Source: Bradyrhizobium genosp. L
Lineage (GTDB): Bacteria > Pseudomonadota > Alphaproteobacteria > Rhizobiales > Xanthobacteraceae
Direction of reading: 5' to 3'
Assembly: GCF_015624485.1 (NCBI RefSeq)
Contig: NZ_CP061378.1
Coordinates: 1,736,001 to 1,800,000 of the forward strand
Length of the DNA: 64,000 bases
The translations under genes were made by a program, and so were the position numbers. Under the pieces are notes generated by a model. It was not told the DNA's origin, ran no database searches, and saw only the letters and a list, made by a program, of their open reading frames with translations. Positions 1 to 64,000 of the stretch are shown here, piece by piece (position 1 is the stretch's first letter; the number at the start of each line of letters is the position of its first letter).

Positions 1-102
1 GAACTGGTTCACGCCACCGTCGCCTCGCTGCAGGCCGCGCCGCTCGATCCGGCGACGCCGCTGCGGCGCAGGGCCCCGGTCGCAGCCAAGAGCGAAAGCT
101 AA
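1..102 (+). CDS. C-terminal fragment of an unidentified protein
   Basis: Frame 1 is open from the first base of the window to a TAA at 100-102, giving 34 C-terminal residues rich in Ala, Pro and Arg that end in AAKSES. Codon use is typical of the neighbouring genes, so this is probably the true end of a gene that starts before the window. The stretch is a low-complexity tail with no recognisable motif, and the product cannot be named. It lies 24 bp upstream of, and in the same direction as, the catabolic operon that follows, so it may belong to that operon. Confidence 0.55.
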   Translation, partial: ELVHATVASLQAAPLDPATPLRRRAPVAAKSES

Positions 103-126
103 CCTCAACCTGCCGGGTGCGCTGAC

Positions 127-996
127 ATGGAAAAACTCAAGCTGCGGACCGTGCTCGGCAACCATCCGCACGTCGCGGCGGTCAAGTCCGGCGAGCTGCG
201 CTCCGACCTGTTCGATCTCGACTTTGCCGAGTTCACGCCGACCCACACCGCATTCAAGCCGATGGTCCGCGAGCAGGCGTTCGACGTCTGCGAGATGGCG
301 ATCGTGACCTATCTGATGGCCAAAGCGCACGGCAAGCCGATAGTGCTGCTGCCGGCGGCGATGCTCGGCCGCTTCCAGCACGGCCATGCGCTTTACCGCG
401 CGGATCGCGGCGCGCTCGCGCCCGCCGATCTCGCCGGCAAGCGGGTCGGCATCCGCTCGTTCACCACCACCACGGGCGCCTGGATGCGCGGCATCCTCGC
501 CAATGATTACGGTGTCGATCTCGACAGCATCGATTGGATCACCTTCGAGGAGGCGCACGTCGCCGAGTATGTCGACCGGACCACGCGCGCGCCTGCCGGG
601 AAGACCATCATCCAGATGCTGAAGGACGGCGAGCTCGACGCGGTGCTCGGCGAAACCTCGAGCGATCCCGCGCTGAAACCGTTGCTGGCCGATCCGGCCG
701 GAGAGGCCGCGCGCTGGCATCAGCGGCATGGCGTCGTGCCGGTCAATCATCTGGTGGTGGTCAGCGGGCAACTCGCGGCATCGCGGCCCGATGTGGTGCG
801 AGGGCTCTATGAGCTGCTCAAGCGCAATAAGGCGAGCGCGGGCTCGCCCGGCACGCCTGACGTCGTGCCGTTCGGCGTCGAGGCGAACCGCAAGTCTCTG
901 CAAATGATCGTCGACTATTGCGTCCAGCAGGCGCTGATCCCCCGGCGCGTCGCGGTGGAGGAGCTGTTCGACGACACAACACGGGAACTGAATTGA
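127..996 (+). CDS. 4,5-dihydroxyphthalate decarboxylase-like / substrate-binding-fold protein
   Basis: This 289-residue protein starts at an ATG. It resembles the family annotated as 4,5-dihydroxyphthalate decarboxylase or ABC-type periplasmic-binding-like protein: an N-terminal AFKPMVREQAFDVCEMAI segment, a central LAGKRVGIRSF segment typical of the type 2 binding-protein fold, and a conserved VVPVNHLVVV segment near residue 200. There is no signal peptide, so it should be cytoplasmic, which fits an enzyme better than a transporter component. It overlaps the next gene by one base (TGATG), so the two are translationally coupled. The substrate is unknown. The adjoining dehydrogenase and SDR suggest catabolism of an aromatic acid or related carboxylate. 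Confidence 0.7.
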   Translation: MEKLKLRTVLGNHPHVAAVKSGELRSDLFDLDFAEFTPTHTAFKPMVREQAFDVCEMAIVTYLMAKAHGKPIVLLPAAMLGRFQHGHALYRADRGALAPADLAGKRVGIRSFTTTTGAWMRGILANDYGVDLDSIDWITFEEAHVAEYVDRTTRAPAGKTIIQMLKDGELDAVLGETSSDPALKPLLADPAGEAARWHQRHGVVPVNHLVVVSGQLAASRPDVVRGLYELLKRNKASAGSPGTPDVVPFGVEANRKSLQMIVDYCVQQALIPRRVAVEELFDDTTRELN

Positions 997-1919
997 TGAC
1001 AATCTCGAACGATCCGCGGCAATGGCAGATCGGCATGCTCGGCTATGGCGAAGTCGGTCGCATCCTCGCCGAGGACCTGCGCAAGCAGGGCGCCAAGGTC
1101 TCCGCTTACGACATCAAGCTCGGGGGCGAGCAGGGCGCGCCGTTGCGCAAGCATGCGGCGGAGATTGGCGTCGAGCTGATGCGATCCCACGCCGACCTTG
1201 CCGCGCAAGCCGATTTCATCGTCTCCGCGGTGACCGCGAGCCAGGACGTGCCGGTGGCCGACGCCTGCGCGCCCGCGATCAGGAATGGCGCCTGGTTCCT
1301 CGACTTCAATTCGGCATCACCCGGCGCCAAGCGCCGTGCCGCCGCTCGGATCGACGGCGCCGGCGGCCGCTATGTCGAGGGCGCGGTGATGACCTCGCTG
1401 CCGCCATACCGGATCAAGGTGCCGTTGCTGCTTGGCGGCGCCGGCGCGCGGGAATTGGCGCCGCTGCTGGTGACATTGGGCTTCGCCGCCAAAGTGGCGA
1501 GCGACGAGCTCGGCGTCTCCTCGGCGGTCAAGATGTGCCGCAGCATCATGATCAAGGGCCTGGAGGCGATGGTGATCGAGAGTTTTACCACCGCGCGCGC
1601 CTATGGCGTCGAGGACGCGGTGCTGGCTTCGCTGAAGGAAACCTTCCCCACCATCGACTGGGAAAAGCAGGGCGCCTATTTCTTCCAGCGCGTGATCGAG
1701 CACGGCCGGCGGCGCGCCGAGGAAGTGCGCGAGGTGGCGGAGACCGTGCGCGAGGCCGGGCTTGCGCCCTGGTCGGCATCCGGCACCGCGGAGCGGCAGG
1801 CCTGGATCGCCGATCTTGCCGATGAGGGCGTGTTCGGGACCAAGGGAACGGCGGACTTCGCCCGCAGCGCGGACTGGCGCACCGAGGCCGACCGGATCCT
1901 GGCGCGGATCAAATCCTGA
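996..1919 (+). CDS. NAD(P)-dependent dehydrogenase with DUF1932 domain (6-phosphogluconate dehydrogenase-like)
   Basis: This 307-residue protein begins at the ATG that overlaps the preceding stop codon by one base; an in-frame start further upstream would lie inside the previous gene. A Rossmann nucleotide-binding loop is visible at residues 13-24 (IGMLGYGEVGRI). It is followed by the domain order of the beta-hydroxyacid dehydrogenase superfamily and a C-terminal helical region with SSAVKMCRSIMIKG, which matches DUF1932 proteins and carries the conserved catalytic-type lysine. It probably oxidises a hydroxyacid or reduces a related oxo-acid. Coupling to the upstream decarboxylase-like gene suggests consecutive steps in one pathway. 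Confidence 0.75.
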   Translation: MTISNDPRQWQIGMLGYGEVGRILAEDLRKQGAKVSAYDIKLGGEQGAPLRKHAAEIGVELMRSHADLAAQADFIVSAVTASQDVPVADACAPAIRNGAWFLDFNSASPGAKRRAAARIDGAGGRYVEGAVMTSLPPYRIKVPLLLGGAGARELAPLLVTLGFAAKVASDELGVSSAVKMCRSIMIKGLEAMVIESFTTARAYGVEDAVLASLKETFPTIDWEKQGAYFFQRVIEHGRRRAEEVREVAETVREAGLAPWSASGTAERQAWIADLADEGVFGTKGTADFARSADWRTEADRILARIKS

Positions 1920-2006
1920 CCGGTCCGTACGCGGCGCATCCGCCGCGTTCCCTGTAGCCGCGCGATGCGCTATTGCTCCGGGAACGTTTTTCCTGGAGGC
2001 ACTCTC

Positions 2007-2789
2007 ATGAGATTTTCCGGCAAGGTGGTCGCCATCACCGGCGCAGCGCGGGGCATCGGCAAGGCTTGCGCGGAGCGCTTTCTCGCCGACGGCGCCAAGG
2101 TCGTCATCTCCGACGTCGATGGCGCGGCGCTGACGAAAACGGCCGGCGGGCTCGGTCATGCCGACAGGCTGCGCACGGTCGAGGCCGATGTCAGCAAGCG
2201 CGCCGATGTCGACCGGATCGTGGCCGCGGCGGTGAAGGAATTCGGTCGGCTCGACGTCATGGTCAACAATGCCGGCGTGGCGCGCAACCGCGATTTCCTC
2301 GAGATCAGCGAGGCCGAGTTCGACGACGTGATGGGGATCAACCTCAAGGGCGCCTTCTTCGGCGTCCAGGCCGCGGCGCGCCAGATGATTGCCCAGGGTG
2401 GCGGCGGCGTGGTGGTCAACATGTCCTCGGTCAACGCGCTGCTCGCGATCCCCTCGCTTGCGACCTATGCGATGTCCAAGGGCGCGATGAAGCAGCTCAC
2501 CTCGGTTGCCGCAGTGGCGCTGGCGCCGCACGGCATCCGCGTCGTGGCGGTCGGGCCGGGCACCATCCTGACCGAGATGGTGGCAACGGCGATCTTCTCC
2601 TCCGAGGAGGCGCGGCGCAGCGTGCTGTCGCGCACGCCGGCCGGCCGCTGCGGCGAGCCGAGCGAGGTCGCCTCCGTCGTCGCCTTCCTCGCCAGCGACG
2701 ATGCGTCCTACGTCACCGGCCAGACCATCTATCCCGACGGCGGCCGGCTGATTTTGAATTACACGGTACCGGTCAGCGAGAAGGGGTAG
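2007..2789 (+). CDS. Short-chain dehydrogenase/reductase (SDR)
   Basis: This 260-residue classical SDR shows TGAARGIG (cofactor loop, about residues 12-19), NNAG (about residue 88), a catalytic Ser in the NMSSVNAL segment and YAMSK (Tyr/Lys of the active site, about residues 155-159). A C-terminal YVTGQTIYPDGG closes the fold. The start is set by a GGAGG at 1995-1999, eight bases before the ATG. It lies 87 bp after the DUF1932 dehydrogenase in the same direction and is probably co-transcribed. Length and motifs match 3-oxoacyl-ACP-reductase-like SDRs, but family-level similarity does not define the substrate. Confidence 0.85.
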   Translation: MRFSGKVVAITGAARGIGKACAERFLADGAKVVISDVDGAALTKTAGGLGHADRLRTVEADVSKRADVDRIVAAAVKEFGRLDVMVNNAGVARNRDFLEISEAEFDDVMGINLKGAFFGVQAAARQMIAQGGGGVVVNMSSVNALLAIPSLATYAMSKGAMKQLTSVAAVALAPHGIRVVAVGPGTILTEMVATAIFSSEEARRSVLSRTPAGRCGEPSEVASVVAFLASDDASYVTGQTIYPDGGRLILNYTVPVSEKG

Positions 2790-2960
2790 CCGGGCGCGAT
2801 AGCCTGCCGTTGCAGGGCGCGCTGCCAAAACATCGAAAACAACCCCATGCAAAGGAGCCCGACGGCTGCCGGCGTTCGACACGGCAACTTGACACGTCGG
2901 GCAAATCAGCGATATTATTCCATTATTCAGAAATATAGCGGCGGCGTCCTCGTCCTCGAC

Positions 2961-3065
2961 TGTCATCGCCCGGCCCGTGCGCAGTTGCGCACATGGACCG
3001 GGCGACACAGTACGCCGCGGCCCATCGGCTCAAGTACCGCTGCCTCTGGAATGCTGGATCACCCG
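2961..3065. repeat. Palindromic intergenic repeat, family A (copy 1)
   Basis: This element fills most of the 308-bp gap between the SDR and the convergent enoyl-CoA hydratase gene. It contains a CGCCCGG/CCGGGCG hairpin enclosing GTGCGCA/TGCGCAC, then CAGTACGCCGCGGC, CGGCTCAAG and TCTGGAAT. The same blocks occur in the same order on the opposite strand at 63030-63134, so this is a dispersed repeat. No gene is visible in the remainder of the gap. It may act as a terminator or mRNA-stabilising structure for the convergent genes; that role is inference. Confidence 0.75.
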
Positions 3066-3097
3066 CTTTCGCCTGCGCGGCTGACGACCCCGGATGG

Positions 3098-3910
3098 CTA
3101 CCGCCCCTTGAACTCCGGCTTGCGCTTTTCCATGAAGGCGCGGCGGCCCTCGCGGAAATCCTCGCTGTCCATGCAGTCGCTGCCGATCTGCTTGATCGCG
3201 GCCATGTCGCGATCGGCGGGGTCCTTCAGCACCTGCGCGATGGTGATCTTGGCGGCCTTGATTGCGAGCGGCGCGTTGCCCGAGATGGTGCGTGCGATCT
3301 CCATGGTCGCATCCCACAGCGCGGCGTCCGGCAGGACGCGATCGACCAGGCCGATCCGCAGCGCCTCGGCAGAATCGATCCGCATCCCCGTATACATGAT
3401 CAGCCGCGCCCAGGACGGCCCGACCAGCGAAACCAGATTGCGCAGGCCGTCATAGCCGTAGGCGATGCCGAGCTTGGCGGCGGGGATGCCGAACTGGCTG
3501 CTGTCACCTGCGATGCGCATGTCGGCGAGCATCGCGACCTGCATGCCGCCGCCGAGGCAGAAGCCGCGGATGCAGGCGATCGTCGGCTTCGGGTAGTTGG
3601 CGAGCAACGCGCGCTGGGCCTCGCTGCGCCTGGAATATTCCTCGGACGCCTCGGCGTTGTGCCTGGTCTTCTCGAACTGGCTGATGTCGGCGCCCGATAC
3701 GAAGGCCTTGTCGCCGGCGCCGACCAGGATCACGACGCGGACATCGCCGTCGTCGCGCAATGTGGTCAGCGCCTCGCCAAAGCCTTCCCACATCTCCAGC
3801 GACATCGCGTTGCGCTTGTCCGGATTGTTGAAGGTGACGACGCCGACGCCGTCGGCGACGCTGTACAGGATCTTGCCGTCGGCGAGCGATTTTTGCGGAA
3901 TGTTGAGCAT
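3098..3910 (-). CDS. Enoyl-CoA hydratase/isomerase family protein
   Basis: This 270-residue crotonase-fold protein reads on the minus strand. Diagnostic segments are FNNPDKRNAMSLEMW near residue 30, the oxyanion-hole segment FVSGADISQFE, the CLGGGMQVAMLADMRIA block (second oxyanion-hole glycine) and a C-terminal SEDFREGRRAFMEKRKPEF that is typical of the family. One Glu of the canonical hydratase pair is not obvious in the segment following the CLGGG block, so the exact reaction (hydratase, isomerase or other) is uncertain. It lies 18 bp downstream of a GST gene in the same direction, which suggests a two-gene operon. Confidence 0.85.
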   Translation of the reverse strand: MLNIPQKSLADGKILYSVADGVGVVTFNNPDKRNAMSLEMWEGFGEALTTLRDDGDVRVVILVGAGDKAFVSGADISQFEKTRHNAEASEEYSRRSEAQRALLANYPKPTIACIRGFCLGGGMQVAMLADMRIAGDSSQFGIPAAKLGIAYGYDGLRNLVSLVGPSWARLIMYTGMRIDSAEALRIGLVDRVLPDAALWDATMEIARTISGNAPLAIKAAKITIAQVLKDPADRDMAAIKQIGSDCMDSEDFREGRRAFMEKRKPEFKGR

Positions 3911-3928
3911 GCGAAAGTCCAGTCTGCT

Positions 3929-4654
3929 TCAGGAATCGAGGAACGGGCCGAAATTGGCGCGAGCATAGGCAGGCCGAGCCTGCAGTCTGCCCCACCATTC
4001 GGTGACGCGAGGATGCCGGTTCGTCGTCACCTCGTCGGGCGCGATTTCTTCATCGATGCGCTTGACGAAGGGCGCGGCGGCGATGTCGGCGATCGAATAG
4101 CTCGCGCCGACCAGCCAGCCGGAAGTTGCCAGTGCCGCTTCCATCTTGTCGAGCAATTGAACGAGTTTCGCGCGCGCGGCATCGCGTTCTTGCTCGGTGT
4201 AGGGCTTGCGCGCCGCGCGCAGCCAGGCCTCCTGGCGCTCTTTGCTCGGAATGCTCTTCAGCTTCGCCGCCAGTTCCTCGTCCGACCATTGCGCCGCGAC
4301 CTTCGCGAGATGGTGACGCCAGTTGAAGATGATCAAATTTCCGATCAGTGCGTCGATATGGCGGACCCAGTTGCGCATCTCGGCGCGCTCGAAGGGCGTG
4401 TCGGGCCGCAGCGGTGGGTCGGGGAAGGTTTCATCGAGATACTCGCAGATCGTGCCGCTTTCATGCAGCGGCCGATCATCGTGGATGATGGTCGGGATCA
4501 CGCCGAGCGGATTGATCTTCAGATAGTCGGGCGAGTGATGCTCCATTCGGCCCATATCGACGACGTGGCCCTCATAAGCCAGCCCTTTTTCCTCGAGGCA
4601 CAGCCGCACGCGGCGCGAGGCGCTGGATCGCCAGCCGTGGTGAAGAATGATCAT
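3929..4654 (-). CDS. Glutathione S-transferase family protein
   Basis: The product has an N-terminal thioredoxin-fold domain: MIILHHGWRSSASRRVRLCL with the Ser-rich active-site loop, then NPLGVIPTIIHDD with the cis-Pro, and HESGTICEYLDE with the Glu-Ser pair that binds the glutathione glutamyl group. A C-terminal helical domain contains VGASYSIADIAAAPF, the GST N-capping motif. I chose the ATG just before the first beta strand. An ATG at 4690 preceded by GAAGG would add 12 residues and cannot be excluded. It is the first gene of the pair with the enoyl-CoA hydratase and probably detoxifies or isomerises electrophilic intermediates. Confidence 0.85.
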   Translation of the reverse strand: MIILHHGWRSSASRRVRLCLEEKGLAYEGHVVDMGRMEHHSPDYLKINPLGVIPTIIHDDRPLHESGTICEYLDETFPDPPLRPDTPFERAEMRNWVRHIDALIGNLIIFNWRHHLAKVAAQWSDEELAAKLKSIPSKERQEAWLRAARKPYTEQERDAARAKLVQLLDKMEAALATSGWLVGASYSIADIAAAPFVKRIDEEIAPDEVTTNRHPRVTEWWGRLQARPAYARANFGPFLDS

Positions 4655-5071
4655 GGGCGCGGTTCCCAAACCTTGTTCTTGTTGTTGCATTTCGAGCCTT
4701 CGCCACCGGCGGCGAAGTTTAGCCGAAGCCTCGGGCGAGTCATCCGCCGCCGACACGTACCGTGCGATGGATCGTTGCCTGATATTTCTCCCGGTAGTTG
4801 TACGGCTCGCGAAATAAACTTATGAGTAAAGGTTGGGCAATACACTGCAGCGCCCGCCTTGTATGCAGATTTAGCATTTTTTAGCTTTTCGACGGTACAA
4901 CCGTACGTACCTGAGCGCCAGGACCATTCCCGCGCCGCGCAGGGGCGCGTATCGCAGCCCGTCCTTCTGCAATCGCGCCGGTAACGGACGTCCTCACCAC
5001 CCGACCGGCAAGGGAAGCCGGTCAATCCAGACCTCCGTGCACTCTTCATCGCGTCAAGCGAGGGTCGTGTT
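4655..5071. other. Divergent intergenic region between GST and PilZ genes
   Basis: This spacer of about 415 bp separates two divergent genes and must hold promoters for both. Its middle is relatively AT-rich (around 4800-4890) compared with the coding sequence. A short palindrome, GTACGTAC, lies near 4901. I found no convincing small gene, terminator or named operator. Confidence 0.4.
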
Positions 5072-5725
5072 GTGTCTGTCGAAAAGTTCCTCAAGCAGCG
5101 CGGCGTCAAGGTCACGGTTGACGGCAGCTACACGCTGCCGAACTGGTACGATGCGCAGGGCCGCCTGCGCACCTTCGCCTGCCGCACCACACGCGTCTCG
5201 CCGTTCCGCATGATCGTGGACGTCCCTGTCGTCGGCAAGATCGGCGACCGCCTGACGTCGTATTTCGAGGAGTTCGGCAAGTTCGAGGGTTGCATCACCG
5301 ACACCATGAACCGCAGCTTCCTGGTCGAACTCGAGATGACGCAGGCGATGCGCGAGAAGTTCGCCGACAAGCTGACCTGGATCGAGAAGAAGCAGAAGGA
5401 CCCGAGCGTCCTCGAGACCCGCAACAGTCCACGCTTCATTCCCGCGGCGCCGCACGCCATGCTGACGCTGGCGGACGGCAGCATGCAGAGCTGCTTCATC
5501 ATCGACATGTCGCTGTCGGGCGCCGCGGTGTCGTCGGCGGTGCAGCCGCCGATCGGCATGCCGCTGGCGATCGGCGCCTGCGTCGGGCGCGTGGTCCGGC
5601 ATCTGCCGAACGGCTTCGCCATCAAGTTCGTCGAGGCCTACAAGCAGAACGACCTCGGCCGCCTGATCGTGCGCAAGACCAAGGAGGTCCAGGCGGCACC
5701 CGCCGATGCGGAGCCGGTCGCCTGA
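5072..5725 (+). CDS. PilZ-domain protein, probable c-di-GMP effector
   Basis: This 217-residue cytoplasmic protein starts at a GTG preceded by AGGG at 5061. The C-terminal half (about residues 112-200) is a PilZ domain with an RxxxR motif (RNSPR) and the second motif DMSLSG, the arrangement that binds cyclic di-GMP. The N-terminal half (about residues 35-105), with FGKFEGCITDTMNRSFLVEL, has strand-rich character and looks like a degenerate PilZ-like or YcgR-N-like barrel. A second PilZ gene follows 16 bp downstream. Two GGDEF-EAL enzymes in the same window could supply or remove the ligand. The output is unknown. Confidence 0.8.
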   Translation: MSVEKFLKQRGVKVTVDGSYTLPNWYDAQGRLRTFACRTTRVSPFRMIVDVPVVGKIGDRLTSYFEEFGKFEGCITDTMNRSFLVELEMTQAMREKFADKLTWIEKKQKDPSVLETRNSPRFIPAAPHAMLTLADGSMQSCFIIDMSLSGAAVSSAVQPPIGMPLAIGACVGRVVRHLPNGFAIKFVEAYKQNDLGRLIVRKTKEVQAAPADAEPVA

Positions 5726-5741
5726 CGGAAGGCCATCGACC

Positions 5742-6053
5742 ATGCCAGGACAGGAGCGACGTCTATCCCCGCGCGTGAGATTCGAGCAGCCGATGCCCAC
5801 GCAGATGATGGCGATCGACGGCACCTGGCGCCGTGAGTGCACCCTGGAGAATGTCTCCGAGAACGGCGCGAAGCTCACCGTCGGAGCCTCGATCGAAGGC
5901 TTGCAGCTGAACGAATTCTTCCTGCTGCTGTCCTCCAAGGGACTTGCCTACCGGCGCTGCAAGCTCGCCTGGGTCAATGGCGACCAGATCGGCGTCACCT
6001 TCCTGCGGCGCGGCAAAAAGGCGGGGCCGCAAGCGAAGGAGCGACAGGCCTGA
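5742..6053 (+). CDS. Single-domain PilZ protein
   Basis: This 103-residue protein is essentially one PilZ domain. RRLSPRVRF at residues 6-14 gives the RxxxR motif and ENVSENGAKL gives the NxSxxG motif, so c-di-GMP binding is plausible. The ATG at 5742 is preceded by GGAAGG about ten bases upstream. A longer reading from 5706 would start inside the previous PilZ gene and is less likely. It probably arose alongside its upstream neighbour and forms a two-gene operon with it. The tail is basic (RRGKKAGPQAKERQA). Confidence 0.8.
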   Translation: MPGQERRLSPRVRFEQPMPTQMMAIDGTWRRECTLENVSENGAKLTVGASIEGLQLNEFFLLLSSKGLAYRRCKLAWVNGDQIGVTFLRRGKKAGPQAKERQA

Positions 6054-6066
6054 TCGCTGTCGTGTT

Positions 6067-6168
6067 CTAGAGCCTCGTTCCGATGGAATCGGAACGGGGC
6101 TCCAGGTTTTTGTTTTGACGCGTTTTCTTCACGCGAACCGGCTTCCACTTCGCTCGAAAGCGCTCTAG
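6067..6168. repeat. Intergenic repeat bounded by CTAGAGC/GCTCTAG
   Basis: This 102-bp element begins CTAGAGC (6067-6073) and ends in the exact reverse complement GCTCTAG (6162-6168). Near the left end is the palindrome GTTCCGATGGAATCGGAAC; the right half carries CGCGTTTTCTTCACGCGAA. From general knowledge this is a widespread intergenic element of Bradyrhizobium-type genomes. Its right edge overlaps the stop codon of the minus-strand gene beginning at 6878. It lies between two convergent genes and may help terminate both. Confidence 0.75.
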
Positions 6169-6878
6169 CCCACGGCGTCGAGTTCTGCCGGATCCTGTGC
6201 CGCCCGCACGCGCGAGGCGATGTCGTCCGGCAACGCCGGACCGGACGCCGCGAGCGCGATTTCCCTGGCGAGGTTGGTGCACTCGCCCCATAGCAGGAAG
6301 AACACCAGCGGCGGCCGTTCGTGCGCCTCGAGCATCTGGGCGCAGCGCTCCGTGGCGCCGTCGATCGCCCACCACTGGCGCGCCACGACCATGACCTTGC
6401 GGAAGCTGCGCAACGTGCCGGAGAATTTTTGCGGGTCGGCACCCGCGATGGCGCCGCAATGGTTCAGCCAGTTCAGCGCGGCGTAGATCGCGATCCCGTA
6501 ATCCTCGATCGCCAAGCCCGTGAAATCGACGACGGTGTTGTCGTGCGCGCGCTGTCGCAGGAAGGCGTCGATCATCTCCGCCTGTCGCGACGGATCGGCG
6601 AGCAGCGCTGTATCCTGCCGCGGCAGCATCGGGATGTAGCGCATCGCTTCGAGCCGCGTATGCTCCCAGATCGCGCGGATGTCGCCCAACAGGTCGCTGG
6701 GCTTGCGCTTGCAGGCCGGATAGATCAGCACGCCGGTGTCGGCGAGGTCGAGATAGCGCGGCACCACCTTGTCCAGCGCGGCGAGAAATGCCAGGGGATC
6801 GCTCAGGCCGCGCAAATCGGTGGCGGCGTCTTCCGCGGCTGCAGGCTTGTTGACGCGTGTCCAGCCGAATGCGGCCAT
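6165..6878 (-). CDS. Protein of unknown function
   Basis: I do not recognise this 237-residue protein. It is mixed alpha-helical and soluble, without signal peptide or membrane segment. Notable stretches are LIYPACKRKPSDLLGDIRAIWE, an aromatic-rich region around YGIAIYAALNWLNHCG and PPLVFFLLWGECTNLAREI. The ATG at 6878 is the first plausible start; further upstream the composition becomes Arg/Pro-rich and non-protein-like. Its TAG stop lies within the CTAG end of the adjoining intergenic repeat. It is divergent from the methyltransferase gene at 7081. Confidence 0.6.
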   Translation of the reverse strand: MAAFGWTRVNKPAAAEDAATDLRGLSDPLAFLAALDKVVPRYLDLADTGVLIYPACKRKPSDLLGDIRAIWEHTRLEAMRYIPMLPRQDTALLADPSRQAEMIDAFLRQRAHDNTVVDFTGLAIEDYGIAIYAALNWLNHCGAIAGADPQKFSGTLRSFRKVMVVARQWWAIDGATERCAQMLEAHERPPLVFFLLWGECTNLAREIALAASGPALPDDIASRVRAAQDPAELDAVG

Positions 6879-7080
6879 GCCGGGGCGCCCCGATCTCAAC
6901 CCGTCCGTCAGGTTAGATAAAAAATGCACCAAATCAAATGCGTCATTTGCGGCGAGGCGGCAGGTCGCGGCGCAGGCGCGCCTGGGAGGGCCGGTTGACG
7001 GAGGCAATCGCCGCGCCTAGCTCATGGTTAATGAGCTCGCGGCGTTGCTTTGCCGCCGATGCCGTCGGAAAGTTATCGCC

Positions 7081-7701
7081 ATGACCGTGCCGGATCGCCA
7101 GTCGCATTGGCAGACCGTCTACCTGACCAAAGGTGAAGGGCAGGTGAGCTGGTCGCAAGCCAGCCCACAGCCGTCGCTGCGCCTGATCGAATCCGTCGCA
7201 GGCGGCCGCGACGTCTCCATCATCGATGTCGGCGGCGGGGCGTCTCGCCTGGTCGATGCGCTGCTCGCGCGCGGCTACCGCGATGTGACCGTGCTCGACC
7301 TCTCCGAGGCCGCGCTCGCAAGCGCGCGGGAGCGTCTCGCCGCTGCGGGCAAAGGTGTGCGCTGGATCGCCGGCGATGCGACCGTCTGGCAGCCGCCGCG
7401 CACCTTCGACGTCTGGCACGATCGCGCGGCGTTTCACTTCCTGGTCGAGGAGCATGATCGCGCGGCCTATCTCGACCGGCTCCATTACGGCCTCAGGCCG
7501 GGCGGCCACGCCATCATCGGCACTTTTGCGCCCGACGGTCCGGACAAGTGCAGCGGGCTGGCGGTGCAGCGCTATGATGCCGCGGCACTCAGCCGGACCG
7601 TCGGTCCGGGCTTCGCGTTGATCGCGCATGAGCCGCATCACCATGTCACGCCCTGGGGGGCGGCGCAGTCGTTCGAGTTCAGCGTGCTGCGGCGGATGTA
7701 A
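7081..7701 (+). CDS. Class I SAM-dependent methyltransferase
   Basis: This 206-residue protein has SAM-binding motif [17 protein letters not shown] near residue 46, an acidic motif II residue in [11 protein letters not shown], and motif III/IV with [10 protein letters not shown] and [13 protein letters not shown]. This order matches small methyltransferases of the trans-aconitate/thiopurine type. The ATG at 7081 gives a start that fits the fold; an upstream in-frame start would add a basic, unrelated leader. The substrate is unknown. It ends 19 bp before the next gene, so the two may form an operon. Confidence 0.8.
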
Positions 7702-7720
7702 GACAGCGAGGAGATCGCCT

Positions 7721-8143
7721 ATGACGGATCATGCGACTGACGCGCCACGGACGATCGGCGAGATCGCGAGCTACCACGCCCATGTCTATTACGATCCCGC
7801 CACCAGCCGCGGCGAGGCGGAGCGGCTGCGGGACTGGATCGGCGAACGCTTCCTGGTCACGCTCGGGCGCTGGCACGACGTCAAGGTCGGCCCGCATGAC
7901 CAGGCGATGTACCAGGTCGCGTTCGCGGCCGAGCTGTTTCCGAGCTTCGTGCCGTGGCTGATGCTGAACCATGGCGGCCTCAGCATCCTGGTCCATCCCA
8001 ACACCACCAATCCGCGCCGCGACCATCGCGACGATCCGCTCTGGATCGGGACGCCGCTCGCGGTGCATGCCGACAAGGTGCCTGAAGAGGCCGAGCTGGA
8101 GCATGCTCCGGCGCCGAACACGACGCCGACGCTGCGTCCCTGA
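7721..8143 (+). CDS. DOPA 4,5-dioxygenase family protein
   Basis: This 140-residue protein matches the small DOPA 4,5-dioxygenase family: an early SYHAHVYYD segment with a metal-ligand-type His, [12 protein letters not shown] in the middle, then [17 protein letters not shown] and a [10 protein letters not shown] segment. These His residues are the expected Fe(II) ligands. The ATG is preceded by GAGGAG at 7708-7713. Bacterial members are often annotated as aromatic-ring-opening dioxygenases of unknown substrate. The family assignment is firm; activity on DOPA is not shown. Confidence 0.8.
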
Positions 8144-8298
8144 ACCTCGCCAAGTGCCGGGAGCCAGGTGCCGGGATCAAGTAAAATTTGAAGCAATTTC
8201 ACTGCAACCAAGTCGTTTCAAACTCATCGCGTTTTGCAACGTGAGGTTAAATCACAGTTCTTACGCTCACCTGACAGTTTGTGTCGGGGCGTATCGGA

Positions 8299-10680
8299 AT
8301 GTTCTTTTCGTTTCGAAGCTGGTCACTCTGGCGGGTGGTCGGACCGCTGATCGGGATCGTGTTGCTGCTGGCGAGCCTGTCGGCTGGCAGCCTGCAGGTG
8401 ATGTCTGCGGTGCGGGCGTATGTCGCGGGCGAGAGCCTGTGGTCCAAGGGACAGAAGGACGCCGTCCACTACCTCCAGATCTATGTCAGCACCGGCACGC
8501 CGCTCTATCTGCAGAAGTTCGATGCCGCGATCGCGGTGCCGCTCGCCGACCGCATCGCGCGGCGTGCCCTCGAATCGCCGGGCAACAACGACGCCGTGGC
8601 GCGCGCAGGTTTTGCAAAAGCGGGCAATCATGACGACGACATTGGCGGCCTGATCTGGCTGTTCAAATATTTCCGCACCCTGCATCACGTGGCTGGCGCG
8701 GTGACAGCGTGGCGGAATTCGGATGCGCTGCTCGATCAGCTGATCGAGATACGCAACGAGGCCGCCAACGACGTCGCGCTGCATGATCCGTCAGCGGCGA
8801 CGATCCGGCGCTGGGCCGAGCGGATCGGTGCGGTGGACGCCGCGCTGAGCACGCTTGCCGTCGACTTCTCCGATAACCTCGGCAAGGCCTCGCGCCAGGT
8901 CTCGGCGCTGCTGTTGCTGGTCAATGCGGTGATCGCGGCGTGCCTCGCCGGCATCGTGCTGCTCCACACCAGGCGGATGCTGCTGCGGCGCTGGCTCGCC
9001 GAGACCGCGCTCGCAGTCGAGAAGGAGCGCGCCCAGCTCACCCTGGCCTCGATCGGCGACGCCGTCATCGTGACCACGCCGGACGATCGCGTCAGCTACA
9101 TGAATCCCGCCGCCACACGCCTGATCGCGGCAGCGCAGGACGTCGCCGACCGGCCGCTCTCGTCGCTGTTCAGCATCGCCGAGCAGCCGGTGCGCGGATC
9201 GTTCCGCAGCGGCGAGGCCGGTGGTGAAAACCATCCGCAGCAGCGGCTCCTGGTGCGGCCGGATCATTCCAGCGTTCCGGTTTCGGTGGTCGAGACCCCG
9301 ATCACGCATGACGGCCACTGGGCCGGCCGGGTCATGATCATCCATGACATGACGGCGGAGCGGCGCCTGGTCGAGGAGCTGGCCTGGGCCGCGTCGCACG
9401 ACGCGCTGACCGGGCTCGCCAATCGCAGGCAATTCGACTTCGAGCTGCACCGGTCGATGTCGGGACCCTCGGTCGCAAGCGCCGACCTGATGCTGATCGA
9501 TCTCGATCAGTTCAAGATCGTCAACGACACCTCCGGCCATATCGCAGGTGACCGTCTCTTGAAGCATGTCGCCAAGCTGCTGACGGCCGAGGTCGGCGGG
9601 AGCGGGCTGGTCGCGCGCCTCGGCGGCGACGAGTTCGGCATCCTGCTGCGCGACGCCGCCGCTCACGGCCATGAGGCCGCCTCCAACGTGGCGGAGCGGA
9701 TCCGCGCCGTGGTCGAACAGTCGAGCTTCGTCCATGAAGGCGCGAGCTTCCGCATCAGCGCGAGCATCGGCCTGGTCAGGCTCGCGGATTGCGCCGGCGT
9801 GCAGGACGCGCAGCGGCTTGCCGACGTCGCCTGCTTCCTCGCCAAGGACAAGGGCCGTAACCGCGTCCAGGAGCACTGTCCGTCGGATACCGACATGACG
9901 GTGCGCGTCGCCGAGATGAGCTGGGTCAATCGTATCCGCAAGGGCTTGGACGACGGCCGCTTCTGCCTCTACGAGCAGGAGATCCGGCCGGTGACCGGCG
10001 CGCTGAAGGGCCATGAAGGGCGCGAGCTGCTGCTGCGCCTGCGCGACGAAAGCGGCGGCCTGGTGTCGCCCGGCAGCTTCCTGCCCGCCGCCGAGCGCTA
10101 TGGGCTGATGCCGCTGATCGACCGCTGGGTGGTGCGTCGCGCCTTCGAGATCATCGCGGAGCGCAGGCACTCGCCGCGCAAGATCGCGAGCTACGCCATC
10201 AATCTCTCCGGCGCCACCATCGGCGACAATGGTTTCGTCGATTTCGTCGCCGAGCTGTTCGCCGAGCATGACGTGCCGCCCACGGCGGTCTGCTTCGAGA
10301 TCACCGAGACCAGCGCGATCTCCAATCTCGTCGAGGCACAGAAGTTCATCGCGCGGCTGCGCGAGATCGGCTGCAGCTTCTCGCTCGACGATTTCGGCAC
10401 CGGCATGTCGTCGATTGCCTATCTGAAGCACCTGCCGGTCGACATCATCAAGATCGACGGCTCGTTCGTAAGGGAGATCCTCAACAGCAAGGTCGATCGC
10501 GCGATGGTCGAGATGATCACCAAGACCGCCAAGATCATGCAGAAGCAGGTGGTCGCCGAATTCGTCGAAAGCACCGCGATCCTGGATGAGCTGCGCCAGA
10601 TCGGGGTCGACTATGCCCAGGGCTATGCCATCGGCAAGCCGGTGCCGGTGCTGACCTTGCGGGAGGAGAAGATCGCCTGA
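8299..10680 (+). CDS. Membrane PAS-GGDEF-EAL protein (c-di-GMP turnover)
   Basis: The protein is about 793 residues. Transmembrane segments at about 11-33 and 203-224 enclose a periplasmic sensor region. PAS-like sequence follows at about 245-350, then GGDEF (motif near residue 441, RLGGDEFG) and EAL domains. The upstream inhibitory RxxD site of GGDEF is absent (GSGLVARLGGDEF). The EAL signature reads ELL, but the downstream catalytic segments FEITETSAI, DDFGTGMSS, IKIDGSF and AEFVES are all present, so phosphodiesterase activity is plausible. I chose the ATG at 8299; an in-frame GTG at 8281 lacks a clear ribosome binding site. Confidence 0.85.
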   Translation: MFFSFRSWSLWRVVGPLIGIVLLLASLSAGSLQVMSAVRAYVAGESLWSKGQKDAVHYLQIYVSTGTPLYLQKFDAAIAVPLADRIARRALESPGNNDAVARAGFAKAGNHDDDIGGLIWLFKYFRTLHHVAGAVTAWRNSDALLDQLIEIRNEAANDVALHDPSAATIRRWAERIGAVDAALSTLAVDFSDNLGKASRQVSALLLLVNAVIAACLAGIVLLHTRRMLLRRWLAETALAVEKERAQLTLASIGDAVIVTTPDDRVSYMNPAATRLIAAAQDVADRPLSSLFSIAEQPVRGSFRSGEAGGENHPQQRLLVRPDHSSVPVSVVETPITHDGHWAGRVMIIHDMTAERRLVEELAWAASHDALTGLANRRQFDFELHRSMSGPSVASADLMLIDLDQFKIVNDTSGHIAGDRLLKHVAKLLTAEVGGSGLVARLGGDEFGILLRDAAAHGHEAASNVAERIRAVVEQSSFVHEGASFRISASIGLVRLADCAGVQDAQRLADVACFLAKDKGRNRVQEHCPSDTDMTVRVAEMSWVNRIRKGLDDGRFCLYEQEIRPVTGALKGHEGRELLLRLRDESGGLVSPGSFLPAAERYGLMPLIDRWVVRRAFEIIAERRHSPRKIASYAINLSGATIGDNGFVDFVAELFAEHDVPPTAVCFEITETSAISNLVEAQKFIARLREIGCSFSLDDFGTGMSSIAYLKHLPVDIIKIDGSFVREILNSKVDRAMVEMITKTAKIMQKQVVAEFVESTAILDELRQIGVDYAQGYAIGKPVPVLTLREEKIA

Positions 10681-10693
10681 GGGACCGAATTTG

Positions 10694-10715
10694 TCCCGAA
10701 TCGGGGCTTTTTCGG
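10694..10715 (+). terminator. Weak candidate intrinsic terminator
   Basis: A short CCCG-AAT-CGGG hairpin followed by C and five T lies just after the GGDEF-EAL stop codon. The stem is only four to five base pairs, so this is a tentative call. Confidence 0.3.
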
Positions 10716-10882
10716 CCGGTTCTGCTGATTCCCGGCACTTTCGGCCTAAAAACTGCTTAAAAATCCTGTCGTTGGCCTGACGGTCTCGATTATGCCTTAC
10801 TCTAATTCCCTGATATGATGAGCAATCGGTGAATCTCGGACGGGTCGGTAAAAGGCCCCTGAGCAACCGAACTTGGGGACGG

Positions 10883-11905
10883 ATGGGTCATAGACCAACG
10901 AAAGTTGCCGGGCGGGGCTTGAGCCGCGGCATTTCTCTGGTGGGCAGCACGGCATTTGCCGTGGGCGCGCTGGCGTTGTCGTCCGCTCTTGCCGCCTGGA
11001 TGGTCGGGGTCGATCCCACAGCATGGCTGCATGGCTCCGCGATGGCGAACACCAGCGCCGCGCTGAGCTTCGATGACCGCTTCGGCTCCCGCTCGACGAT
11101 CAACTCGGCTTCGCTGTACTACCCGCTGCGCCGTGGCACGAGTGCCGGCCGCCGCGATTTCGATTCCGAGTTCGGACAGATCGAGGACGCGCTGGCCGGC
11201 CAGCTGCGTGACACGCAGACCGATCAGCCGAGCCAGACGGCTTCCGCGTCGGCTGCAGCCACCACTTCAGTGCCGATGCCGCGCTCCCGTCCGGCCGAGG
11301 CCAACCTGATCGCCCGCAACGACGCGCTCGTGGCACCGCCGCCGGCTCCGGTGCAACAGGGCGATAACCGTACATTCCTGCAGAAGCTTGCCGACATGAT
11401 GCCGGGCAAGATGCAGCTGGCCTCGCTCGATCCGAATGACGGACTGCTGGCCGGCCCGAGCCTCGATCTCGGCGCACTCGGCTACGACGGCACCACGGCG
11501 GTCTACGACATTACCGCCCGCATCGTTTACATGCCGGACGGCAGCAAGTTCGAAGCGCATTCCGGTCTCGGCAACCTGCTCGACGATCCCTCGCATGTGA
11601 ACGCGCGCAATGCCGGCGCGACGCCGCCCGGCATTTACGAGATGAAGCCGCGCGAGAAGCTGTTCCACGGGGTACCCGCGCTGCGCATGAACCCGGTCGA
11701 GGGCAGCGATACGTTCGGACGGGTCGGTCTCCTCGTTCACCCCTACATGCTCGGCCCGAACGGCGATTCCAACGGCTGCATCTCGGTCAAGCATTACGAC
11801 AAGTTCCTCGCGGCCTACCGCAGCGGCGTCATCAGGCGCATCGCGGTGGTGGTCAGCGTCAAGGATATCCAGTCGGCCCCGACGCGCTCGGCGTCGAACT
11901 CGTAA
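10883..11905 (+). CDS. DUF2778 protein, L,D-transpeptidase-like, membrane-anchored
   Basis: This 340-residue protein has one N-terminal hydrophobic segment (about residues 17-40), a long Ala/Pro/Ser-rich linker and a C-terminal catalytic-type domain. The motif LLVHPYMLGPNGDSNGCISV places His286 and Cys299 in the geometry of DUF2778 enzymes, which resemble YkuD L,D-transpeptidases. Some family members (Tlde1) are known peptidoglycan-acting effectors. I use the ATG preceded by GGGGAC; a GTG at 10829 would add 18 residues. The product is expected to face the periplasm and act on peptidoglycan. It is followed at 90 bp by the TPR-CHAT gene. Confidence 0.75.
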   Translation: MGHRPTKVAGRGLSRGISLVGSTAFAVGALALSSALAAWMVGVDPTAWLHGSAMANTSAALSFDDRFGSRSTINSASLYYPLRRGTSAGRRDFDSEFGQIEDALAGQLRDTQTDQPSQTASASAAATTSVPMPRSRPAEANLIARNDALVAPPPAPVQQGDNRTFLQKLADMMPGKMQLASLDPNDGLLAGPSLDLGALGYDGTTAVYDITARIVYMPDGSKFEAHSGLGNLLDDPSHVNARNAGATPPGIYEMKPREKLFHGVPALRMNPVEGSDTFGRVGLLVHPYMLGPNGDSNGCISVKHYDKFLAAYRSGVIRRIAVVVSVKDIQSAPTRSASNS

Positions 11906-11994
11906 GGCTCGGATAGCGCCGTCGCGGGTCGACGGCTGATTTCGTCTTCCCATCGCAATGATCGTCTGGGAACATGCCGGCCTTTGAGGCTGCC

Positions 11995-14900
11995 ATGATT
12001 GCCAGAGCCCGCCATTTGCACCGGATAATCCTGATTGCGCTTCTGATCGCGGTGGTCGGCAGCGTCGGCGACCGGCCCGCCACAGCCGCTGATACCATCG
12101 ATACGCTGGCCGCGCAGATGGCCGACGCCGGCAACACCGGCCGCAACGAGGAGGGGCTGAAGATCGCCCGGCGCCTCGAGGAGCTGGTGCGGCGCCAGCA
12201 GGGCACCAACAACATGAATTTTGCCGGCGTGCTGCACAACGAGGGCATGTTCCTGCACAATCTCGGCCATTACCAGGAAGCCGCCGACCGGCTCAACACC
12301 GCGCTGACGATCAAGCTGCGCTTCCACGACGCGGCGTCGATCCTGCGGACCTCCAACATCCTGATCAATTCCCTGATGATGCTGGAGCGCCGTGCGGATG
12401 CCCTCACCGTCGCCAGGCAGGCGCTGGCGATCGGCACCTCGGCGTTCGGCCCCGACGATGCGCGGCTCGCCGGCGCGCTGGAATCGATGGGCGGAATCGC
12501 GAAGACCCAGGAGAATTATCGCGAGGCGCAGGACTATTTCGAGCGCGCGCTCGCGATCAAGCAGCATTCGCCGCTCGTGTCGCCGCCCGAGGTCGCGATG
12601 GCGCTCGACGATCTCGGCGACCTCTACGGCCTGCAGGGCCGGTTCGACGACGGCGAGAAGCTGCTGAAGCAAGGCCTCGCGTTGCTCGAACAGGCGTACG
12701 GTCGGCAGGCGGCCGGCGCGCCGAACTACCTGAACATCCTGAACGACCTCGGCAATCTCTATAATGATGCGGGCCGGCTGCCGGAGGCCGAGGCCACGCT
12801 GCGCAAGGCCTATGCGCTGGGCCGCGACCGCGTAGGCGACGGCGACCCGAATGTCAGCTCGATGCTCGGTAATCTCGCCAACGTGCTCAACAAGCAGTCG
12901 CGCTATGCGGAAGCCGAGGCGCTGTTCAACCAGGTGCTGCTCGCGCGCGAGAAGACCTTCGGGCCAAACCATCCCGCCGTGGTCTATGCGCTGAACAACC
13001 TCGCCAACAATTACGCCGATCAGGGCCGCGACGCCGACGCGTTGCCGCTGCAGCAGCGCGTGCTCGCGATCCAGGAGAAGATCGCCGGGCCCGACAGCCC
13101 CGACGTCGCCCGCGTGCTGGTGGCGATTGCGAGCACCTACAAGGAGACCGGCCGGGCCGCCGAAGCGACGCCGCTCTACGAGAAGGCGTTGCGGATCTTT
13201 TCCGGGAAGCTCGGCAGCGACAGTACATTCACGGCCGACACGCTCGCGGCGATCGGGCGGCAGCAACTCGATGCCGGCCAGTTCGAGGCGGCCGGGCAAA
13301 ATTTTGCCCGCGCGCTTGCGATCCAGGAAAAGGCGTTCGGCAACGATCACGCCAATCTGCTGCCGACGCTGCGCGGCCAGGCATTGCTTGCCCTGCGCAC
13401 CAAGAACTACGCCGACGCGCGCAGCGTGCTGGGGCGCGCGCTTGCGATTGCGCAGTCGAAGCTCGGTGCCGATCACCTGACGACATCTGCGACCTTGATC
13501 AACCTGTCCGACGTGTCGGCCGGCGAGACCAAATGGCCCGAAGCGCTGGCCGAGCTTCGGCAGGCGGCCGGACCGCTTGCGAGCCGCGCCGGCACCGGTG
13601 AGGCAGCGGGACTGCTCGCCGATCTCGACGTTCGCCTGATCCGGGCGATCTGGACGGTGTCCGGCGGAAAGCCCGACGCTCAGGGGATCAACGAGGCCTT
13701 CGCGTCGGCGCAACGCCTGCACGAGACCAGGGCTGCGTCCGCGGTCGCGCTGATGTCGTCGCGGTTCGCCGCCGGCAGTGATGCCGTTGCGTCGGCGGTG
13801 CGCCGCCAGCAGGATCTCAAGGCGTCGCTGGAGAGCCTGGACAAGCGCATCACCGCGGAGCTCGGTGCGCCCGACGGCAAGCGCAACGACAGCCTGATCG
13901 CAAACCTGCGCAACGAGAGCGACGGTGTGCGGAAGTCGCTCGGCGAGATCTCGGCGCGGATCGCGCGCGATTTTCCGGCCTATGCCGAACTCTCCAGCCC
14001 GGCGCCGCTGTCGGTGGCACAGGCGCAGGCCCTGCTGAAGCCCGATGAGGCGCAACTGCTTTTCGTTGCGCTGAGCGATCGCAGCTTCGTCTTTGCAGTC
14101 ACGCGCGAAGCCGCCGCGATGCAGGAAATCCCGCTGTCTGCCCGGGACCTGACCGACCGCGTCGCGGCCCTGCGCAAGGGGCTCTTCAACGGGACTTCGG
14201 ATGTGGTGCCGTTCGATCTCGATGCGTCGTACCAGTTGTACGCCGCGCTGTTCACTCCGGTTGCCGGCATCATCGCGGCCAAGCCGAAGCTGCTCATCGT
14301 GCCGACCGGCGCGCTGACCAGCCTGCCGTTCCAGGTCCTGGTGACGCGCAAGCCGGATGCCGGCGCGAGCCAGGCCGATCGCTACAGGTCGGCCGCGTGG
14401 CTGATCCGCGACAAGGCGATCGACGTCTTGCCGTCAGTGAGCAGCCTGCGCGCGCTGCGGCTCTATGCCAAGGTGTCCCGCGCCAGCAAGCCGTTCATCG
14501 GATTCGGCAATCCGGTGCTGCAGCTCGACGGCGGCAAGACCAAGGTCTCGCGCAATGTCGATCCATATTCCACCTACTACAAGGGGACGGCGGTCGACAT
14601 CGATACCTTGCGCAAGGGACTTGCGCCGCTGCCGGAGACCGCCGGCGAGCTGCTCGCGGTTGCGCATCAGCTCGGCGCCGCCGACGGCGACGTGCGGCTG
14701 GGAGCGGACGCCACCGTGACCAATGTCAAGCTCGCGCAGCTCGACCAGTATCGCGTCGTCGACTTCGCGACCCACGGCCTCGTCGCCGGCGAGGTGAGGG
14801 GGTTGAGCGAGCCGGCATTGGTGCTGACCCTGCCGGCGCATCCGACCGCTGACGACGACGGGCTGCTGACCTCGAGCCGCGTCGCGCGGTTGACGCTGGA

Positions 14901-15216
14901 CGCCGACTGGGCGGTGCTATCGGCGTGCAACACGGCGGCGGGCGACCAGCCGGGCGCGGAGGGCCTGTCCGGGCTCGCCCGTGCATTCTTCTACGCCGGT
15001 GCCCGGGCGCTGCTGGTGTCGCACTGGCCGGTCGAGTCCGACGCCGCCGTGAAGCTGACGACGGGCGCATTCTCCGAACTGGCTGAGCATCCGGAGATCG
15101 GAAGGGCGGAAGCCCTGCGCCGATCGATGCTGGCGCTGATCGCCAATCCGTCCGATCCGAGAAACGCGGAACCGGCTGTTTGGGCGCCGTTCGTCCTGGT
15201 CGGCGAGGGCGGCTAA
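11995..15216 (+). CDS. Exported TPR-CHAT domain protein (caspase-like)
   Basis: This protein is about 1073 residues. A hydrophobic signal-type segment (residues 9-28) ends near TAADTID, so export to the periplasm is predicted. Residues about 35-520 are tandem tetratricopeptide repeats (recurring NNLANNYADQGR-like units). Residues about 735-1068 form a CHAT domain with the His-Cys pair of clan CD peptidases: DFATHGLVAGE (His927) and VLSACNTAAGD (Cys978), then GLARAFFYAGARALLVSHWPV. The ATG at 11995 follows GAGG at 11986-11989, which favours it over one at 11974. The substrate is unknown. It may be co-transcribed with the upstream DUF2778 gene. Confidence 0.85.
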   Translation: MIARARHLHRIILIALLIAVVGSVGDRPATAADTIDTLAAQMADAGNTGRNEEGLKIARRLEELVRRQQGTNNMNFAGVLHNEGMFLHNLGHYQEAADRLNTALTIKLRFHDAASILRTSNILINSLMMLERRADALTVARQALAIGTSAFGPDDARLAGALESMGGIAKTQENYREAQDYFERALAIKQHSPLVSPPEVAMALDDLGDLYGLQGRFDDGEKLLKQGLALLEQAYGRQAAGAPNYLNILNDLGNLYNDAGRLPEAEATLRKAYALGRDRVGDGDPNVSSMLGNLANVLNKQSRYAEAEALFNQVLLAREKTFGPNHPAVVYALNNLANNYADQGRDADALPLQQRVLAIQEKIAGPDSPDVARVLVAIASTYKETGRAAEATPLYEKALRIFSGKLGSDSTFTADTLAAIGRQQLDAGQFEAAGQNFARALAIQEKAFGNDHANLLPTLRGQALLALRTKNYADARSVLGRALAIAQSKLGADHLTTSATLINLSDVSAGETKWPEALAELRQAAGPLASRAGTGEAAGLLADLDVRLIRAIWTVSGGKPDAQGINEAFASAQRLHETRAASAVALMSSRFAAGSDAVASAVRRQQDLKASLESLDKRITAELGAPDGKRNDSLIANLRNESDGVRKSLGEISARIARDFPAYAELSSPAPLSVAQAQALLKPDEAQLLFVALSDRSFVFAVTREAAAMQEIPLSARDLTDRVAALRKGLFNGTSDVVPFDLDASYQLYAALFTPVAGIIAAKPKLLIVPTGALTSLPFQVLVTRKPDAGASQADRYRSAAWLIRDKAIDVLPSVSSLRALRLYAKVSRASKPFIGFGNPVLQLDGGKTKVSRNVDPYSTYYKGTAVDIDTLRKGLAPLPETAGELLAVAHQLGAADGDVRLGADATVTNVKLAQLDQYRVVDFATHGLVAGEVRGLSEPALVLTLPAHPTADDDGLLTSSRVARLTLDADWAVLSACNTAAGDQPGAEGLSGLARAFFYAGARALLVSHWPVESDAAVKLTTGAFSELAEHPEIGRAEALRRSMLALIANPSDPRNAEPAVWAPFVLVGEGG

Positions 15217-15247
15217 GACGCTCGCTTCGCCGAGATATAGCCTGTTA

Positions 15248-15317
15248 TGTATACTGAAATAGCCATTTTCTCGCTTTTCAGAGCTATATTGCGTCATATC
15301 CGGAATTGATGTATACA
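15248..15317 (+). promoter_or_regulatory. Candidate GntR operators upstream of vanA
   Basis: Two TGTATAC-centred palindromes lie upstream of vanA: TGTATACT at 15248-15255 and a perfect TGTATACA at 15310-15317, 62 bp apart. FCD-type GntR repressors commonly bind short symmetric sites of this kind, and a GntR/FCD gene is second in the operon. Assigning these sites to that regulator is inference. Confidence 0.45.
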
Positions 15318-15351
15318 ATCGGTACGCAAAAAAATGCTAGAGAGTGTCCGG

Positions 15352-16401
15352 ATGCCCAAATCCTTTCCGATGAACGCCTGGTACGCGGCCGGCTGGGATG
15401 CCGAGATCAAGCATGCGCTGCTGCCGCGCACGATCTGCGGCAAGCATGTCGTGATGTACCGGACGGGCGATGGCGCGGTGGTGGCGCTGGAGGATGCCTG
15501 CTGGCATCGCCTGGTGCCGCTGTCGAAGGGCCGGCTCGACGGCGATACCTTGGTCTGCGGCTATCACGGCCTGAAATACAATGCGCAGGGCCGCTGCACC
15601 TTCATGCCGTCGCAGGAGACGATCAATCCCTCCGCCTGCGTGCGGGCCTATCCCGTGGTCGAGCGGCATCGCTTCATCTGGTTGTGGATGGGCGATCCCG
15701 CGCTCGCCGATCCGGCGCTGGTGCCCGACATGCACTGGAACGACGATCCGGCCTGGGCCGGCGACGGCAAGACCATCCATGTGAAATGCGACTACCGCCT
15801 CGTGGTCGACAATCTGATGGACCTGACGCACGAGACCTTCGTGCACGGCTCGAGCATCGGCAATGACGCGGTCACGGAGGCGCCGTTCGACGTGACCCAT
15901 GGCGAGAAGACGGTGACGGTGACGCGCTGGATGGCCGGCATCGAGGCGCCGCCGTTCTGGGCCAGGCAATTGCAGAGACCGGGGCCGGTCGATCGCTGGC
16001 AGATCATCCGCTTCGAGGCGCCATGCACCGTCAATATCGATGTCGGCGTCGCACCTCACGGGACGGGCGCGCCGGAGGGCGATCGTTCGCAGGGCGTCAA
16101 CGGCTACGTGCTCAACACCATCACGCCGGAGACTGAGGCGACCTGCCATTATTTCTGGGCCTTCGTCCGCAATCACCGCCTCACCGAGCAGCGCCTGACC
16201 AGCGAGATCCGCGACGGCGTCGCCGGCATTTTCCACGAGGACGAGATCATCCTGGAAGCGCAGCAGCGCGCGATGGACGAGAACCCGGACCGCGTGTTCT
16301 ACAATCTCAACATCGATGCCGGCGCGATGTGGGCGCGGCGCGTCATCGACCGCATGGTGGCCAAGGAACAGCCGCCGCAGCATCTCCAGGCCGCGGAGTA
16401 G
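15352..16401 (+). CDS. vanA: Rieske oxygenase, vanillate O-demethylase oxygenase subunit-like
   Basis: This 349-residue Rieske non-haem iron oxygenase carries [2Fe-2S] ligands Cys50-x-His52 (CWHRLVPLSKG) and Cys69-xx-His72 (CGYHG). The mononuclear iron site is in DNLMDLTHETFVHGSSIG, and the C-terminal NIDAGAMWARRVIDRM matches vanillate demethylase oxygenases. It should demethylate a methoxylated aromatic acid, probably vanillate, using electrons from the reductase encoded two genes downstream. I chose the ATG at 15352 (MPKSFPMNAWY) because it matches family N-termini; an ATG six codons upstream has no ribosome binding site. The substrate is inferred. Confidence 0.75.
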   Translation: MPKSFPMNAWYAAGWDAEIKHALLPRTICGKHVVMYRTGDGAVVALEDACWHRLVPLSKGRLDGDTLVCGYHGLKYNAQGRCTFMPSQETINPSACVRAYPVVERHRFIWLWMGDPALADPALVPDMHWNDDPAWAGDGKTIHVKCDYRLVVDNLMDLTHETFVHGSSIGNDAVTEAPFDVTHGEKTVTVTRWMAGIEAPPFWARQLQRPGPVDRWQIIRFEAPCTVNIDVGVAPHGTGAPEGDRSQGVNGYVLNTITPETEATCHYFWAFVRNHRLTEQRLTSEIRDGVAGIFHEDEIILEAQQRAMDENPDRVFYNLNIDAGAMWARRVIDRMVAKEQPPQHLQAAE

Positions 16402-16403
16402 CC

Positions 16404-17156
16404 ATGGCGGACCGCGAGGCCGATCGCGCCGTATCGCAGACCGTGCGGGCGCAGCTCGCGCTGCGCGACCTGATCCTGTCGGGGGGCTTGCGCCCGGGCG
16501 AGCGCATCTCGGAATTGCAGGCGGTGGAGACCACCGGCGTGTCGCGCACCCCGGTGCGGATGGCGCTGGTGCGGCTGGAGGAGGAAGGCCTGCTGGACGC
16601 GATTCCCTCCGGCGGCTTCATGGTCAAGGCGTTCTCCGAGCGCGATATCCTCGATTCGATCGAGCTGCGCGGCACGCTCGAAGGCCTCGCGGCGCGGTTT
16701 GCCGCCGAGCGCGGCGTGTCGTCGCGCGATCTCGAGCCGCTGAAGCAGTGCCTCGGCGAGATCGACACCCTGGTGCGCCAGCACCCGATCTCGGTCGAGG
16801 CGTTCTCGGCCTATGTGACGCTCAATGCGCGTTTCCACGCCGTGCTGACCGAGCTGTCGCGCAGTCCGCCGCTGATCCGGCAGATCGACCGCGCCTCCGC
16901 GCTGCCGTTCGCCTCGCCGAGCGGCTTCGTGATGGCGCAGTCGGCCCTGCCCGAAGCGCAGCAGATCCTGCTGATCGCGCAGGATCATCATCGCATCGTG
17001 GTCGACGCCATCGAGAACCGCGAGGGGGCGCGTGCCGAAGCGATCATGCGCGAGCATGCGCGGCTTGCCGCGCGAAACCTGCGGCTGGCGCTGCGCAACC
17101 GCACCCATCTCGATCTGCTGCCGGCGCTGGCGCTGATCAGATCGGCAGCCGACTGA
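16404..17156 (+). CDS. vanR: GntR-family transcriptional regulator, FCD subfamily (VanR-like)
   Basis: This 250-residue regulator has an N-terminal winged helix-turn-helix: RDLILSGGLRPGERISELQ, then GVSRTPVRMALVRLEEEGLL. It is followed by an all-helical FCD ligand domain with the metal/ligand histidines expected in NARFHAVL, AQDHHRIV and MREHARLA. It starts two bases after the vanA stop and precedes vanB by 13 bp, so it lies inside the operon it probably represses. A vanillate-type ligand is inferred from context. Confidence 0.8.
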   Translation: MADREADRAVSQTVRAQLALRDLILSGGLRPGERISELQAVETTGVSRTPVRMALVRLEEEGLLDAIPSGGFMVKAFSERDILDSIELRGTLEGLAARFAAERGVSSRDLEPLKQCLGEIDTLVRQHPISVEAFSAYVTLNARFHAVLTELSRSPPLIRQIDRASALPFASPSGFVMAQSALPEAQQILLIAQDHHRIVVDAIENREGARAEAIMREHARLAARNLRLALRNRTHLDLLPALALIRSAAD

Positions 17157-17169
17157 GCGGAGAATAGTG

Positions 17170-18150
17170 ATGCGTTTCATCGAAACCTGGACGCCCGCAA
17201 CCGTCGTCGCCACGCGCGATCTCACTGCCGGCATCCGCGAACTCCTGCTGCGTCCCGATCAATTCGCCGCCGCGCCCTATCTGGTCGGCAGCCACATCCA
17301 GGTCGGCGTCACCATCGCCGGCCGGCCCGAAACGCGCTGCTATTCGCTGGTCGGCGAGGTCGACGCGCAAGGCTACCGGATCGCGGTGCGCCGCGCGCCG
17401 GATAGCCGTGGCGGCTCCCGCTATATGTGGTCGCTGACGCCAGGCGCCCGCCTCAACATCACACGGCCGATCTCGCTGCTGGAGGTCGACTGGACACGCA
17501 GGCATTTCTGCCTGGTGGCCGGTGGCATCGGCATCACGCCGATCCTGGGCGCCGCGCAGGCGCTCATGCGCCGCAACGCCGACGTTACGCTGCATTATGC
17601 GGTGCGCTCGCGCGGCGATGCCGCCTATCTCGACGTGCTGGAAGCAACACTGGGTGATCGCCTGATCGTCCACGCCGCCGACCAGGGCCACAGGCTCGAT
17701 CTCGCCGCAGCGTTCGCGGCGCTGCCGGAGCGGACGATGACGCTGTTCTGCGGTCCGATGCGGATGCTGGAGGCGGCGCGCCGTGCCTGGGAAGCGGCGG
17801 GCCGGCCGATGACCGACCTGCGCTACGAGACCTTCGGATCGAGCGGATTGCTGCCGACCGAAACCTTCCGCGTGCGGCTGAGAGGGGAGGGCGTCGAGCT
17901 CGTGATCCCGCAGGACCGCTCGATGCTGGATGTGCTCAACGAGGCCGGCCATGAGGTGATGAGCGACTGCCGCCGCGGCGAATGCGGCGTCTGCGCGCTC
18001 GACGTGGTCGAGGTCGACGGCGAGATCGACCATCGCGACGTCTTCTTCAGCGGCCACCAGAAGCAAGAGAGCCGCAAGATCTGCGCCTGCGTGTCGCGCG
18101 CCCGCGGCACCATCACGGTCGATACGTTGCGCCGCGCCGACACGGTCTGA
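17170..18150 (+). CDS. vanB: Vanillate O-demethylase reductase-like flavoprotein
   Basis: This 326-residue iron-sulfur flavoprotein has a flavin-binding region (ETRCYSLVGEV), an NAD-binding region (CLVAGGIGITPILGAA and TLFCGPMRML) and a C-terminal plant-type [2Fe-2S] ferredoxin domain. The cluster cysteines are in CRRGECGVCALDVV with a last Cys in KICACV (about residues 266-304). It transfers electrons from NAD(P)H to the Rieske oxygenase. The ATG at 17170 overlaps an in-frame GTG at 17167; either is possible. It is the last gene of the vanA-vanR-vanB unit. Confidence 0.8.
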   Translation: MRFIETWTPATVVATRDLTAGIRELLLRPDQFAAAPYLVGSHIQVGVTIAGRPETRCYSLVGEVDAQGYRIAVRRAPDSRGGSRYMWSLTPGARLNITRPISLLEVDWTRRHFCLVAGGIGITPILGAAQALMRRNADVTLHYAVRSRGDAAYLDVLEATLGDRLIVHAADQGHRLDLAAAFAALPERTMTLFCGPMRMLEAARRAWEAAGRPMTDLRYETFGSSGLLPTETFRVRLRGEGVELVIPQDRSMLDVLNEAGHEVMSDCRRGECGVCALDVVEVDGEIDHRDVFFSGHQKQESRKICACVSRARGTITVDTLRRADTV

Positions 18151-18172
18151 CGGCCCCGCCACCTGCCGGACG

Positions 18173-20134
18173 CTATGCGGCGTGCACCGTATCCTGCGGC
18201 TTGTGGTCGAGCAGCGTGGAGATTTCGGCCGCCGTCATGGGACGGCCGATCAGATAGCCCTGGACTTCGTCGCAACTGGTCTGGCGCAGATATTCGAGCT
18301 GGTCCACGGTCTCGACGCCTTCGGCCACGACGCCGATCTGAAGATCCTGGGCCAAGGCGATCACCGACTTCACGATCGCGGCGCAGTCCGGCTGGGTCAG
18401 CATGTCGCGGATGAAGGACTGGTCGATCTTGATGCGGCTGAACGGCAGCTTGCGCAAATATGTCAGCGACGAGAAGCCGGTGCCGAAATCGTCGAGCGCA
18501 ACCGTCAGCCCCAGTTCGAGCAGCGCGTTGAGGATCGCGGGCGCCGATCCGTATTTCGAGATCAGCATCGATTCGGTGATCTCGATCTCGAGCCGATGTG
18601 GCGCGACCCTTGCTTCAGTCAGCGTCTGCACGATGGTCTGCAGGATGCCCGCATTCTGGAACTGGACCGCGGAAAAATTGACCGCGATCCGGACATCCTC
18701 CGGCCAGTGCGACAGCATCGCGCAGGCGCGGCGGATCACCCATTCGCCGAGCTGGTGGATCAGCCCGCTCTCTTCGGCGATCGGAATGAACACGCTCGGC
18801 GGGATCAGGCCGCGCGTCGGGTGCTGCCAGCGCAGCAGCGCCTCGAACCCGGTGATGCGGCCTTTGCGGAGGTCGAGGAACGGTTGGTAGACGAGGAACA
18901 GCTCGTTGGCCTCGACGGCGTGCTCGAGGTCGCGCTGCAACGCCCTGCGGTCGCGCGCCGACCGGTCGTCGCTCGCCTCGAAGAAGGAGATCGTGCCCGG
19001 TCCGGATTTCTTCGCCCGGTAGAGCGCGATGTCGACATGCTTGAGCAGCTCATGGGAGGTGGTGCCGTCGCGTGGCGCCAGCACGATGCCTATGCTGGTC
19101 GCGCCGGCGACCTCGCAGCCCTCGATCATGAACGGATCGGCGAATGCCGCGACGAAGCGCTCGGCGATCGCCAGCGCATCGTCGGGCCGCGTCAGGTTGG
19201 ACATGATCAGCGCGAATTCGTCGCCGCCGATCCGCGCTACATGCTCGGCCGCGCGCGTGCAGCGCTGCAGCCGGCTCGCGACCTGCACCAGGAATTCGTC
19301 GCCGGCCGGGCGGCCGAAACGGTCGTTGACCTCCTTGAAGCGGTCGAGATCGAGCAGCAGCACGGCGAACTCCTCGCCGGAGCGGGTGAGCCGGTTCAGC
19401 GCGCCGTTCAGCGCTTCATTGAAAGCGAAACGGTTCGGCAGATGCGTCAGCGGATCCTGCCGCACCGTGCGCTCGGCTTCGTGCTGGGAAATGATCCGCC
19501 GCCGGAACTCGAACGCGTTGACGAACACGCCGCGCAGCAGCACCAGCCCGTAGACGATGACGAGTACGGCTACCAGCAGGTAGACGAAATCGCCCTCATG
19601 GCCGAGGCAGATTGCGGTGCCGACGAAGATCGGCGCGGTGAATGCGAGTGCTGCGATCGGGATGGTCGAGAAGGCGAAGGCGCCGCCGGCGAGCATGCCG
19701 GCGCACAGGCAGGTGATCACCAGTTGCGCGCCGCTGGAAGCGTCGGCGAAGAAGGCGACCGGGACGATGCCCCAGGCCGTGCCCAGCGCCAGCGCGTTGC
19801 GCACCAGCCGGACCATGGTCCGGCGCGAGACGAATTGCGGCTTGGCGATCCGTCGCGAGGCGCGCGCCTGCAGGCCGAAGAACAGCGCCGCACAGCTCAC
19901 GCTCACCGCCCACACCAGCGCAAACGCCCAGTTGGCCGACGGCCACAGCGCGACCGCGAGCACCAGCGCGTTGCAGGCATTGGCGAGCATGATGCCGAAG
20001 GAGTAGCCGAGCACGAGCGAGATCTGCTCGGCGCGGATGTGGCCCGCAAGGGCGTCATCCGTCGATGGCGCACCGAACGCTGTCAGGTCGCCCGCGAACA
20101 GCTTCGCGACATATGAACTCAGGTACTTACGCAT
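18173..20134 (-). CDS. Multi-pass membrane GGDEF-EAL protein
   Basis: This 653-residue protein has an N-terminal region of about 215 residues with roughly six hydrophobic segments, then GGDEF (RIGGDEFALI near residue 302) and EAL (GFEALLRWQHP near residue 430) domains. The EAL catalytic segments are complete: EITESMLIS, DDFGTGFSSLTYL, IKIDQSF and AEGVET. The inhibitory RxxD of the GGDEF domain is changed to RAAE. The ATG at 20134 is preferred over a TTG at 20185. It is divergent from the ring-cleavage operon and convergent with vanB. Confidence 0.85.
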   Translation of the reverse strand: MRKYLSSYVAKLFAGDLTAFGAPSTDDALAGHIRAEQISLVLGYSFGIMLANACNALVLAVALWPSANWAFALVWAVSVSCAALFFGLQARASRRIAKPQFVSRRTMVRLVRNALALGTAWGIVPVAFFADASSGAQLVITCLCAGMLAGGAFAFSTIPIAALAFTAPIFVGTAICLGHEGDFVYLLVAVLVIVYGLVLLRGVFVNAFEFRRRIISQHEAERTVRQDPLTHLPNRFAFNEALNGALNRLTRSGEEFAVLLLDLDRFKEVNDRFGRPAGDEFLVQVASRLQRCTRAAEHVARIGGDEFALIMSNLTRPDDALAIAERFVAAFADPFMIEGCEVAGATSIGIVLAPRDGTTSHELLKHVDIALYRAKKSGPGTISFFEASDDRSARDRRALQRDLEHAVEANELFLVYQPFLDLRKGRITGFEALLRWQHPTRGLIPPSVFIPIAEESGLIHQLGEWVIRRACAMLSHWPEDVRIAVNFSAVQFQNAGILQTIVQTLTEARVAPHRLEIEITESMLISKYGSAPAILNALLELGLTVALDDFGTGFSSLTYLRKLPFSRIKIDQSFIRDMLTQPDCAAIVKSVIALAQDLQIGVVAEGVETVDQLEYLRQTSCDEVQGYLIGRPMTAAEISTLLDHKPQDTVHAA

Positions 20135-20413
20135 CCAGATACTTGCGCGATCGGGCCCGGTGCCGAACCGTAAAATTCCCCGCAAACCTTTGACAAACTA
20201 TGAATTTTAGAACCGATCGTGCCGCGGCCGGTGCGCGCAGGTCGGGTTCCAATCGGGGCCGTTGCCGACAACACGGCACAAATGAGTCGGGAGGGCGCCG
20301 CGGGCTTCATTGCCGCGGTGGGCTGCAAATGTTGCCGTCGGCCGGCCTGCTTGATCCGCTGTCGTTTTTTCGCAATGAGTTGGACTCCCGCGACGGCAAG
20401 CCAGAAGGTGCGC

Positions 20414-21409
20414 ATGAGCCTCCCGACCACGAACCATGATCCCGGGTTTCGCATCACGCGGGCCAGCCATGTCGTGCTTGATGTCCGCGACCTCGCGGCG
20501 AGCCGGCAGTTCTACGAAAAGGTGATCGGCCTGATCCTCACCGCGGAAGAGGGCGATGCACTGTACTTTCGCGGGGTTGAGGAGGCCTGTCATCACAGCC
20601 TTGTGTTGCGCAAGGGGAAAAGTCCGGCGTGTGCGCGGCTCGGCTTGCGGGTGTTCCAGGATGATGACCTCGACCGGCTGAAGGTGTTTTTCGAGGCGCA
20701 TGGATGTCGGGCCATTTGGGCAGAGCAGCCGCATCAGGGCCGCACCCTGCATGCGACCGATCCCGCCGGCACGCCGCTGGAATTCTGCGCGACCATGCCG
20801 GTTGAGCCACGCATGATCACCAAATTCAGCCGCCACGCCGGCGGCTCGGCGCTGCGGCTCGACCACTACCAGGTGCTGACACCGGAGGTGCGCAAGGCCT
20901 GCGCGTTCTACACCGCCGCCGGCTTCCGTCTGACCGAATATATCGCACCCGCTGATACCTTCGACCTGCGCGGCGTCTTCCTGCAGCGCAAGGGTAATCC
21001 GCACGACATCGTGTTCTTCAACGGCGCCGGCCCGCGGCTGCATCATTTCGCATTCCTCGCACCGGAGGTGCATCATCTGCTGCACGCCTGCGATCTCGCC
21101 GGTGAGCTGGGCTATGGCGCGTCGGTGGAGCGCGGCCCGGGGCGGCACGGGCCGGGGCACGCGATGTATGTTTATATGCGCGATCCCGACGGCCACAGGG
21201 TCGAGCTGTTCAACACCCACTACCAGACCATGGATATCGAGAACGAGCCGGTCGGCTGGGATCCGTCCGACCACACGCTCTCCTTCCCCTGGGGCCTGCC
21301 GGCGCGGCAGGCTTGGTTCGAGGAGGCGACGCCGTTCGCGGACGTTGCGGTCCGCGAGCCGCAGGTGAAGCCGAGGCCGCTGACGCTCGAAGCTTATCTT
21401 GCGAAGTAG
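20414..21409 (+). CDS. Extradiol ring-cleavage dioxygenase, catechol 2,3-dioxygenase-like (VOC fold)
   Basis: The protein is 331 residues with two vicinal-oxygen-chelate domains. The second domain contains the Fe(II) ligands of type I extradiol enzymes: His in LDHYQVLTPEV, His in LHHFAFLAPEV and Glu in DPDGHRVELF. The ATG at 20414 follows GAAGG, five bases upstream; upstream in-frame sequence is non-protein-like. It should cleave a catecholic ring adjacent to the hydroxyls. The next gene encodes an aromatic hydroxylase-type flavoprotein eight bases downstream, which could generate the substrate. The exact catechol is unknown. Confidence 0.8.
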   Translation: MSLPTTNHDPGFRITRASHVVLDVRDLAASRQFYEKVIGLILTAEEGDALYFRGVEEACHHSLVLRKGKSPACARLGLRVFQDDDLDRLKVFFEAHGCRAIWAEQPHQGRTLHATDPAGTPLEFCATMPVEPRMITKFSRHAGGSALRLDHYQVLTPEVRKACAFYTAAGFRLTEYIAPADTFDLRGVFLQRKGNPHDIVFFNGAGPRLHHFAFLAPEVHHLLHACDLAGELGYGASVERGPGRHGPGHAMYVYMRDPDGHRVELFNTHYQTMDIENEPVGWDPSDHTLSFPWGLPARQAWFEEATPFADVAVREPQVKPRPLTLEAYLAK

Positions 21410-21416
21410 CGTGTCG

Positions 21417-23000
21417 ATGTCAGCAGCGAACTCCACTTACGATGTCGCAATCGTCGGCCTCGGACCGGTCGGCGCCATCTTCGCCAATCTGCTCGCGAGC
21501 GGCGGGCTCAAGGTCGCGGTCGTCGAGCGGACCGCGGAGGTCTACGACAAGCCGCGCGCGATCACGCTCGACCACGAGGCGCTGCGGGTATTTCAGGCGA
21601 TCGGACTCGGCGATTTCATCGAGCAGGCGACCGCCCCGCATAACGGCTCGCACTTTCTCGGGGTCGACGGCGAGATCATCAAGAAGTTCGACCCGATGCC
21701 GCCGCCGCTGCCGCTCGGCTGGACCCCGAACGTCACCTTCGTGCAGCCCGAGGCCGAGCTGGCGCTGCGCGACCGGCTTGCCGAGCACGCCAATGCCGAC
21801 GTGCTTCTCTCCACGACTTGCGTCGCGGTGGCGCAGGATGACGATGCCGCAACCCTGATCGCCCGCCGCGAGTCCGGCGAGGACATCACCATCCGCGCGC
21901 GCTATCTGGTCGGCTGCGACGGCGCCAACAGCTTCGTGCGCAAGCAGCTCGGCGTCGGTCTCGAAGACCTTGCCTTCGACGAGTGGTGGATGGTGGTGGA
22001 TACGCTGACCAGCGACCCCGCCAAGCGGCCGGCCAAGGGTTTCCAGTATTGCTGGCCCCGGCGTCCCGGCACGTTCATCCCCGGCCCGCGCAATCTGCGG
22101 CGCTGGGAGATCAAGCTGTTGCCGGGCGAGGATCCCGAAGCTGCGGGGACACCGGAGAATGTCGAGAAGCTGCTGCAAGGCTTCACGGACATTTCCGACC
22201 TCACGATCTGGCGCTCGGCGGTCTATCGCTTCCACGCCTTGCTCGGGCAACGCTGGCGCGACCGCCGCGTGCTGTTGATGGGGGATGCCGTGCACCAGAC
22301 GCCGCCCTTCCTCGGGCAAGGCCTCTGCGCCGGCATCCGCGATGCGGTCAATCTTGCCTGGAAACTACGTCTCGTGTTGCGTGGGGACGCCGATGAGGCT
22401 TTGCTCGACAGCTATGAGATCGAGCGCAAGCCGCATGTCCGCGCCGTCGTCGCCAGCGCCAAGGAATTCGGCAAGATCATCGGCGAGCTCGATCCGGTCG
22501 TGGCCGCCGAGCGCGATGCGCGGCTGCGCGCCGATCTCAAGGCCGGCCGGGCGGAGACGATCAGGCAGAAATGCATTCCCGATCTGGTTTCCGGCCTGAT
22601 CGCGCGTGACGCCAAACTCGCCGGGCGGCTGTTCGTGCAACCGCATGTGCGCGCGCCGGATGGGCGCGATCGCCGTCTCGACGATCTCTTACGGAGCGAA
22701 TTTGCGATCGTGACGGCGGGGGCCGAGCCGATGGCGTGGCTGTCGGATGCATCATTGGCCGGCTGGCGACGGCTCGCCGGCGAGCGCGTCGTCATCGCGA
22801 CATCGGGGCAAAGCTGCGACGCGGATGGCGTCCTCACCGTGGTCGAGCGCGACGCGCTGTTCGCCGACTGGATGCGGGAGAATGCCGTCGCCGCGGTGAT
22901 CGTGCGGCCCGACCGCTACGTGTTCGGCGCCGCGACCAGCGCCGACGAGCTCAATATGCTTGTCGGGCAACTGCTCCAGAACCTCAGCGCAGGGCGCTAG
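21417..23000 (+). CDS. mhpA: FAD-dependent aromatic monooxygenase (3-(3-hydroxyphenyl)propionate hydroxylase-like)
   Basis: This 527-residue flavoprotein hydroxylase has the FAD GxGxxG loop (VAIVGLGPVGAIFANLL), the DG motif (CDGANSFVRKQLG) and the GD motif (LMGDAVHQTPPFLGQG). A C-terminal thioredoxin-like region, as in MhpA and phenol hydroxylases, completes it. It hydroxylates a phenolic ring with NAD(P)H and O2, feeding the ring-cleavage dioxygenase just upstream. A GTG at 21411 is an alternative start. The MhpA name is by family; the side chain on the substrate is not determined. Confidence 0.75.
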   Translation: MSAANSTYDVAIVGLGPVGAIFANLLASGGLKVAVVERTAEVYDKPRAITLDHEALRVFQAIGLGDFIEQATAPHNGSHFLGVDGEIIKKFDPMPPPLPLGWTPNVTFVQPEAELALRDRLAEHANADVLLSTTCVAVAQDDDAATLIARRESGEDITIRARYLVGCDGANSFVRKQLGVGLEDLAFDEWWMVVDTLTSDPAKRPAKGFQYCWPRRPGTFIPGPRNLRRWEIKLLPGEDPEAAGTPENVEKLLQGFTDISDLTIWRSAVYRFHALLGQRWRDRRVLLMGDAVHQTPPFLGQGLCAGIRDAVNLAWKLRLVLRGDADEALLDSYEIERKPHVRAVVASAKEFGKIIGELDPVVAAERDARLRADLKAGRAETIRQKCIPDLVSGLIARDAKLAGRLFVQPHVRAPDGRDRRLDDLLRSEFAIVTAGAEPMAWLSDASLAGWRRLAGERVVIATSGQSCDADGVLTVVERDALFADWMRENAVAAVIVRPDRYVFGAATSADELNMLVGQLLQNLSAGR

Positions 23001-23060
23001 CCTTTTCAAGTCGTCGCTTTGTCTGTACCACCGGGAAAAGACTTTCTCCGGGGGAAACCA

Positions 23061-24671
23061 GTGAACAACAATGATACCGCGGAATATGATTACGTCATCG
23101 TCGGTGCCGGCTCGGCCGGCTGCGTGCTCGCCAATCGCCTGAGCGCCGACGGCAAGCACACGGTGCTGCTGCTCGAGGCCGGGCCCGAGGACCGCAATAT
23201 CTGGATTCATATTCCGCTCGGCTACGGCAAGCTGTTCAAGGAAAAATCCGTCAACTGGATGTACCAGACCGAGCCCGAGCCCGGCCTGAACGGGCGGCAG
23301 GTGTTCCAGCCGCGCGGAAAAGTGCTTGGTGGCTCGAGCTCGATCAACGGCCTGCTCTATGTGCGCGGCCAGCACGAGGATTACGATCGGTGGCGGCAGC
23401 GCGGCAATGCCGGCTGGGGCTATGACGATGTGCTGCCCTATTTCAGGAAGGCCGAGGACCAGCAGCGCGGATCCGACAAATATCACGGCAGCGGCGGTCC
23501 GCTGCCGGTGTCGGACTGGCGGCATCACGATCCGCTGTCGGAGGCCTTCGTGCATGCCGCGGCCGAAGCCGGCATCCCCACCAATCCCGATTTCAACGGC
23601 GCGACCCAGGAGGGCGCCGGCTTCTTCCAGACCACGACGCGGCGCGGCCGGCGCGCCTCGACGGCGCGGTCCTATCTGCGTCCGGCGCTGACCCGCGGCA
23701 ATCTGCGCGTCGAGACCTCGGCGCTGGCGCAACGCATCCTGTTCGATGGCAAACGCGCCAGCGCGGTCGAATTCAAGCAGAATGGGCAACTGCGGAAAGC
23801 GAAGGCACGCCGCGAGGTGCTGGTGTCGAGCGGCGCGTACAACTCGCCGCAATTGCTGCAACTCTCCGGTGTCGGCCCGGCCGACCTGTTGAAGCAGCAC
23901 GGCATCGAAATCGTGCTCGACGCGCCCGGCGTCGGCAACGATCTGCAGGATCACATGCAGGTCCGCATCGTCACGCGATGCGCACAAACCATCACGCTCA
24001 ACGACGTCGTCAACAATCCGGTGCGTCGCGTCATGGCCGGCCTGCGCTACGCCGCGCTGCGCAAGGGCCCGCTGACGATCGCGGCCGGCACCTCCGGCGC
24101 GTTCTTCAAGACCAGCCCGCGGCTGGCCTCGCCCGACATCCAGATCCACTTCCTGCCGTTCTCGACCGACAAGATGGGCGAGAATTTGCATCCGTTCTCG
24201 GGCTTTACCGCATCGGTCTGCCAGCTGCGCCCGGAGAGCCGCGGCTCGCTGAAGATCAGGAGCGCGGACCCAAGCGCGCCGCCGGAAATCCGCATCAACT
24301 ATCTGGCGACCGAGACCGATCGTCGCGCCTTCATCGACGGCATCCGCATCCTGCGCAAGATCCTGGCGGCGCCGGCGCTGAAATCTTACGCGGTCGCTGA
24401 AGTCGATCCCGGCGCCAAGGTGGTCAGCGACGACGATCTGCTGGAGTTCTGCCGCCGCACCGGCAGCACGGTCTATCATCCGACCTCGACCTGCCGCATG
24501 GGCAACGATCCGCTCGCGGTGGTCGACCAGCGGCTCAAGGTGCGCGGCATCGAGGGCCTGCGCGTGATCGACGCCTCGATCATGCCGGACCTGATGTCGG
24601 GCAACACCAATGCACCGACGATCATGATCGCGGAAAAGGCGTCGGACATGATTCTGGAGGACGCGCGGTAG
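23061..24671 (+). CDS. GMC-family FAD oxidoreductase (choline/alcohol dehydrogenase-like)
   Basis: This 536-residue protein starts at a GTG placed by a strong GGGGGAAA at 23050-23057; no ATG is available nearby. It shows the GMC FAD motif [14 protein letters not shown], signature 1 ([18 protein letters not shown]), signature 2 ([17 protein letters not shown]), the active-site HPTSTCRMG and the C-terminal [14 protein letters not shown]. It oxidises an alcohol group, possibly an aliphatic or aryl alcohol. It follows the aromatic hydroxylase gene by 60 bp, so it may act in the same pathway. Confidence 0.85.
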
Positions 24672-24704
24672 TCCGTCATCTTGAAGCGTGCACGGCGCCG
24701 CATT

Positions 24705-24840
24705 CTCCATTGTCGTCCCGGCGAAGGCCGGGACCCATACTCCGCAGCGGAAGTTGTGGGTGGGACTCGTCGTTCCACCGGCGCGCAACAATGACCATCG
24801 GTGGTTATGGGTCCCGGCCTTCGCCGGGACGACAATGGAG
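24705..24840. repeat. Perfect 35-bp inverted repeat element
   Basis: The arms 24705-24739 and 24806-24840 are exact reverse complements over 35 bases, separated by 66 bases. Each arm contains GTCCCGGC and GGCCGGGAC, so each also folds on itself. It lies between the convergent GMC and hemE genes. It looks like a dispersed intergenic palindrome, and could terminate transcription from both sides. There is no transposase. Confidence 0.8.
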
Positions 24841-24892
24841 TATATGGCGCCGTTCGCTCTTCAGGGTGACGGTGATGGAGTGGGGCTCAGCC

Positions 24893-25939
24893 TCACCCCC
24901 TATACGCCCGTACCCGCCTCACCATCTGCTCGACATGGGCGATCGGCGTTTCCGGCAGGATGCCGTGGCCGAGATTGAAGATCATCCGGCCCTTGCCGAA
25001 ATTCTCCAGCACGTCGTCGATCGCGCGGTCGAGCGCGGCGCCGCCGGTGATCAGGACCAGCGGATCGAGATTGCCCTGCACGGCGACGCGGCCCTGCACG
25101 CGCTCGCGGATCATCGCGGGCTCGGTGGTCCAGTCGATCGAGACCGCATCGACGCCGGTCTGCTCGACATAGGCCGGCAGCATGCCGCCGGCGCCGCGCG
25201 GAAAGCCGATGATCCTGGCATCCGGGAACTGCTTGCGTACGCCGGCCACGATGCGCTTTACCGGCTCGATCGACCAGCGTGCGAATTCGCGCGGCGGCAG
25301 CACGCCGGCCCAGGTGTCGAAGATCTGCAGGCAGTCGGCGCCGGCCTTGAGCTGGCCGACCAGATATTCGATCGAGTTCTCGACCAGCACGTCGATGATT
25401 TTGGCGAACGCCTCCGGATCGCGGTAGGCGAGCATCCGCGTCGGCGCCTGGTCCGGCGTGCTCTGTCCGGCCACCATGTAGGTCGCGACCGTCCACGGCG
25501 CGCCGCAGAAGCCGATCAGCGCGATCTCCGGCGCCAACTCGCGGCGGACCCGGCGCAGCGCCTCATAGACCGGCTCGAGCTTGGCGAAATCGGCTCGCGT
25601 CGCCAGCGTCGCGATCTGCTCGGGCGTTGCCAGCGGATCGAGCCGCGGCCCTTCGCCGGCCTCGAAGCGCACCGAGCGGCCGAGCGCGTAGGGGATCACC
25701 AGGATGTCGGAGAAGATGACCGCAGCATCGAAGTTGAACCTGCGTATCGGCTGCAGCGTGATCTCGGCGGCAAATTCGGGTGTGAAGCAGAGATCGAGGA
25801 AGCCGCCGGCCTTGGCACGCAGTGCGCGATATTCCGGTAGATAGCGGCCCGCCTGCCGCATCACCCAGAGCGGCGGCACCGCCTGGCGGCGGCCGGACAA
25901 TACCTCGATCAGCGGTTTGGTTGCGGTCGGCTGGGGCAA
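24893..25939 (-). CDS. hemE: Uroporphyrinogen decarboxylase
   Basis: This 348-residue enzyme of haem biosynthesis converts uroporphyrinogen III to coproporphyrinogen III in the cytoplasm. Signatures are [17 protein letters not shown] (residues 22-38), [12 protein letters not shown] with the catalytic Asp, [14 protein letters not shown], and [11 protein letters not shown] near the C-terminus. The length fits the family. The start is a TTG preceded by GGAA, chosen because it gives the expected distance to the first signature and no ATG or GTG lies nearby. It is a single gene here, not grouped with hemH or other haem genes. Confidence 0.92.
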
Positions 25940-26013
25940 GCGAGAAGTTCCTGATCACGGTCGAAATTCGCCCCCCTGATACACGGTGCGGCGCAATGGG
26001 CCAAGGCAGATCT

Positions 26014-26280
<267 letters not shown>

Positions 26281-26284
26281 CGAC

Positions 26285-26419
26285 ATGCAGAACGAATTCA
26301 ATCACGCCGCGAACGAACCGCCGCGCAGCGGTGCTTCGAAAGCGACATCGCCCATGATCTGGGGTGCCATCATCGCAGCGGGCGTTGCAACGGTACTGTG
26401 GCTTGCCCTGCACGCCTGA
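26285..26419 (+). CDS. 44-residue single-pass membrane protein
   Basis: A short open frame runs from ATG at 26285 to TGA at 26417-26419. The N-terminal 23 residues are polar. Residues about 24-43 (MIWGAIIAAGVATVLWLALH) form one hydrophobic helix. The gene starts four bases after the stop of the stress protein, so it is probably read from the same EcfG-type promoter by reinitiation; no strong independent ribosome binding site is seen. No homologue is recognised. Coding status rests on the tight coupling and the clean amphipathic-to-hydrophobic layout. Confidence 0.5.
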   Translation: MQNEFNHAANEPPRSGASKATSPMIWGAIIAAGVATVLWLALHA

Positions 26420-26445
26420 CGCGCGTGGCAGGGCATTGAACGCGA

Positions 26446-26736
26446 TTAGACCGGTCCGCGCTCGGGCCGATGCATGCGGTCGAACTCGAAGCTCACACCC
26501 AGCCGGCGCTCCAGCCGCCAGACCACCACACAGCGCCGCCGGATCGGCTCGCTCTCGATCTCGAGGTCGAACGCGAAGGGGATCGCCACGTCGCTTTCCA
26601 CGGCGAGCCCTGCGCCGCCGGTCGAGATATTGAGCACGACGCATCCGATGCTGGTGTCGCGGAAGAAGATCGTTCCGCGCTTCATCAGGATGGTCCGCTG
26701 ACTGTCCGTCTTGTACTTCTTGGTCGTCGTATTCAC
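26446..26736 (-). CDS. PilZ-domain protein with degenerate first motif
   Basis: This 96-residue protein is one PilZ domain. The second motif, NISTGGAGLAVE, is intact, but the expected RxxxR is replaced by QRTILMKRG with the arginines six apart, so c-di-GMP binding may be lost or weakened. The start is a GTG preceded by GGGGAAA, seven bases upstream. It is convergent with the small stress genes and lies downstream of the tadG-like gene in the same direction. Confidence 0.75.
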   Translation of the reverse strand: MNTTTKKYKTDSQRTILMKRGTIFFRDTSIGCVVLNISTGGAGLAVESDVAIPFAFDLEIESEPIRRRCVVVWRLERRLGVSFEFDRMHRPERGPV

Positions 26737-26808
26737 GGTTTTTTCCCCACCCCTAGCCCTCGTTCCCCCGCACCGTCGTCGCGCTTCAACCCGTCGCCGG
26801 ATGGTCCC

Positions 26809-28479
26809 CTAGTTCACCAGCACCGCGCCGTCGCAGCGGATTCCCAGCGCCCAGACGTCGACCTGGCCGATGCCGATGCCGAGCGTCGACAGCAGCGTGG
26901 CCAACACCTGGTCGACCGGGCTCGTCACGCCGTTCAGGATGCCGGTGACCAGCCCGCCCAATCCCGGTATCGGCAGCCCGAGCGGGCCGAGATTGATCTG
27001 GAGCGAGAGATCGCCGAGCAGGCTTCCGGTCAGCGACGAGAGGAAGTTGGTCGTCGTCACCGTCTTCTTCGTCCCCGCCTGAATGTCGCTGTAGCTGAAG
27101 GTGACATTGGTCGGCGTGGTGTTGCCCATGCCGACATGGGCAAGCCCGTTGACCGTGATGGCGCCGAGATTGACCAGCGTCGCCGGCGGCGGATTGGGCT
27201 TTCGCGTGAAGTTGGTCATGTCGGCGGCGGTCACGCCGCCGATCCACGCATCGACGATGCCCGGCGTCACGCCGATCGTGACCTGGGACGTATTGATGTT
27301 CGGATGGCCGCAGGACACCGCGTTGAGCGTCGCGGTGCCCGAGGCGACCTCGACATAGATCGGCAGATTGACAGTGGAAACGCTGCCGCTGCCCAGCACC
27401 TGAACCGTGACCAGCAGCCGGGTCTGGGCGGTGTGGATGCTCACGCCCTGGGTGCCGACCGCGATCCAGCTCGATCCGACCGGCCGTTCGCCGACGGTCA
27501 AGAGCACGCTCACATTGGCGATGCCGGGCAAGCCGAGATTGACCGTGGTCGCGATCTGATTGCTGCCATTGGCGATCTGCGCCACCGTGTTGACGAGGTC
27601 GAACACCGAAATGCTGGCGCCGACCTTCGGCTTCTGCCCCACCGTGAGATTGGCGAAGGGACCGAGGTCGACCAGCGTGCCGGGCGAGATCTTGGTCTGT
27701 GAGCCGGTCACGGCCTGCGAGATCGTCGACAGTGCGGTGGTCGCAGCGTTCGCGCCGTTGGTGAGCTGCTGGGTCGTCAGCGCGGCGGCCATGATGTCGC
27801 CGACCTTGATGTTGCTGTTCAAGAGGTCGTTGTAGCTGACGCCGGTCAGATTGACCCGGGTGGCGAGCGCCGAGAGGAAATCCAGGGCGTCGATCCTGGC
27901 ACTGATCAGGTTGTTGTAGTCCATCACCGACAACGACAGCGTCGTGCCGAGCATGCTGCCGAGCAGCGCGTTGAGCACGCCGCCATTCACCGAGAGCAGC
28001 CGCGAGCCGATCGCGAACGATGCCATCTCGGTCGACGTGGCGGTGGCCGATGTCTTGATGGTGAAGCTGCTCGCACCGGTCAGATAGCGCGCGAAGTAGA
28101 GTGGCGTCTGGGTATTCAGTGTGACGCGTGCCGCATTCGGAATTCCGGTCGCCGGGGTCACGAAGCGCGACTGCGGCGCGATCGCCGTGTTCGCCGTATA
28201 GGTACCGGTCTCGACCTTGACCACCGCGCTGGCCGGATAGTTGTTCTGGGTCACCGTCGCGGTGGCGGCGTTGGTCGCGTTGCTCAAATTGGCGGCGGCG
28301 ACGATCGCGGCGAGGTCGGCGGTGCTTTGCGTCTTGCGCCGGTCGGCGAAGATCGTGCCGAGATCGACCGCAAGTCCGGCGCAGCCGATGACGAGCGTCA
28401 TCAGCCCGGCGCTGATCATCGCAAAGTTTCCTCGCTGATCGCCGCGGAAGCGCCGCAGCAGCTTGACGATCCCGGTCAT
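26809..28479 (-). CDS. tadG: TadG-like pilus-assembly/secreted protein
   Basis: This 556-residue protein begins with a basic stretch and one hydrophobic segment: FRGDQRGNFAMISAGLMTL then VIGCAGLAVDLG, the TadE/G-like pseudopilin type N-terminus. The rest is a Ser/Thr/Asn/Val-rich exported region with repeated LSS and TTLS segments and no known enzyme motif. TadG proteins carry the same N-terminus and a von Willebrand-like or other extracellular part; no MIDAS motif is visible here. It starts one base after the tadE-like stop. No other tad genes are in the window. Confidence 0.75.
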   Translation of the reverse strand: MTGIVKLLRRFRGDQRGNFAMISAGLMTLVIGCAGLAVDLGTIFADRRKTQSTADLAAIVAAANLSNATNAATATVTQNNYPASAVVKVETGTYTANTAIAPQSRFVTPATGIPNAARVTLNTQTPLYFARYLTGASSFTIKTSATATSTEMASFAIGSRLLSVNGGVLNALLGSMLGTTLSLSVMDYNNLISARIDALDFLSALATRVNLTGVSYNDLLNSNIKVGDIMAAALTTQQLTNGANAATTALSTISQAVTGSQTKISPGTLVDLGPFANLTVGQKPKVGASISVFDLVNTVAQIANGSNQIATTVNLGLPGIANVSVLLTVGERPVGSSWIAVGTQGVSIHTAQTRLLVTVQVLGSGSVSTVNLPIYVEVASGTATLNAVSCGHPNINTSQVTIGVTPGIVDAWIGGVTAADMTNFTRKPNPPPATLVNLGAITVNGLAHVGMGNTTPTNVTFSYSDIQAGTKKTVTTTNFLSSLTGSLLGDLSLQINLGPLGLPIPGLGGLVTGILNGVTSPVDQVLATLLSTLGIGIGQVDVWALGIRCDGAVLVN

Positions 28480-28480
28480 C

Positions 28481-28894
28481 TCAGAACCCTCCGTACTGAA
28501 TCGCCGCCGAGCGGGCGATGACGGTCGGCGGTGCCGGAACGAAGGGCAGGCTGTAGATGAAGTTGCCGGCCGCGTTGTAATTGACGGTCACGACATAGAC
28601 ATTGGCATTCGATGCCGACGGCGCGGCGTTGACCGAGAGGTTGGCCGGCACCAGCAGCGGATAGGTCGAGGCGTTGGCCGCGACGTAACTGGTCGCCAGG
28701 CTGTTGCGCTCGGTGTCGGTCATGCCTGCGATCGACGAGCGTGCCGCCTCCGCGGCGAGCTGTTGAACGCCGTGCACCATCGCAAGATAAGAGCCGTAGA
28801 CGATGATGCCGAAGATGAAGGCGAGAAACAGCGGCAGCATCAGCGCGAATTCGACGGCGGACGTGCCACTTCGACAGCGGAAAAACCTGATCAT
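28481..28894 (-). CDS. tadE: TadE-like minor pseudopilin
   Basis: This 137-residue protein has the TadE signature: a basic N-terminus, then GTSAVEFALMLPLFLAFIFG with the conserved Glu five residues into the hydrophobic segment, as in type IV-like pseudopilins processed by a prepilin peptidase. The C-terminal part is exported. GAGGTG precedes the ATG. It forms a two-gene unit with the tadG-like gene. Without cpaA-F genes nearby, it may serve a Flp pilus encoded elsewhere. Confidence 0.8.
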   Translation of the reverse strand: MIRFFRCRSGTSAVEFALMLPLFLAFIFGIIVYGSYLAMVHGVQQLAAEAARSSIAGMTDTERNSLATSYVAANASTYPLLVPANLSVNAAPSASNANVYVVTVNYNAAGNFIYSLPFVPAPPTVIARSAAIQYGGF

Positions 28895-29299
28895 TGCACA
28901 CCTCGCAACGCTAACTGTGGCGCCACGTTGCGATTCTTTGTTTAAGGAAAACTGTGAAAACCCTTCAGCGAATCAGTGGCTGCAATCCGCGCGAATGACT
29001 GCGCTACAAATGATCGGGTGCGCAGCACGTTATAGGGCGATCAAAATATCTGATGCCGAATCCGCAGAAACCCGGGGACGCGCTTCGCTTGTGCAGAAAT
29101 GCGGTCGTCCGACACCGTATCACTACGTAGCAATGCACGTAACGATGCATATGGTGCGACAAATAGTGACGTGATGTCGTGCGTTCGCCGTGAATTGAAG
29201 CTAAACCAATATGCAACCAAATGTTAGTATCCCCTGAATCACATACTATGGAGCTTCGTTTTCGTTATTGCGTCCCGTGCTGAGATTGGAGGGCTCGCG
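28895..29299. other. Divergent intergenic region between tadE-like and lysR genes
   Basis: This 405-bp spacer has lower GC than its surroundings and presumably holds both promoters. A segment near 29128-29170 contains short repeated ACGTA/ATGCA units, and TATGGTGCGACAAAT lies near 29150. Sequences capable of encoding 70 or so residues exist, but they lack ribosome binding sites and coding bias. No named operator is recognised. Confidence 0.4.
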
Positions 29300-30187
29300 A
29301 TGCACAGACCACGTCAGCATTTGAACATACCGACTGAGATCGTTCGCACTGTCGTTGCCATCGCCGAAACCGGAAGCCTGTCGAAAGCGGGTGAACGTCT
29401 CGGCCTCAGTCAGCCGGCGATCAGCTCGCAGGTCAAGCGACTGCAAAGCCTGGTTGGCGGTGCGCTCTTCGTCAGAACTGCGAACGGTACGACCACCACC
29501 GAACTCGGCAAGGTCGCCGTGCAGCAGGCCAGGCGTATCCTGGAAGCGAACGATCAACTGCTTCGTCTCGGCGGCAATCATGAAGGACCCCAGCCGTTGC
29601 GGCTCGGGTTGAGCACGATGCTCGCGGAGGAGTTCTTGAAGCTGCAACCGATCGAGGCGCTCGCCGATATCCTGGTTCACGCCGACATGTCGCCGACCAT
29701 CGTCAGAGGATTGATCGACGGCTACATCGACATCGCCTTCGTCTACAGCAACCCCATGCTCGATGTCGAAGACGAGGTGACGATCGCCAACGAGGCCGAT
29801 GAGCGCTCGGCATGGGTCCGGTCACGCGATTTTGTGCTGCGGCCGGGAGCCCCGATCCCGATCCTCGCCTGGCCCGGCGACGACTGGATGATCCGGACCC
29901 TGACCAAGCACAACATCTCGTACAAGATCGTGTTCAGAAGCCCGAACCATCAGCTGCGGCTCGAGGCGGCGCGGGCCGGATACGGCCTGACGGCGTGCCC
30001 GGAGCGGGCGATCCCGCCCTTCCTCGTGCCGGCGAAGGACTACTACCTTCCGGAGTTGCCGGTTCACAAGCGTATGCTGTGTGTGCGCCCGGGCCTCGAA
30101 GGCAGCCGTGCCACCGCGCTGGTGCAACGGTTGTCGAGCCTGTTCTTCAGCGGCGCGAAACCGATGCGCCAGGCGAGCAGCATGTAG
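29300..30187 (+). CDS. LysR-family transcriptional regulator
   Basis: This 295-residue regulator has an N-terminal winged helix (VVAIAETGSLSKAGERLGLS, then QPAISSQVKRLQSLVG and LFVRTANG) and a C-terminal periplasmic-binding-like effector domain with GLSTMLAEEFL and GLTACPERAIPPFL. The ATG follows GGAGGG at 29288-29293. Targets are unknown. LysR regulators often control the divergent neighbour, here the tadE/tadG-like pair, but the separation exceeds 400 bp, so that is a weak inference. Confidence 0.85.
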   Translation: MHRPRQHLNIPTEIVRTVVAIAETGSLSKAGERLGLSQPAISSQVKRLQSLVGGALFVRTANGTTTTELGKVAVQQARRILEANDQLLRLGGNHEGPQPLRLGLSTMLAEEFLKLQPIEALADILVHADMSPTIVRGLIDGYIDIAFVYSNPMLDVEDEVTIANEADERSAWVRSRDFVLRPGAPIPILAWPGDDWMIRTLTKHNISYKIVFRSPNHQLRLEAARAGYGLTACPERAIPPFLVPAKDYYLPELPVHKRMLCVRPGLEGSRATALVQRLSSLFFSGAKPMRQASSM

Positions 30188-30250
30188 GTGAGCGGCATGT
30201 AGGGCGCGGCATGTCGCACGCATCGTGCCGCCGGATTGCGGCGGCACCGG

Positions 30251-30466
30251 TCAATAATGCGGGGGCCGCTCGTTGACGGCACCCGGCGCCTGGCGCTCGG
30301 CGTCCTGAAGCCGGTCGCGCAATTCTGCGACCTGGCGCGTCAGCGCGTCGATCTGCTTCCACTGTGCCGTGATGGTCTGGTTCAGCGTCTCGATGGTCTC
30401 GTCCTGGTAAGTCAGCCGGACCTCCAGCGCATCGAGCCGTTCGGCGAGCTCTGCCGCCTCACTCAT
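30251..30466 (-). CDS. slyX: SlyX-family protein
   Basis: This 71-residue protein is almost entirely a coiled coil: LAERLDALEVRLTYQDETIE, then LNQTITAQWKQIDALTRQVA, ending in a Pro-rich tail PPHY. This is the SlyX pattern. The function of SlyX is unknown. Its start overlaps the last eight bases of trhO, so it is translationally coupled to it. Confidence 0.85.
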   Translation of the reverse strand: MSEAAELAERLDALEVRLTYQDETIETLNQTITAQWKQIDALTRQVAELRDRLQDAERQAPGAVNERPPHY

Positions 30467-31211
30467 GGCCGGCGCTTTCGCTTCCGCGCTCGCGCAGGCC
30501 GTGGCCGAGCGCAACGCGTTCGTCGAACACGAAGCATTCGCCGCGCCAGCGGCTGTCCTGTTCCGGCATCTGCTCGAGATATTTCAGAATGCCGCCCTTG
30601 AGGTGATAGACCTCGGCGAAGCCGCGCGCGAGCAGGTAGGCGCTGGCCTTCTCGCAGCGGATGCCGCCGGTGCAGAAGATCGCGATCCTCGTGTGCTTTC
30701 CGGGATCGAGGTGACGCGCGGCGAAATCCTTGAACTCGCCGAAGCTTGCGATCCTGGGATCCACGGCGCCCTCGAAGGTGCCCATCGCGACCTCGAAGGC
30801 GTTGCGGGTGTCGAGCAGCAGCGTGCCGGGCGCGGCCATCAGCGCGTTCCAGTCGGCGGCATCGACATAGGTGCCGACCCGCTCAGTCGGATCGACCGTG
30901 GCGTCGCCGAGTGTCACGATCTCCTTCTTCAACCGCACCTTCAGCCGTTGGAACGGCACCGCGGCGGCCTCGGAGAATTTCAGCTCGAGATTGTCGAGCC
31001 GTCCGCCGAACAATGGCCCATGCTGCAGCTCCGCGACGAAGGCGTCGATGCCGTCGGCAGGACCGGCAACCGTGCCGTTGATGCCCTCATGCGCCAGCAG
31101 CACGCTGCCCTTGAGACCGAGCCCGGCAGCGAGCGCGCGCAGCGGCGCGCGCAGTGCGTGGAAATCGGGCAGCGCGGCGAATTGGTAGAGGGCGGCGACC
31201 TTGAGAGCCAT
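30459..31211 (-). CDS. trhO: tRNA uridine(34) hydroxylase (rhodanese-domain)
   Basis: This 250-residue protein matches TrhO (YceA), which forms 5-hydroxyuridine at wobble position 34 of tRNA. The N-terminal part has HEGINGTVAGP; the rhodanese domain has DTRNAFEVAMGTFEGAVDP and the loop FCTGGIRCEKASAYL with catalytic Cys180. The C-terminus carries a further conserved block with WRGECFVFDERVALGHGL. It is followed by slyX with an eight-base overlap. Confidence 0.88.
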   Translation of the reverse strand: MALKVAALYQFAALPDFHALRAPLRALAAGLGLKGSVLLAHEGINGTVAGPADGIDAFVAELQHGPLFGGRLDNLELKFSEAAAVPFQRLKVRLKKEIVTLGDATVDPTERVGTYVDAADWNALMAAPGTLLLDTRNAFEVAMGTFEGAVDPRIASFGEFKDFAARHLDPGKHTRIAIFCTGGIRCEKASAYLLARGFAEVYHLKGGILKYLEQMPEQDSRWRGECFVFDERVALGHGLRERGSESAGHE

Positions 31212-31380
31212 GGCCGGGGTTTATCAGGCCGTCGGCGCCGGCGAAACCCCGCAAAGCCATGCGTTATCGGGATGATTCCTCTGGCATGCCAGGCATTGCT
31301 CAGCCGGGGATGAATATGTCATGTACTCCGCGTCCGCATCTGCCGGCGTCAGAACATCAGGATCTAGCGAGCTCTCCCCT

Positions 31381-32967
31381 ATGAGGAATTTCCATTTCGC
31401 CGGCCGTTCCGCGGTCCATGCCCAGAACGCGATGGTGGCGACCTCGCATCCGGAGGCGGCGCTGGCGGCCATCGAGGTGATGCGCGAGGGCGGCACCGCG
31501 GCAGATGCGGCGGTGGCGGCCTGCGCGCTGCTCGGGGTTATCGAGCCGCAATCGACCGGCATCGGCGGCGACTGTTTCGCGCTGATCCAGCCGCGCGGCG
31601 AGGGCAAGATCACGGCCTATAACGGCAGCGGCCGCGCGCCGATGGCGGCGAATGCGGATTGGTATCTCGAGCGCAAGATCCACTCGGTGCCGCTGACCTC
31701 GGCGCATGCGGTCAGCATTCCGGGCTCCGTCGATGCCTGGGACGTGATCCTGCGCGATCACGGCAAGTTCGGCTTCGACCGGCTGCTGCGGCCCGCGATC
31801 AAGGCCGCCGAAGACGGCTATGTCGTCGCGCCGCGCATCGCGTTCGACTGGAAGAACGGCTTTGAGAAGCTGAAGAACGGCACCAACACCGAGCGCTATC
31901 TGCTGCCGCACGGCAAGCCTGCGGTGGCAGGCGACGTGATCCGCCAGCCCGAGCTCGGCAAGACGTTGCGCGCGATCGCGCAGAAGGGCCGCGACGCCTT
32001 CTATAGCGGCGAGATCGCCGCCGACATGGTCGATACACTGCGCAGGATCGGCGGCCTGCACACGCTCGAGGATTTTGCCGCACATGCGACCGAGACGACC
32101 TCGCCGATCGGCACGATGTACAAGGGCCACGACGTCTGGCAGTGCCCGCCGAACGGCCCCGGGATCACCATGCTGGTCATGCTCAACATCCTGTCCCGCT
32201 TCGATCTGACGCAGTTCAAGCCGCTCAGCATCGAGCGCTTCCATCTCGAGGCGGAAGCGGCGCGCATCGCCTACATGATGCGCGAGCAGTACATCGCCGA
32301 TCCGCAGCAAGCCACCGTCGACGTCGCCGGCATCCTCTCGAGGGAGTTCGCCGACGAGCACATCAAGAACATCCGGATGGACCGGATGCTCGACCTGCCG
32401 AACGTCGCGCCGCCGATGAATCCATCGACGGTCTACATCACCGTCGTCGACAAGGATCGCAACGTCTGCTCGTTCATCAATTCGATCGCGCATTCCTTCG
32501 GCTCGGCGATCGTGACCGACAAGACCGGCATCCTGTTGCAGAACCGCGCCGGCGGCTTCCGCATCCAGCCAGGCCATCCCAACTGCATCGCGCCCGGCAA
32601 GCGTCCGCTGCACACCATCATGCCGGCGCTGGCCACGAAGAACGGCCGCGCCGTGATGCCGTATGGCGTGATGGGCGGGCAGTACCAGCCGGTCGGCCAG
32701 ACCCATGTCCTGACCAACATCCTCGACTACGGCTGTGACGTGCAGGAGGCGATCGACATGCCGCGCGGCCTGCATTACGAGGGCGTCTACCAGCTCGAGG
32801 ATAGCGTGCCGGCCGAGATCGTCGAAGGCCTGAAGAAGATCGGCCACAAGACCACCCGCGTGGTCCCGCCGCTCGGCGGCGGCCAGGCGATCTGGATCGA
32901 CTGGGACAAGGGCACGCTGACCGGCGGCTCCGATCCCCGCAAGGACGGCTGCGCGCTCGGCTACTGA
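31381..32967 (+). CDS. ggt: Gamma-glutamyltransferase family protein
   Basis: This 528-residue Ntn hydrolase resembles gamma-glutamyltransferases. The N-terminus has HPEAALAAIEVMREGGTAADAA and QSTGIGGDCFALI. The nucleophile that begins the small subunit after autocleavage is Thr350 in NPSTVYITVVDKDRNVCS. FINSIAHSFGSAI and RPLHTIMPALA follow. No signal peptide is visible, unlike typical periplasmic GGT, so the enzyme may be cytoplasmic and could act on another gamma-glutamyl or cephalosporin-like substrate. The start at MRNFHF avoids a Ser-rich non-conserved leader. Confidence 0.82.
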   Translation: MRNFHFAGRSAVHAQNAMVATSHPEAALAAIEVMREGGTAADAAVAACALLGVIEPQSTGIGGDCFALIQPRGEGKITAYNGSGRAPMAANADWYLERKIHSVPLTSAHAVSIPGSVDAWDVILRDHGKFGFDRLLRPAIKAAEDGYVVAPRIAFDWKNGFEKLKNGTNTERYLLPHGKPAVAGDVIRQPELGKTLRAIAQKGRDAFYSGEIAADMVDTLRRIGGLHTLEDFAAHATETTSPIGTMYKGHDVWQCPPNGPGITMLVMLNILSRFDLTQFKPLSIERFHLEAEAARIAYMMREQYIADPQQATVDVAGILSREFADEHIKNIRMDRMLDLPNVAPPMNPSTVYITVVDKDRNVCSFINSIAHSFGSAIVTDKTGILLQNRAGGFRIQPGHPNCIAPGKRPLHTIMPALATKNGRAVMPYGVMGGQYQPVGQTHVLTNILDYGCDVQEAIDMPRGLHYEGVYQLEDSVPAEIVEGLKKIGHKTTRVVPPLGGGQAIWIDWDKGTLTGGSDPRKDGCALGY

Positions 32968-33090
32968 TTGTCGCGACCGATACGCCGATCGGCGGGAACA
33001 AGGAATTGTCGTGGGGGTTGGTGCTGAAAGCCCTTCCGCGCGAGGCCGGTCATCCGTACGCTCGATTCAGACGACACCGAACAGGCTGAT

Positions 33091-34299
33091 TTGCGTGGCG
33101 GCTCGTCGCCCTGGCGAGCTGTCGCGACGCACCCGTCGACGCGGCCTCTCACCGAAAATCTCGCCTGCGATACGCTCATTGTCGGCGCCGGCATCACCGG
33201 CGCGCTACTCGCCGAGCGGCTGACGCGCCAGGGGCTCGACACCGTCATCGTCGACCGCGAGCATCCCGGCCGCGGAAGCACCGCAGCGAGCACCTCGATG
33301 CTGTTGTGGGAGATCGATCGTCCGCTGGTCGAGCTGGCAGCGATCTACGGCTTCGAGCGGGCGGCGCGCGCCTATCGCGCGAGCCTGGAGGCCGTGACCG
33401 GCTTGATCGCGTTGGTTCGCCAACACGACCTTCCGGGCACGCTCAGGACCAGGCGGTCTCTGTATCTGGCGGCCGGCAGCTCCGCGAATGAATTGCTCGA
33501 CGAGCACAAATTGCGGCGCCGCGCGGAGCTGCCCGGCGAGTTTCTCGATCACGCGCGGTTGCTCGACGGCTACGGAATGGCGCGCGCCGGCGCGATCATC
33601 TCACCAGGCGCCGCGGACGCCGATCCGCTCCAGCTCGCCCACGGCCTGCTGCGGCTCGCTACGAGGCGCGGCGCACGCCAGTTCGATGCCGAGGCCGTAG
33701 CCTTCGATCCGGCCAGCGCGGCGGTCACGGTCGGATTGGAGAATGGCTGCGAGATCGCCGCGAAGGCGGTGGTGCTGGCGACCGGCTACGCGATGCCGGA
33801 TATCGTCCATTCCGAAATCCAGACCGTGTCCTCGAGCTGGGCGATCGCGACCACGCCGCAGCCGCAGAACGTCTGGAAGGACGGCGCGCTGATCTGGGAG
33901 CTTGCCAAGGACTATCTCTACGCGCGTACGACGCCTGATGGACGCATCATCATCGGCGGGGAGGACAGTGAGGAGATCGTCGCGCCTGACGCGCGCGACC
34001 GCCTGATCCCGCGCAAATCGCGCCGGCTTATACGACGCCTTACCGCACTGTGGCCGTTCGCCGAGACCGAGATCGACTATCGCTGGGCCGGGACCTTCGA
34101 CACCACGCGTGACGGGCTGCCGCTGATCGGCCCCGTCCCGGGTGCGAAGGGCGTGTACGCGGCCTATGGTTATGGCGGAAACGGTATCACGTTCAGTTAT
34201 CTCGCCGCGCAGTTGATCGGCAATCTCATCGCGGGCGGCACCTCGCCATTGCTCGACGATTTCGCGCTAGACCGCGATGCCGGCATGGCCGCTCACTGA
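33091..34299 (+). CDS. FAD-dependent oxidoreductase (DAO family)
   Basis: This protein of about 402 residues has an N-terminal FAD loop, CDTLIVGAGITGALLAERL, and a C-terminal DTTRDGLPLIGPVPG and YGYGGNGITFSYLAAQLI, as in D-amino-acid oxidase/glycine oxidase-like enzymes. The substrate is unknown. The start is uncertain: the frame stays open with protein-like sequence back to 33028, but no ATG, GTG or TTG occurs there before the TTG at 33091, which has AGG six bases upstream. A rare start codon or an annotation shift is possible. Confidence 0.75.
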   Translation: MRGGSSPWRAVATHPSTRPLTENLACDTLIVGAGITGALLAERLTRQGLDTVIVDREHPGRGSTAASTSMLLWEIDRPLVELAAIYGFERAARAYRASLEAVTGLIALVRQHDLPGTLRTRRSLYLAAGSSANELLDEHKLRRRAELPGEFLDHARLLDGYGMARAGAIISPGAADADPLQLAHGLLRLATRRGARQFDAEAVAFDPASAAVTVGLENGCEIAAKAVVLATGYAMPDIVHSEIQTVSSSWAIATTPQPQNVWKDGALIWELAKDYLYARTTPDGRIIIGGEDSEEIVAPDARDRLIPRKSRRLIRRLTALWPFAETEIDYRWAGTFDTTRDGLPLIGPVPGAKGVYAAYGYGGNGITFSYLAAQLIGNLIAGGTSPLLDDFALDRDAGMAAH

Positions 34300-34362
34300 A
34301 AAATGGCTAGGGATTTGTCGCGCGCTGGGCTAGAGACGGCCGTCCTTCACCAGAGGTGCACG

Positions 34363-34821
34363 ATGCGATCGTCCCGACGTAGGCTCATCAAGACCGCATT
34401 CGCCGGCCTGGCAGCCGCGATCTCCACGCCCGCTGTTGTCGTTACGGCAGCGGCCCAAGCAGCAGGAAAGCCCATGACCACAGCTTCAGGCCTCCAGATC
34501 ATCGACAGCAAGGTCGGCGCCGGCGCCTCGCCGAAGCCCGGGCAGATCTGCGTCATGCACTACACCGGCTGGCTCTACGAGAATGGCCAGAAGGGCAAGA
34601 AATTCGACTCCTCCGTCGACCGCAACGAGCCGTTCGAGTTTCCGATCGGCGCCGGCCGCGTCATCAAGGGCTGGGACGAGGGCGTCGCCACCATGAAGGT
34701 CGGCGGCAAGCGCACGCTGATCATCCCGCCGGAGCTCGGCTATGGCGCGCGCGGCGCCGGCGGCGTGATCCCGCCGAACGCGACGCTGATGTTCGACGTC
34801 GAGCTTTTGGGCGTCAAGTAA
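34363..34821 (+). CDS. FKBP-type peptidyl-prolyl isomerase with Tat-like signal
   Basis: The 152-residue precursor begins MRSSRRRLIKTAFAGLAAAI. SRRRLIK fits the twin-arginine consensus and is followed by a hydrophobic stretch and an Ala-rich cleavage region, so export to the periplasm in folded form is predicted. The mature part is an FKBP domain: VMHYTGWLYENG, KFDSSVDRNEPFEFPIG, VIKGWDEGVATMKVGGKR and LIIPPELGYG. It catalyses prolyl cis-trans isomerisation of exported proteins. GAGGTG precedes the ATG. Confidence 0.88.
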   Translation: MRSSRRRLIKTAFAGLAAAISTPAVVVTAAAQAAGKPMTTASGLQIIDSKVGAGASPKPGQICVMHYTGWLYENGQKGKKFDSSVDRNEPFEFPIGAGRVIKGWDEGVATMKVGGKRTLIIPPELGYGARGAGGVIPPNATLMFDVELLGVK

Positions 34822-34848
34822 GAGGCCCGCGACGACAGGGGCGCAGCG

Positions 34849-35838
34849 ATGAAGATCTCGATCCTCGACGATTATTTCGACACGCTGCGCACCCTCGATT
34901 GCTTCACAAAGCTCGCCGGTCATGACGTCACGATCTGGAACGACCACGTCCAGGACGTCGACGCGCTGGCCGAGCGGCTGCACGACACCGATGTGCTGGT
35001 GCTGATCCGCGAGCGGACCCAGATCCGCACCCCACTGCTGGAGCGGCTGCCGAAGCTGAAGCTGATCAGCCAGCGCAGCGTCTATCCGCATATCGATATC
35101 GACACCTGCACCCGGCTCGGCATCATCGTCTCCTCCGGCCAGCATGCGGATACGCCGTCCTATGCCACCGCCGAATTCACCTGGGGCCTGGTCCTGGCGG
35201 CGATGCGTCAGATCCCGCAGCAGATGGCGGCGCTGAAGGCCGGCCAGTGGCAGATCGGCGTCGGCCACACTTTGCGCGGCAAGACACTCGGCATCTACGG
35301 CTACGGCCGGATCGGTGCCGTGGTCGCCGGCTACGGACGGGCGTTCGGCATGAACGTGCTGGTCTGGGCGCGCGAGGCGGCTTTGGCGAAGGCGCGTGCT
35401 GACGGTCACGAGACTGCCTCCGACAAGGCGGACTTCTTCGCCCGCTGCGATGTGCTGTCGCTGCACATGCGGCTGGTCGATGCGACGCGCGGCATCGTCA
35501 AGGCGGATGACCTGGCGCGGATGAAGCCGACCGCGCTGATCGTCAACACCAGCCGCGCGCCGCTGATCGAGGCCGGCGCGCTGGTCGATGCGCTACGCGC
35601 GGGCAGGCCCGGCATGGCTGCGATCGACGTCTACGAGAAGGAGCCATTGCGCGACACCTCGGACCCGCTGCTCAACATGGACAACGTGGTCTGCACGCCG
35701 CACCTCGGCTACGTCTCGCGCGACGAGTACGAAATCCAGTTCACCGACATCTTCGATCAGATCGTGGCCTATGCCGCCGGAACGCCGACCAACGTGGTCA
35801 ATCCGGACGTGCTGTCGAGAGCGCGCCCGCGCCCCTGA
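34849..35838 (+). CDS. D-2-hydroxyacid dehydrogenase family protein
   Basis: This 329-residue NAD-dependent enzyme has the nucleotide loop [17 protein letters not shown]. The catalytic triad of the family is present: Arg in [10 protein letters not shown], Glu in [10 protein letters not shown] and His in CTPHLGYVS. The substrate-binding part has an [20 protein letters not shown] segment. It probably interconverts a 2-oxo and a D-2-hydroxy acid. It follows the FKBP gene by 27 bp and is closed by a strong hairpin terminator. Confidence 0.85.
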
Positions 35839-35853
35839 CGCAATGCCGGCATG

Positions 35854-35884
35854 AAAAAGACCGGCCCGTCGGACCGGTCTTTTT
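35854..35884. terminator. Bidirectional intrinsic terminator
   Basis: Arms AAAAAGACCGG (35854-35864) and CCGGTCTTTTT (35874-35884) pair perfectly over 11 bases around a nine-base loop. They give a GC stem with T-runs in both directions. It separates the convergent dehydrogenase and csbD-like genes and should terminate both. Confidence 0.85.
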
Positions 35885-35905
35885 CGTAACATCATTCTCA
35901 GGCCG

Positions 35906-36121
35906 TCACAGCTTCTTGTTCGCGGCATTCGCTGCCCGGTTCACCGCGTCCTTGGCGATCTCCTTGGCGTCGCCGACCGCCTTCTGGCCCTTGCCCTTGG
36001 CCTCCTGCAGCGCGCCTTCGCCCTGCATTTCCTCGGAACCAGTGGCCTCGCCGATTTTCTGCTTGGCCTTGCCCATCGCCTCGTTGGCGGTGCCCTTGAT
36101 CTTGTCGGTGGTGCTGCTCAT
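35906..36121 (-). CDS. CsbD-family stress protein
   Basis: This 71-residue, helical, Ala/Lys/Gly-rich protein matches Csb[21 protein letters not shown], then repeated [13 protein letters not shown] units. Family members are induced by general stress; the biochemical role is unknown. The ATG at 36121 follows GGGAGAG. An EcfG-type promoter lies 36 bases upstream on the same strand, which supports stress regulation directly from the sequence. Confidence 0.9.
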
Positions 36122-36156
36122 CGGTCTCTCCCTATGCATTGCAACTTCGGCATGAC

Positions 36157-36182
36157 AACGCGCGGCAGCATCGCAATGTTCC
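36157..36182 (-). promoter_or_regulatory. Candidate EcfG promoter of the csbD-like gene
   Basis: On the minus strand, GGAAC (36182-36178) and CGTT (36160-36157) are separated by 17 bases, the EcfG consensus spacing. The csbD-like ATG is 36 bases downstream with a GGGAGAG ribosome binding site. This is the second such promoter in the window. Confidence 0.75.
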
Positions 36183-36258
36183 GATTTTCCACTCGCCTCC
36201 GCAGGCGCTTTTCGCTAGCGTTCCCTGCACGAAAACTTAACTGGCGAAAGCAGGAACG

Positions 36259-36783
36259 ATGAGCGGTTCCCACGAACACGATCACACCCATTCCCACGAC
36301 CATCATCATCACGACGACGAGCGCTGGAAGCATGACGGCGTCCGCGTCATTCCCGGCAACCAGCTCGACCCGAACGTGCCGTCGACATCAGGCATGGACC
36401 GCAAGGCCGCGATCAATTTCGCGCGCGTCGGCGCCCAGAAATTGTGGGCGGGCACCGTCAGCATCAAGCCGGACGCCAAGACCGGCGCGCATCATCACGG
36501 CCATCTCGAAAGCATCATCTATGTCGTGAAGGGCAAGGCGCGGATGCGCTGGGGCGAGAAGCTGCAGTTCACCGCCGAAGCCGGCCCCGGCGATTTCATT
36601 TTCGTGCCGCCCTATGTGCCGCACCAGGAGATCAATGCCAGCCCCGACGAGGTGTTGGAATGCGTGCTCGTGCGTTCCGACGGCGAGGCGGTCGCGATCA
36701 ATCTCGACATCGAGCCGGTCGAGAAACCGGAGAATGTGCTGTGGGTCGATCCGGTGCACCGGCATCCCGACGAGAAGAAATAG
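36259..36783 (+). CDS. Cupin-domain protein with His-rich N-terminus
   Basis: This 174-residue protein has an N-terminal stretch of about 25 residues rich in His, Asp and Glu (HEHDHTHSHDHHHHDDE), likely to bind metal. A single cupin domain follows: motif 1 in GAHHHGHLESIIYVVKGKA and motif 2 in PGDFIFVPPYVPHQEI, which together supply the His and Glu ligands of a metal site. Substrate and role are unknown; such proteins can be dioxygenases or isomerases. GGAAC just before the ATG acts as the ribosome binding site. Confidence 0.8.
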   Translation: MSGSHEHDHTHSHDHHHHDDERWKHDGVRVIPGNQLDPNVPSTSGMDRKAAINFARVGAQKLWAGTVSIKPDAKTGAHHHGHLESIIYVVKGKARMRWGEKLQFTAEAGPGDFIFVPPYVPHQEINASPDEVLECVLVRSDGEAVAINLDIEPVEKPENVLWVDPVHRHPDEKK

Positions 36784-36786
36784 GAC

Positions 36787-36870
36787 CGTCATTGCGAGCG
36801 AAGCGAAGCAATCCATCGCGCCGCAAGCGGAGAAATGGATTGCTTCGTCGCTACGCTCCTCGCAATGACG
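36787..36870. repeat. Palindromic intergenic repeat, family B
   Basis: Outer arms CGTCATTGCGAG (36787-36798) and CTCGCAATGACG (36859-36870) and inner arms GAAGCAATCCAT and ATGGATTGCTTC pair to make a long hairpin. It lies between the cupin and the enoyl-CoA hydratase genes. By general knowledge this is a dispersed repeat of Bradyrhizobium-like genomes. Confidence 0.8.
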
Positions 36871-36891
36871 AGGTAGTTCAGGGAGGCCAGC

Positions 36892-37629
36892 ATGCCGCTC
36901 GTCCGTTACGAGAGTGCCGACCACATCGCGACCATCACGATGACGCGCAGCGAGAAGCACAACGCGCTCAACAACGCGTTGTGCACGGAGCTGCGTGACG
37001 CCTGGCTGCGCTTTCGGGACAGCGACGATCGTGTCGCGGTGCTGGCTTCGTCGGAGGAAAAGTACTTCTCCGTCGGCGCCGATGTGGGTGATCTCCCCGT
37101 CAACATGTGGCACGCCGTGCCGGGTCTTGGCGTCGAGCTGGACAAGCCGGTGATTGCAGCGACCTCCGGCTGGGTCGTGGGCGGCGCCTTCGTGCTGGTC
37201 CAGATGGCCGATCTGTGTGTGGCGTCGGAGACGACGCGATTCATCTATCCCGAGGGGAAGATCGGCACCACCGCGGGTGGCGTCTCCTCGGTGATGGCGC
37301 GGATGCCGCACAAGATCGCGATGGAGTTTCTGCTGGTCGGCGAGGAAATGTCGGCGGAGCGCGCCTTCCAGATCGGCTTCGTCAACAAGGTCGCGCCGAA
37401 AGGCCAGCACGTCGCGATGGCGCAGGAGATGGCCGCGAAAATCGCCGGCAATGCACCGCTGGTGGTCCGCGCGCTGAAGAAACTGGCGCGCGAGGCCATG
37501 CCGAAGGGACCTCTGGAAACCGTCGCCGACGTGCGGCGGCTGCTCGATGAAGTCAGGGACAGCGAAGATCTCAAGGAAGGCGTGAAGGCCTTCGCGGAGA
37601 AGCGCAAGCCGAGGTTTACGGGGAAATAG
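36892..37629 (+). CDS. Enoyl-CoA hydratase/isomerase family protein
   Basis: This 245-residue crotonase-fold protein has SEKHNALNNALCTELRDAW, oxyanion-hole segments FSVGADVGDL and SGWVVGGAFVLVQMADLCVAS, a catalytic-type Glu in IYPEGKIGTTAGGV and the C-terminal SEDLKEGVKAFAEKRKPRF. The ATG follows AGGGAGG. It probably acts on a CoA thioester. It shares its fold with the protein encoded at 3098-3910, but the two are clearly distinct. It stands alone between two palindromic repeats. Confidence 0.82.
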   Translation: MPLVRYESADHIATITMTRSEKHNALNNALCTELRDAWLRFRDSDDRVAVLASSEEKYFSVGADVGDLPVNMWHAVPGLGVELDKPVIAATSGWVVGGAFVLVQMADLCVASETTRFIYPEGKIGTTAGGVSSVMARMPHKIAMEFLLVGEEMSAERAFQIGFVNKVAPKGQHVAMAQEMAAKIAGNAPLVVRALKKLAREAMPKGPLETVADVRRLLDEVRDSEDLKEGVKAFAEKRKPRFTGK

Positions 37630-37657
37630 CAACGCAGCGGCGCCGCACCCTTGCTTT

Positions 37658-37763
37658 CGTCATTCCGGGGCTCGCGAAGCGAGAGCCCGGAATCCATCTA
37701 ACCGCGATACGCGCAGTGGAATGGATTCCGGGCTCGACGCCGGGCATCGCCCCGGAATGACAG
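37658..37763. repeat. Palindromic intergenic repeat, family C
   Basis: Outer arms TCATTCCGGGG (37660-37670) and CCCCGGAATGA (37750-37760) and inner 14-base arms AGCCCGGAATCCAT (37684-37697) and ATGGATTCCGGGCT (37721-37734) form a nested palindrome. It lies between convergent genes. Its outer arm shares CGTCATTCCGGGG with the element at 52440-52526. Confidence 0.8.
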
Positions 37764-37764
37764 C

Positions 37765-39291
37765 TCAGGCAAACACGCTGTGATCGATCGGCCCGGTCGG
37801 CACCACGTAGCCGTAGCGGGTGTTGGACGGTTCGGCGCCGGCCTTCTGATACGTCTCCTTCATCATCGCGAAGCGGTCGCCTTTCAGCTCCAGCATCGCG
37901 CGCTTCGGCTGGATGTTGTAGAGCCGCGCATTGTTGTCGCCGAAGATCGCTGATTTCACCGGGCCGTCGGCAGGGCCGAGCGGCGCATAGCCGAACTTCT
38001 TCTGCATCACCTCGGGGATCTCGAGCCGCCGTAGCCCCTCGATCTGCCATTGCGGCGCGCCGGTCCACAGCGCATCGGTGCCCCAGCAGACGTGATCGAC
38101 GCCGAGCCCCTTGATCAGGGTGCCCATCAGCGCGGCGCAGACATTCGGTTCGGCGACCAGCGTGGTCGCGAACAATTGCCCGACGTCGCCATAGACATTG
38201 TTGACGCCATACTGCGCCGGGATGTCGGCGAGGTCGCTGGTCCAGGCGATGCGGCCGGTGCGCTCGAATTCGGCGAGCGCGACGCGGGGATCGCCGCCGA
38301 CATGGCGATAGGCCGAGTGATAGATGATGAAGTTGAGCTGCGGCCAGTCCTTTGCGGCCTGGCCGACATCGGCGACGTCGGCGAAGCCGCGCAGATTCGG
38401 ATACTGCTTCTCGATTCCGGGCGGGAATAGACCCTTGTGGATGCAGACATTCCTGATGCCCGCCTTCACCATCTTCTCATAGCCCTTGTAGGCGACCTTC
38501 TCGTCGTCCATTCGCCAGGGATAGCGGCTGATCTCCTTGTGGGTGTTGTCGCCGATCGTGTAGCCCTTGCAGGACTCCGGCTTCAGCGCCAGCGCGGCAT
38601 CGAGCTTCTCGAGCCAGCCGGGCTGGCCCGGCGTGAAAATCGCGTGGCAGAACATGCGCCGCGAGCCCGCCTCGTCGTTGATCTTCTTGCGGGCGTCGGC
38701 CATCTGCTCGTTGGTCAGGAACCAGTCCTGCTCGATATCGGACGGTGCCGACGAGATCAGCGCGATCTTGGTGTCGGAATCGAGAAACATCTCCTTCTTG
38801 TAGTTGTTGAACTTGAGATCCTCGATGGTCTGCTCGTGATCGTTGAGCTCCTTGTTCCAGCCGGCCTTGCCGACCGCCTTGCGCATCTCGACGAAGCCCA
38901 TGATGCGGGTATCGTCGCGCAGGAAATGCGTATGCATGTCCATGATGAACTGATCCTTGAGCCCGTTGGCGCGCTCTTGCGCCATCGCGGGCGTCGCGGC
39001 TTCCGCCGGCGTGGCGTCGAACAGCGCGCCATAGACCTCGTTCATCGCGACGAAGGAGGCCGCCATGCCGGCTGCGCTCTGGAAGAATCTCCTGCGGTCG
39101 AGCCCCTGCTTGGCGCCGAGATCGTCGGCCATCGCTAGCAGCCGGGCCTCGACCTCGCGCTGTCGCTCGTTTTGCGGGTCGGGATAGAACTCGTCGCTGG
39201 AAACGATCTGGGTCGGGATCGGGGTTTGGTAGGCGCACAGTTCGGAGGGCATCAAGGCGGCAAGTTCTTCTTCGGTCAGATTGCTGCTCAT
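37765..39291 (-). CDS. Amidohydrolase-2 family protein with internal Tat motif
   Basis: The protein is 508 residues. The hydrolase part has a metal-site IMDMHTHFLRDD, an IIYHSAYRH segment and the C-terminal CWGTDALWTGAPQW, as in amidohydrolase-2 (decarboxylase-type) TIM barrels. A twin-arginine motif, LDRRRFFQS, with a hydrophobic stretch lies at about residues 65-100, preceded by a 64-residue hydrophilic leader. The ATG at 39291 follows GGGAGCG. Starting at a later codon would give a conventional Tat signal, but no start codon with a ribosome binding site is placed there. Function is unknown. Confidence 0.78.
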   Translation of the reverse strand: MSSNLTEEELAALMPSELCAYQTPIPTQIVSSDEFYPDPQNERQREVEARLLAMADDLGAKQGLDRRRFFQSAAGMAASFVAMNEVYGALFDATPAEAATPAMAQERANGLKDQFIMDMHTHFLRDDTRIMGFVEMRKAVGKAGWNKELNDHEQTIEDLKFNNYKKEMFLDSDTKIALISSAPSDIEQDWFLTNEQMADARKKINDEAGSRRMFCHAIFTPGQPGWLEKLDAALALKPESCKGYTIGDNTHKEISRYPWRMDDEKVAYKGYEKMVKAGIRNVCIHKGLFPPGIEKQYPNLRGFADVADVGQAAKDWPQLNFIIYHSAYRHVGGDPRVALAEFERTGRIAWTSDLADIPAQYGVNNVYGDVGQLFATTLVAEPNVCAALMGTLIKGLGVDHVCWGTDALWTGAPQWQIEGLRRLEIPEVMQKKFGYAPLGPADGPVKSAIFGDNNARLYNIQPKRAMLELKGDRFAMMKETYQKAGAEPSNTRYGYVVPTGPIDHSVFA

Positions 39292-39520
39292 TCGTCGCTC
39301 CCGCTTCGCGCCGGATGTTTCCGGTCGCACCGCCATCCAGACTAGGCGCAACGCCTTGTGTCGTCCGCGCCGATCGCCGGAAACCGGCTTCACAAAATCG
39401 TGCACCGTATTTGTCATGGTGAGATGCCGGCATCGCGCGAGCCGGCGCCTGCGCTGCTATGTTCGCGCGCACCGGGTCGAACGAAGAAATCCGGCGAGAA
39501 ATCTTCAAGGGAGCCAAGCC

Positions 39521-40537
39521 ATGGCCGATTTCGTCCATTCGCGCCGCAGTCTGATCAAAGGCATCGGCGTTGCAACCGCGGCCGGCGTGCTCGGCGAAGC
39601 ACCGGCGCGGGCGGCGACTGCGGTCCCGGCCGAAGGCGAGATCTGGAGCAGCGAATACTGGGCGAAGAAGGGCGACATCCCGTTGTGGATGTTCCGCAAG
39701 CGGATCGGCGCGCCTAAATCCGGCGAGCCCGCGCGGCCGGTCGTGTTCTTCGTCCACGGCTCATCGGTGACGTCGCGCGCGTTCGACCTCACCGTGCCGG
39801 GCAAAGGGGAATACTCGCTGCTCAACGCTTTCGCGCGCTTCGGCTTCGATTGCTGGACCATGGACCACGAGAATTACGGCAAGTCGGGCCGCACCTCGGG
39901 CAATGCCGATATCGCCAGCGGCGTCGAGGATTTGAAGGCTGCCGTCGAGGTGGTCGTCCGCGAGACCGGCGAGAGGCGCTATCACTTCGTCGGCGAATCC
40001 TCCGGAGCGCTGCGTGCCGGCGCCTACGCGATGGCGGCGCCCGAGCGGATCGACCGGCTGGTCTTCGCAGCCTTCACCTACAAGGGCGAGGGCTCGCCGA
40101 CCCTGGCAAAGCGCGCCGAGCAACTTGCCTATTACCGCAGCCACAACATGCGCAAGCGCGACCGCGACATGATCCGCTCGATCGCGACCCGCGACAAGCC
40201 CGGCACCTCGGATCCCGCCGTGATGGACGCGCTGGCGGACGTCGAGCTGCAATTCGGCGATCAGATCCCGACCGGCACCTATCTCGACATGACCGCCAAT
40301 CTGCCGGTGGTGCGTCCGGAGAAGGTGCTGGCGCCGGTGCTGCTGGTCCGCGGCGAATATGACGGCATCGCCGCCGTTCCCGATCTGGAGGAGTTCTTCA
40401 ACAAGCTGCCGAACGGCGACCGGCAGTTCATCATTCTGCCCGGTACCGCCCATTCGGTGGCGTTGGCGATCAACCGCGAACTGTTCTGGCATGTAGCGCG
40501 GGCATTCCTGACCATGCCGGCGCCGGTCGCGACCTGA
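39521..40537 (+). CDS. Tat-exported alpha/beta hydrolase
   Basis: This 338-residue precursor begins with a twin-arginine signal: HSRRSLIKGIGVATAAGVLG, then APARAAT for cleavage. The hydrolase domain has FFVHGSSVTSRAFD (oxyanion region), the nucleophile elbow GESSG with Ser160, the acid in RGEYDGIAAV and the His in GTAHSVAL. Substrate is unknown; fold and triad fit an esterase or lactonase. The ATG follows AAGGGAG. It is divergent from the Tat-motif amidohydrolase gene, so both products may act together outside the cytoplasm. Confidence 0.85.
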   Translation: MADFVHSRRSLIKGIGVATAAGVLGEAPARAATAVPAEGEIWSSEYWAKKGDIPLWMFRKRIGAPKSGEPARPVVFFVHGSSVTSRAFDLTVPGKGEYSLLNAFARFGFDCWTMDHENYGKSGRTSGNADIASGVEDLKAAVEVVVRETGERRYHFVGESSGALRAGAYAMAAPERIDRLVFAAFTYKGEGSPTLAKRAEQLAYYRSHNMRKRDRDMIRSIATRDKPGTSDPAVMDALADVELQFGDQIPTGTYLDMTANLPVVRPEKVLAPVLLVRGEYDGIAAVPDLEEFFNKLPNGDRQFIILPGTAHSVALAINRELFWHVARAFLTMPAPVAT

Positions 40538-40629
40538 GCTGGCCTGCTGGAAAAAAAGTTCGAGCCGATGTCGGGACGGCGTCGGGGCGGTCGTCCTTGG
40601 ACGGCAAGCCCCGCAAAAAGGAGCCCCTC

Positions 40630-41070
40630 GTGGCCAATCCCAGAATGATCTTCGTCAACCTGCCGGTCAGCGATCTCGCCCGCGCCACCGCCTTCTATGA
40701 GGCGGCAATCGGTGCGACCAGGAATCCGCAATTCTCCGACGATACCGCGTCCTGCATGGTCGTTTCCGAGACCATTTACGTCATGCTGATGACGCATGAC
40801 AAATTCCGCCGCTTCACGCCGAAGCCGATCTCCGATGCGAAGATCTCGAACCAGGTGCTGTTCTGCCTTTCTGCCGACAGCCGTGCCGAGGTTGACAGCA
40901 TCGTGACCCGTGCAGGTCACGCCGGCGGCACGGTCGATCCCTCGCCGAAGGACGACTATGGCTTCATGTATGGCCGCAGCTTCGAGGATCTCGACGGTCA
41001 CATGTGGGGCGTGAACTGGATGGATATCGAGGCCGCGGCCAAGGCGCAGTTCGCCGCGGCGAACGGCTGA
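40630..41070 (+). CDS. VOC-superfamily (glyoxalase/bleomycin resistance-like) protein
   Basis: This 146-residue protein has a single VOC domain: MIFVNLPVSDLARATAFYEA at the N-terminus, repeated strand-helix units and a DGHMWGVNWMD end with the expected Glu/Asp ligand position. The start is a GTG with AAGGAG at 40617-40622; no ATG fits. Metal ligands are only partly conserved, so catalytic function is uncertain. The gene is followed by a second VOC gene 30 bp downstream. Confidence 0.8.
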   Translation: MANPRMIFVNLPVSDLARATAFYEAAIGATRNPQFSDDTASCMVVSETIYVMLMTHDKFRRFTPKPISDAKISNQVLFCLSADSRAEVDSIVTRAGHAGGTVDPSPKDDYGFMYGRSFEDLDGHMWGVNWMDIEAAAKAQFAAANG

Positions 41071-41100
41071 TCGCATCCGGCCAGCACAAGGAGTTTTGTC

Positions 41101-41586
41101 ATGTCAAAAGTGTCCCCCTGTCTGTGGTTCAACGGCGAGGCCGAAGAAGCTGCCAACCTGTATATCTCGCTGCTGCCCGGCTCCCGCATCGAGAAGGTCC
41201 AGAAGAACGTGATCGACGGCCCGTCGGGAAAGGCGGGCAGCGTGTTGCTGGTCGAGTTCACGCTCGCCGGTCAGCGCTTCATGGCGCTCAACGGCGGCGT
41301 GAAGATGGAGCACACGCACGCGGTGTCGTTCAAGATCGATTGCGCCGATCAGGCCGAGGTCGATCGCCTCTGGGACGCGCTGCTCGCCAGCGGCGGCAAG
41401 GCCGAGCATTGCGGCTGGATCCGCGACCGCTTCGGTGTCGCCTGGCAGATCGTGCCGGCGGAGTTGGCCAAGTACATCGGCGGTCCCGACGACGCGGCTG
41501 CCGCACGCGCCATGCAGGCGGTGCTGGGTATGATCAAGCTCGATGCAGAAGCCTTGCGTCGGGCCTATGAGGGCAAGGCTGCGTAA
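41101..41586 (+). CDS. VOC-family protein, PhnB-like
   Basis: This 161-residue protein begins SKVSPCLWFNGEAEEAANLY and contains FMALNGGVKMEHTHAVSFKI, CGWIRDRFGVAWQIVP and a C-terminal QAVLGMIKLD. This is the signature of PhnB-like / 3-demethylubiquinone-methyltransferase-type VOC proteins, whose activity is unknown. It pairs with the preceding VOC gene as an operon. AAGGAG precedes the ATG. Confidence 0.85.
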   Translation: MSKVSPCLWFNGEAEEAANLYISLLPGSRIEKVQKNVIDGPSGKAGSVLLVEFTLAGQRFMALNGGVKMEHTHAVSFKIDCADQAEVDRLWDALLASGGKAEHCGWIRDRFGVAWQIVPAELAKYIGGPDDAAAARAMQAVLGMIKLDAEALRRAYEGKAA

Positions 41587-41610
41587 GCCAGCTGTTTGCG
41601 TCGCATTGTC

Positions 41611-41645
41611 GGGTGGGCATGGCGCAAGTGCGCCTTTGCCCACCC
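41611..41645. terminator. Hairpin between convergent genes
   Basis: Arms GGGTGGGCA (41611-41619) and TGCCCACCC (41637-41645) pair, and GGCGCA/TGCGCC inside extends the stem. The structure sits between the convergent PhnB-like and beta-barrel genes. It lacks a long T-tract and resembles a dispersed palindrome of this genome, so it may serve both roles. Confidence 0.6.
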
Positions 41646-41658
41646 TTCGAGATCAACG

Positions 41659-42873
41659 CTAATAATTGATCCGCAGCCCGATGCCGCCATGCACGGTGTT
41701 GCCGACCGGCTGCGGGCCGGCGGTGCCGTTGACGAAGAGGTCGGCGATCCAGCCCTTGCTGATGCGGAAGCCGAGCCGGCCGCCATATTCGAACCAGCCC
41801 TGGTTGCCGATCGTCGGCACGATGGTGCCGTCGCCGGTGACGGTGGCGACGATGCCGGAATGGTTGGCAAAGGATTGCACCCAGCCGCCATTGACATTGG
41901 CTTCGACGCTCGAGCCGAACAGATGCGTCCACTGGCCACCGACCTTGACCAGATTGGTGCGGTCGGTACCGCCGGCGATGGTGGCGTCGAACGGGTTGAA
42001 CGCAACGGCCGGATCGCTGTAGCCCGCGACCCGCTGCCACAGCTGCCAGACTTCGACCGAGGCCGCGACCTCGTCGCGTGCCGACAGCCGGCTGATCCAC
42101 CCCGCACGGCCGTAGACGCCGTAGTTCTCGCTCGATGTCTCGCCGGTGACCGACACCGCGCCGAGGCTCGTGGTGTAGCTGCGGGTATAGCGCACCTTCT
42201 CGAACGGCGTGAGGATGGCGCCGATGTCGAAGAACGGCCGCGACGAGCCCCAGTCGACGAAATCGTAGCGCAGCGCGAAGGCGCCGATCGGTGCGCTGGT
42301 GACGCTGTAGCCGCCCTCGCTGTATTGCGTATAGGCGATGCCGGCGAGCAGCGACAGGTTCGGCGTGATGGTCTTGCGGCCATGGATGCCGGCCGAGAAC
42401 GAGCCGGCCGAGCCGAACGCGCTGACGCAGTCGTCGCAGTTGATCTGCTCATTGACGCCGAGCAGCACCGTGCCGAGCACCCGGTTGGTGATCATCTGGT
42501 TGAAGCGCTGATTGGCGAGCTCGTTGATCGAGTTGCCGCTCGACGGCGCGCCGGTGATCGGTGTTGACGTCGGTGTTGGCGTAGGAGTGGAGGTCGGCGT
42601 CGGTGTCACACTCGGTGTTGGCGTTGGCGTCGGCGTTGGTGTGGGCGTCGGTGTTGGCGTGGCGGTTGCGGACGGAGTTGGCGTCGGAGTTGGGGAAAAT
42701 GTCGGTGTCGGGCTCGGCGAAGGCGACGGACTTGGTGACGACGGGCAAGGTCCTTCGCAGTTGGTTGGAAACGTCGTGGTCTGAGCTGATGCGGACCTCG
42801 GGTGCGTCAACGCGAAGGCGGCCACCAACGCGACGATGAGCGCGAAAATCGAATGACGCATCTGGCGGCCCAT
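41659..42873 (-). CDS. Outer-membrane beta-barrel protein with Pro/Thr-rich stalk
   Basis: The precursor is about 404 residues. A signal peptide (residues 1-30, ending near SASAQ) is followed by a tract of Pro alternating with Thr or Ser (about residues 45-106), then a C-terminal domain of about 280 residues. That domain has alternating aromatic strands ([37 protein letters not shown]) and ends GIGLRINY, the terminal aromatic signature of outer-membrane barrels, resembling autotransporter translocators. It starts two bases after the fecR-like stop. The stalk is encoded by six-base repeats. Function is unknown; adhesion or surface display is plausible. Confidence 0.75.
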
Positions 42874-42875
42874 GC

Positions 42876-43586
42876 TCACCGCCCGCACAGCATGCCGGTG
42901 GGATCGTCTTCGACCGGCGGTGTCACCGGCGTCGCGTCGGCATATTGGGTGACCGAGCAGAGCCCCGCCGCCTGGCTGCAGGTAGCAGCAAAGGTCCATG
43001 GCGGGTTGTTGGTCCTCTGGATCGTCGTGCGTCCGCCGCTCGAGGCGATGATCGCGGTGTCGCCGGGCTGGGTGAGATCGAGACATTGCCGGCTCATGGT
43101 GCAGACGGTCGAGGCGCCTTCCTGCAGCACCACGACGGTCCTGCCGCGCTGCGACAGGATGTCGAGCACGGTGCCGCGCACGCCGATGGTCGCGAGCGGC
43201 GTCGTGATCGTGTAGGCGGCTTTCTCCGAATGACCGGTGACGAAGCGGAACGCGCCCGAGGTCAGCCGCACCGCGACGTCGCGATAATGGTGCTCGTCGT
43301 CGAACACCGTGCGATCGAGCTTGATCGAGGCGCTCGGACCGAGCGAGAGGTTGGTGCTGTCGGCCATCACCAGTCGCGTGGCACTGTCCTGGCCGGTGCG
43401 CACCGTCTCGTCGCGCAGCAGTGCGTCGCCGACATTGATCGGCGTCGTCGAGGCGGCGATGCGGGCAACATCGTTCTTGACCATCGCCGCTTCGCCGACG
43501 CGCGTCTGCGCCTGAACCGGATGAACCGTCAGTGCGACGACAAGGCCAACGACAACGATCGAGAGAAAGCCGTGACGCGAATTCAT
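42876..43586 (-). CDS. Exported FecR-domain protein
   Basis: This 236-residue protein has a signal peptide (to about residue 26, [10 protein letters not shown]) and a FecR domain: [36 protein letters not shown] and [16 protein letters not shown]. It lacks the cytoplasmic anti-sigma part of true FecR, and no ECF sigma gene is adjacent. Stand-alone exported FecR domains often accompany surface or secreted proteins. The C-terminus has paired cysteines ([15 protein letters not shown]). The barrel gene follows after two bases, so the two are translationally linked. Confidence 0.8.
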
Positions 43587-43778
43587 TTCCAAACCGATCA
43601 AGCGTCCCGTCACCGTACTGGATCGTGCCCCGACCAGATATTGTATAATTGCCACAAGCAGCGCTGAGTTGACTGGATGGTTAGTCTCGGTGGATACGAA
43701 ATGCGTTCAACGCGGTGGACGTCAAAGTGAGTTCCCGTCACACTCATCACACACGCCCCACGCGACGACATCGGCATA

Positions 43779-43808
43779 GCTCACATTTCGGCTCACACTC
43801 GGCTCACA
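43779..43808. promoter_or_regulatory. Triple GCTCACA direct repeat in divergent promoter region
   Basis: GCTCACA occurs at 43779-43785, 43791-43797 and 43802-43808, spaced 12 and 11 bases apart, about one helical turn. The set lies in the 250-bp region between the divergent fecR-like and PMT-like genes, just upstream of the latter. It may be a cooperative regulator-binding site; no regulator is assigned. Confidence 0.4.
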
Positions 43809-43836
43809 CTTGCCTCTGCGGGATCACCCTCGATCC

Positions 43837-45141
43837 GTGAACACTGCATCCCAGCCAGCCTCTCGTCTGCAGCGTCCCGCCGTGCGCACGGCGATCGTCG
43901 CGGCGATCATCTTCGCCGTCGCCCACGCCGTGCTGCTGCTTGGCATCACGACACCCGACAAGCTCTATTTCGACGAGGTGCATTACGTGCCGGCGGCGCG
44001 ACAGATGCTGCTGCCGGTCATGCCCGAGCCGATGCTCAATCCGATGCATCCGCCGCTTGCCAAGGAGATCATCGCGCTCTCGATCCGGGCGTTCGGCGAC
44101 ACGCCGTTGGGATGGCGCTATCCGGCGGCGCTGTTCGGCGCGCTGACGCTGGTCGGTGTCTATCTCGCCGCGCTGGCGCTGTTCGCTGCGCAGAGCCGCG
44201 CGATCGCGGCCGTGTTGCTGGCCTTCTTCAACCAGATGCTGTTCGTGCAGGCGCGGATCGCGATGCTGGATATTTTCGCGCTCGCCTTCAGCCTGTTCGC
44301 GATCGCGGCGTTCATCCACGGCTTCAGGCAGCAGCGGCCGCAACTGGCCTTCGCGCTGGCGGGATTTGCTGCGGGCCTGGCGGCTGCGAGCAAATGGAGC
44401 GGGCTGTTCGTGCTCGCAACCTCGATCGCGATCGTCGCGGTGATCCGCCTGATGCAGGGCTGGCGTACGCGCTTTGCCGACGCCAACGCAGACGACTGGT
44501 ACCAGCCGGATCTGTGGCCGGATTTCCGCCTCTCGCATGTCATCGCCTGCTTCGTGCTGATCCCGGCGGTGGCCTATCTTGCGACCTTCCTGCCGCTCTA
44601 CGGGCTTTCGCTTCCCGATCTGATCGAGGCGCAGCGCCGGATCTTTGCCGACAACACCACGAGTGCGATACCCGGCCACACCTATATGAGCTCGTGGCCG
44701 TCCTGGCCGTTCCTGGTGCGGCCGGTCTGGTATCTGTTCGACAAGATCGGTGACGACCGCATCGCGGCGGTCGTGCTTCTCGGCAATCCGCTGATCCTGT
44801 GGCCGGCCCTGATCGCGCTCATGGTCGCGCTGCGCGACTGGATCGTCGCGCGCAGCCGCGATGCGTTCCTGGCGCTGGCGTTCTATCTCGGCCCGTATCT
44901 GGCCTGGGCGCTGCTGCCGCGCACGCTCGGCTTCATCTATTATTACCTGCCGGCCGCGACCACCGCGAGCTTCATGCTGGTCTACGCATTGACGCGCAAG
45001 GGGATGCCGCGCTGGCTGTTGTGGGCCTTCGTAGCGATCGGATGCCTGGGTTTCGTCGCGATGCTGCCGGTCACGGCGGCCGCGATCGGGACGTCGATGG
45101 CGACTTTCAGCCGGCTGATGCTGTTCCAGAACTGGATCTGA
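43837..45141 (+). CDS. GT39-family protein-O-mannosyltransferase-like membrane glycosyltransferase
   Basis: This protein of about 434 residues has many hydrophobic segments (around ten). The first lumenal-type loop carries YFDEVHYVPAARQML with Asp46-Glu47, and then NPMHPPLAKEII; both are hallmarks of PMT/GT39 enzymes, which use lipid-linked sugar in the membrane. ASKWSGLFVLATS also fits. Start codons are weak: a GTG at 43837 is preferred to a TTG at 43810. It faces away from the gene pair whose barrel product has a Thr/Pro stalk. Donor and acceptor are unknown. Confidence 0.78.
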   Translation: MNTASQPASRLQRPAVRTAIVAAIIFAVAHAVLLLGITTPDKLYFDEVHYVPAARQMLLPVMPEPMLNPMHPPLAKEIIALSIRAFGDTPLGWRYPAALFGALTLVGVYLAALALFAAQSRAIAAVLLAFFNQMLFVQARIAMLDIFALAFSLFAIAAFIHGFRQQRPQLAFALAGFAAGLAAASKWSGLFVLATSIAIVAVIRLMQGWRTRFADANADDWYQPDLWPDFRLSHVIACFVLIPAVAYLATFLPLYGLSLPDLIEAQRRIFADNTTSAIPGHTYMSSWPSWPFLVRPVWYLFDKIGDDRIAAVVLLGNPLILWPALIALMVALRDWIVARSRDAFLALAFYLGPYLAWALLPRTLGFIYYYLPAATTASFMLVYALTRKGMPRWLLWAFVAIGCLGFVAMLPVTAAAIGTSMATFSRLMLFQNWI

Positions 45142-45168
45142 TCCGCCGGCCGGTGGGGCAGGCGGATC
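45140..45168. terminator. Hairpin between convergent PMT-like and OmpA-like genes
   Basis: GATCCGCC (45140-45147) pairs with GGCGGATC (45161-45168) around a 13-base loop that overlaps the end of the PMT-like gene. There is no T-tract, so intrinsic termination is possible but unproven. Confidence 0.45.
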
Positions 45169-45181
45169 GACGCGATCAGCG

Positions 45182-45817
45182 TTACTGCGACGCGGCGGTC
45201 TTGGTTTCCATGTTCACGACCTGGACGCGACGGTTGGTCGGGTCGAACGGTGCATTCGGGTCCTTCGGCCGGGACTTGCCGTAACCGACCGTCACGAGGT
45301 TGGTGCCGTTCAGGCCATAGTGCTCGACCAGGTACCTCTTGATGGTGTCGGCGCGGCGCTCCGACAGCTCCTGATTATAGGCATCGCCGCCGACGGCGTC
45401 GGTGTGGCCGGCGATCACGAAGGTCTGCTCTTTCATGCTGGCGTCCGACAGGGCCTTGCCGAGCTCCTCCACCGAAGGGGTCGCATCCCTGCTGATCTCG
45501 GCCGAGTTGTAATTGAAGTGGATCTCGAGATCGATCTTCGGCTTGTTGGCCGCGATCTCGGCGATCTCCTGGCGTTCGCCGAGCGACAGCGACCGGGTCT
45601 TCCGGTTGCGCACCGAGTTGATGAAGCCGGCTTCCTTGGCGGAGACGGCCGGGTCGACCTGCTGTCCGGCCGACAGGCCGCGGGTCGCCGATTTCGGCTT
45701 CAGCGCATTCAGGATCTGGGCGGCCGGGACGGTGTCGCTGCCGGCCAATGCGACGCCCGCCGTCATCGACAGCGCAGCGCCGATCGTCAAAAGGGAAAAG
45801 GAAAGAGAGCGGGTCAT
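45182..45817 (-). CDS. OmpA-family peptidoglycan-binding protein
   Basis: This 211-residue precursor has a signal peptide (to about residue 25, GVALAGSDTV). Its C-terminal OmpA-like domain contains HFNYNSAEISRDA, the AGHTDAVGGDAYN loop with the conserved Asp, and ELSERRADTIKRYL with the Arg that holds diaminopimelate. There is no N-terminal barrel, so it is a periplasmic peptidoglycan-associated protein. The ATG follows GAGGACC. It is divergent from the YcaQ-like gene. Confidence 0.88.
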   Translation of the reverse strand: MTRSLSFSLLTIGAALSMTAGVALAGSDTVPAAQILNALKPKSATRGLSAGQQVDPAVSAKEAGFINSVRNRKTRSLSLGERQEIAEIAANKPKIDLEIHFNYNSAEISRDATPSVEELGKALSDASMKEQTFVIAGHTDAVGGDAYNQELSERRADTIKRYLVEHYGLNGTNLVTVGYGKSRPKDPNAPFDPTNRRVQVVNMETKTAASQ

Positions 45818-45969
45818 GATCTGGTCCTCAAACGGTGACAGCCAAATGGGCTTGCTGTCGTTTTGATGCTGGGACCGTACGACCGGTTCAAAGCCATGAA
45901 TGTGATGCATGTCACGTTGAAGTTCCCGAACTCCCGGATTGGCACGAATCTCACTACATTGCCGAACAA

Positions 45970-47133
45970 ATGCCCCGCGCCGCCGAACCCCTTCCGTTGA
46001 GCACCGCCGTCGCCCGCCGCATCTGGCTGTGCGCGCAGCGGCTCGACAGCAAAGCGCCGTTCGGCGAGGGTGCCGCGGCCGTGGCGGCGGCGGTCGAACA
46101 TCTCGGCTATGTGCAGATCGACACCATCAACGTGATCGAACGCTGCCATCACCACATCCTGTTCAGCCGCATCCCGGACTATCGCCGCGCCGACCTCAAG
46201 CAGGCGCAGAGCGCCGACAAGAGCGTGTTCGAATACTGGACGCACGCGCTGGCCTACATTCCCTCCAAGGATCTCGGCTTTTTCCTGCCGGCGATGCGGG
46301 CGCACAAGCGCGACGGCCACAAATGGCTGTCCTCGGTAACGCCGGCGGATACACGCAAGGTGATGCGGCTGCTGCGCGAAGGACCGCTCACCATTCGCGA
46401 CATCGAGGACGACGTGCTGACCGAGAAGGAGCACCTCTGGGCAAGCCGCAAGCCCTCGAAGCGGGCGTTGCAGCTCGCCTTCTATGGCGGCGTCGCCACG
46501 ATCAGCGAGCGCAACGGCATGCTCAAGACCTATGAGCTGATGAGCAGGCATTTCGGCTGGGACAAGCCGCCGAAGCCCGCATCGGCGTCAGCGCAGATCG
46601 GCTATCTGCTCGACCGCGCACTGCGCTCGCAGGGCATCGTCAGCCTGGACTCGATCTGCCACCTCGATGCGCCCAGCAAGAAGGCGGTGCGCAGCCTGAT
46701 CGAGGCGCGGGTGCGCCGCAGGGAGCTGGTCGCGGTCACGCTCGATGGCGCCGGCAAGCAGGAGCATTGGGCGCGGCCCGAAGTGCTGGAGCAGGGCGGT
46801 GATGCCGATCCTGCCTTGGTCCACATTCTCTCGCCGTTCGATCCGCTGATCATCCAGCGCAAGCGCACCGAACTGATCTTCGGCTACGGCCACCGCTTCG
46901 AGGCCTACGTGCCGAAGGAGAAGCGCGTGTTCGGCTATTTCGCGCTGCCGGTGCTGGTCGGCGACGACATCGTCGCCGCCATCGACCTCAAGACCGACCG
47001 GCAGAACAAGAAGCTCCTGATGCAAAAATGGAGCTGGGTCGGCAACGGCAAGAAGCAGGCCGCGCGCAAGGAATTGAAGCGCCGCATCGAGGACGAGCTC
47101 GACCGGTTCGAGCGGTTTCAGCTCGCGGATTGA
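45970..47133 (+). CDS. YcaQ-type winged-helix protein, probable DNA-crosslink glycosylase
   Basis: This 387-residue member of the HTH_42 superfamily has early helices with LGYVQIDTINVIERCHHHIL. Gln49-Ile-Asp51 is the Q-x-D motif of the YcaQ/AlkX branch (AlkZ uses Q-x-Q). VFEYWTHALAYIP, MRLLREGPLTIRDIED, and LSPFDPLIIQRKRTELIFGY with EKRVFGYFALPVLVG follow in the family order. E. coli YcaQ unhooks interstrand crosslinks and alkylated bases. The ATG at 45970 gives the family N-terminus. It has no repair genes beside it. Confidence 0.8.
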   Translation: MPRAAEPLPLSTAVARRIWLCAQRLDSKAPFGEGAAAVAAAVEHLGYVQIDTINVIERCHHHILFSRIPDYRRADLKQAQSADKSVFEYWTHALAYIPSKDLGFFLPAMRAHKRDGHKWLSSVTPADTRKVMRLLREGPLTIRDIEDDVLTEKEHLWASRKPSKRALQLAFYGGVATISERNGMLKTYELMSRHFGWDKPPKPASASAQIGYLLDRALRSQGIVSLDSICHLDAPSKKAVRSLIEARVRRRELVAVTLDGAGKQEHWARPEVLEQGGDADPALVHILSPFDPLIIQRKRTELIFGYGHRFEAYVPKEKRVFGYFALPVLVGDDIVAAIDLKTDRQNKKLLMQKWSWVGNGKKQAARKELKRRIEDELDRFERFQLAD

Positions 47134-47231
47134 GGGCTTCGTCATAAGCGCTGGTCGCGGGTCTGCTGGTGTTCCTCGGCGGTCATGAGACCAAGACCGA
47201 GTTTGCCGGGGCGAAGTAGCAGCATTGCCTG

Positions 47232-47316
47232 CGTAGGATGGGTAGAGCGCAGCGAAACCCATCAATTCGTGCCGCGGGCGAGGTGATGGGTTTCGCTGCG
47301 CTCTACCCATCCTACG
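47232..47316. repeat. Perfect 33-bp inverted repeat element
   Basis: Arms 47232-47264 and 47284-47316 are exact reverse complements over 33 bases around a 19-base loop. The motif GTAGAGCGCAGCGAAACCC is characteristic of a dispersed element. It lies in the 357-bp gap between the YcaQ-like and RND-adaptor genes, upstream of the efflux promoter. Confidence 0.82.
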
Positions 47317-47413
47317 GGTCGTCGTAGCCTGGACTTCGCTGCGCTTCATCCGGGCGACACTTCCTTCCAAGGCTTCCCGATCTTGGGCCGATCCCGCCCA
47401 ACTCACGAATTGG

Positions 47414-47458
47414 TTATCACTGACGAATATTGACATTTATCAGTGATAAATCGATACT
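47414..47458 (+). promoter_or_regulatory. Promoter and inverted-repeat operator of the RND efflux operon
   Basis: TTGACA (47430-47435) and GATACT (47453-47458) are spaced by 17 bases, a good sigma-70-type promoter. An inverted repeat, TTATCACTGA (47414-47423) and TCAGTGATAA (47440-47449), brackets the -35 box, and its right arm fills the spacer. A bound dimer would block RNA polymerase. The TetR-family gene at the end of the operon is the obvious candidate to bind it. The adaptor gene starts 34 bases downstream. Confidence 0.65.
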
Positions 47459-47491
47459 CTTCATCAGTCGTCAGCCCGATGGAGAGATCCG

Positions 47492-48598
47492 ATGTTCGTC
47501 CGTTCCATTTTTTCGAGCTATTACAGGCTCTTGACGGGGGCGTCGTTGGCTTTCGCGGTGTTCGCGCTGACCGGCTGTAATGAGAAGGCGGCGGAAAACG
47601 CCGATCCGGGACGGCCAGTCCTGGTGGCGACCGTCCATTACGAAGCCGAAACCCCCGAGCGCAGCTTCGTCGGCACGATCAAGCCCCGGATCGAAGCCGA
47701 TATGGGCTTTCGGGTGGCCGGCAAGGTGGCCAAGCGGCTGGTCGAGGTCGGACAGACAGTCGACGTCGATCAGCCCTTGGCCACCCTCGACGAGGTCGAT
47801 TTGAAGCTGCAGGCCGAGCAGGCGCAGGCCGAATTCAGCGCCGCGACCGGGGTGCTGGCGCAGGCCGCCGCCGCCGAGCAGCGCGCCAAGGACCTGAAGG
47901 CCAAGGGCTGGGCCACCGATGCCGCGCTGGATTCCGCCAAGGCCGCCGGCGACGAAGCCCGTGCCCGGCTCAACCGCGCCGAGCGCTCGGTCGAACTGAC
48001 CAACAATTCCCTCTCTTACGCAACGCTGGTGGCCGACACCCGGGGTGTCGTCACCGCGACCATGATCGAGCCGGGCCAGGTGGTTGCCGCGGGCCAGGCA
48101 TCGATCCGTGTCGCCCGACTTGGCGAGAAGGAAGCTGTCGTCGCGATCCCAGAGACGCTTCTTGCTCGTGCCAGGTCGGGCGTCGCCACGGTGACGCTGT
48201 GGTCGGATGCCAAGAAGACCTATGCCGCCAAGCTGCGCGAGGTCGCGCCGCAGGCCGATCCCGCGACCCGCACCTATCTCGCGAAATTCTCGCTGCCCGA
48301 GGCCGACGATGCCGTCTCGCTCGGCATGACGGCAACCCTCACCTTGGCTGACAAGGCGACCGAGCGGGTGGCCAAGCTGCCGCTGTCGGCGCTGTACAGC
48401 CAGGGCGGCGATCCCTCGCTCTACATCGTCGACGACAAGGGCGACATCGCGCTCAAGCCGGTCAAGGTGCAGGCCTATGAGAGCAACTGCGTCGTGATCG
48501 CCGGCGGCGTCGCCGAGGGCGCCAAGGTGGTCGCGCTCGGCGTGCAGAAACTCGATCCGAGCCAGAAGGTTCGGGTCGTGTCGTCGCTGTCGTTCTAG
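47492..48598 (+). CDS. RND efflux periplasmic adaptor lipoprotein
   Basis: This 368-residue membrane-fusion protein has a lipoprotein signal ending in LTGC at Cys29. Two lipoyl-type half-motifs flank a coiled coil: GFRVAGKVAKRLVEVGQTVD before it, and LVADTRGVVTATMIEPGQVV after it. The coiled coil spans about residues 100-165 with AEQAQAEFSAATGVLAQAAA. It links the inner-membrane pump encoded next to an outer-membrane channel, for which no gene is present here. GGAGAG precedes the ATG. Confidence 0.9.
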   Translation: MFVRSIFSSYYRLLTGASLAFAVFALTGCNEKAAENADPGRPVLVATVHYEAETPERSFVGTIKPRIEADMGFRVAGKVAKRLVEVGQTVDVDQPLATLDEVDLKLQAEQAQAEFSAATGVLAQAAAAEQRAKDLKAKGWATDAALDSAKAAGDEARARLNRAERSVELTNNSLSYATLVADTRGVVTATMIEPGQVVAAGQASIRVARLGEKEAVVAIPETLLARARSGVATVTLWSDAKKTYAAKLREVAPQADPATRTYLAKFSLPEADDAVSLGMTATLTLADKATERVAKLPLSALYSQGGDPSLYIVDDKGDIALKPVKVQAYESNCVVIAGGVAEGAKVVALGVQKLDPSQKVRVVSSLSF

Positions 48599-48634
48599 CT
48601 GTAGCGGAAACGGTTCTGGGACCTGGAGAGTTCG

Positions 48635-51600
48635 ATGAAGCGCTTCAACCTTTCGGCCTGGGCGGTCAGCCATCCGACGCTGGTCTTGTTCCTGATGATC
48701 GTGCTCGGCGTCGCCGGCTACTTCTCCTACGAGAAGCTCGGCCGTGCCGAGGATCCGTTCTTCACGGTCAAGGTGGTGAACGTCTCGGTGATGTGGCCGG
48801 GCGCGACCTCGCAGGAAATGCAGATGCAGGTCGCCGATCCGATCGAGAAGAAGCTGCAGGAGCTGCCGTTCTTCGACAAGGTGCAGACCTATTCCAAGCC
48901 GGGCTTCACGGCGATGCAGGTCTCCTTCAAGGATTCGACCTCGCCGAAGGACGTGCCCTATCTCTTCTATCTGCTGCGCAAGAAGCTGGTCGACGTCCAG
49001 GGCGAGCTGCCCTCCGGCATCCTCGGCCCCGTCGTCAACGACGAATTCTCCGACGTCGATTCGATCCTCTACATGATGACCGGCGACGGCGCCGATTATG
49101 CGCAATTGAAGAAAGTCGCGGAAGGCTTCCGCCAGCGCCTGCTCAAGGTGCCCGGCGTGACCAAGATCGACCTCTACGGCATCCAGGACGAGCGCATCTT
49201 CGTCGAGTTCTCGCATGCCAAGCTTGCAACCCTCGGCATCACGCCGCAGGCGCTGTTCGATTCGCTCGCCAAGCAGAACAACGTGACGCCGGCAGGCACC
49301 GTGGAAACCTCCTCGCAGCGCGTGCCGCTGCGCGTCACCGGCGCGCTCGACGGCGTCAAGGCGGTCGCCGAGACGCCGGTCGAGAGCAATGGCCGCGTGT
49401 TCCGGCTCGGCGACATCGCCACCGTCACCCACGGTTATGTCGATCCGCCAACCTTCAAGGTGCGGCAGGAAGGCAAGCCCGCGCTCGGCATCGGCGTCGT
49501 CACCGCCAAGGGCGCCAACATCCTCGAGCTCGGCAAGGACGTCGCACAGGCGACCGCCGAGTTCATGAAGGCGGTGCCGCAGGGCATCAATGTCGACCAG
49601 ATCGCCGATCAGCCCAAGGTGGTCGAACACGCCGTCGGCGAGTTCGTGCACTCCTTCGTCGAGGCGCTGGCGATCGTGCTGTTCGTTTCCTTTGTCGCGC
49701 TCGGCTGGCGCACCGGCATCGTGGTGGCGCTGTCGGTGCCGCTGGTGCTCGGCATCGTCTTCATCGTGATGAACGCGATGTCGCTCGACCTGCACAGAAT
49801 TACGCTGGGTGCGCTGATCATCGCGCTCGGCCTCCTGGTCGACGACGCCATCATCGCGGTCGAGATGATGGTGGTGAAGATGGAGCAGGGCTGGGATCGC
49901 ATGAAGGCGGCGTCCTTTGCCTGGGAATCCACCGCGTTTCCGATGCTGACCGGCACGCTGGTCACCGCGGCCGGCTTTCTGCCGATCGGCTTTGCCAATT
50001 CGGCGGTGGGCGAATATGCCGGCGGTATCTTCTGGATCGTGGCGATCGCGCTGGTCGCCTCCTGGTTCGTCGCGGTGATCTTCACGCCCTATATCGGCGT
50101 CAAGCTGTTGCCCAACATCAAGGTGCACCAGAACCACGATCCGCACGCAATCTACGAGACGCGGATGTATCGCGGCTTGCGCAGCATCGTGCAGTGGTGC
50201 GTCGATCACCGCATCAAGGTGGTGGTGGCGACCGTCGGCGTCTTCTTCGCCTCGATCGTCGCGTTCGGCCACGTCCAGCAGCAGTTCTTCCCGCTGTCGG
50301 AGCGGCCCGAATTGTTCCTGCAGCTCCGCCTGCCCGAGGGCACGGCCTTCAACGTCACCGAGAAGGCGGTCAAGAAGGCCGAGGCGCTGCTCAAGGACGA
50401 CCAGGACATCGAGACCTACACCGCCTATGTTGGCCAGGGCTCGCCGCGCTTCTGGCTCGGCCTCAATCCGCAGCTGCCGAACGAGGCCTTTGCCGAGATC
50501 GTCATCCTGTCCAAGAACGTCGAGGCGCGCGAGCGCATCAAGGCCAAGATCGAGCAGGCCGCGGCCGATGGCGCGCTCAACGAGGCGCGGGTCCGGGTCG
50601 ACCGTTTCAACTTCGGTCCGCCGGTCGGCTTCCCGGTTCAGTTCCGCGTGATCGGGCCCGACGCCAGCAAGGTGCGCGACATCGCCTATCAGGTCCGCGA
50701 GGTCATGCGCCAGAACCCGAACGTCAAGGACGTCCAGCTCGACTGGAACGAGCAATCGCCCTATCTGAAGCTGGTCGTCGACCAGGACCGCGCCCGCGCG
50801 CTCGGCCTCACCCCGCAGGACGTCTCGCAGGCGCTGGCGATGCTGATCTCGGGCGCGTCGGTCACCACGATCCGCGACGGCATCGAGAAGGTCGGCGTGG
50901 TCGCCCGCGCCGTGCCGGCCGAGCGGCTCGATCTTGGCCGCGTCGGCGATCTCACCATCACCTCGCGCAACGGCGTTGCCGTGCCGCTGCAGCAGATCGC
51001 CAAGATCGAATATGCCCATGAGGAGCCGATCCTGTGGCGGCGCAACCGCGACATGGCGATCACCGTGCGCTCCGACGTCATCGACGGCGTGCAGGCGCCC
51101 GACGTCACCAACCAGATCGCGCCGAAGCTGAAGGACATCCAGGCGCATCTTGAGCCCGCTTACCGCATTGAGCCGGGCGGGGCGTTCGAGGAATCCGCCA
51201 AGGGCAATGCCTCGATCTTCATCCTCTTCCCGGTGATGGTGATGGTGATGTTGACGCTGCTGATGATCCAGCTGCAGAGCTTCTCGCGCCTGTTGCTGGT
51301 GTTCCTGACCGCGCCGCTCGGCATCGTCGGCGCCTCGCTGGGGCTCAACGTTGCCAACCAACCATTCGGTTTCGTGGCCCTCCTCGGATTGATCGCGCTG
51401 GCCGGCATGATCATGCGCAACACCGTGATCCTGGTCGATCAGATCGAGAGCGACGTGGCGAGCGGCCTGACCCGGCGGGAAGCCATCGTGGAGGCCGCGG
51501 TCCGCCGCGCCCGCCCGGTGGTGCTGACCGCGCTTGCGGCGATCCTCGCCATGATCCCGCTGTCGCGCTCGGCGTTCTGGGGACCGATGGCGATCACCAT

Positions 51601-51775
51601 CATGGGCGGTTTGTTTGTTGCGACTTTCCTCACCTTGCTGTATCTGCCGGGCCTTTACGCCCTCTGGTTCCGCAAGTCCCTCGATGAGTGCGGTCCCGGC
51701 GTGCAAACTGATACTGCGCCGCAGCATGCCGGAGATGCGCAACGCGCAATTCCGCTTGCTGAAGCGGCTGAATAA
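48635..51775 (+). CDS. RND-family efflux pump permease
   Basis: This 1046-residue inner-membrane protein is of full RND length with twelve expected membrane segments: NPxx-type start (SHPTLVLFLMIVLGVAGYFS) and large periplasmic loops after segments 1 and 7. ALIIALGLLVDDAIIAVEMM in segment 4 carries the paired Asp residues of the proton relay, and a second set near residue 910 includes ALAGMIMRNTVILVDQ. It is of the hydrophobe/amphiphile efflux-1 type. It sits 36 bp downstream of the adaptor gene, and the TetR gene follows almost directly. Substrates are not inferable. Confidence 0.92.
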   Translation: MKRFNLSAWAVSHPTLVLFLMIVLGVAGYFSYEKLGRAEDPFFTVKVVNVSVMWPGATSQEMQMQVADPIEKKLQELPFFDKVQTYSKPGFTAMQVSFKDSTSPKDVPYLFYLLRKKLVDVQGELPSGILGPVVNDEFSDVDSILYMMTGDGADYAQLKKVAEGFRQRLLKVPGVTKIDLYGIQDERIFVEFSHAKLATLGITPQALFDSLAKQNNVTPAGTVETSSQRVPLRVTGALDGVKAVAETPVESNGRVFRLGDIATVTHGYVDPPTFKVRQEGKPALGIGVVTAKGANILELGKDVAQATAEFMKAVPQGINVDQIADQPKVVEHAVGEFVHSFVEALAIVLFVSFVALGWRTGIVVALSVPLVLGIVFIVMNAMSLDLHRITLGALIIALGLLVDDAIIAVEMMVVKMEQGWDRMKAASFAWESTAFPMLTGTLVTAAGFLPIGFANSAVGEYAGGIFWIVAIALVASWFVAVIFTPYIGVKLLPNIKVHQNHDPHAIYETRMYRGLRSIVQWCVDHRIKVVVATVGVFFASIVAFGHVQQQFFPLSERPELFLQLRLPEGTAFNVTEKAVKKAEALLKDDQDIETYTAYVGQGSPRFWLGLNPQLPNEAFAEIVILSKNVEARERIKAKIEQAAADGALNEARVRVDRFNFGPPVGFPVQFRVIGPDASKVRDIAYQVREVMRQNPNVKDVQLDWNEQSPYLKLVVDQDRARALGLTPQDVSQALAMLISGASVTTIRDGIEKVGVVARAVPAERLDLGRVGDLTITSRNGVAVPLQQIAKIEYAHEEPILWRRNRDMAITVRSDVIDGVQAPDVTNQIAPKLKDIQAHLEPAYRIEPGGAFEESAKGNASIFILFPVMVMVMLTLLMIQLQSFSRLLLVFLTAPLGIVGASLGLNVANQPFGFVALLGLIALAGMIMRNTVILVDQIESDVASGLTRREAIVEAAVRRARPVVLTALAAILAMIPLSRSAFWGPMAITIMGGLFVATFLTLLYLPGLYALWFRKSLDECGPGVQTDTAPQHAGDAQRAIPLAEAAE

Positions 51776-51796
51776 TTGAAGATTGAGCAGGCCAAC

Positions 51797-52405
51797 ATGA
51801 CGCTGATCTCGGAACATAGCGAAACCGACACCCGTGAGCGGATTCTCACGGTGGCGGAGCGTCTGTTCCGGCAGATCGGCTACCTCAAGACCACGGTTGC
51901 CGACATCGCCAAGGAGCTCAGGATGAGCCCCGCCAACGTGTACCGCTTCTTCGACTCGAAGAAGTCGATCCACGAGGGCGTGGCGCGCCGGTTGATGGGC
52001 GAGGTCGAGGTCGAGGCACAGCGCATCGCGCTGCGGTCGGGGTCGGCCGCGGTGCGGTTGCGCGACTTGATGATTTCAGTCAATCGCATGAACACCGAGC
52101 GCTATGTCGGCGACAGCAAGCTGCACGAGATGGTCGAAATCGCGATGCAGGAAGACTGGGACGTCTGCGTTATCCATATGGAGACGATCACCGGCGCCAT
52201 CGGCCAGGTGATCGCGCAGGGCGTCGCATCCGGCGAGTTCGAGGTCAAGGACCTGATGACCGCATCGCTGTGTGCCTGCACGGCGATGATGCGCTTCTTC
52301 CACCCGCAGATGATCGCCCAGTGCGCGACCAAGCCGGGCCCGACCATCGACGAGATGATCGATTTCGTCATCGCGGGGCTGGCTCCGCGGGTCCGGGCGA
52401 ACTGA
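51797..52405 (+). CDS. TetR-family transcriptional regulator
   Basis: This 202-residue regulator has a helix-turn-helix near residues 30-50: TTVADIAKELRMSPANVYRF then FDSKKSIHEGV. A C-terminal helical ligand domain has DWDVCVIHMETITGAIGQV. The ATG at 51797 is preceded by GAGCAGG; a TTG at 51776 abuts the pump stop and would add seven residues. Its place at the operon end makes it the likely repressor of the efflux genes and the protein expected to bind the inverted repeat at 47414-47449. Confidence 0.88.
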   Translation: MTLISEHSETDTRERILTVAERLFRQIGYLKTTVADIAKELRMSPANVYRFFDSKKSIHEGVARRLMGEVEVEAQRIALRSGSAAVRLRDLMISVNRMNTERYVGDSKLHEMVEIAMQEDWDVCVIHMETITGAIGQVIAQGVASGEFEVKDLMTASLCACTAMMRFFHPQMIAQCATKPGPTIDEMIDFVIAGLAPRVRAN

Positions 52406-52439
52406 GACCGGCATACTGACGCACTCGTCAATTGACTTC

Positions 52440-52526
52440 CTCGTCATTCCGGGGCGATGCGTTAGCATCGAACCCGGAATGACGAGATTCCGGGTCTGGT
52501 CCTTCGGACCATCCCGGAATGACGAG
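52440..52526. repeat. Palindromic intergenic repeat, family C-related
   Basis: CTCGTCATTCCGGG (52440-52453) is the reverse complement of CCCGGAATGACGAG, which occurs twice, at 52473-52486 and 52513-52526. Alternative hairpins are therefore possible. The last GAG of the second copy is part of the ribosome binding site of the next gene. Confidence 0.8.
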
Positions 52527-52535
52527 GAGCATGGC

Positions 52536-53159
52536 GTGACCGCGAAAGACCTGCATTTCTACGAGCCGAAGAACGGCCACGGGCTGAAGCACGATCCGTT
52601 CAACGCCATCATCGCGCCGCGCCCGATCGGCTGGATCTCCTCGCGCGATACCAGCGGCAACGTCAACCTCGCGCCCTACAGCTTCTTCAACGCGTTCTGC
52701 TACGTGCCGCCGATCATCGGTTTCTCCTCCACCAATTGGAAGGACAGCGTCGCCAACATCCAGGAGACCGGCGAGTTCGTCTGGAATCTGGCGACGATGG
52801 ATCTGGCAAAGCACATGAACGCGACCGCCGCGCATGTCGCGCGGGACGTCGACGAGTTCAAGCTGGCCGGCCTGACGCAAGCCGCGGGCAAGCTCGTCAA
52901 CGTGCCGCGGGTCGCCGAAAGCCCGGTGTCGTTCGAATGCAAGGTGAGCCAGATCATCCAGCTGCAGGGCGCCGACGGCAAGAAGGCGCAGGCCTGGCTG
53001 ACGCTCGGCGAGGTCGTCGCCGTCCATATCGACAAGGCCTTCATCAAGGACGGCGTCTACCAGACCGCGCTCACCCACCCGATCGTCCGCGCCGGCCGGA
53101 TGGGCGACTATTTCGAGATCAAGCCGGAAAACCTGTTCGAGATGGTTCGGCCGGATTGA
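52536..53159 (+). CDS. Flavin reductase-like (FMN-binding) domain protein
   Basis: This 207-residue protein has the flavin-reductase-like split-barrel fold: HDPFNAIIAPRPIGWISSRD, LAPYSFFNAFCYVPPIIGFS, DSVANIQETGEFVWNL and FECKVSQIIQL. The start is a GTG, six bases after GAGGAG at 52524-52529, part of which lies in the palindromic repeat. It may reduce or bind FMN; the redox partner is unknown. It stands alone between the repeat and the next gene. Confidence 0.82.
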   Translation: MTAKDLHFYEPKNGHGLKHDPFNAIIAPRPIGWISSRDTSGNVNLAPYSFFNAFCYVPPIIGFSSTNWKDSVANIQETGEFVWNLATMDLAKHMNATAAHVARDVDEFKLAGLTQAAGKLVNVPRVAESPVSFECKVSQIIQLQGADGKKAQAWLTLGEVVAVHIDKAFIKDGVYQTALTHPIVRAGRMGDYFEIKPENLFEMVRPD

Positions 53160-53318
53160 GGCTCCACTCCAACGTCTTCCTCGCCCCGCGCCGTTGTCCG
53201 CGCGAGATGGACGGCAATCACGTTGCCACGAAACGGTCACTCGCAACCTGGCCGCGAGCAGACTAACCTCCCTCGGCCAGGCCGGATCAACGGCCGGCCA
53301 ACTCAGTGGGAGGATGCG

Positions 53319-54542
53319 ATGACACGCCAACAGCGGCGCGATTCGAACGTTTCACGACGAACGCTCGTCCAGGGACTTGCGGTTGCTGCGGCAGCCACCG
53401 CCACAGGCGCCGGCAGCGCGCTGGCCCAGAATGCGCCGGCGCCGGTGAGCCCGCCGACGACGATCACCAGCCCGCCGCGCGACTTCAGTCCGCGCGGCGC
53501 GCCGACCACCTATTTCTGGGATCCCGACGTCATCGCGGTCGATCCGTCCTTCAACGATCTCGCCCAGCCGAACACCTCGATCACGCGTCTCTACACCGGC
53601 ACGTTGTGGGCGGAAGGACCGGCGTGGAGCGCGCAGGGCCGCTATCTGGTCTGGAGCGACATTCCGAACAACCGGCAGATGCGCTGGTCGGAGGATGACG
53701 GCCACGTCAGCGTGTTCCGGATGCCCTCGAACTACTCGAATGGCAATTCGTTCGACTTCCAGGGCCGTCAGCTGTCCTGCGAGCATCTCACTCGCCGCGT
53801 GACGCGCTATGAGAACGACGGCACCGCGACCGTGCTCGCCGACAGCTACAACGGCAAGAAGCTGAACTCGCCGAACGATGTCGCAGCCCATCCCGACGGC
53901 AGCTACTGGTTCACCGATCCGCCCTATGGCGGCCAGCTGTATGAGGGCGAGCCCGACGCGGGCGGCGGCCCGGGCAATCCGGCCGGCAAGCTCAATCCGC
54001 GGATCGGCCAGCCGGCAGGTTTCGTGCCGGCCAAGCGCGAACTGCCGACCAACTGCTATCGGATCGATCCGTCCGGCCGCGTCGACCTCGTGGTGAGCGA
54101 AGACCAGGTGCCGGATCCGAACGGCATCTGCTTCTCGCCCGACTACAAGAAGCTCTACGTGGTCTCGACCGGCAAGGGCCCGGGCGACAGCGGTCCGGGC
54201 GGCAAGGGCGACGTGTGGGTGTTCGATGTCGGTGCCGACAACAAGGTGTCGAACGGCAAGCGGTTCAGCGACTTCATGATCGACGGCGTGAAGTGCGGAC
54301 CGGATGGCATCCGCTGCGACGTCAACGGCAACGTCTGGTGCTCGAGCAATGCCGGCCGCGCGGTCGGTTACAATGGCGCGACGTGCTGGTCACCGGAAGG
54401 CAAGCTGCTCGGCCGCATGCGCCTGCCGGAGGTCTGCGGCAACATCACCTTCGGCGGCCCCAAGCGCAACCGCCTGTTCATGGCCTCAAGCCAGTCGCTC
54501 TACGCGGTCTATCTGGCGACGCAGGGCGCCGGGCCGGCCTGA
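53319..54542 (+). CDS. Tat-exported SMP-30/gluconolactonase-like protein
   Basis: This 407-residue precursor has a twin-arginine signal (VSRRTLVQGLAVAAAATATG with cleavage after ALAQ) and a six-bladed beta-propeller of the SMP-30 family. EGPAWSAQGRYLVWSDIPN has the Glu ligand, NSPNDVAAHPDGSYWFTDP holds the Asn/Asp metal-site residues, and DPNGICFSPDYKKLYV and KCGPDGIRCDVNGNVW follow. It should hydrolyse a sugar or other lactone in the periplasm, with a Ca-type metal. GGGAGG at 53308-53313 precedes the ATG. Confidence 0.87.
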   Translation: MTRQQRRDSNVSRRTLVQGLAVAAAATATGAGSALAQNAPAPVSPPTTITSPPRDFSPRGAPTTYFWDPDVIAVDPSFNDLAQPNTSITRLYTGTLWAEGPAWSAQGRYLVWSDIPNNRQMRWSEDDGHVSVFRMPSNYSNGNSFDFQGRQLSCEHLTRRVTRYENDGTATVLADSYNGKKLNSPNDVAAHPDGSYWFTDPPYGGQLYEGEPDAGGGPGNPAGKLNPRIGQPAGFVPAKRELPTNCYRIDPSGRVDLVVSEDQVPDPNGICFSPDYKKLYVVSTGKGPGDSGPGGKGDVWVFDVGADNKVSNGKRFSDFMIDGVKCGPDGIRCDVNGNVWCSSNAGRAVGYNGATCWSPEGKLLGRMRLPEVCGNITFGGPKRNRLFMASSQSLYAVYLATQGAGPA

Positions 54543-54550
54543 CCTTCTTT

Positions 54551-54672
54551 CACCTCTCCCCAGCGGGGAGAGGTCGATTTGCGCAGCAAATCGGGTGAGG
54601 GGGTGCTGCTCTTACGAGAGACCGTAACCCCTCACTCGGCGCTTCGCGCCGACCTCTCCCAAAGGAGAGGTG
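54551..54672. repeat. Palindromic intergenic repeat, family D
   Basis: CACCTCTCCC at the left (54551-54560) pairs with GGAGAGGTG near 54672. Inside are CCCCAGCGGGGAGAGG and the GATTTGCGCAGCAAATC hairpin, so the element is a set of nested stems. It lies in the 332-bp gap between the lactonase and fadE-like genes. The rest of the gap holds no obvious gene. Confidence 0.78.
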
Positions 54673-54874
54673 AACTTCCGCTGCCGCCCTAGCGCCATTC
54701 CCCGCTACCCGATTGTCGCACCTCATGTTTCGGAACTGAACGCGCGGCGTGCCGTTAACAAACGGCGCGTCCACCGCGTCAATTTCGCTTTATTTGCAAG
54801 GCGAAGTGTTCACCGGTGACCGGCACTTTCCGATAAGATCAGCCCGCATTCGCCGCCGATTCATGAGGACCACC

Positions 54875-57142
54875 ATGAGCTTCCGCCGCGACTATCTGAC
54901 GAAACCCATTTTCTCCTGGGCGCGTGGCGTGCTGCCGACGATGTCGGACACCGAGCGCGAGGCGCTGGAGGCCGGCGACGTCTGGTGGGATGCCGATCTC
55001 TTCACCGGCAATCCGGACTGGGCGAAATTCCTGGCCTACGCACCGGCCAAGCTGACCGACGAGGAGCACGCCTTCCTGCACGGTCCGGTCGACGAGCTCT
55101 GTACGATGCTCGACGAGTGGAAGATCAATTGGGAATGGCGCGATTTGCCGCCCGAAGTCTGGGACTTCGTCAAGCGCCACAAATTCTTCGGCATGATCAT
55201 CCCGAAGCAATTCGGCGGCCTCGGCTTCTCGCCCTATGCGCATTCCGAAGTGGTGCGCAAGATCTCCTCGCGTTCGCTGACCGCGGCCGTCACCGTGATG
55301 GTGCCGAACTCGCTCGGGCCGGGCGAGCTGTTGATGCGCTTCGGCACCAAGGAGCAGCAGGAGCGATGGCTGCCGCGGCTCGCCGACGGCCGCGATATCC
55401 CGTGCTTCGGCCTGACCAGCCCGGAGGCCGGCTCGGATGCCGCCTCGATGATCGACACCGGCATCATCTGCAAGGGCACGTTCGAGGGCCGCGAGGTGAT
55501 TGGCCTGAAGCTGAACTGGCACAAGCGCTACATCACGCTCGGCCCCGTCGCGACGCTGCTCGGGCTTGCGTTCAAGGCTTACGATCCCGATCATCTCGTC
55601 GGCAATCAAGACGAGCTCGGTATCACGGTGGCGCTGATCCCGACGCACTTGCCCGGCGTCTCGATCGGCCATCGCCATCTGCCGGCGATGCAGGTGTTCC
55701 AGAACGGCCCGAACTGGGGCAAGGACGTCTTCATCCCGCTCGACTACATCATCGGCGGCCAAGAGCGCCTCGGAAAGGGTTGGAAGATGCTGATGACGGC
55801 GCTCGCCGCGGGCCGCGGCATCTCGCTGCCGTCGCTCTCGGCGGCCGGTGCCGCCTATGCGGCGCGCACCACCGGCGCCTATGCCCGGATCCGCGAGCAG
55901 TTCGGCATCTCGATTTCCAAGTTCGAGGGCATCGAGGAGCCGCTGGCCCGCATCACGGGCACTGCCTATCTGCTCGACGCCGCGCGGCGGCTGACCTGCG
56001 CCGCGCTGAACGAGGGGCATCATCCCGCCGTCATCTCCGGGATCATGAAGCTGCACGCCACCGAGCGGATGCGGATCGCGATCGATGACGCCATGGACAT
56101 CCATGGCGGCAAGGCCGTAATCGACGGGCCGCAGAATTATCTCGGCGGTCTGTATCGTTCGGTGCCGGTCGGCATCACGGTCGAGGGCGCCAACATCCTG
56201 ACCCGCAACCTGATCGTGTTCGGGCAGGGCGCGATCCGTGCGCATCCGTATCTGCTTCAGGAGATGAACGCGCTCGGCGAGACCGATCGCGACAAGGGCC
56301 TCACCGCCTTCGACACCGCGTTCTGGAAGCATGTCGGCCACAGCTTTGCGACCATGTTCCGCGCCTGGGGCCGCAGCTGGAGCTTCGGCCTGTTCGCGCC
56401 GGCGCCGGATGCCGGCGATGCGACGCAATTCTATCGCCAGCTCTCGCGCTATTCGTCGGCATTTGCGCTGTGCGCCGACATGGCGCTGCTCACGCTCGGC
56501 GGCGCGCTGAAGCGCAAGGAGATGTTGTCCGCCCGCTTCGGCGACATCCTGTCCGAATTGTATCTGCTCTCTGCCGCGCTGAAGCGCTGGCAGGACGAGG
56601 GCCGGCAGGAGCAGGATCTGCCTGCGCTCGAATGGTGCATGGCGACTGGCTTCAGGACCATCCAGAACCGGTTTGCGGAAATCCTGGCCAATCTGCCCAA
56701 CCGCTTTGTCGCGATCATCCTGAAATTCCTGATCCAGCCGTTTGGGGCGCGCGTGGTCGGCCCGTCCGACCGCGTCGTGCATCAATGCGCGCAGCTCGTT
56801 CTGTCGCCTTCGGCGGCGCGCGACCGCCTGACATCAGATCTCGCCTTTGTCGAGGACGACGGCGGTATCGCGCGGCTGGAGAAGGCCTTCCGCCTCGTCA
56901 CCGAGGCCGAGGACGCCGCCAAGCAGATGCGCGCGGCGCGCATTCACGACTGGAAAGAGGCAGTCAAGAAGGGCGTCATCACCGAGAGCGACGGGGAAAA
57001 GCTCGCCGCCGCGCATGAAGCCGTCACAAAAGTCATCGAGGTCGATGATTTTGCGCCGGAGGCGCTGTCCCCGATTTACAAGAAATCCGCCGACGTGCAT
57101 CAGTTCTTCCAGGAGCTTGGTGAGCAGAGGGCGGCGGGCTGA
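54875..57142 (+). CDS. fadE: Acyl-CoA dehydrogenase, FadE-type with DUF1974 C-terminus
   Basis: This 755-residue acyl-CoA dehydrogenase, of FadE length (E. coli FadE is about 814), contains FFGMIIPKQFGGLGFSPYAH, CFGLTSPEAGSDAASM (FAD-site segment), LNWHKRYITLGPVATLLGLA, DAMDIHGGKAVIDGPQNYLG and a long C-terminal DUF1974-type region. It oxidises long-chain acyl-CoA to trans-2-enoyl-CoA. The ATG at 54875 follows GAGG at 54865. Its stop overlaps the thiolase start by one base, the first of three tight overlaps in this beta-oxidation operon. Confidence 0.88.
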   Translation: MSFRRDYLTKPIFSWARGVLPTMSDTEREALEAGDVWWDADLFTGNPDWAKFLAYAPAKLTDEEHAFLHGPVDELCTMLDEWKINWEWRDLPPEVWDFVKRHKFFGMIIPKQFGGLGFSPYAHSEVVRKISSRSLTAAVTVMVPNSLGPGELLMRFGTKEQQERWLPRLADGRDIPCFGLTSPEAGSDAASMIDTGIICKGTFEGREVIGLKLNWHKRYITLGPVATLLGLAFKAYDPDHLVGNQDELGITVALIPTHLPGVSIGHRHLPAMQVFQNGPNWGKDVFIPLDYIIGGQERLGKGWKMLMTALAAGRGISLPSLSAAGAAYAARTTGAYARIREQFGISISKFEGIEEPLARITGTAYLLDAARRLTCAALNEGHHPAVISGIMKLHATERMRIAIDDAMDIHGGKAVIDGPQNYLGGLYRSVPVGITVEGANILTRNLIVFGQGAIRAHPYLLQEMNALGETDRDKGLTAFDTAFWKHVGHSFATMFRAWGRSWSFGLFAPAPDAGDATQFYRQLSRYSSAFALCADMALLTLGGALKRKEMLSARFGDILSELYLLSAALKRWQDEGRQEQDLPALEWCMATGFRTIQNRFAEILANLPNRFVAIILKFLIQPFGARVVGPSDRVVHQCAQLVLSPSAARDRLTSDLAFVEDDGGIARLEKAFRLVTEAEDAAKQMRAARIHDWKEAVKKGVITESDGEKLAAAHEAVTKVIEVDDFAPEALSPIYKKSADVHQFFQELGEQRAAG

Positions 57143-58425
57143 TGACGCGACCAGTCTTTATCGTCGACGGCAGCCGGACGCCGTTCCTGAAGGCGCGCTC
57201 CGGTCCCGGCCCGTTCACGCCGGTCGATCTTGCTGTGCAATGCGGCCGGCCGCTGCTGGCGCGCCAGCCGTTCGCGCCCACCGCCTTCGACCAGGTGATC
57301 CTCGGCTGCGTCAACGTGATCGCCGACGAGATGAACCCGGCGCGGGTCGCGGCCCTTCGGCTCGGCATGGGCGAGCAGATGGTCGCGTTCACGGTGCAGA
57401 TCAATTGCGGCTCCGGCATGCAGTCGATCGATACCGGCTACCGCTACATCCGCGAGGGAAACTCGGAGCTGATCCTTGCCGGCGGCGCCGAGGCCTTGAG
57501 CCACGCGCCGTTGGTCTGGCCCAATTCCGGCGTGCGCTGGTTTGCCGGCCTTGCCGGCGCCAAGGGCATCGGTGCCAAGATCGCTGCGGCGCTTAAGATC
57601 AAGCCGAGCTATCTCAAGCCGATCATCGGGCTCGAGCGTGGGCTGACCGATCCGATCACCGAGCTCAACATGGGGCAGACCGCCGAAAAGGTCGGCCATC
57701 TCTTCGGCATCACCCGCGCGCAATCCGATGCCTACGCCGCCGAAAGCCACCAGCGCCTCGCGCGTGCCCAGAAGGAAGGTTACCTCAAAGGCGAGGTCGA
57801 GACCTCATTCGTGCGTGACGGAAAATTCTACGACCATGATGACGGCGTCCGCCCGGACTCGTCACCGGAGACCTTGGCAAAATTGAAGCCGGTGTTCGAA
57901 CGCCCGTGGGGCCAGGTCACCGCCGGCAATTCCTCGCAGATCACCGACGGCGCCTCCTGGGTGATCCTCGCGTCCGAAAATGCCGTGGCGAAACACGGGC
58001 TGACGCCGAAGGCCGTCATCCTCGACAGCCAATGGTCGGCGCTCGATCCCTCGATCATGGGACTCGGCCCGGTGCTGTCGGCGAGTGCGCTTTTGAAGCG
58101 CAACGGCATGACCTTGCAGGACGTCGAGACCTGGGAATTGAACGAGGCCTTCGCCACCCAGGTGCTCGGTTGCCTCGCCGCCTGGAACGATGAAAAATTC
58201 TGTCGCGAGATTCTCGGGCTCGACGGCGCGGCCGGTGAAATCGACCGCGCAAAGCTCAACGTCGATGGTGGCGCGATCAGCCTCGGCCATCCGGTAGGCT
58301 GCAGCGGCAACCGCATCGTGCTGCATCTGGTCAATGCGATGAAGCGGCTCGGCACCAGGCGCGGCGTCGCCACCGAATGCATCGGTGGCGGCCAGGGCGG
58401 CGCGATGTTGATTGAGACGGTGTGA
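57142..58425 (+). CDS. fadI: Acetyl-CoA acyltransferase (thiolase)
   Basis: This 427-residue thiolase has catalytic Cys89 in QINCGSGMQSID, His383 in LGHPVGCSGNR and Cys413 in TECIGGGQGG. It cleaves 3-oxoacyl-CoA with CoA. The ATG overlaps the fadE stop (TGATG), and its end overlaps an in-frame GTG of the next gene. The combination with a fadJ-like protein suggests a FadI-type thiolase, although length and motifs would also fit FadA. Confidence 0.85.
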   Translation: MTRPVFIVDGSRTPFLKARSGPGPFTPVDLAVQCGRPLLARQPFAPTAFDQVILGCVNVIADEMNPARVAALRLGMGEQMVAFTVQINCGSGMQSIDTGYRYIREGNSELILAGGAEALSHAPLVWPNSGVRWFAGLAGAKGIGAKIAAALKIKPSYLKPIIGLERGLTDPITELNMGQTAEKVGHLFGITRAQSDAYAAESHQRLARAQKEGYLKGEVETSFVRDGKFYDHDDGVRPDSSPETLAKLKPVFERPWGQVTAGNSSQITDGASWVILASENAVAKHGLTPKAVILDSQWSALDPSIMGLGPVLSASALLKRNGMTLQDVETWELNEAFATQVLGCLAAWNDEKFCREILGLDGAAGEIDRAKLNVDGGAISLGHPVGCSGNRIVLHLVNAMKRLGTRRGVATECIGGGQGGAMLIETV

Positions 58426-58427
58426 TC

Positions 58428-60524
58428 ATGGATTCACGGATCATGGACGTTCTCGCCGACCGCGTGCTGGAGCTCGGGCCCAGGCCGGTTGCGGAAAACC
58501 CCTACAAGAATTTCAAGCTGACGCGTGACGACGACGGCATCGCCTGGCTGCTGTTCGATCGCGCCGGTGCCAGCGCCAACACGCTGTCCGCCGACCTGCT
58601 CGAAGAGCTCGATACGATCGTCGCCGCGCTGGAAAGCCAGCGGCCGGCAGGCCTCGTGATCCGCTCGGCCAAGACAAGCGGCTTCATCGCCGGCGCCGAC
58701 GTCAACGAATTCCGCGGCGCCAGCGATCCCAGCACGGTCGAGACCGCGATCGGCCGCGCCCATGCGGTGATCGACCGGCTCGAGGCGCTGCGGGTGCCGT
58801 CGCTCGCGGTGATCCACGGCTTCTGTCTCGGCGGCGGGCTCGAGGTCGCGCTGGCCTGCCAGATGCGGATCGCGATCGACGATGCGCGGTTCGGCTTCCC
58901 CGAGGTGATGCTCGGCCTGCATCCCGGTCTCGGCGGCACGGTGCGTTTCACCGAGCTGGTCAACCCGATGCAGGCGATGACCCTGATGCTGACCGGCAAG
59001 ACCATCGACGCGCGCCGCGCCAAATCGCTCGGCCTGGTCGACGCCGTCACCCAGGAGCGCCACGTCCGCAATGCGGTGAAGGACGCGGTGTTCGGCCGCC
59101 TCAAGCGCGCCCGCCCGGGTCCGCTCAACAAGCTGCTCAATTTCACGCCGGTCCGCGGCTTCCTCGCATCCCGCATGCGCAGCGAAGCCGGGAAGGCCGC
59201 GCCGCACGCGCATTATCCCGCGCCTTACGCGCTGATCGATCTCTGGGAGAAGCATGCCGGGGACCGCGCGGCGATGCTGAACGCGGAGAAGGCCTCGTTC
59301 GCCAGGCTGATGGTCACGCCGACCGCGCAAAACCTGATCCGCGTCTTCTTCCTGCGCGAGCAGATGAAGAAGGTGGCGGGAAGCGGCAACAAGGTACGGC
59401 ACGTCCATGTCATCGGCGCCGGCGCGATGGGCGGCGATATCGCGGCCTGGTGCGCCAACCAGGACATGCGCGTCACCCTGGCCGACATGAAGGCCGAGCC
59501 GATCGCCGGCGCGATGAAGCGTGCGTCGGACCTGTTCGGCAAGATCATGCGCAAGAAGATCGACCAGCGCGATGCGCTCGATCGGCTGGTGCCTGACATG
59601 GAGGGTGAGGGCGTCCGCAACGCCGATCTGATCATCGAGGCGGTGCCGGAGAAGCTCGAGCTGAAGCAGAAGGTCTATGCCGGCCTCGAGCCGAAGATGA
59701 AGCCGGGCGCGATCCTCGCCACCAACACGTCGAGCATTCCGCTGCAGGATCTGCGCACCACGCTGCAACGGCCGGAGCGGCTGCTCGGCCTGCACTTCTT
59801 CAACCCGGTGTCGAGGCTGCAACTGGTCGAGGTCGTCAACCATGACGGCACCGACGCCGGCATGCTGAAGGAGGCGCTCGCCTTCGTCGGCGCCATCGAC
59901 CGTTTGCCGCTACCGGTGAAGAGCTCGCCGGGCTTCCTCGTCAATCGCGCGCTGACGCCCTACATGCTGGAGGCGATGGTGATGCTGGACGAGAAGACCG
60001 ACCAGCGCCTGATCGACGCCGCCGCCGTCGAGTTCGGCATGCCGATGGGCCCGATCGAGCTCGCCGACCAGGTCGGCCTCGATATCTGCCTCGATGTCGG
60101 CGACATGCTGCGCTCGAAGTTCGGCGACATGCTGCCGCCGACACCTGCTTGGCTGCGCGAAAAGGTCGCCAAAGGCGAGCTCGGCCGCAAGACCGGCAAG
60201 GGCTTTTACACCTGGAAGGACGGCAAGGCGGAGAAATCGCCGCTGCCGGAGACCGGCCCCAAGGTGAACGACCAGATGATCGACCGCCTGGTGCTGCCGA
60301 TCTCGAATGTCTGCGTCGCCGCCTTGCGCGAGGGCATCGTCGACGATCCCGATATGGTCGACGGCGCGATGATCTTCGGCACCGGCTACGCCCCGTTCCG
60401 TGGCGGCCCGCTCAATTATGCGCGCAGCCGCGGCGTCGACAATGTGGTGTCGACCTTGCGCGCGCTGATGCATAAATTCGGCGGACGATTTGCACCGGAT
60501 ACCGGCTGGGAGACTTTTAAGTGA
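58428..60524 (+). CDS. fadJ: Bifunctional enoyl-CoA hydratase/3-hydroxyacyl-CoA dehydrogenase
   Basis: This 698-residue multifunctional protein has an N-terminal crotonase domain: FIAGADVNEFRG, GFCLGGGLEVALACQMRIA and FPEVMLGLHPGLGG with the catalytic Glu pair. The dehydrogenase domain begins near residue 327 with VIGAGAMGGDIAAWCANQD and contains LGLHFFNPVSRLQLVEV with the catalytic His. The C-terminal domain ends with a second HAD half. The ATG at 58428 is preceded by GAGACGG; a GTG at 58422 overlaps the thiolase stop. It performs the middle two steps of beta-oxidation. Confidence 0.9.
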   Translation: MDSRIMDVLADRVLELGPRPVAENPYKNFKLTRDDDGIAWLLFDRAGASANTLSADLLEELDTIVAALESQRPAGLVIRSAKTSGFIAGADVNEFRGASDPSTVETAIGRAHAVIDRLEALRVPSLAVIHGFCLGGGLEVALACQMRIAIDDARFGFPEVMLGLHPGLGGTVRFTELVNPMQAMTLMLTGKTIDARRAKSLGLVDAVTQERHVRNAVKDAVFGRLKRARPGPLNKLLNFTPVRGFLASRMRSEAGKAAPHAHYPAPYALIDLWEKHAGDRAAMLNAEKASFARLMVTPTAQNLIRVFFLREQMKKVAGSGNKVRHVHVIGAGAMGGDIAAWCANQDMRVTLADMKAEPIAGAMKRASDLFGKIMRKKIDQRDALDRLVPDMEGEGVRNADLIIEAVPEKLELKQKVYAGLEPKMKPGAILATNTSSIPLQDLRTTLQRPERLLGLHFFNPVSRLQLVEVVNHDGTDAGMLKEALAFVGAIDRLPLPVKSSPGFLVNRALTPYMLEAMVMLDEKTDQRLIDAAAVEFGMPMGPIELADQVGLDICLDVGDMLRSKFGDMLPPTPAWLREKVAKGELGRKTGKGFYTWKDGKAEKSPLPETGPKVNDQMIDRLVLPISNVCVAALREGIVDDPDMVDGAMIFGTGYAPFRGGPLNYARSRGVDNVVSTLRALMHKFGGRFAPDTGWETFK

Positions 60525-60580
60525 CCGATCCGCAAGTGACCGATCAGCAAGCGACCGACACACAAGCGACCGGCGCGCAT
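60521..60580 (+). repeat. Four imperfect 15-bp tandem repeats at the thioesterase start
   Basis: Units at 60521-60535, 60536-60550, 60551-60565 and 60566-60580 follow the pattern G(T/C)GACCGAtnnGCAA. The first two differ at only two positions. Since 15 is a multiple of three, unit gain or loss would keep the reading frame and change only the N-terminal extension. Confidence 0.8.
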
Positions 60581-60997
60581 GCCCACGCGCCGCTCTCCAC
60601 CGATACCGAACCGAAGGGCGATCTCTGCATCCGCACCCTGGCGATGCCGGCTGACACCAACGCCAATGGCGACATCTTCGGCGGCTGGCTGCTCAGCCAG
60701 ATGGATGTCGGCGGCGGCGTGTTCGCTTCCAAGCTCGCGAAGTCGCGCACCGTCACGGTTGCGATCGAGGCGATGAACTTCCGCAAGGCCGTCTATGTCG
60801 GCGATCTCGTCTCGGTCCACGCCAACCTGGTGCGCATGGGCCGCACCTCGATGACGGTGCATCTCGAAGCCTGGGTGCTGCGTCGTCGCGCCCAGCAGGC
60901 GATCCTGGTCACCGACGGTAATTTCACCTATGTCTCGATCGACGACCACGGCCAGCCGCAGCCGATCCAGCGCGACGGTGTGACGATCGCGACATGA
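60521..60997 (+). CDS. Acyl-CoA thioesterase (hotdog fold, YciA-like)
   Basis: This 158-residue protein contains the YciA-type active-site segment NANGDIFGGWLLSQMDVGGG with the catalytic Asp, then EAMNFRKAVYVGDLVSVHA. Its first 20 residues come from a 15-base tandem repeat (TDPQV, TDQQA, TDTQA, TGAHA). The GTG start at 60521 overlaps the fadJ stop by four bases; a GTG at 60536, in the second repeat unit, is an alternative. It hydrolyses acyl-CoA, probably to relieve CoA sequestration during fatty-acid oxidation. Confidence 0.85.
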   Translation: MTDPQVTDQQATDTQATGAHAHAPLSTDTEPKGDLCIRTLAMPADTNANGDIFGGWLLSQMDVGGGVFASKLAKSRTVTVAIEAMNFRKAVYVGDLVSVHANLVRMGRTSMTVHLEAWVLRRRAQQAILVTDGNFTYVSIDDHGQPQPIQRDGVTIAT

Positions 60998-61006
60998 CGT
61001 ATTTCT

Positions 61007-61037
61007 CGTCATCACCGGGACAAGCCCGGTGATGACG
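61007..61037. terminator. Hairpin after the beta-oxidation operon
   Basis: CGTCATCACCGGG (61007-61019) and CCCGGTGATGACG (61025-61037) pair perfectly over 13 bases around a five-base loop, ten bases after the thioesterase stop. It is followed by GCGTTCTTT, a weak T-run. It resembles dispersed palindromes of this genome but is well placed to end the operon. Confidence 0.65.
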
Positions 61038-61116
61038 GCGTTCTTTGCCGCATGCGATCCGAGGAACAAACAGCCTGCGATCCTGTTGTCGGCCCGGAAT
61101 TAAACCGAGGCCGACA

Positions 61117-61311
61117 ATGTCTGACAGTTACGTGATCGAAGTGAGTTCGCAGACCGCGGGTATCGTGGTCCGCGATATCAGAGGTTATCAATTCTTTGCT
61201 GCGTCGCACCGTTTTGCCCGCCTTGAAGGACAGATTTTTCGCAACGCCCGTGAGGCCGAACGCGCCGCACGCCGGCTGCTCACCGGTGACACCCTGCAGA
61301 TGGCGTCGTAG
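61117..61311 (+). CDS. Small protein of unknown function
   Basis: This 64-residue protein begins MSDSYVIEVSSQTAGIVVRD and ends with an Arg/Ala-rich helix (NAREAERAARRLLTGDTLQ). There is no signal or membrane segment. The ATG follows GAGG at 61107-61110. Length and codon use are consistent with a real gene; the family is not recognised. It lies between the beta-oxidation operon and a HAD phosphatase gene in the same direction. Confidence 0.65.
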   Translation: MSDSYVIEVSSQTAGIVVRDIRGYQFFAASHRFARLEGQIFRNAREAERAARRLLTGDTLQMAS

Positions 61312-61395
61312 CCTGCGGAAGGAGGTGGTCCGCCATTTGCGGACGCCCCGATAGGTCTGTATTGATGCATCCGGGTTCAGGGAAACATTGCTCGG

Positions 61396-62070
61396 ATGCT
61401 GCAAGGACAAGGCAAGGCGTTGCTGTTCGACATTGACGGCACGCTGGCTGACACGGATCCCATTCATCTCGCCGCGTTCAACCGGGTGCTCGGTCCTCAC
61501 GGACATGCGTTCGACCACGCCCGCTTTGGCAGGGAATTGCAAGGCTTCTCCAACGCCTCGATCGGCGAGCGCTTTCTGGCCCACGAGCCGCTGGCGCGCC
61601 GCGCCCTCATCCTCGGTGAGAAAGAGCGGTTCTTCCGCGAATTGGTCAGCGGCCAGATCAAGCCGGTGCCGGGATTGCTGGCGCTGCTGGACCGAGCCGA
61701 CCGGGCCGGTGTGCCGATGGTCGCGGTGACCAACGCGCCGCGCCCGAATGCCGAGCTGCTGCTCTCGGGCCTTGGCATTGCTCATCGCTTCAAGGCGGTC
61801 GTGATCGGCGACGAGCTCGCGCATGGCAAGCCGCATCCATTGCCCTATCTGGAGGGATTGCGCGTTGCCGGTGCCTCCGCGGCCAACGCGGTGGCATTCG
61901 AGGATTCGCGTTCCGGCGTTCAGTCCGCCACCGCCGCGGGCATCGCGACGGTCGGAATGCGGACCGGCCTAAGCCACGACGATCTCGTCGCAGCTGGCGC
62001 CATCGCCAGCGCCCGGGCGTTCGACGATCCCGAACTGATCGGGCTGGTCGCATCGATCATGGCGTGGTGA
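61396..62070 (+). CDS. HAD-superfamily phosphatase (beta-phosphoglucomutase/phosphoglycolate phosphatase-like)
   Basis: This 224-residue HAD hydrolase has motif I LLFDIDGTLADTDPIH with the nucleophile Asp, motif II in MVAVTNAPRPN, the motif III lysine in ELAHGKPHPLPYL and motif IV in AFEDSRSGVQSA. The helical cap between motifs I and II is of the C1 beta-PGM type. The substrate is a small sugar or glycol phosphate. It precedes glpR by 101 bp in the same direction, so a role near glycerol 3-phosphate metabolism is possible but unproven. Confidence 0.82.
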   Translation: MLQGQGKALLFDIDGTLADTDPIHLAAFNRVLGPHGHAFDHARFGRELQGFSNASIGERFLAHEPLARRALILGEKERFFRELVSGQIKPVPGLLALLDRADRAGVPMVAVTNAPRPNAELLLSGLGIAHRFKAVVIGDELAHGKPHPLPYLEGLRVAGASAANAVAFEDSRSGVQSATAAGIATVGMRTGLSHDDLVAAGAIASARAFDDPELIGLVASIMAW

Positions 62071-62171
62071 GCGCGCGAGGTTGCTGCGGCGCGGTGCCGT
62101 GCCGCGAAGCACGTTGACCTCATTCCCGAACGGTCGCACCATGGGGGAATCGCCGCTTCCAGGGGGCCGCT

Positions 62172-63002
62172 GTGGCCGGACTGTCCAATCGCCAGACTGA
62201 AATCCTCAACATTGCACGCGCGTTCGGCCGGGTCATGGTGGAAGACCTTGCCAAGCGCTTCGAGGTCTCGGCGCAAACCATCCGCAAGGACCTCAACGAT
62301 CTCTGCGACCAGCGCTCGCTGACCCGCATCCATGGCGGCGCGATCATCGCCTCCGGCGTCGAGAACCTCGCCTATGAGGCGCGCCGCTTCGTCGCCGCCG
62401 ACGAGAAGAAGGCGATCGGCGCCGCGGCTGCCGCGCGAATCCCGAACGGCTGCTCGCTGTTCATCAACATCGGTACCACGACCGAGGAAGTCGCGAGCGC
62501 GCTGACCTCGCATGAGGATCTGCTGGTCATCACCAACAACCTCAACGTCGCGATGCTGCTCTACCGCCATCCGCGCATCGAGGTGGTGGTCGCCGGCGGC
62601 ACGGTGCGGCGCGCCGACGGTGCCGTGGTCGGTTCGACCGCGACGCAGCTGATCGGCCAGTTCAAGGTCGACTACGCCATCATCGGCGCATCCGCGATCG
62701 ATGAGGAGGGCGCCTTGCTCGACTTCGATTATCGCGAGGTGCAGGTCGCGCAGGCGATCATCGCCAATGCGCGCAACGTCATGCTGGTGTCGGACGCCAC
62801 CAAACTCCGCCGCAGCGCGCCGGTGCGGATCGCCCATATGAGCCAGATCCAGACCTTCATCACCGATTCGCCGCTGCCGGCCGGCCTCGCCAACATCTGC
62901 CACTCGCGCGGCATCGAAGTCGTCGTGGCGATGGACAAGCCGCAAGGCGACATCGACGACACCGGCCCCGAGCCCGCGCCGGTCACGCTGCGCAGCGCGT
63001 AG
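62172..63002 (+). CDS. glpR: DeoR-family glycerol-3-phosphate regulon repressor
   Basis: This 276-residue DeoR-family regulator has an N-terminal winged helix (VEDLAKRFEVSAQTIRKDL, then TRIHGGAI) and a C-terminal phosphosugar-binding domain with the loops NIGTTTEEVASAL, VVAGGTVRRADGA and FDYREVQVAQAI. The start is a GTG preceded by AGGGGG at 62161-62166. The adjacent glpD gene makes GlpR the probable identity, with glycerol 3-phosphate as inducer. Confidence 0.85.
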   Translation: MAGLSNRQTEILNIARAFGRVMVEDLAKRFEVSAQTIRKDLNDLCDQRSLTRIHGGAIIASGVENLAYEARRFVAADEKKAIGAAAAARIPNGCSLFINIGTTTEEVASALTSHEDLLVITNNLNVAMLLYRHPRIEVVVAGGTVRRADGAVVGSTATQLIGQFKVDYAIIGASAIDEEGALLDFDYREVQVAQAIIANARNVMLVSDATKLRRSAPVRIAHMSQIQTFITDSPLPAGLANICHSRGIEVVVAMDKPQGDIDDTGPEPAPVTLRSA

Positions 63003-63029
63003 CGCCGGTACGTTTCCACGTCGTCGGTT

Positions 63030-63134
63030 GTCGTCGCCCGGCTTGACCGGGCGATCCGGTATTCCAGAAACGCTTGTGCTTGAGCCGAGGAGCCGCGGCG
63101 TACTGGATGCCCCGCTTGAAGCGGGGCATGACAG
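63030..63134. repeat. Palindromic intergenic repeat, family A (copy 2)
   Basis: Reverse-complement copy of the element at 2961-3065: GCCGCGGCGTACTG (63092-63105), CTTGAGCCG (63079-63087) and ATTCCAGA (63061-63068) match the first copy in order. CGCCCGGCTTGACCGGGCG and CCCCGCTTGAAGCGGGG each make a hairpin. It occupies the left part of the 305-bp glpR-glpD gap. Confidence 0.78.
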
Positions 63135-63216
63135 CTCAGTGAAATGAAGCTGCGCGTTCGACGCTCTAACCGTCCCCCTCCAAGCAAACTCCCAAAAATC
63201 CCTCCGAAGTTCCCCA

Positions 63217-63270
63217 TTTTCGGTTTGCTTTCGTTTTTGCTTGTGATCTAATGCAATCCGAAAGTAAAAA
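63217..63270 (+). promoter_or_regulatory. Candidate GlpR operator region upstream of glpD
   Basis: TTTTCGGTTT (63217-63226) and CTTTCGTTTT (63228-63237) are direct near-repeats. CGAAAGTAAAAA (63259-63270) is the inverse of the second. DeoR-family GlpR proteins bind TTCG-containing repeats near glp genes, so these sites are plausible operators. This assignment is by motif resemblance only. Confidence 0.4.
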
Positions 63271-63307
63271 CCGCCGAAGCGAAGGCGGTTGCCGGGGGAA
63301 GCGTTCT

Positions 63308-64000
63308 TTGGATCGAATTTACGACCTCGCCATCATCGGAGGCGGCGTTAATGGCTGCGGCATCGCGCGTGATGCGGCGGGCCGGGGCAACTCTGTTTTC
63401 CTGTGCGAAATGAATGATTTGGCGAGCGGGACGTCGTCCTGGTCGACCAAGCTCGTGCACGGCGGTCTGCGCTATCTCGAATATTACGAGTTCCGTCTGG
63501 TGCGCGAGGCGCTGATCGAGCGCGAGATCCTCTGGCAGATCGCGCCCCACATCATCCGCCCCTTGCGATTCGTGTTGCCGCACCACGCCGGCCTGCGTCC
63601 GGCCTGGCTGCTGCGGCTCGGCCTCTTCCTCTACGACCATATCGGCGGCCGCCATCTGCTGCCGGCGACGCGTTCGGTCGATCTCACCACCGACGTGGTC
63701 GGCAAGCCCCTGATCGCGGGCCGCTACAGCAAGGGCTTTGAATATTCCGACTGCTTCGTCGACGACGCGCGGCTGGTCGCGCTGACCGCGCGCGATGCAG
63801 CCGATCGCGGCGCCGAAATCCGGACCCGCACCCGCGCGGTCGAGCTCAGACAGGTCGACGGCATCTGGCACGTCACGGTCGAGGACCGCGCCAGCGGCGC
63901 GCGCGAGACGATCAAGTCCCGCGCGCTGGTCAATGCCGGCGGTCCCTGGGTCGAGCAGGTGCTGGCGTCGGGCTCCGGCGTCAATTCGCGCGCCAAGGTG
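63308..64000 (+). CDS. glpD: Glycerol-3-phosphate dehydrogenase, partial (runs off the window)
   Basis: The first 231 residues of an FAD-dependent glycerol-3-phosphate dehydrogenase are present. IYDLAIIGGGVNGCGIARDA is the FAD loop; LASGTSSWSTKLVHGGLRYL and EYSDCFVDDARLVALTARDA are glpD signatures. The start is a TTG with GGGGGAA at 63293-63299, spaced eight bases; no ATG fits the FAD loop. The frame is open at the window edge. The enzyme passes electrons from glycerol 3-phosphate to quinone at the inner membrane, and GlpR is encoded just upstream. Confidence 0.9.
   Translation, partial: MDRIYDLAIIGGGVNGCGIARDAAGRGNSVFLCEMNDLASGTSSWSTKLVHGGLRYLEYYEFRLVREALIEREILWQIAPHIIRPLRFVLPHHAGLRPAWLLRLGLFLYDHIGGRHLLPATRSVDLTTDVVGKPLIAGRYSKGFEYSDCFVDDARLVALTARDAADRGAEIRTRTRAVELRQVDGIWHVTVEDRASGARETIKSRALVNAGGPWVEQVLASGSGVNSRAKV

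What the first reader, a model, noticed from the sequence alone, without database searches (positions are those of the whole stretch)
41659..45141. Candidate O-mannosylated surface-protein module: Pro/Thr-stalk barrel, FecR-domain protein and a divergent PMT-like glycosyltransferase
Seen: a two-gene unit encodes an exported FecR-domain protein and an outer-membrane barrel protein whose signal peptide and barrel are joined by about 60 residues of alternating Pro and Thr/Ser. A GT39/PMT-type enzyme with FDEVHYVP and HPPLAKE motifs is encoded divergently 250 bp away. Known: PMT-family enzymes O-mannosylate Thr/Pro-rich segments of exported proteins in yeast and actinobacteria. Inference: the transferase modifies the stalk and the FecR-domain protein assists assembly or sensing. 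I do not know of such a module described for alphaproteobacteria.
Basis: partly seen in the sequence, partly recalled or inferred. Interest (0 to 1): 0.72.

Follow-up and report, generated by a model that had tools for sequence, protein, structure and literature searches.

The report
Autotransporter with sugar-transferase-linked Pro/Thr passenger
Bradyrhizobium bacteria carry a surface protein whose exposed part is probably just a short threonine/serine/proline chain, next to an enzyme of the family that attaches mannose to such chains, and the few sampled species that lost the enzyme have also lost most of that chain, which suggests that the enzyme decorates it.

The parts
41659..42861 (-). 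Autotransporter-like outer-membrane protein, 400 aa: signal peptide, Cys-containing cap, Pro/Thr/Ser passenger, helix and 12-strand barrel
   Evidence: ORF; alignment; AF2; fold search
42781..42861 (-). Signal-peptide-like N terminus, by inspection
   Evidence: sequence; no predictor was run
42745..42780 (-). Cap before the repeat ([12 protein letters not shown]); at least two Cys in 84 of 99 linkers
42553..42744 (-). 64-residue Pro/Thr/Ser passenger, predicted acceptor of the PMT-family enzyme
41659..42546 (-). Helix plus 12-strand barrel (stretch modelled)
42876..43586 (-). FecR-domain protein, 236 aa, signal-peptide-like start by inspection, Cys-rich C terminus; first gene of the pair
   Evidence: PF04773 58.5 bits; orthologue in 98 of 98 genomes with a full barrel match
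43587..43836 (.). Divergent intergenic region between FecR and PMT genes
   Evidence: no regulatory motif established
43837..45141 (+). PMT-family (GT39) membrane glycosyltransferase, 434 aa if started at 43837
   Evidence: PF02366, PF16192; PDB profile matches; alignment
45182..45910 (-). OmpA-family protein; frequent neighbour, not shown to belong to the system
   Evidence: PF00691 71.9 bits; near PMT in most of the 40 loci

Best explanation
A minimal type Va-like autotransporter displays a short disordered, mucin-like Thr/Ser/Pro passenger (linkers of roughly 26-95 residues in enzyme-bearing genomes) and is encoded with a FecR-domain partner. The divergent PMT-family enzyme in the inner membrane takes a sugar (most likely mannose) from polyprenyl phosphate and puts it on Thr/Ser of the passenger on the periplasmic side, before the chain threads through its barrel to the surface. 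The enzyme also has other exported substrates, which is why it is kept where the pair is lost. Shown: gene anatomy, barrel fold (model), co-retention of FecR and barrel, parallel loss of enzyme and Thr/Ser passenger, a gene of the donor synthase's type in the genome. Inferred: modification of the passenger, sugar identity, order of events, surface display, FecR role.
For: Enzyme family. Barrel fold. Genus-wide: 251 of 265 genomes match the enzyme, G033 (remnant) and G830 (5e-6) included. The three enzyme-less genomes with a full barrel (G745, G091, G051) have the three lowest Thr+Ser counts of 99 linkers; their six nearest enzyme-bearing barrels by BLAST carry 16-23 (G745) and 20-42 (G051, G091). 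G033, where PMT residues of about 98-420 are gone, has 11 against 17-24 in its six nearest. Random draw of three loss events (G745, G051/G091 as one, G033) with so low a sum: 1.5e-5 of draws; 6.2e-4 if G734 is added. G102, G020 and G074 have Ser/Thr repeats nearly without Pro and an enzyme. Donor: a GT2 plus GtrA_DPMS_TM protein is encoded, best PDB match dolichol monophosphate mannose synthase (5mlz, E 1.7e-50; PF04138 71.7 bits). Substrate fit: the M. tuberculosis PMT prefers Pro-rich Ser/Thr peptides (PMC12331936, passages).
Against: No glycan data. At most about three independent enzyme losses, and the tree tool notes that one origin of the enzyme-less state is not ruled out (starred branches force one change; label clustering as low in 127 of 500 shuffles). 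The draw test does not control relatedness. G843, grouped with G051/G091 on the quick tree (support 86), has few Thr/Ser (7) with an intact enzyme, so shrinkage may precede enzyme loss. G734 has a PMT read in two frames but a normal passenger (27). In Bradyrhizobium sp. S69 (L298) the pair lies away from any PMT with a normal passenger; whether that genome has a PMT elsewhere was not tested. Pro was lost along with Thr/Ser in the enzyme-less genomes (6, 6 and 1 left). 22 of 117 sampled enzyme-bearing genomes lack a full pair.
Confidence: 0.6

Rival explanations
1. The enzyme modifies other exported proteins (a general periplasmic O-mannosyltransferase) and its place beside the pair is incidental; the passenger is an unmodified spacer.
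For: Enzyme kept in 22 of 117 sampled genomes without a full pair, with omega 0.145-0.256 in 7 pairs of pair-less genomes against 0.124-0.174 in 4 pairs with it. PF16192 match in 91 of 199 genomes of another family, no barrel or FecR homologue in the 23 loci looked at. Another exported-looking Pro/Thr/Ser protein (GyrI-like, L067) in the genome.
Against: Thr/Ser of the passenger is nearly gone in 3 of 3 enzyme-less genomes with a full barrel and reduced in the remnant case.
Confidence: 0.2
2. Parallel decay: a change of lifestyle relaxed the need for the whole locus, so enzyme and passenger eroded separately with no enzyme-substrate relation.
For: Pair lost beside a kept enzyme in 16 of 126 genomes and degraded in others; G051 and G091 are metagenome bins; the G745 barrel is on a long branch; G843 has few Thr/Ser with the enzyme intact; FecR omega between G051 and G091 is 0.87 over 157 codons.
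Against: Between G051 and G091 the barrel stays under purifying selection (omega 0.14), and in G745, G051 and G091 the barrel frames are open and FecR is unbroken as far as the contigs reach, while passenger and enzyme are gone.
Confidence: 0.15
3. The enzyme is a lipid or envelope-polysaccharide glycosyltransferase of the ArnT type, not a protein modifier.
For: Many bacterial PF02366/PF13231 proteins act on lipid A or glycans (recalled); the NCBIfam PMT equivalog is not reached (76 of 800 bits).
Against: PF16192, which rang in only 1 of 14 control genomes (Corynebacterium glutamicum), is above cut-off; at E 0.01 the family profile finds in the PDB only three sequences, all named protein mannosyltransferases.
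Confidence: 0.05

Closest known systems
Actinobacterial protein O-mannosylation (Ppm1 + Pmt; PMC12331936 and PMC12757957 passages, PMC5882110 abstract start)
   Same: GT39 enzyme; a polyprenyl-phosphate-mannose-synthase-like gene in the genome; Pro-rich Ser/Thr acceptors.
   Different: Gram-negative Bradyrhizobium; far below the NCBIfam equivalog cut-off (76 of 800 bits); the gene lies beside a candidate outer-membrane acceptor.
Heptosylated autotransporters AIDA-I/TibA with BAHT enzymes (PMC4358343, PMC3835316; listing and abstract starts only)
   Same: An autotransporter whose passenger would be O-glycosylated (with a transferase gene nearby, as recalled for AIDA-I/TibA).
   Different: Here a membrane enzyme of the PMT family, not a BAHT heptosyltransferase; the passenger is a short Thr/Ser/Pro chain, not a long folded one (recalled).
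Type Va autotransporters EstA, NalP, AaaA, EspP, AIDA-I
   Same: 12-strand barrel with an N-proximal helix.
   Different: No folded passenger; no Pfam match. The one relative found in 114 sampled genomes of other genera of the family (G193, 31%) has a long N-terminal region, and its own relatives are named HAF-repeat proteins.

Membership tests
GT39 / PMT family | PF02366 and PF16192 above curated cut-off | tested here: met
   49.9/22.7 and 40.4/32.4 bits
GT39 / PMT family | First-loop FDE and HP..K motifs; acidic residue in RIxMLD | tested here: met
   F30 D31 E32, H56 P57, K61 invariant and D130 nearly so in 33 aligned sequences
GT39 / PMT family | Loop motif HxYxS....W shared with Pmt1 | tested here: met
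   H266, Y268, S270, W275 invariant; aligned to 6p25
GT39 / PMT family | Rx2Y/F motif of the fifth outer loop (PMC12331936, passages) | tested here: inconclusive
   LPRTLGF has R one position off in the profile alignment to 6p25; no alignment to the M. tuberculosis enzyme was made
Actinobacterial PMT equivalog (NF058602) | Equivalog cut-off 800 bits | tested here: not met
   76.1 bits; not filed there
GT39 / PMT family | Transfer of mannose to Ser/Thr | not testable with these tools
   needs biochemistry
Type Va autotransporter (by fold) | 12-strand barrel with N-proximal helix | tested here: met
Type Va autotransporter (by fold) | C-terminal aromatic residue (feature recalled) | tested here: met
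   Tyr in 101 of 102
Type Va autotransporter (by fold) | Cleavable signal peptide | tested here: inconclusive
   by inspection only
Type Va autotransporter (by fold) | Passenger carried to the surface | not testable with these tools
   needs protease shaving
Pfam autotransporter barrel PF03797 | Sequence match to the model | tested here: not met
   no match for the window protein, and PF03797 is not among the families matched by 32 relatives at E up to 1; not filed there
FecR domain PF04773 | Above cut-off | tested here: met
   58.5/24 bits
BAHT heptosyltransferase systems | BAHT gene beside the autotransporter | not tested
   no search made

The most novel reading that the evidence does not exclude
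A Gram-negative protein O-mannosylation system with a dedicated surface-display substrate: an autotransporter whose whole passenger is a mucin-like Thr/Ser chain glycosylated by a periplasmic-facing PMT before it threads its own barrel, so that enzyme and acceptor co-evolve; O-mannosylation of exported proteins would then reach beyond actinobacteria to Bradyrhizobium and a second family of the same class.
Probability: 0.43. Interest if true: 0.8.

Novelty: new variant of a known kind. Interest (0 to 1): 0.61.

Why it matters
In the passages seen, protein O-mannosylation in bacteria is described for actinobacteria (PMC3068309; PMC12757957). A genus of plant symbionts and soil bacteria in which nearly all held genomes match a PMT-family enzyme, beside a surface protein whose exposed part is little more than candidate acceptor sites, would give a simple genetic model for PMT specificity, for passage of a glycosylated chain through an autotransporter, and possibly for root-surface interaction. 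The natural enzyme-less lineages make the idea directly testable.

Tried and rejected
Rejected: stalk as a mere periplasmic spacer (the modelled helix plus barrel puts the segment in the passenger position; not proven). Rejected: repeat as a product of DNA slippage only (codon diversity). Rejected: strict three-gene module. In 23 enzyme loci of the second family no barrel or FecR homologue was found. A scan of the frames there listed 16 with Pro/Thr/Ser runs, the strongest in L157 and L164, before the script stopped with an error; many may be non-coding and none was followed, so Pro/Thr-rich neighbours are not excluded. No conserved regulatory motif was recognised in the divergent region. No PDB sequence match for the enzyme alone; for the barrel profile only weak superoxide dismutase hits. 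The first AF2 model of the full barrel protein was poor (pLDDT 47.5) and was not used. The careful barrel tree did not finish; only a quick tree was read. NCBIfam gave the donor-synthase-like GT2 no name above cut-off.

Literature: searches gave nothing on O-mannosylation or a PMT in Bradyrhizobium, Rhizobiales or alphaproteobacteria; only open-licence PMC papers are held, so this does not show that nothing is in print. One search on Neisseria low-complexity glycosylation gave no paper. Papers: passages of PMC12331936, PMC12757957, PMC3068309 and PMC9289746; listing and abstract starts of PMC4358343, PMC3835316 and PMC5882110.

Rows dropped: one genome (G026) failed the motif, and G082 and G072 were not fetched, so 95 of the 98 full barrels of the 126-genome sample were used; 7 more (G745, G843, G734, G801, G770, G783, G858) were added from a list picked for missing or odd enzyme matches, so the set is not random for enzyme status. 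G858, G077 and G031 were then left out of the 99 because passenger and barrel are in different frames. The linker cut is approximate: in some rows it takes in the end of the signal peptide. Among the 94 counted as enzyme-bearing, G801, G016 and G770 have the enzyme cut or split by contig ends.

Full report
Setting. The window is bases 1736001-1800000 of a 7.40 Mb single-contig genome (G000) whose named relatives in the protein searches are mostly Bradyrhizobium.

Anatomy. The autotransporter-like gene is 42861-41659 (-), the FecR-domain gene 43586-42876 (-), and the PMT-family gene 43837-45141 (+), 250 bp from the FecR start. FecR stop and barrel ATG are 14 bp apart, or 2 bp if the barrel starts at 42873. 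The barrel protein has a signal-peptide-like start, a cap with a Cys pair, a 64-residue Pro/Thr/Ser run, then helix and barrel. Of 99 linkers, 84 have at least two Cys; NCxxC near the barrel start is present in 102 of 102.

What the enzyme is. PF02366 and PF16192 both pass their cut-offs. A profile of 33 relatives finds three sequences in the PDB at E up to 0.01, all named dolichyl-phosphate-mannose protein mannosyltransferases (6p25 3.6e-21, 9i5k 8.8e-20, 9e61 1.4e-12). The FDE, HP..K and HxYxS....W positions are invariant in the 33 sequences. It is far from the NCBIfam PMT equivalog (76 of 800 bits). PF16192 rings in 4 of 289 genomes drawn across the class: the window's own and three of one other family; in that family it is in 91 of 199. 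In 119 genomes of the window's own family the enzyme matches in 6: five of this genus and G161 at 7.7e-4. The genome also encodes a GT2 protein with a GtrA/DPMS membrane domain whose best PDB match is dolichol monophosphate mannose synthase (5mlz, 1.7e-50), a plausible donor synthase.

Conservation in the genus. In a sample of 126 genomes, 118 match the enzyme; one of these (G033) is a remnant, leaving 117. The barrel domain is full in 98, fragmentary in 7 and absent in 21. All 98 with a full barrel have the FecR orthologue (in G051 cut by a contig end), and the 26 without that orthologue have no full barrel, so the two genes behave as one unit. In two of the 98 (G077, G031) the passenger is out of frame with the barrel. 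Of the 117 with the enzyme, 95 have a full barrel, 16 none and 6 a degraded one. Of the 9 without an intact enzyme, 3 have a full barrel, 1 a fragment and 5 none (Fisher p 0.0038; relatedness not controlled). In 40 fetched loci the order VOC genes, pair, enzyme, OmpA is mostly kept, and most lost pairs leave the flanks in place.

The natural experiment. All 265 held genomes of the genus were searched for the enzyme: 251 match at E up to 0.001, the remnant G033 and the weak G830 included. The 14 without, and 8 with weak, split, double or low-scoring matches, were searched for the barrel. Full barrels without an enzyme: G745 (single contig, 100% complete), G091 (enzyme missing from inside a 56 kb contig) and G051 (FecR at the contig end; 95% complete). 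Their linkers hold 2, 2 and 3 Thr+Ser, the three lowest of 99; 94 genomes counted as enzyme-bearing range from 7 to 56, median 22. G033, whose enzyme lacks about residues 98-420, has 11, against 17-24 in its six nearest relatives by BLAST. Length alone does not separate them: G055 has a 26-residue linker with 12 Thr+Ser and an enzyme. Proline is not the constant: G102, G020 and G074 have Ser/Thr repeats with 3-7 Pro in linkers of 67-95 residues and an enzyme, while a homologue closest to G091 and G051 (P0104, context unknown) has a run of eight Pro with Thr/Ser only at either end. Drawing three events at random gives so low a sum in 1.5e-5 of draws, with the sister pair G051/G091 as one unit; 6.2e-4 if G734 is added. 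On the quick tree the enzyme-less genomes need two changes and G033 sits elsewhere, but the tool notes that one origin is not ruled out and that the place of the long G745 branch is unsure.

Results that cut the other way. G843 (7 Thr+Ser, intact enzyme) groups with G051/G091 at support 86, so the passenger may shrink first; it is not among their six best BLAST neighbours. G734 has an enzyme read in two frames (real or sequencing error) and a normal passenger. In 80 named loci (best 80 of 106) the enzyme is found at 400 residues or more in 76; of the four others, L250 and L251 are the bins G091 and G051, L275 ends at a contig edge, and L298 has the pair with a normal passenger elsewhere, with no enzyme or usual neighbours in 12.9 kb. 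The enzyme in pair-less genomes has omega 0.145-0.256 (7 pairs) against 0.124-0.174 (4 pairs) beside a pair, so it has further work to do. One candidate is an exported-looking GyrI-like protein with a Pro/Thr/Ser segment in this genome.

Mechanism. Bacterial PMT enzymes act on secreted chains with a polyprenyl-phosphate sugar flipped to the outer face of the membrane (PMC12757957, passages), and the M. tuberculosis enzyme prefers Pro-rich Ser/Thr segments through a WW-like loop (PMC12331936, passages). The most likely order here is export, modification of the passenger in the periplasm, then threading through the barrel. That passengers can be glycosylated is known for AIDA-I and TibA (PMC4358343, PMC3835316; listing and abstract starts only). 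Between G051 and G091 the barrel is still constrained without enzyme and passenger (omega 0.14), so the barrel-FecR pair should have a function of its own; the glycosylated passenger would be an addition such as hydrated shielding or adhesion. This last step is inference.

Verdict. New variant of a known kind.

Noticed in passing
L031, L167, L189 (G077, G858, G031): In three genomes the passenger and the barrel are in different reading frames, in G077 and G858 at the same place; intact copies exist in relatives. Loss of the gene, sequencing error or on/off switching in the repeat were not told apart.
   Followed up: partly
L159 (G616, second family): The enzyme lies near homologues of both VOC genes of the window locus (53% and 44%), which hints at transfer of the VOC-PMT stretch between the two families.
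   Followed up: partly
L298 (Bradyrhizobium sp. S69): FecR-barrel pair with a normal passenger away from VOC, OmpA and PMT genes, so the pair can move or duplicate as a unit.
   Followed up: partly
L067:1039-1803 (-): Exported-looking GyrI-like protein with a Pro/Thr/Ser segment after its signal-peptide-like start, another possible substrate.
   Followed up: no
window 47471-51973 (-): 1500-codon open frame antisense to an RND-efflux-like gene pair (naming by inspection), most likely a shadow of high GC content.
   Followed up: no
window about 36784-36891 and 37630-37760: Frames here read like common rhizobial intergenic repeat elements (label recalled, not searched).
   Followed up: no
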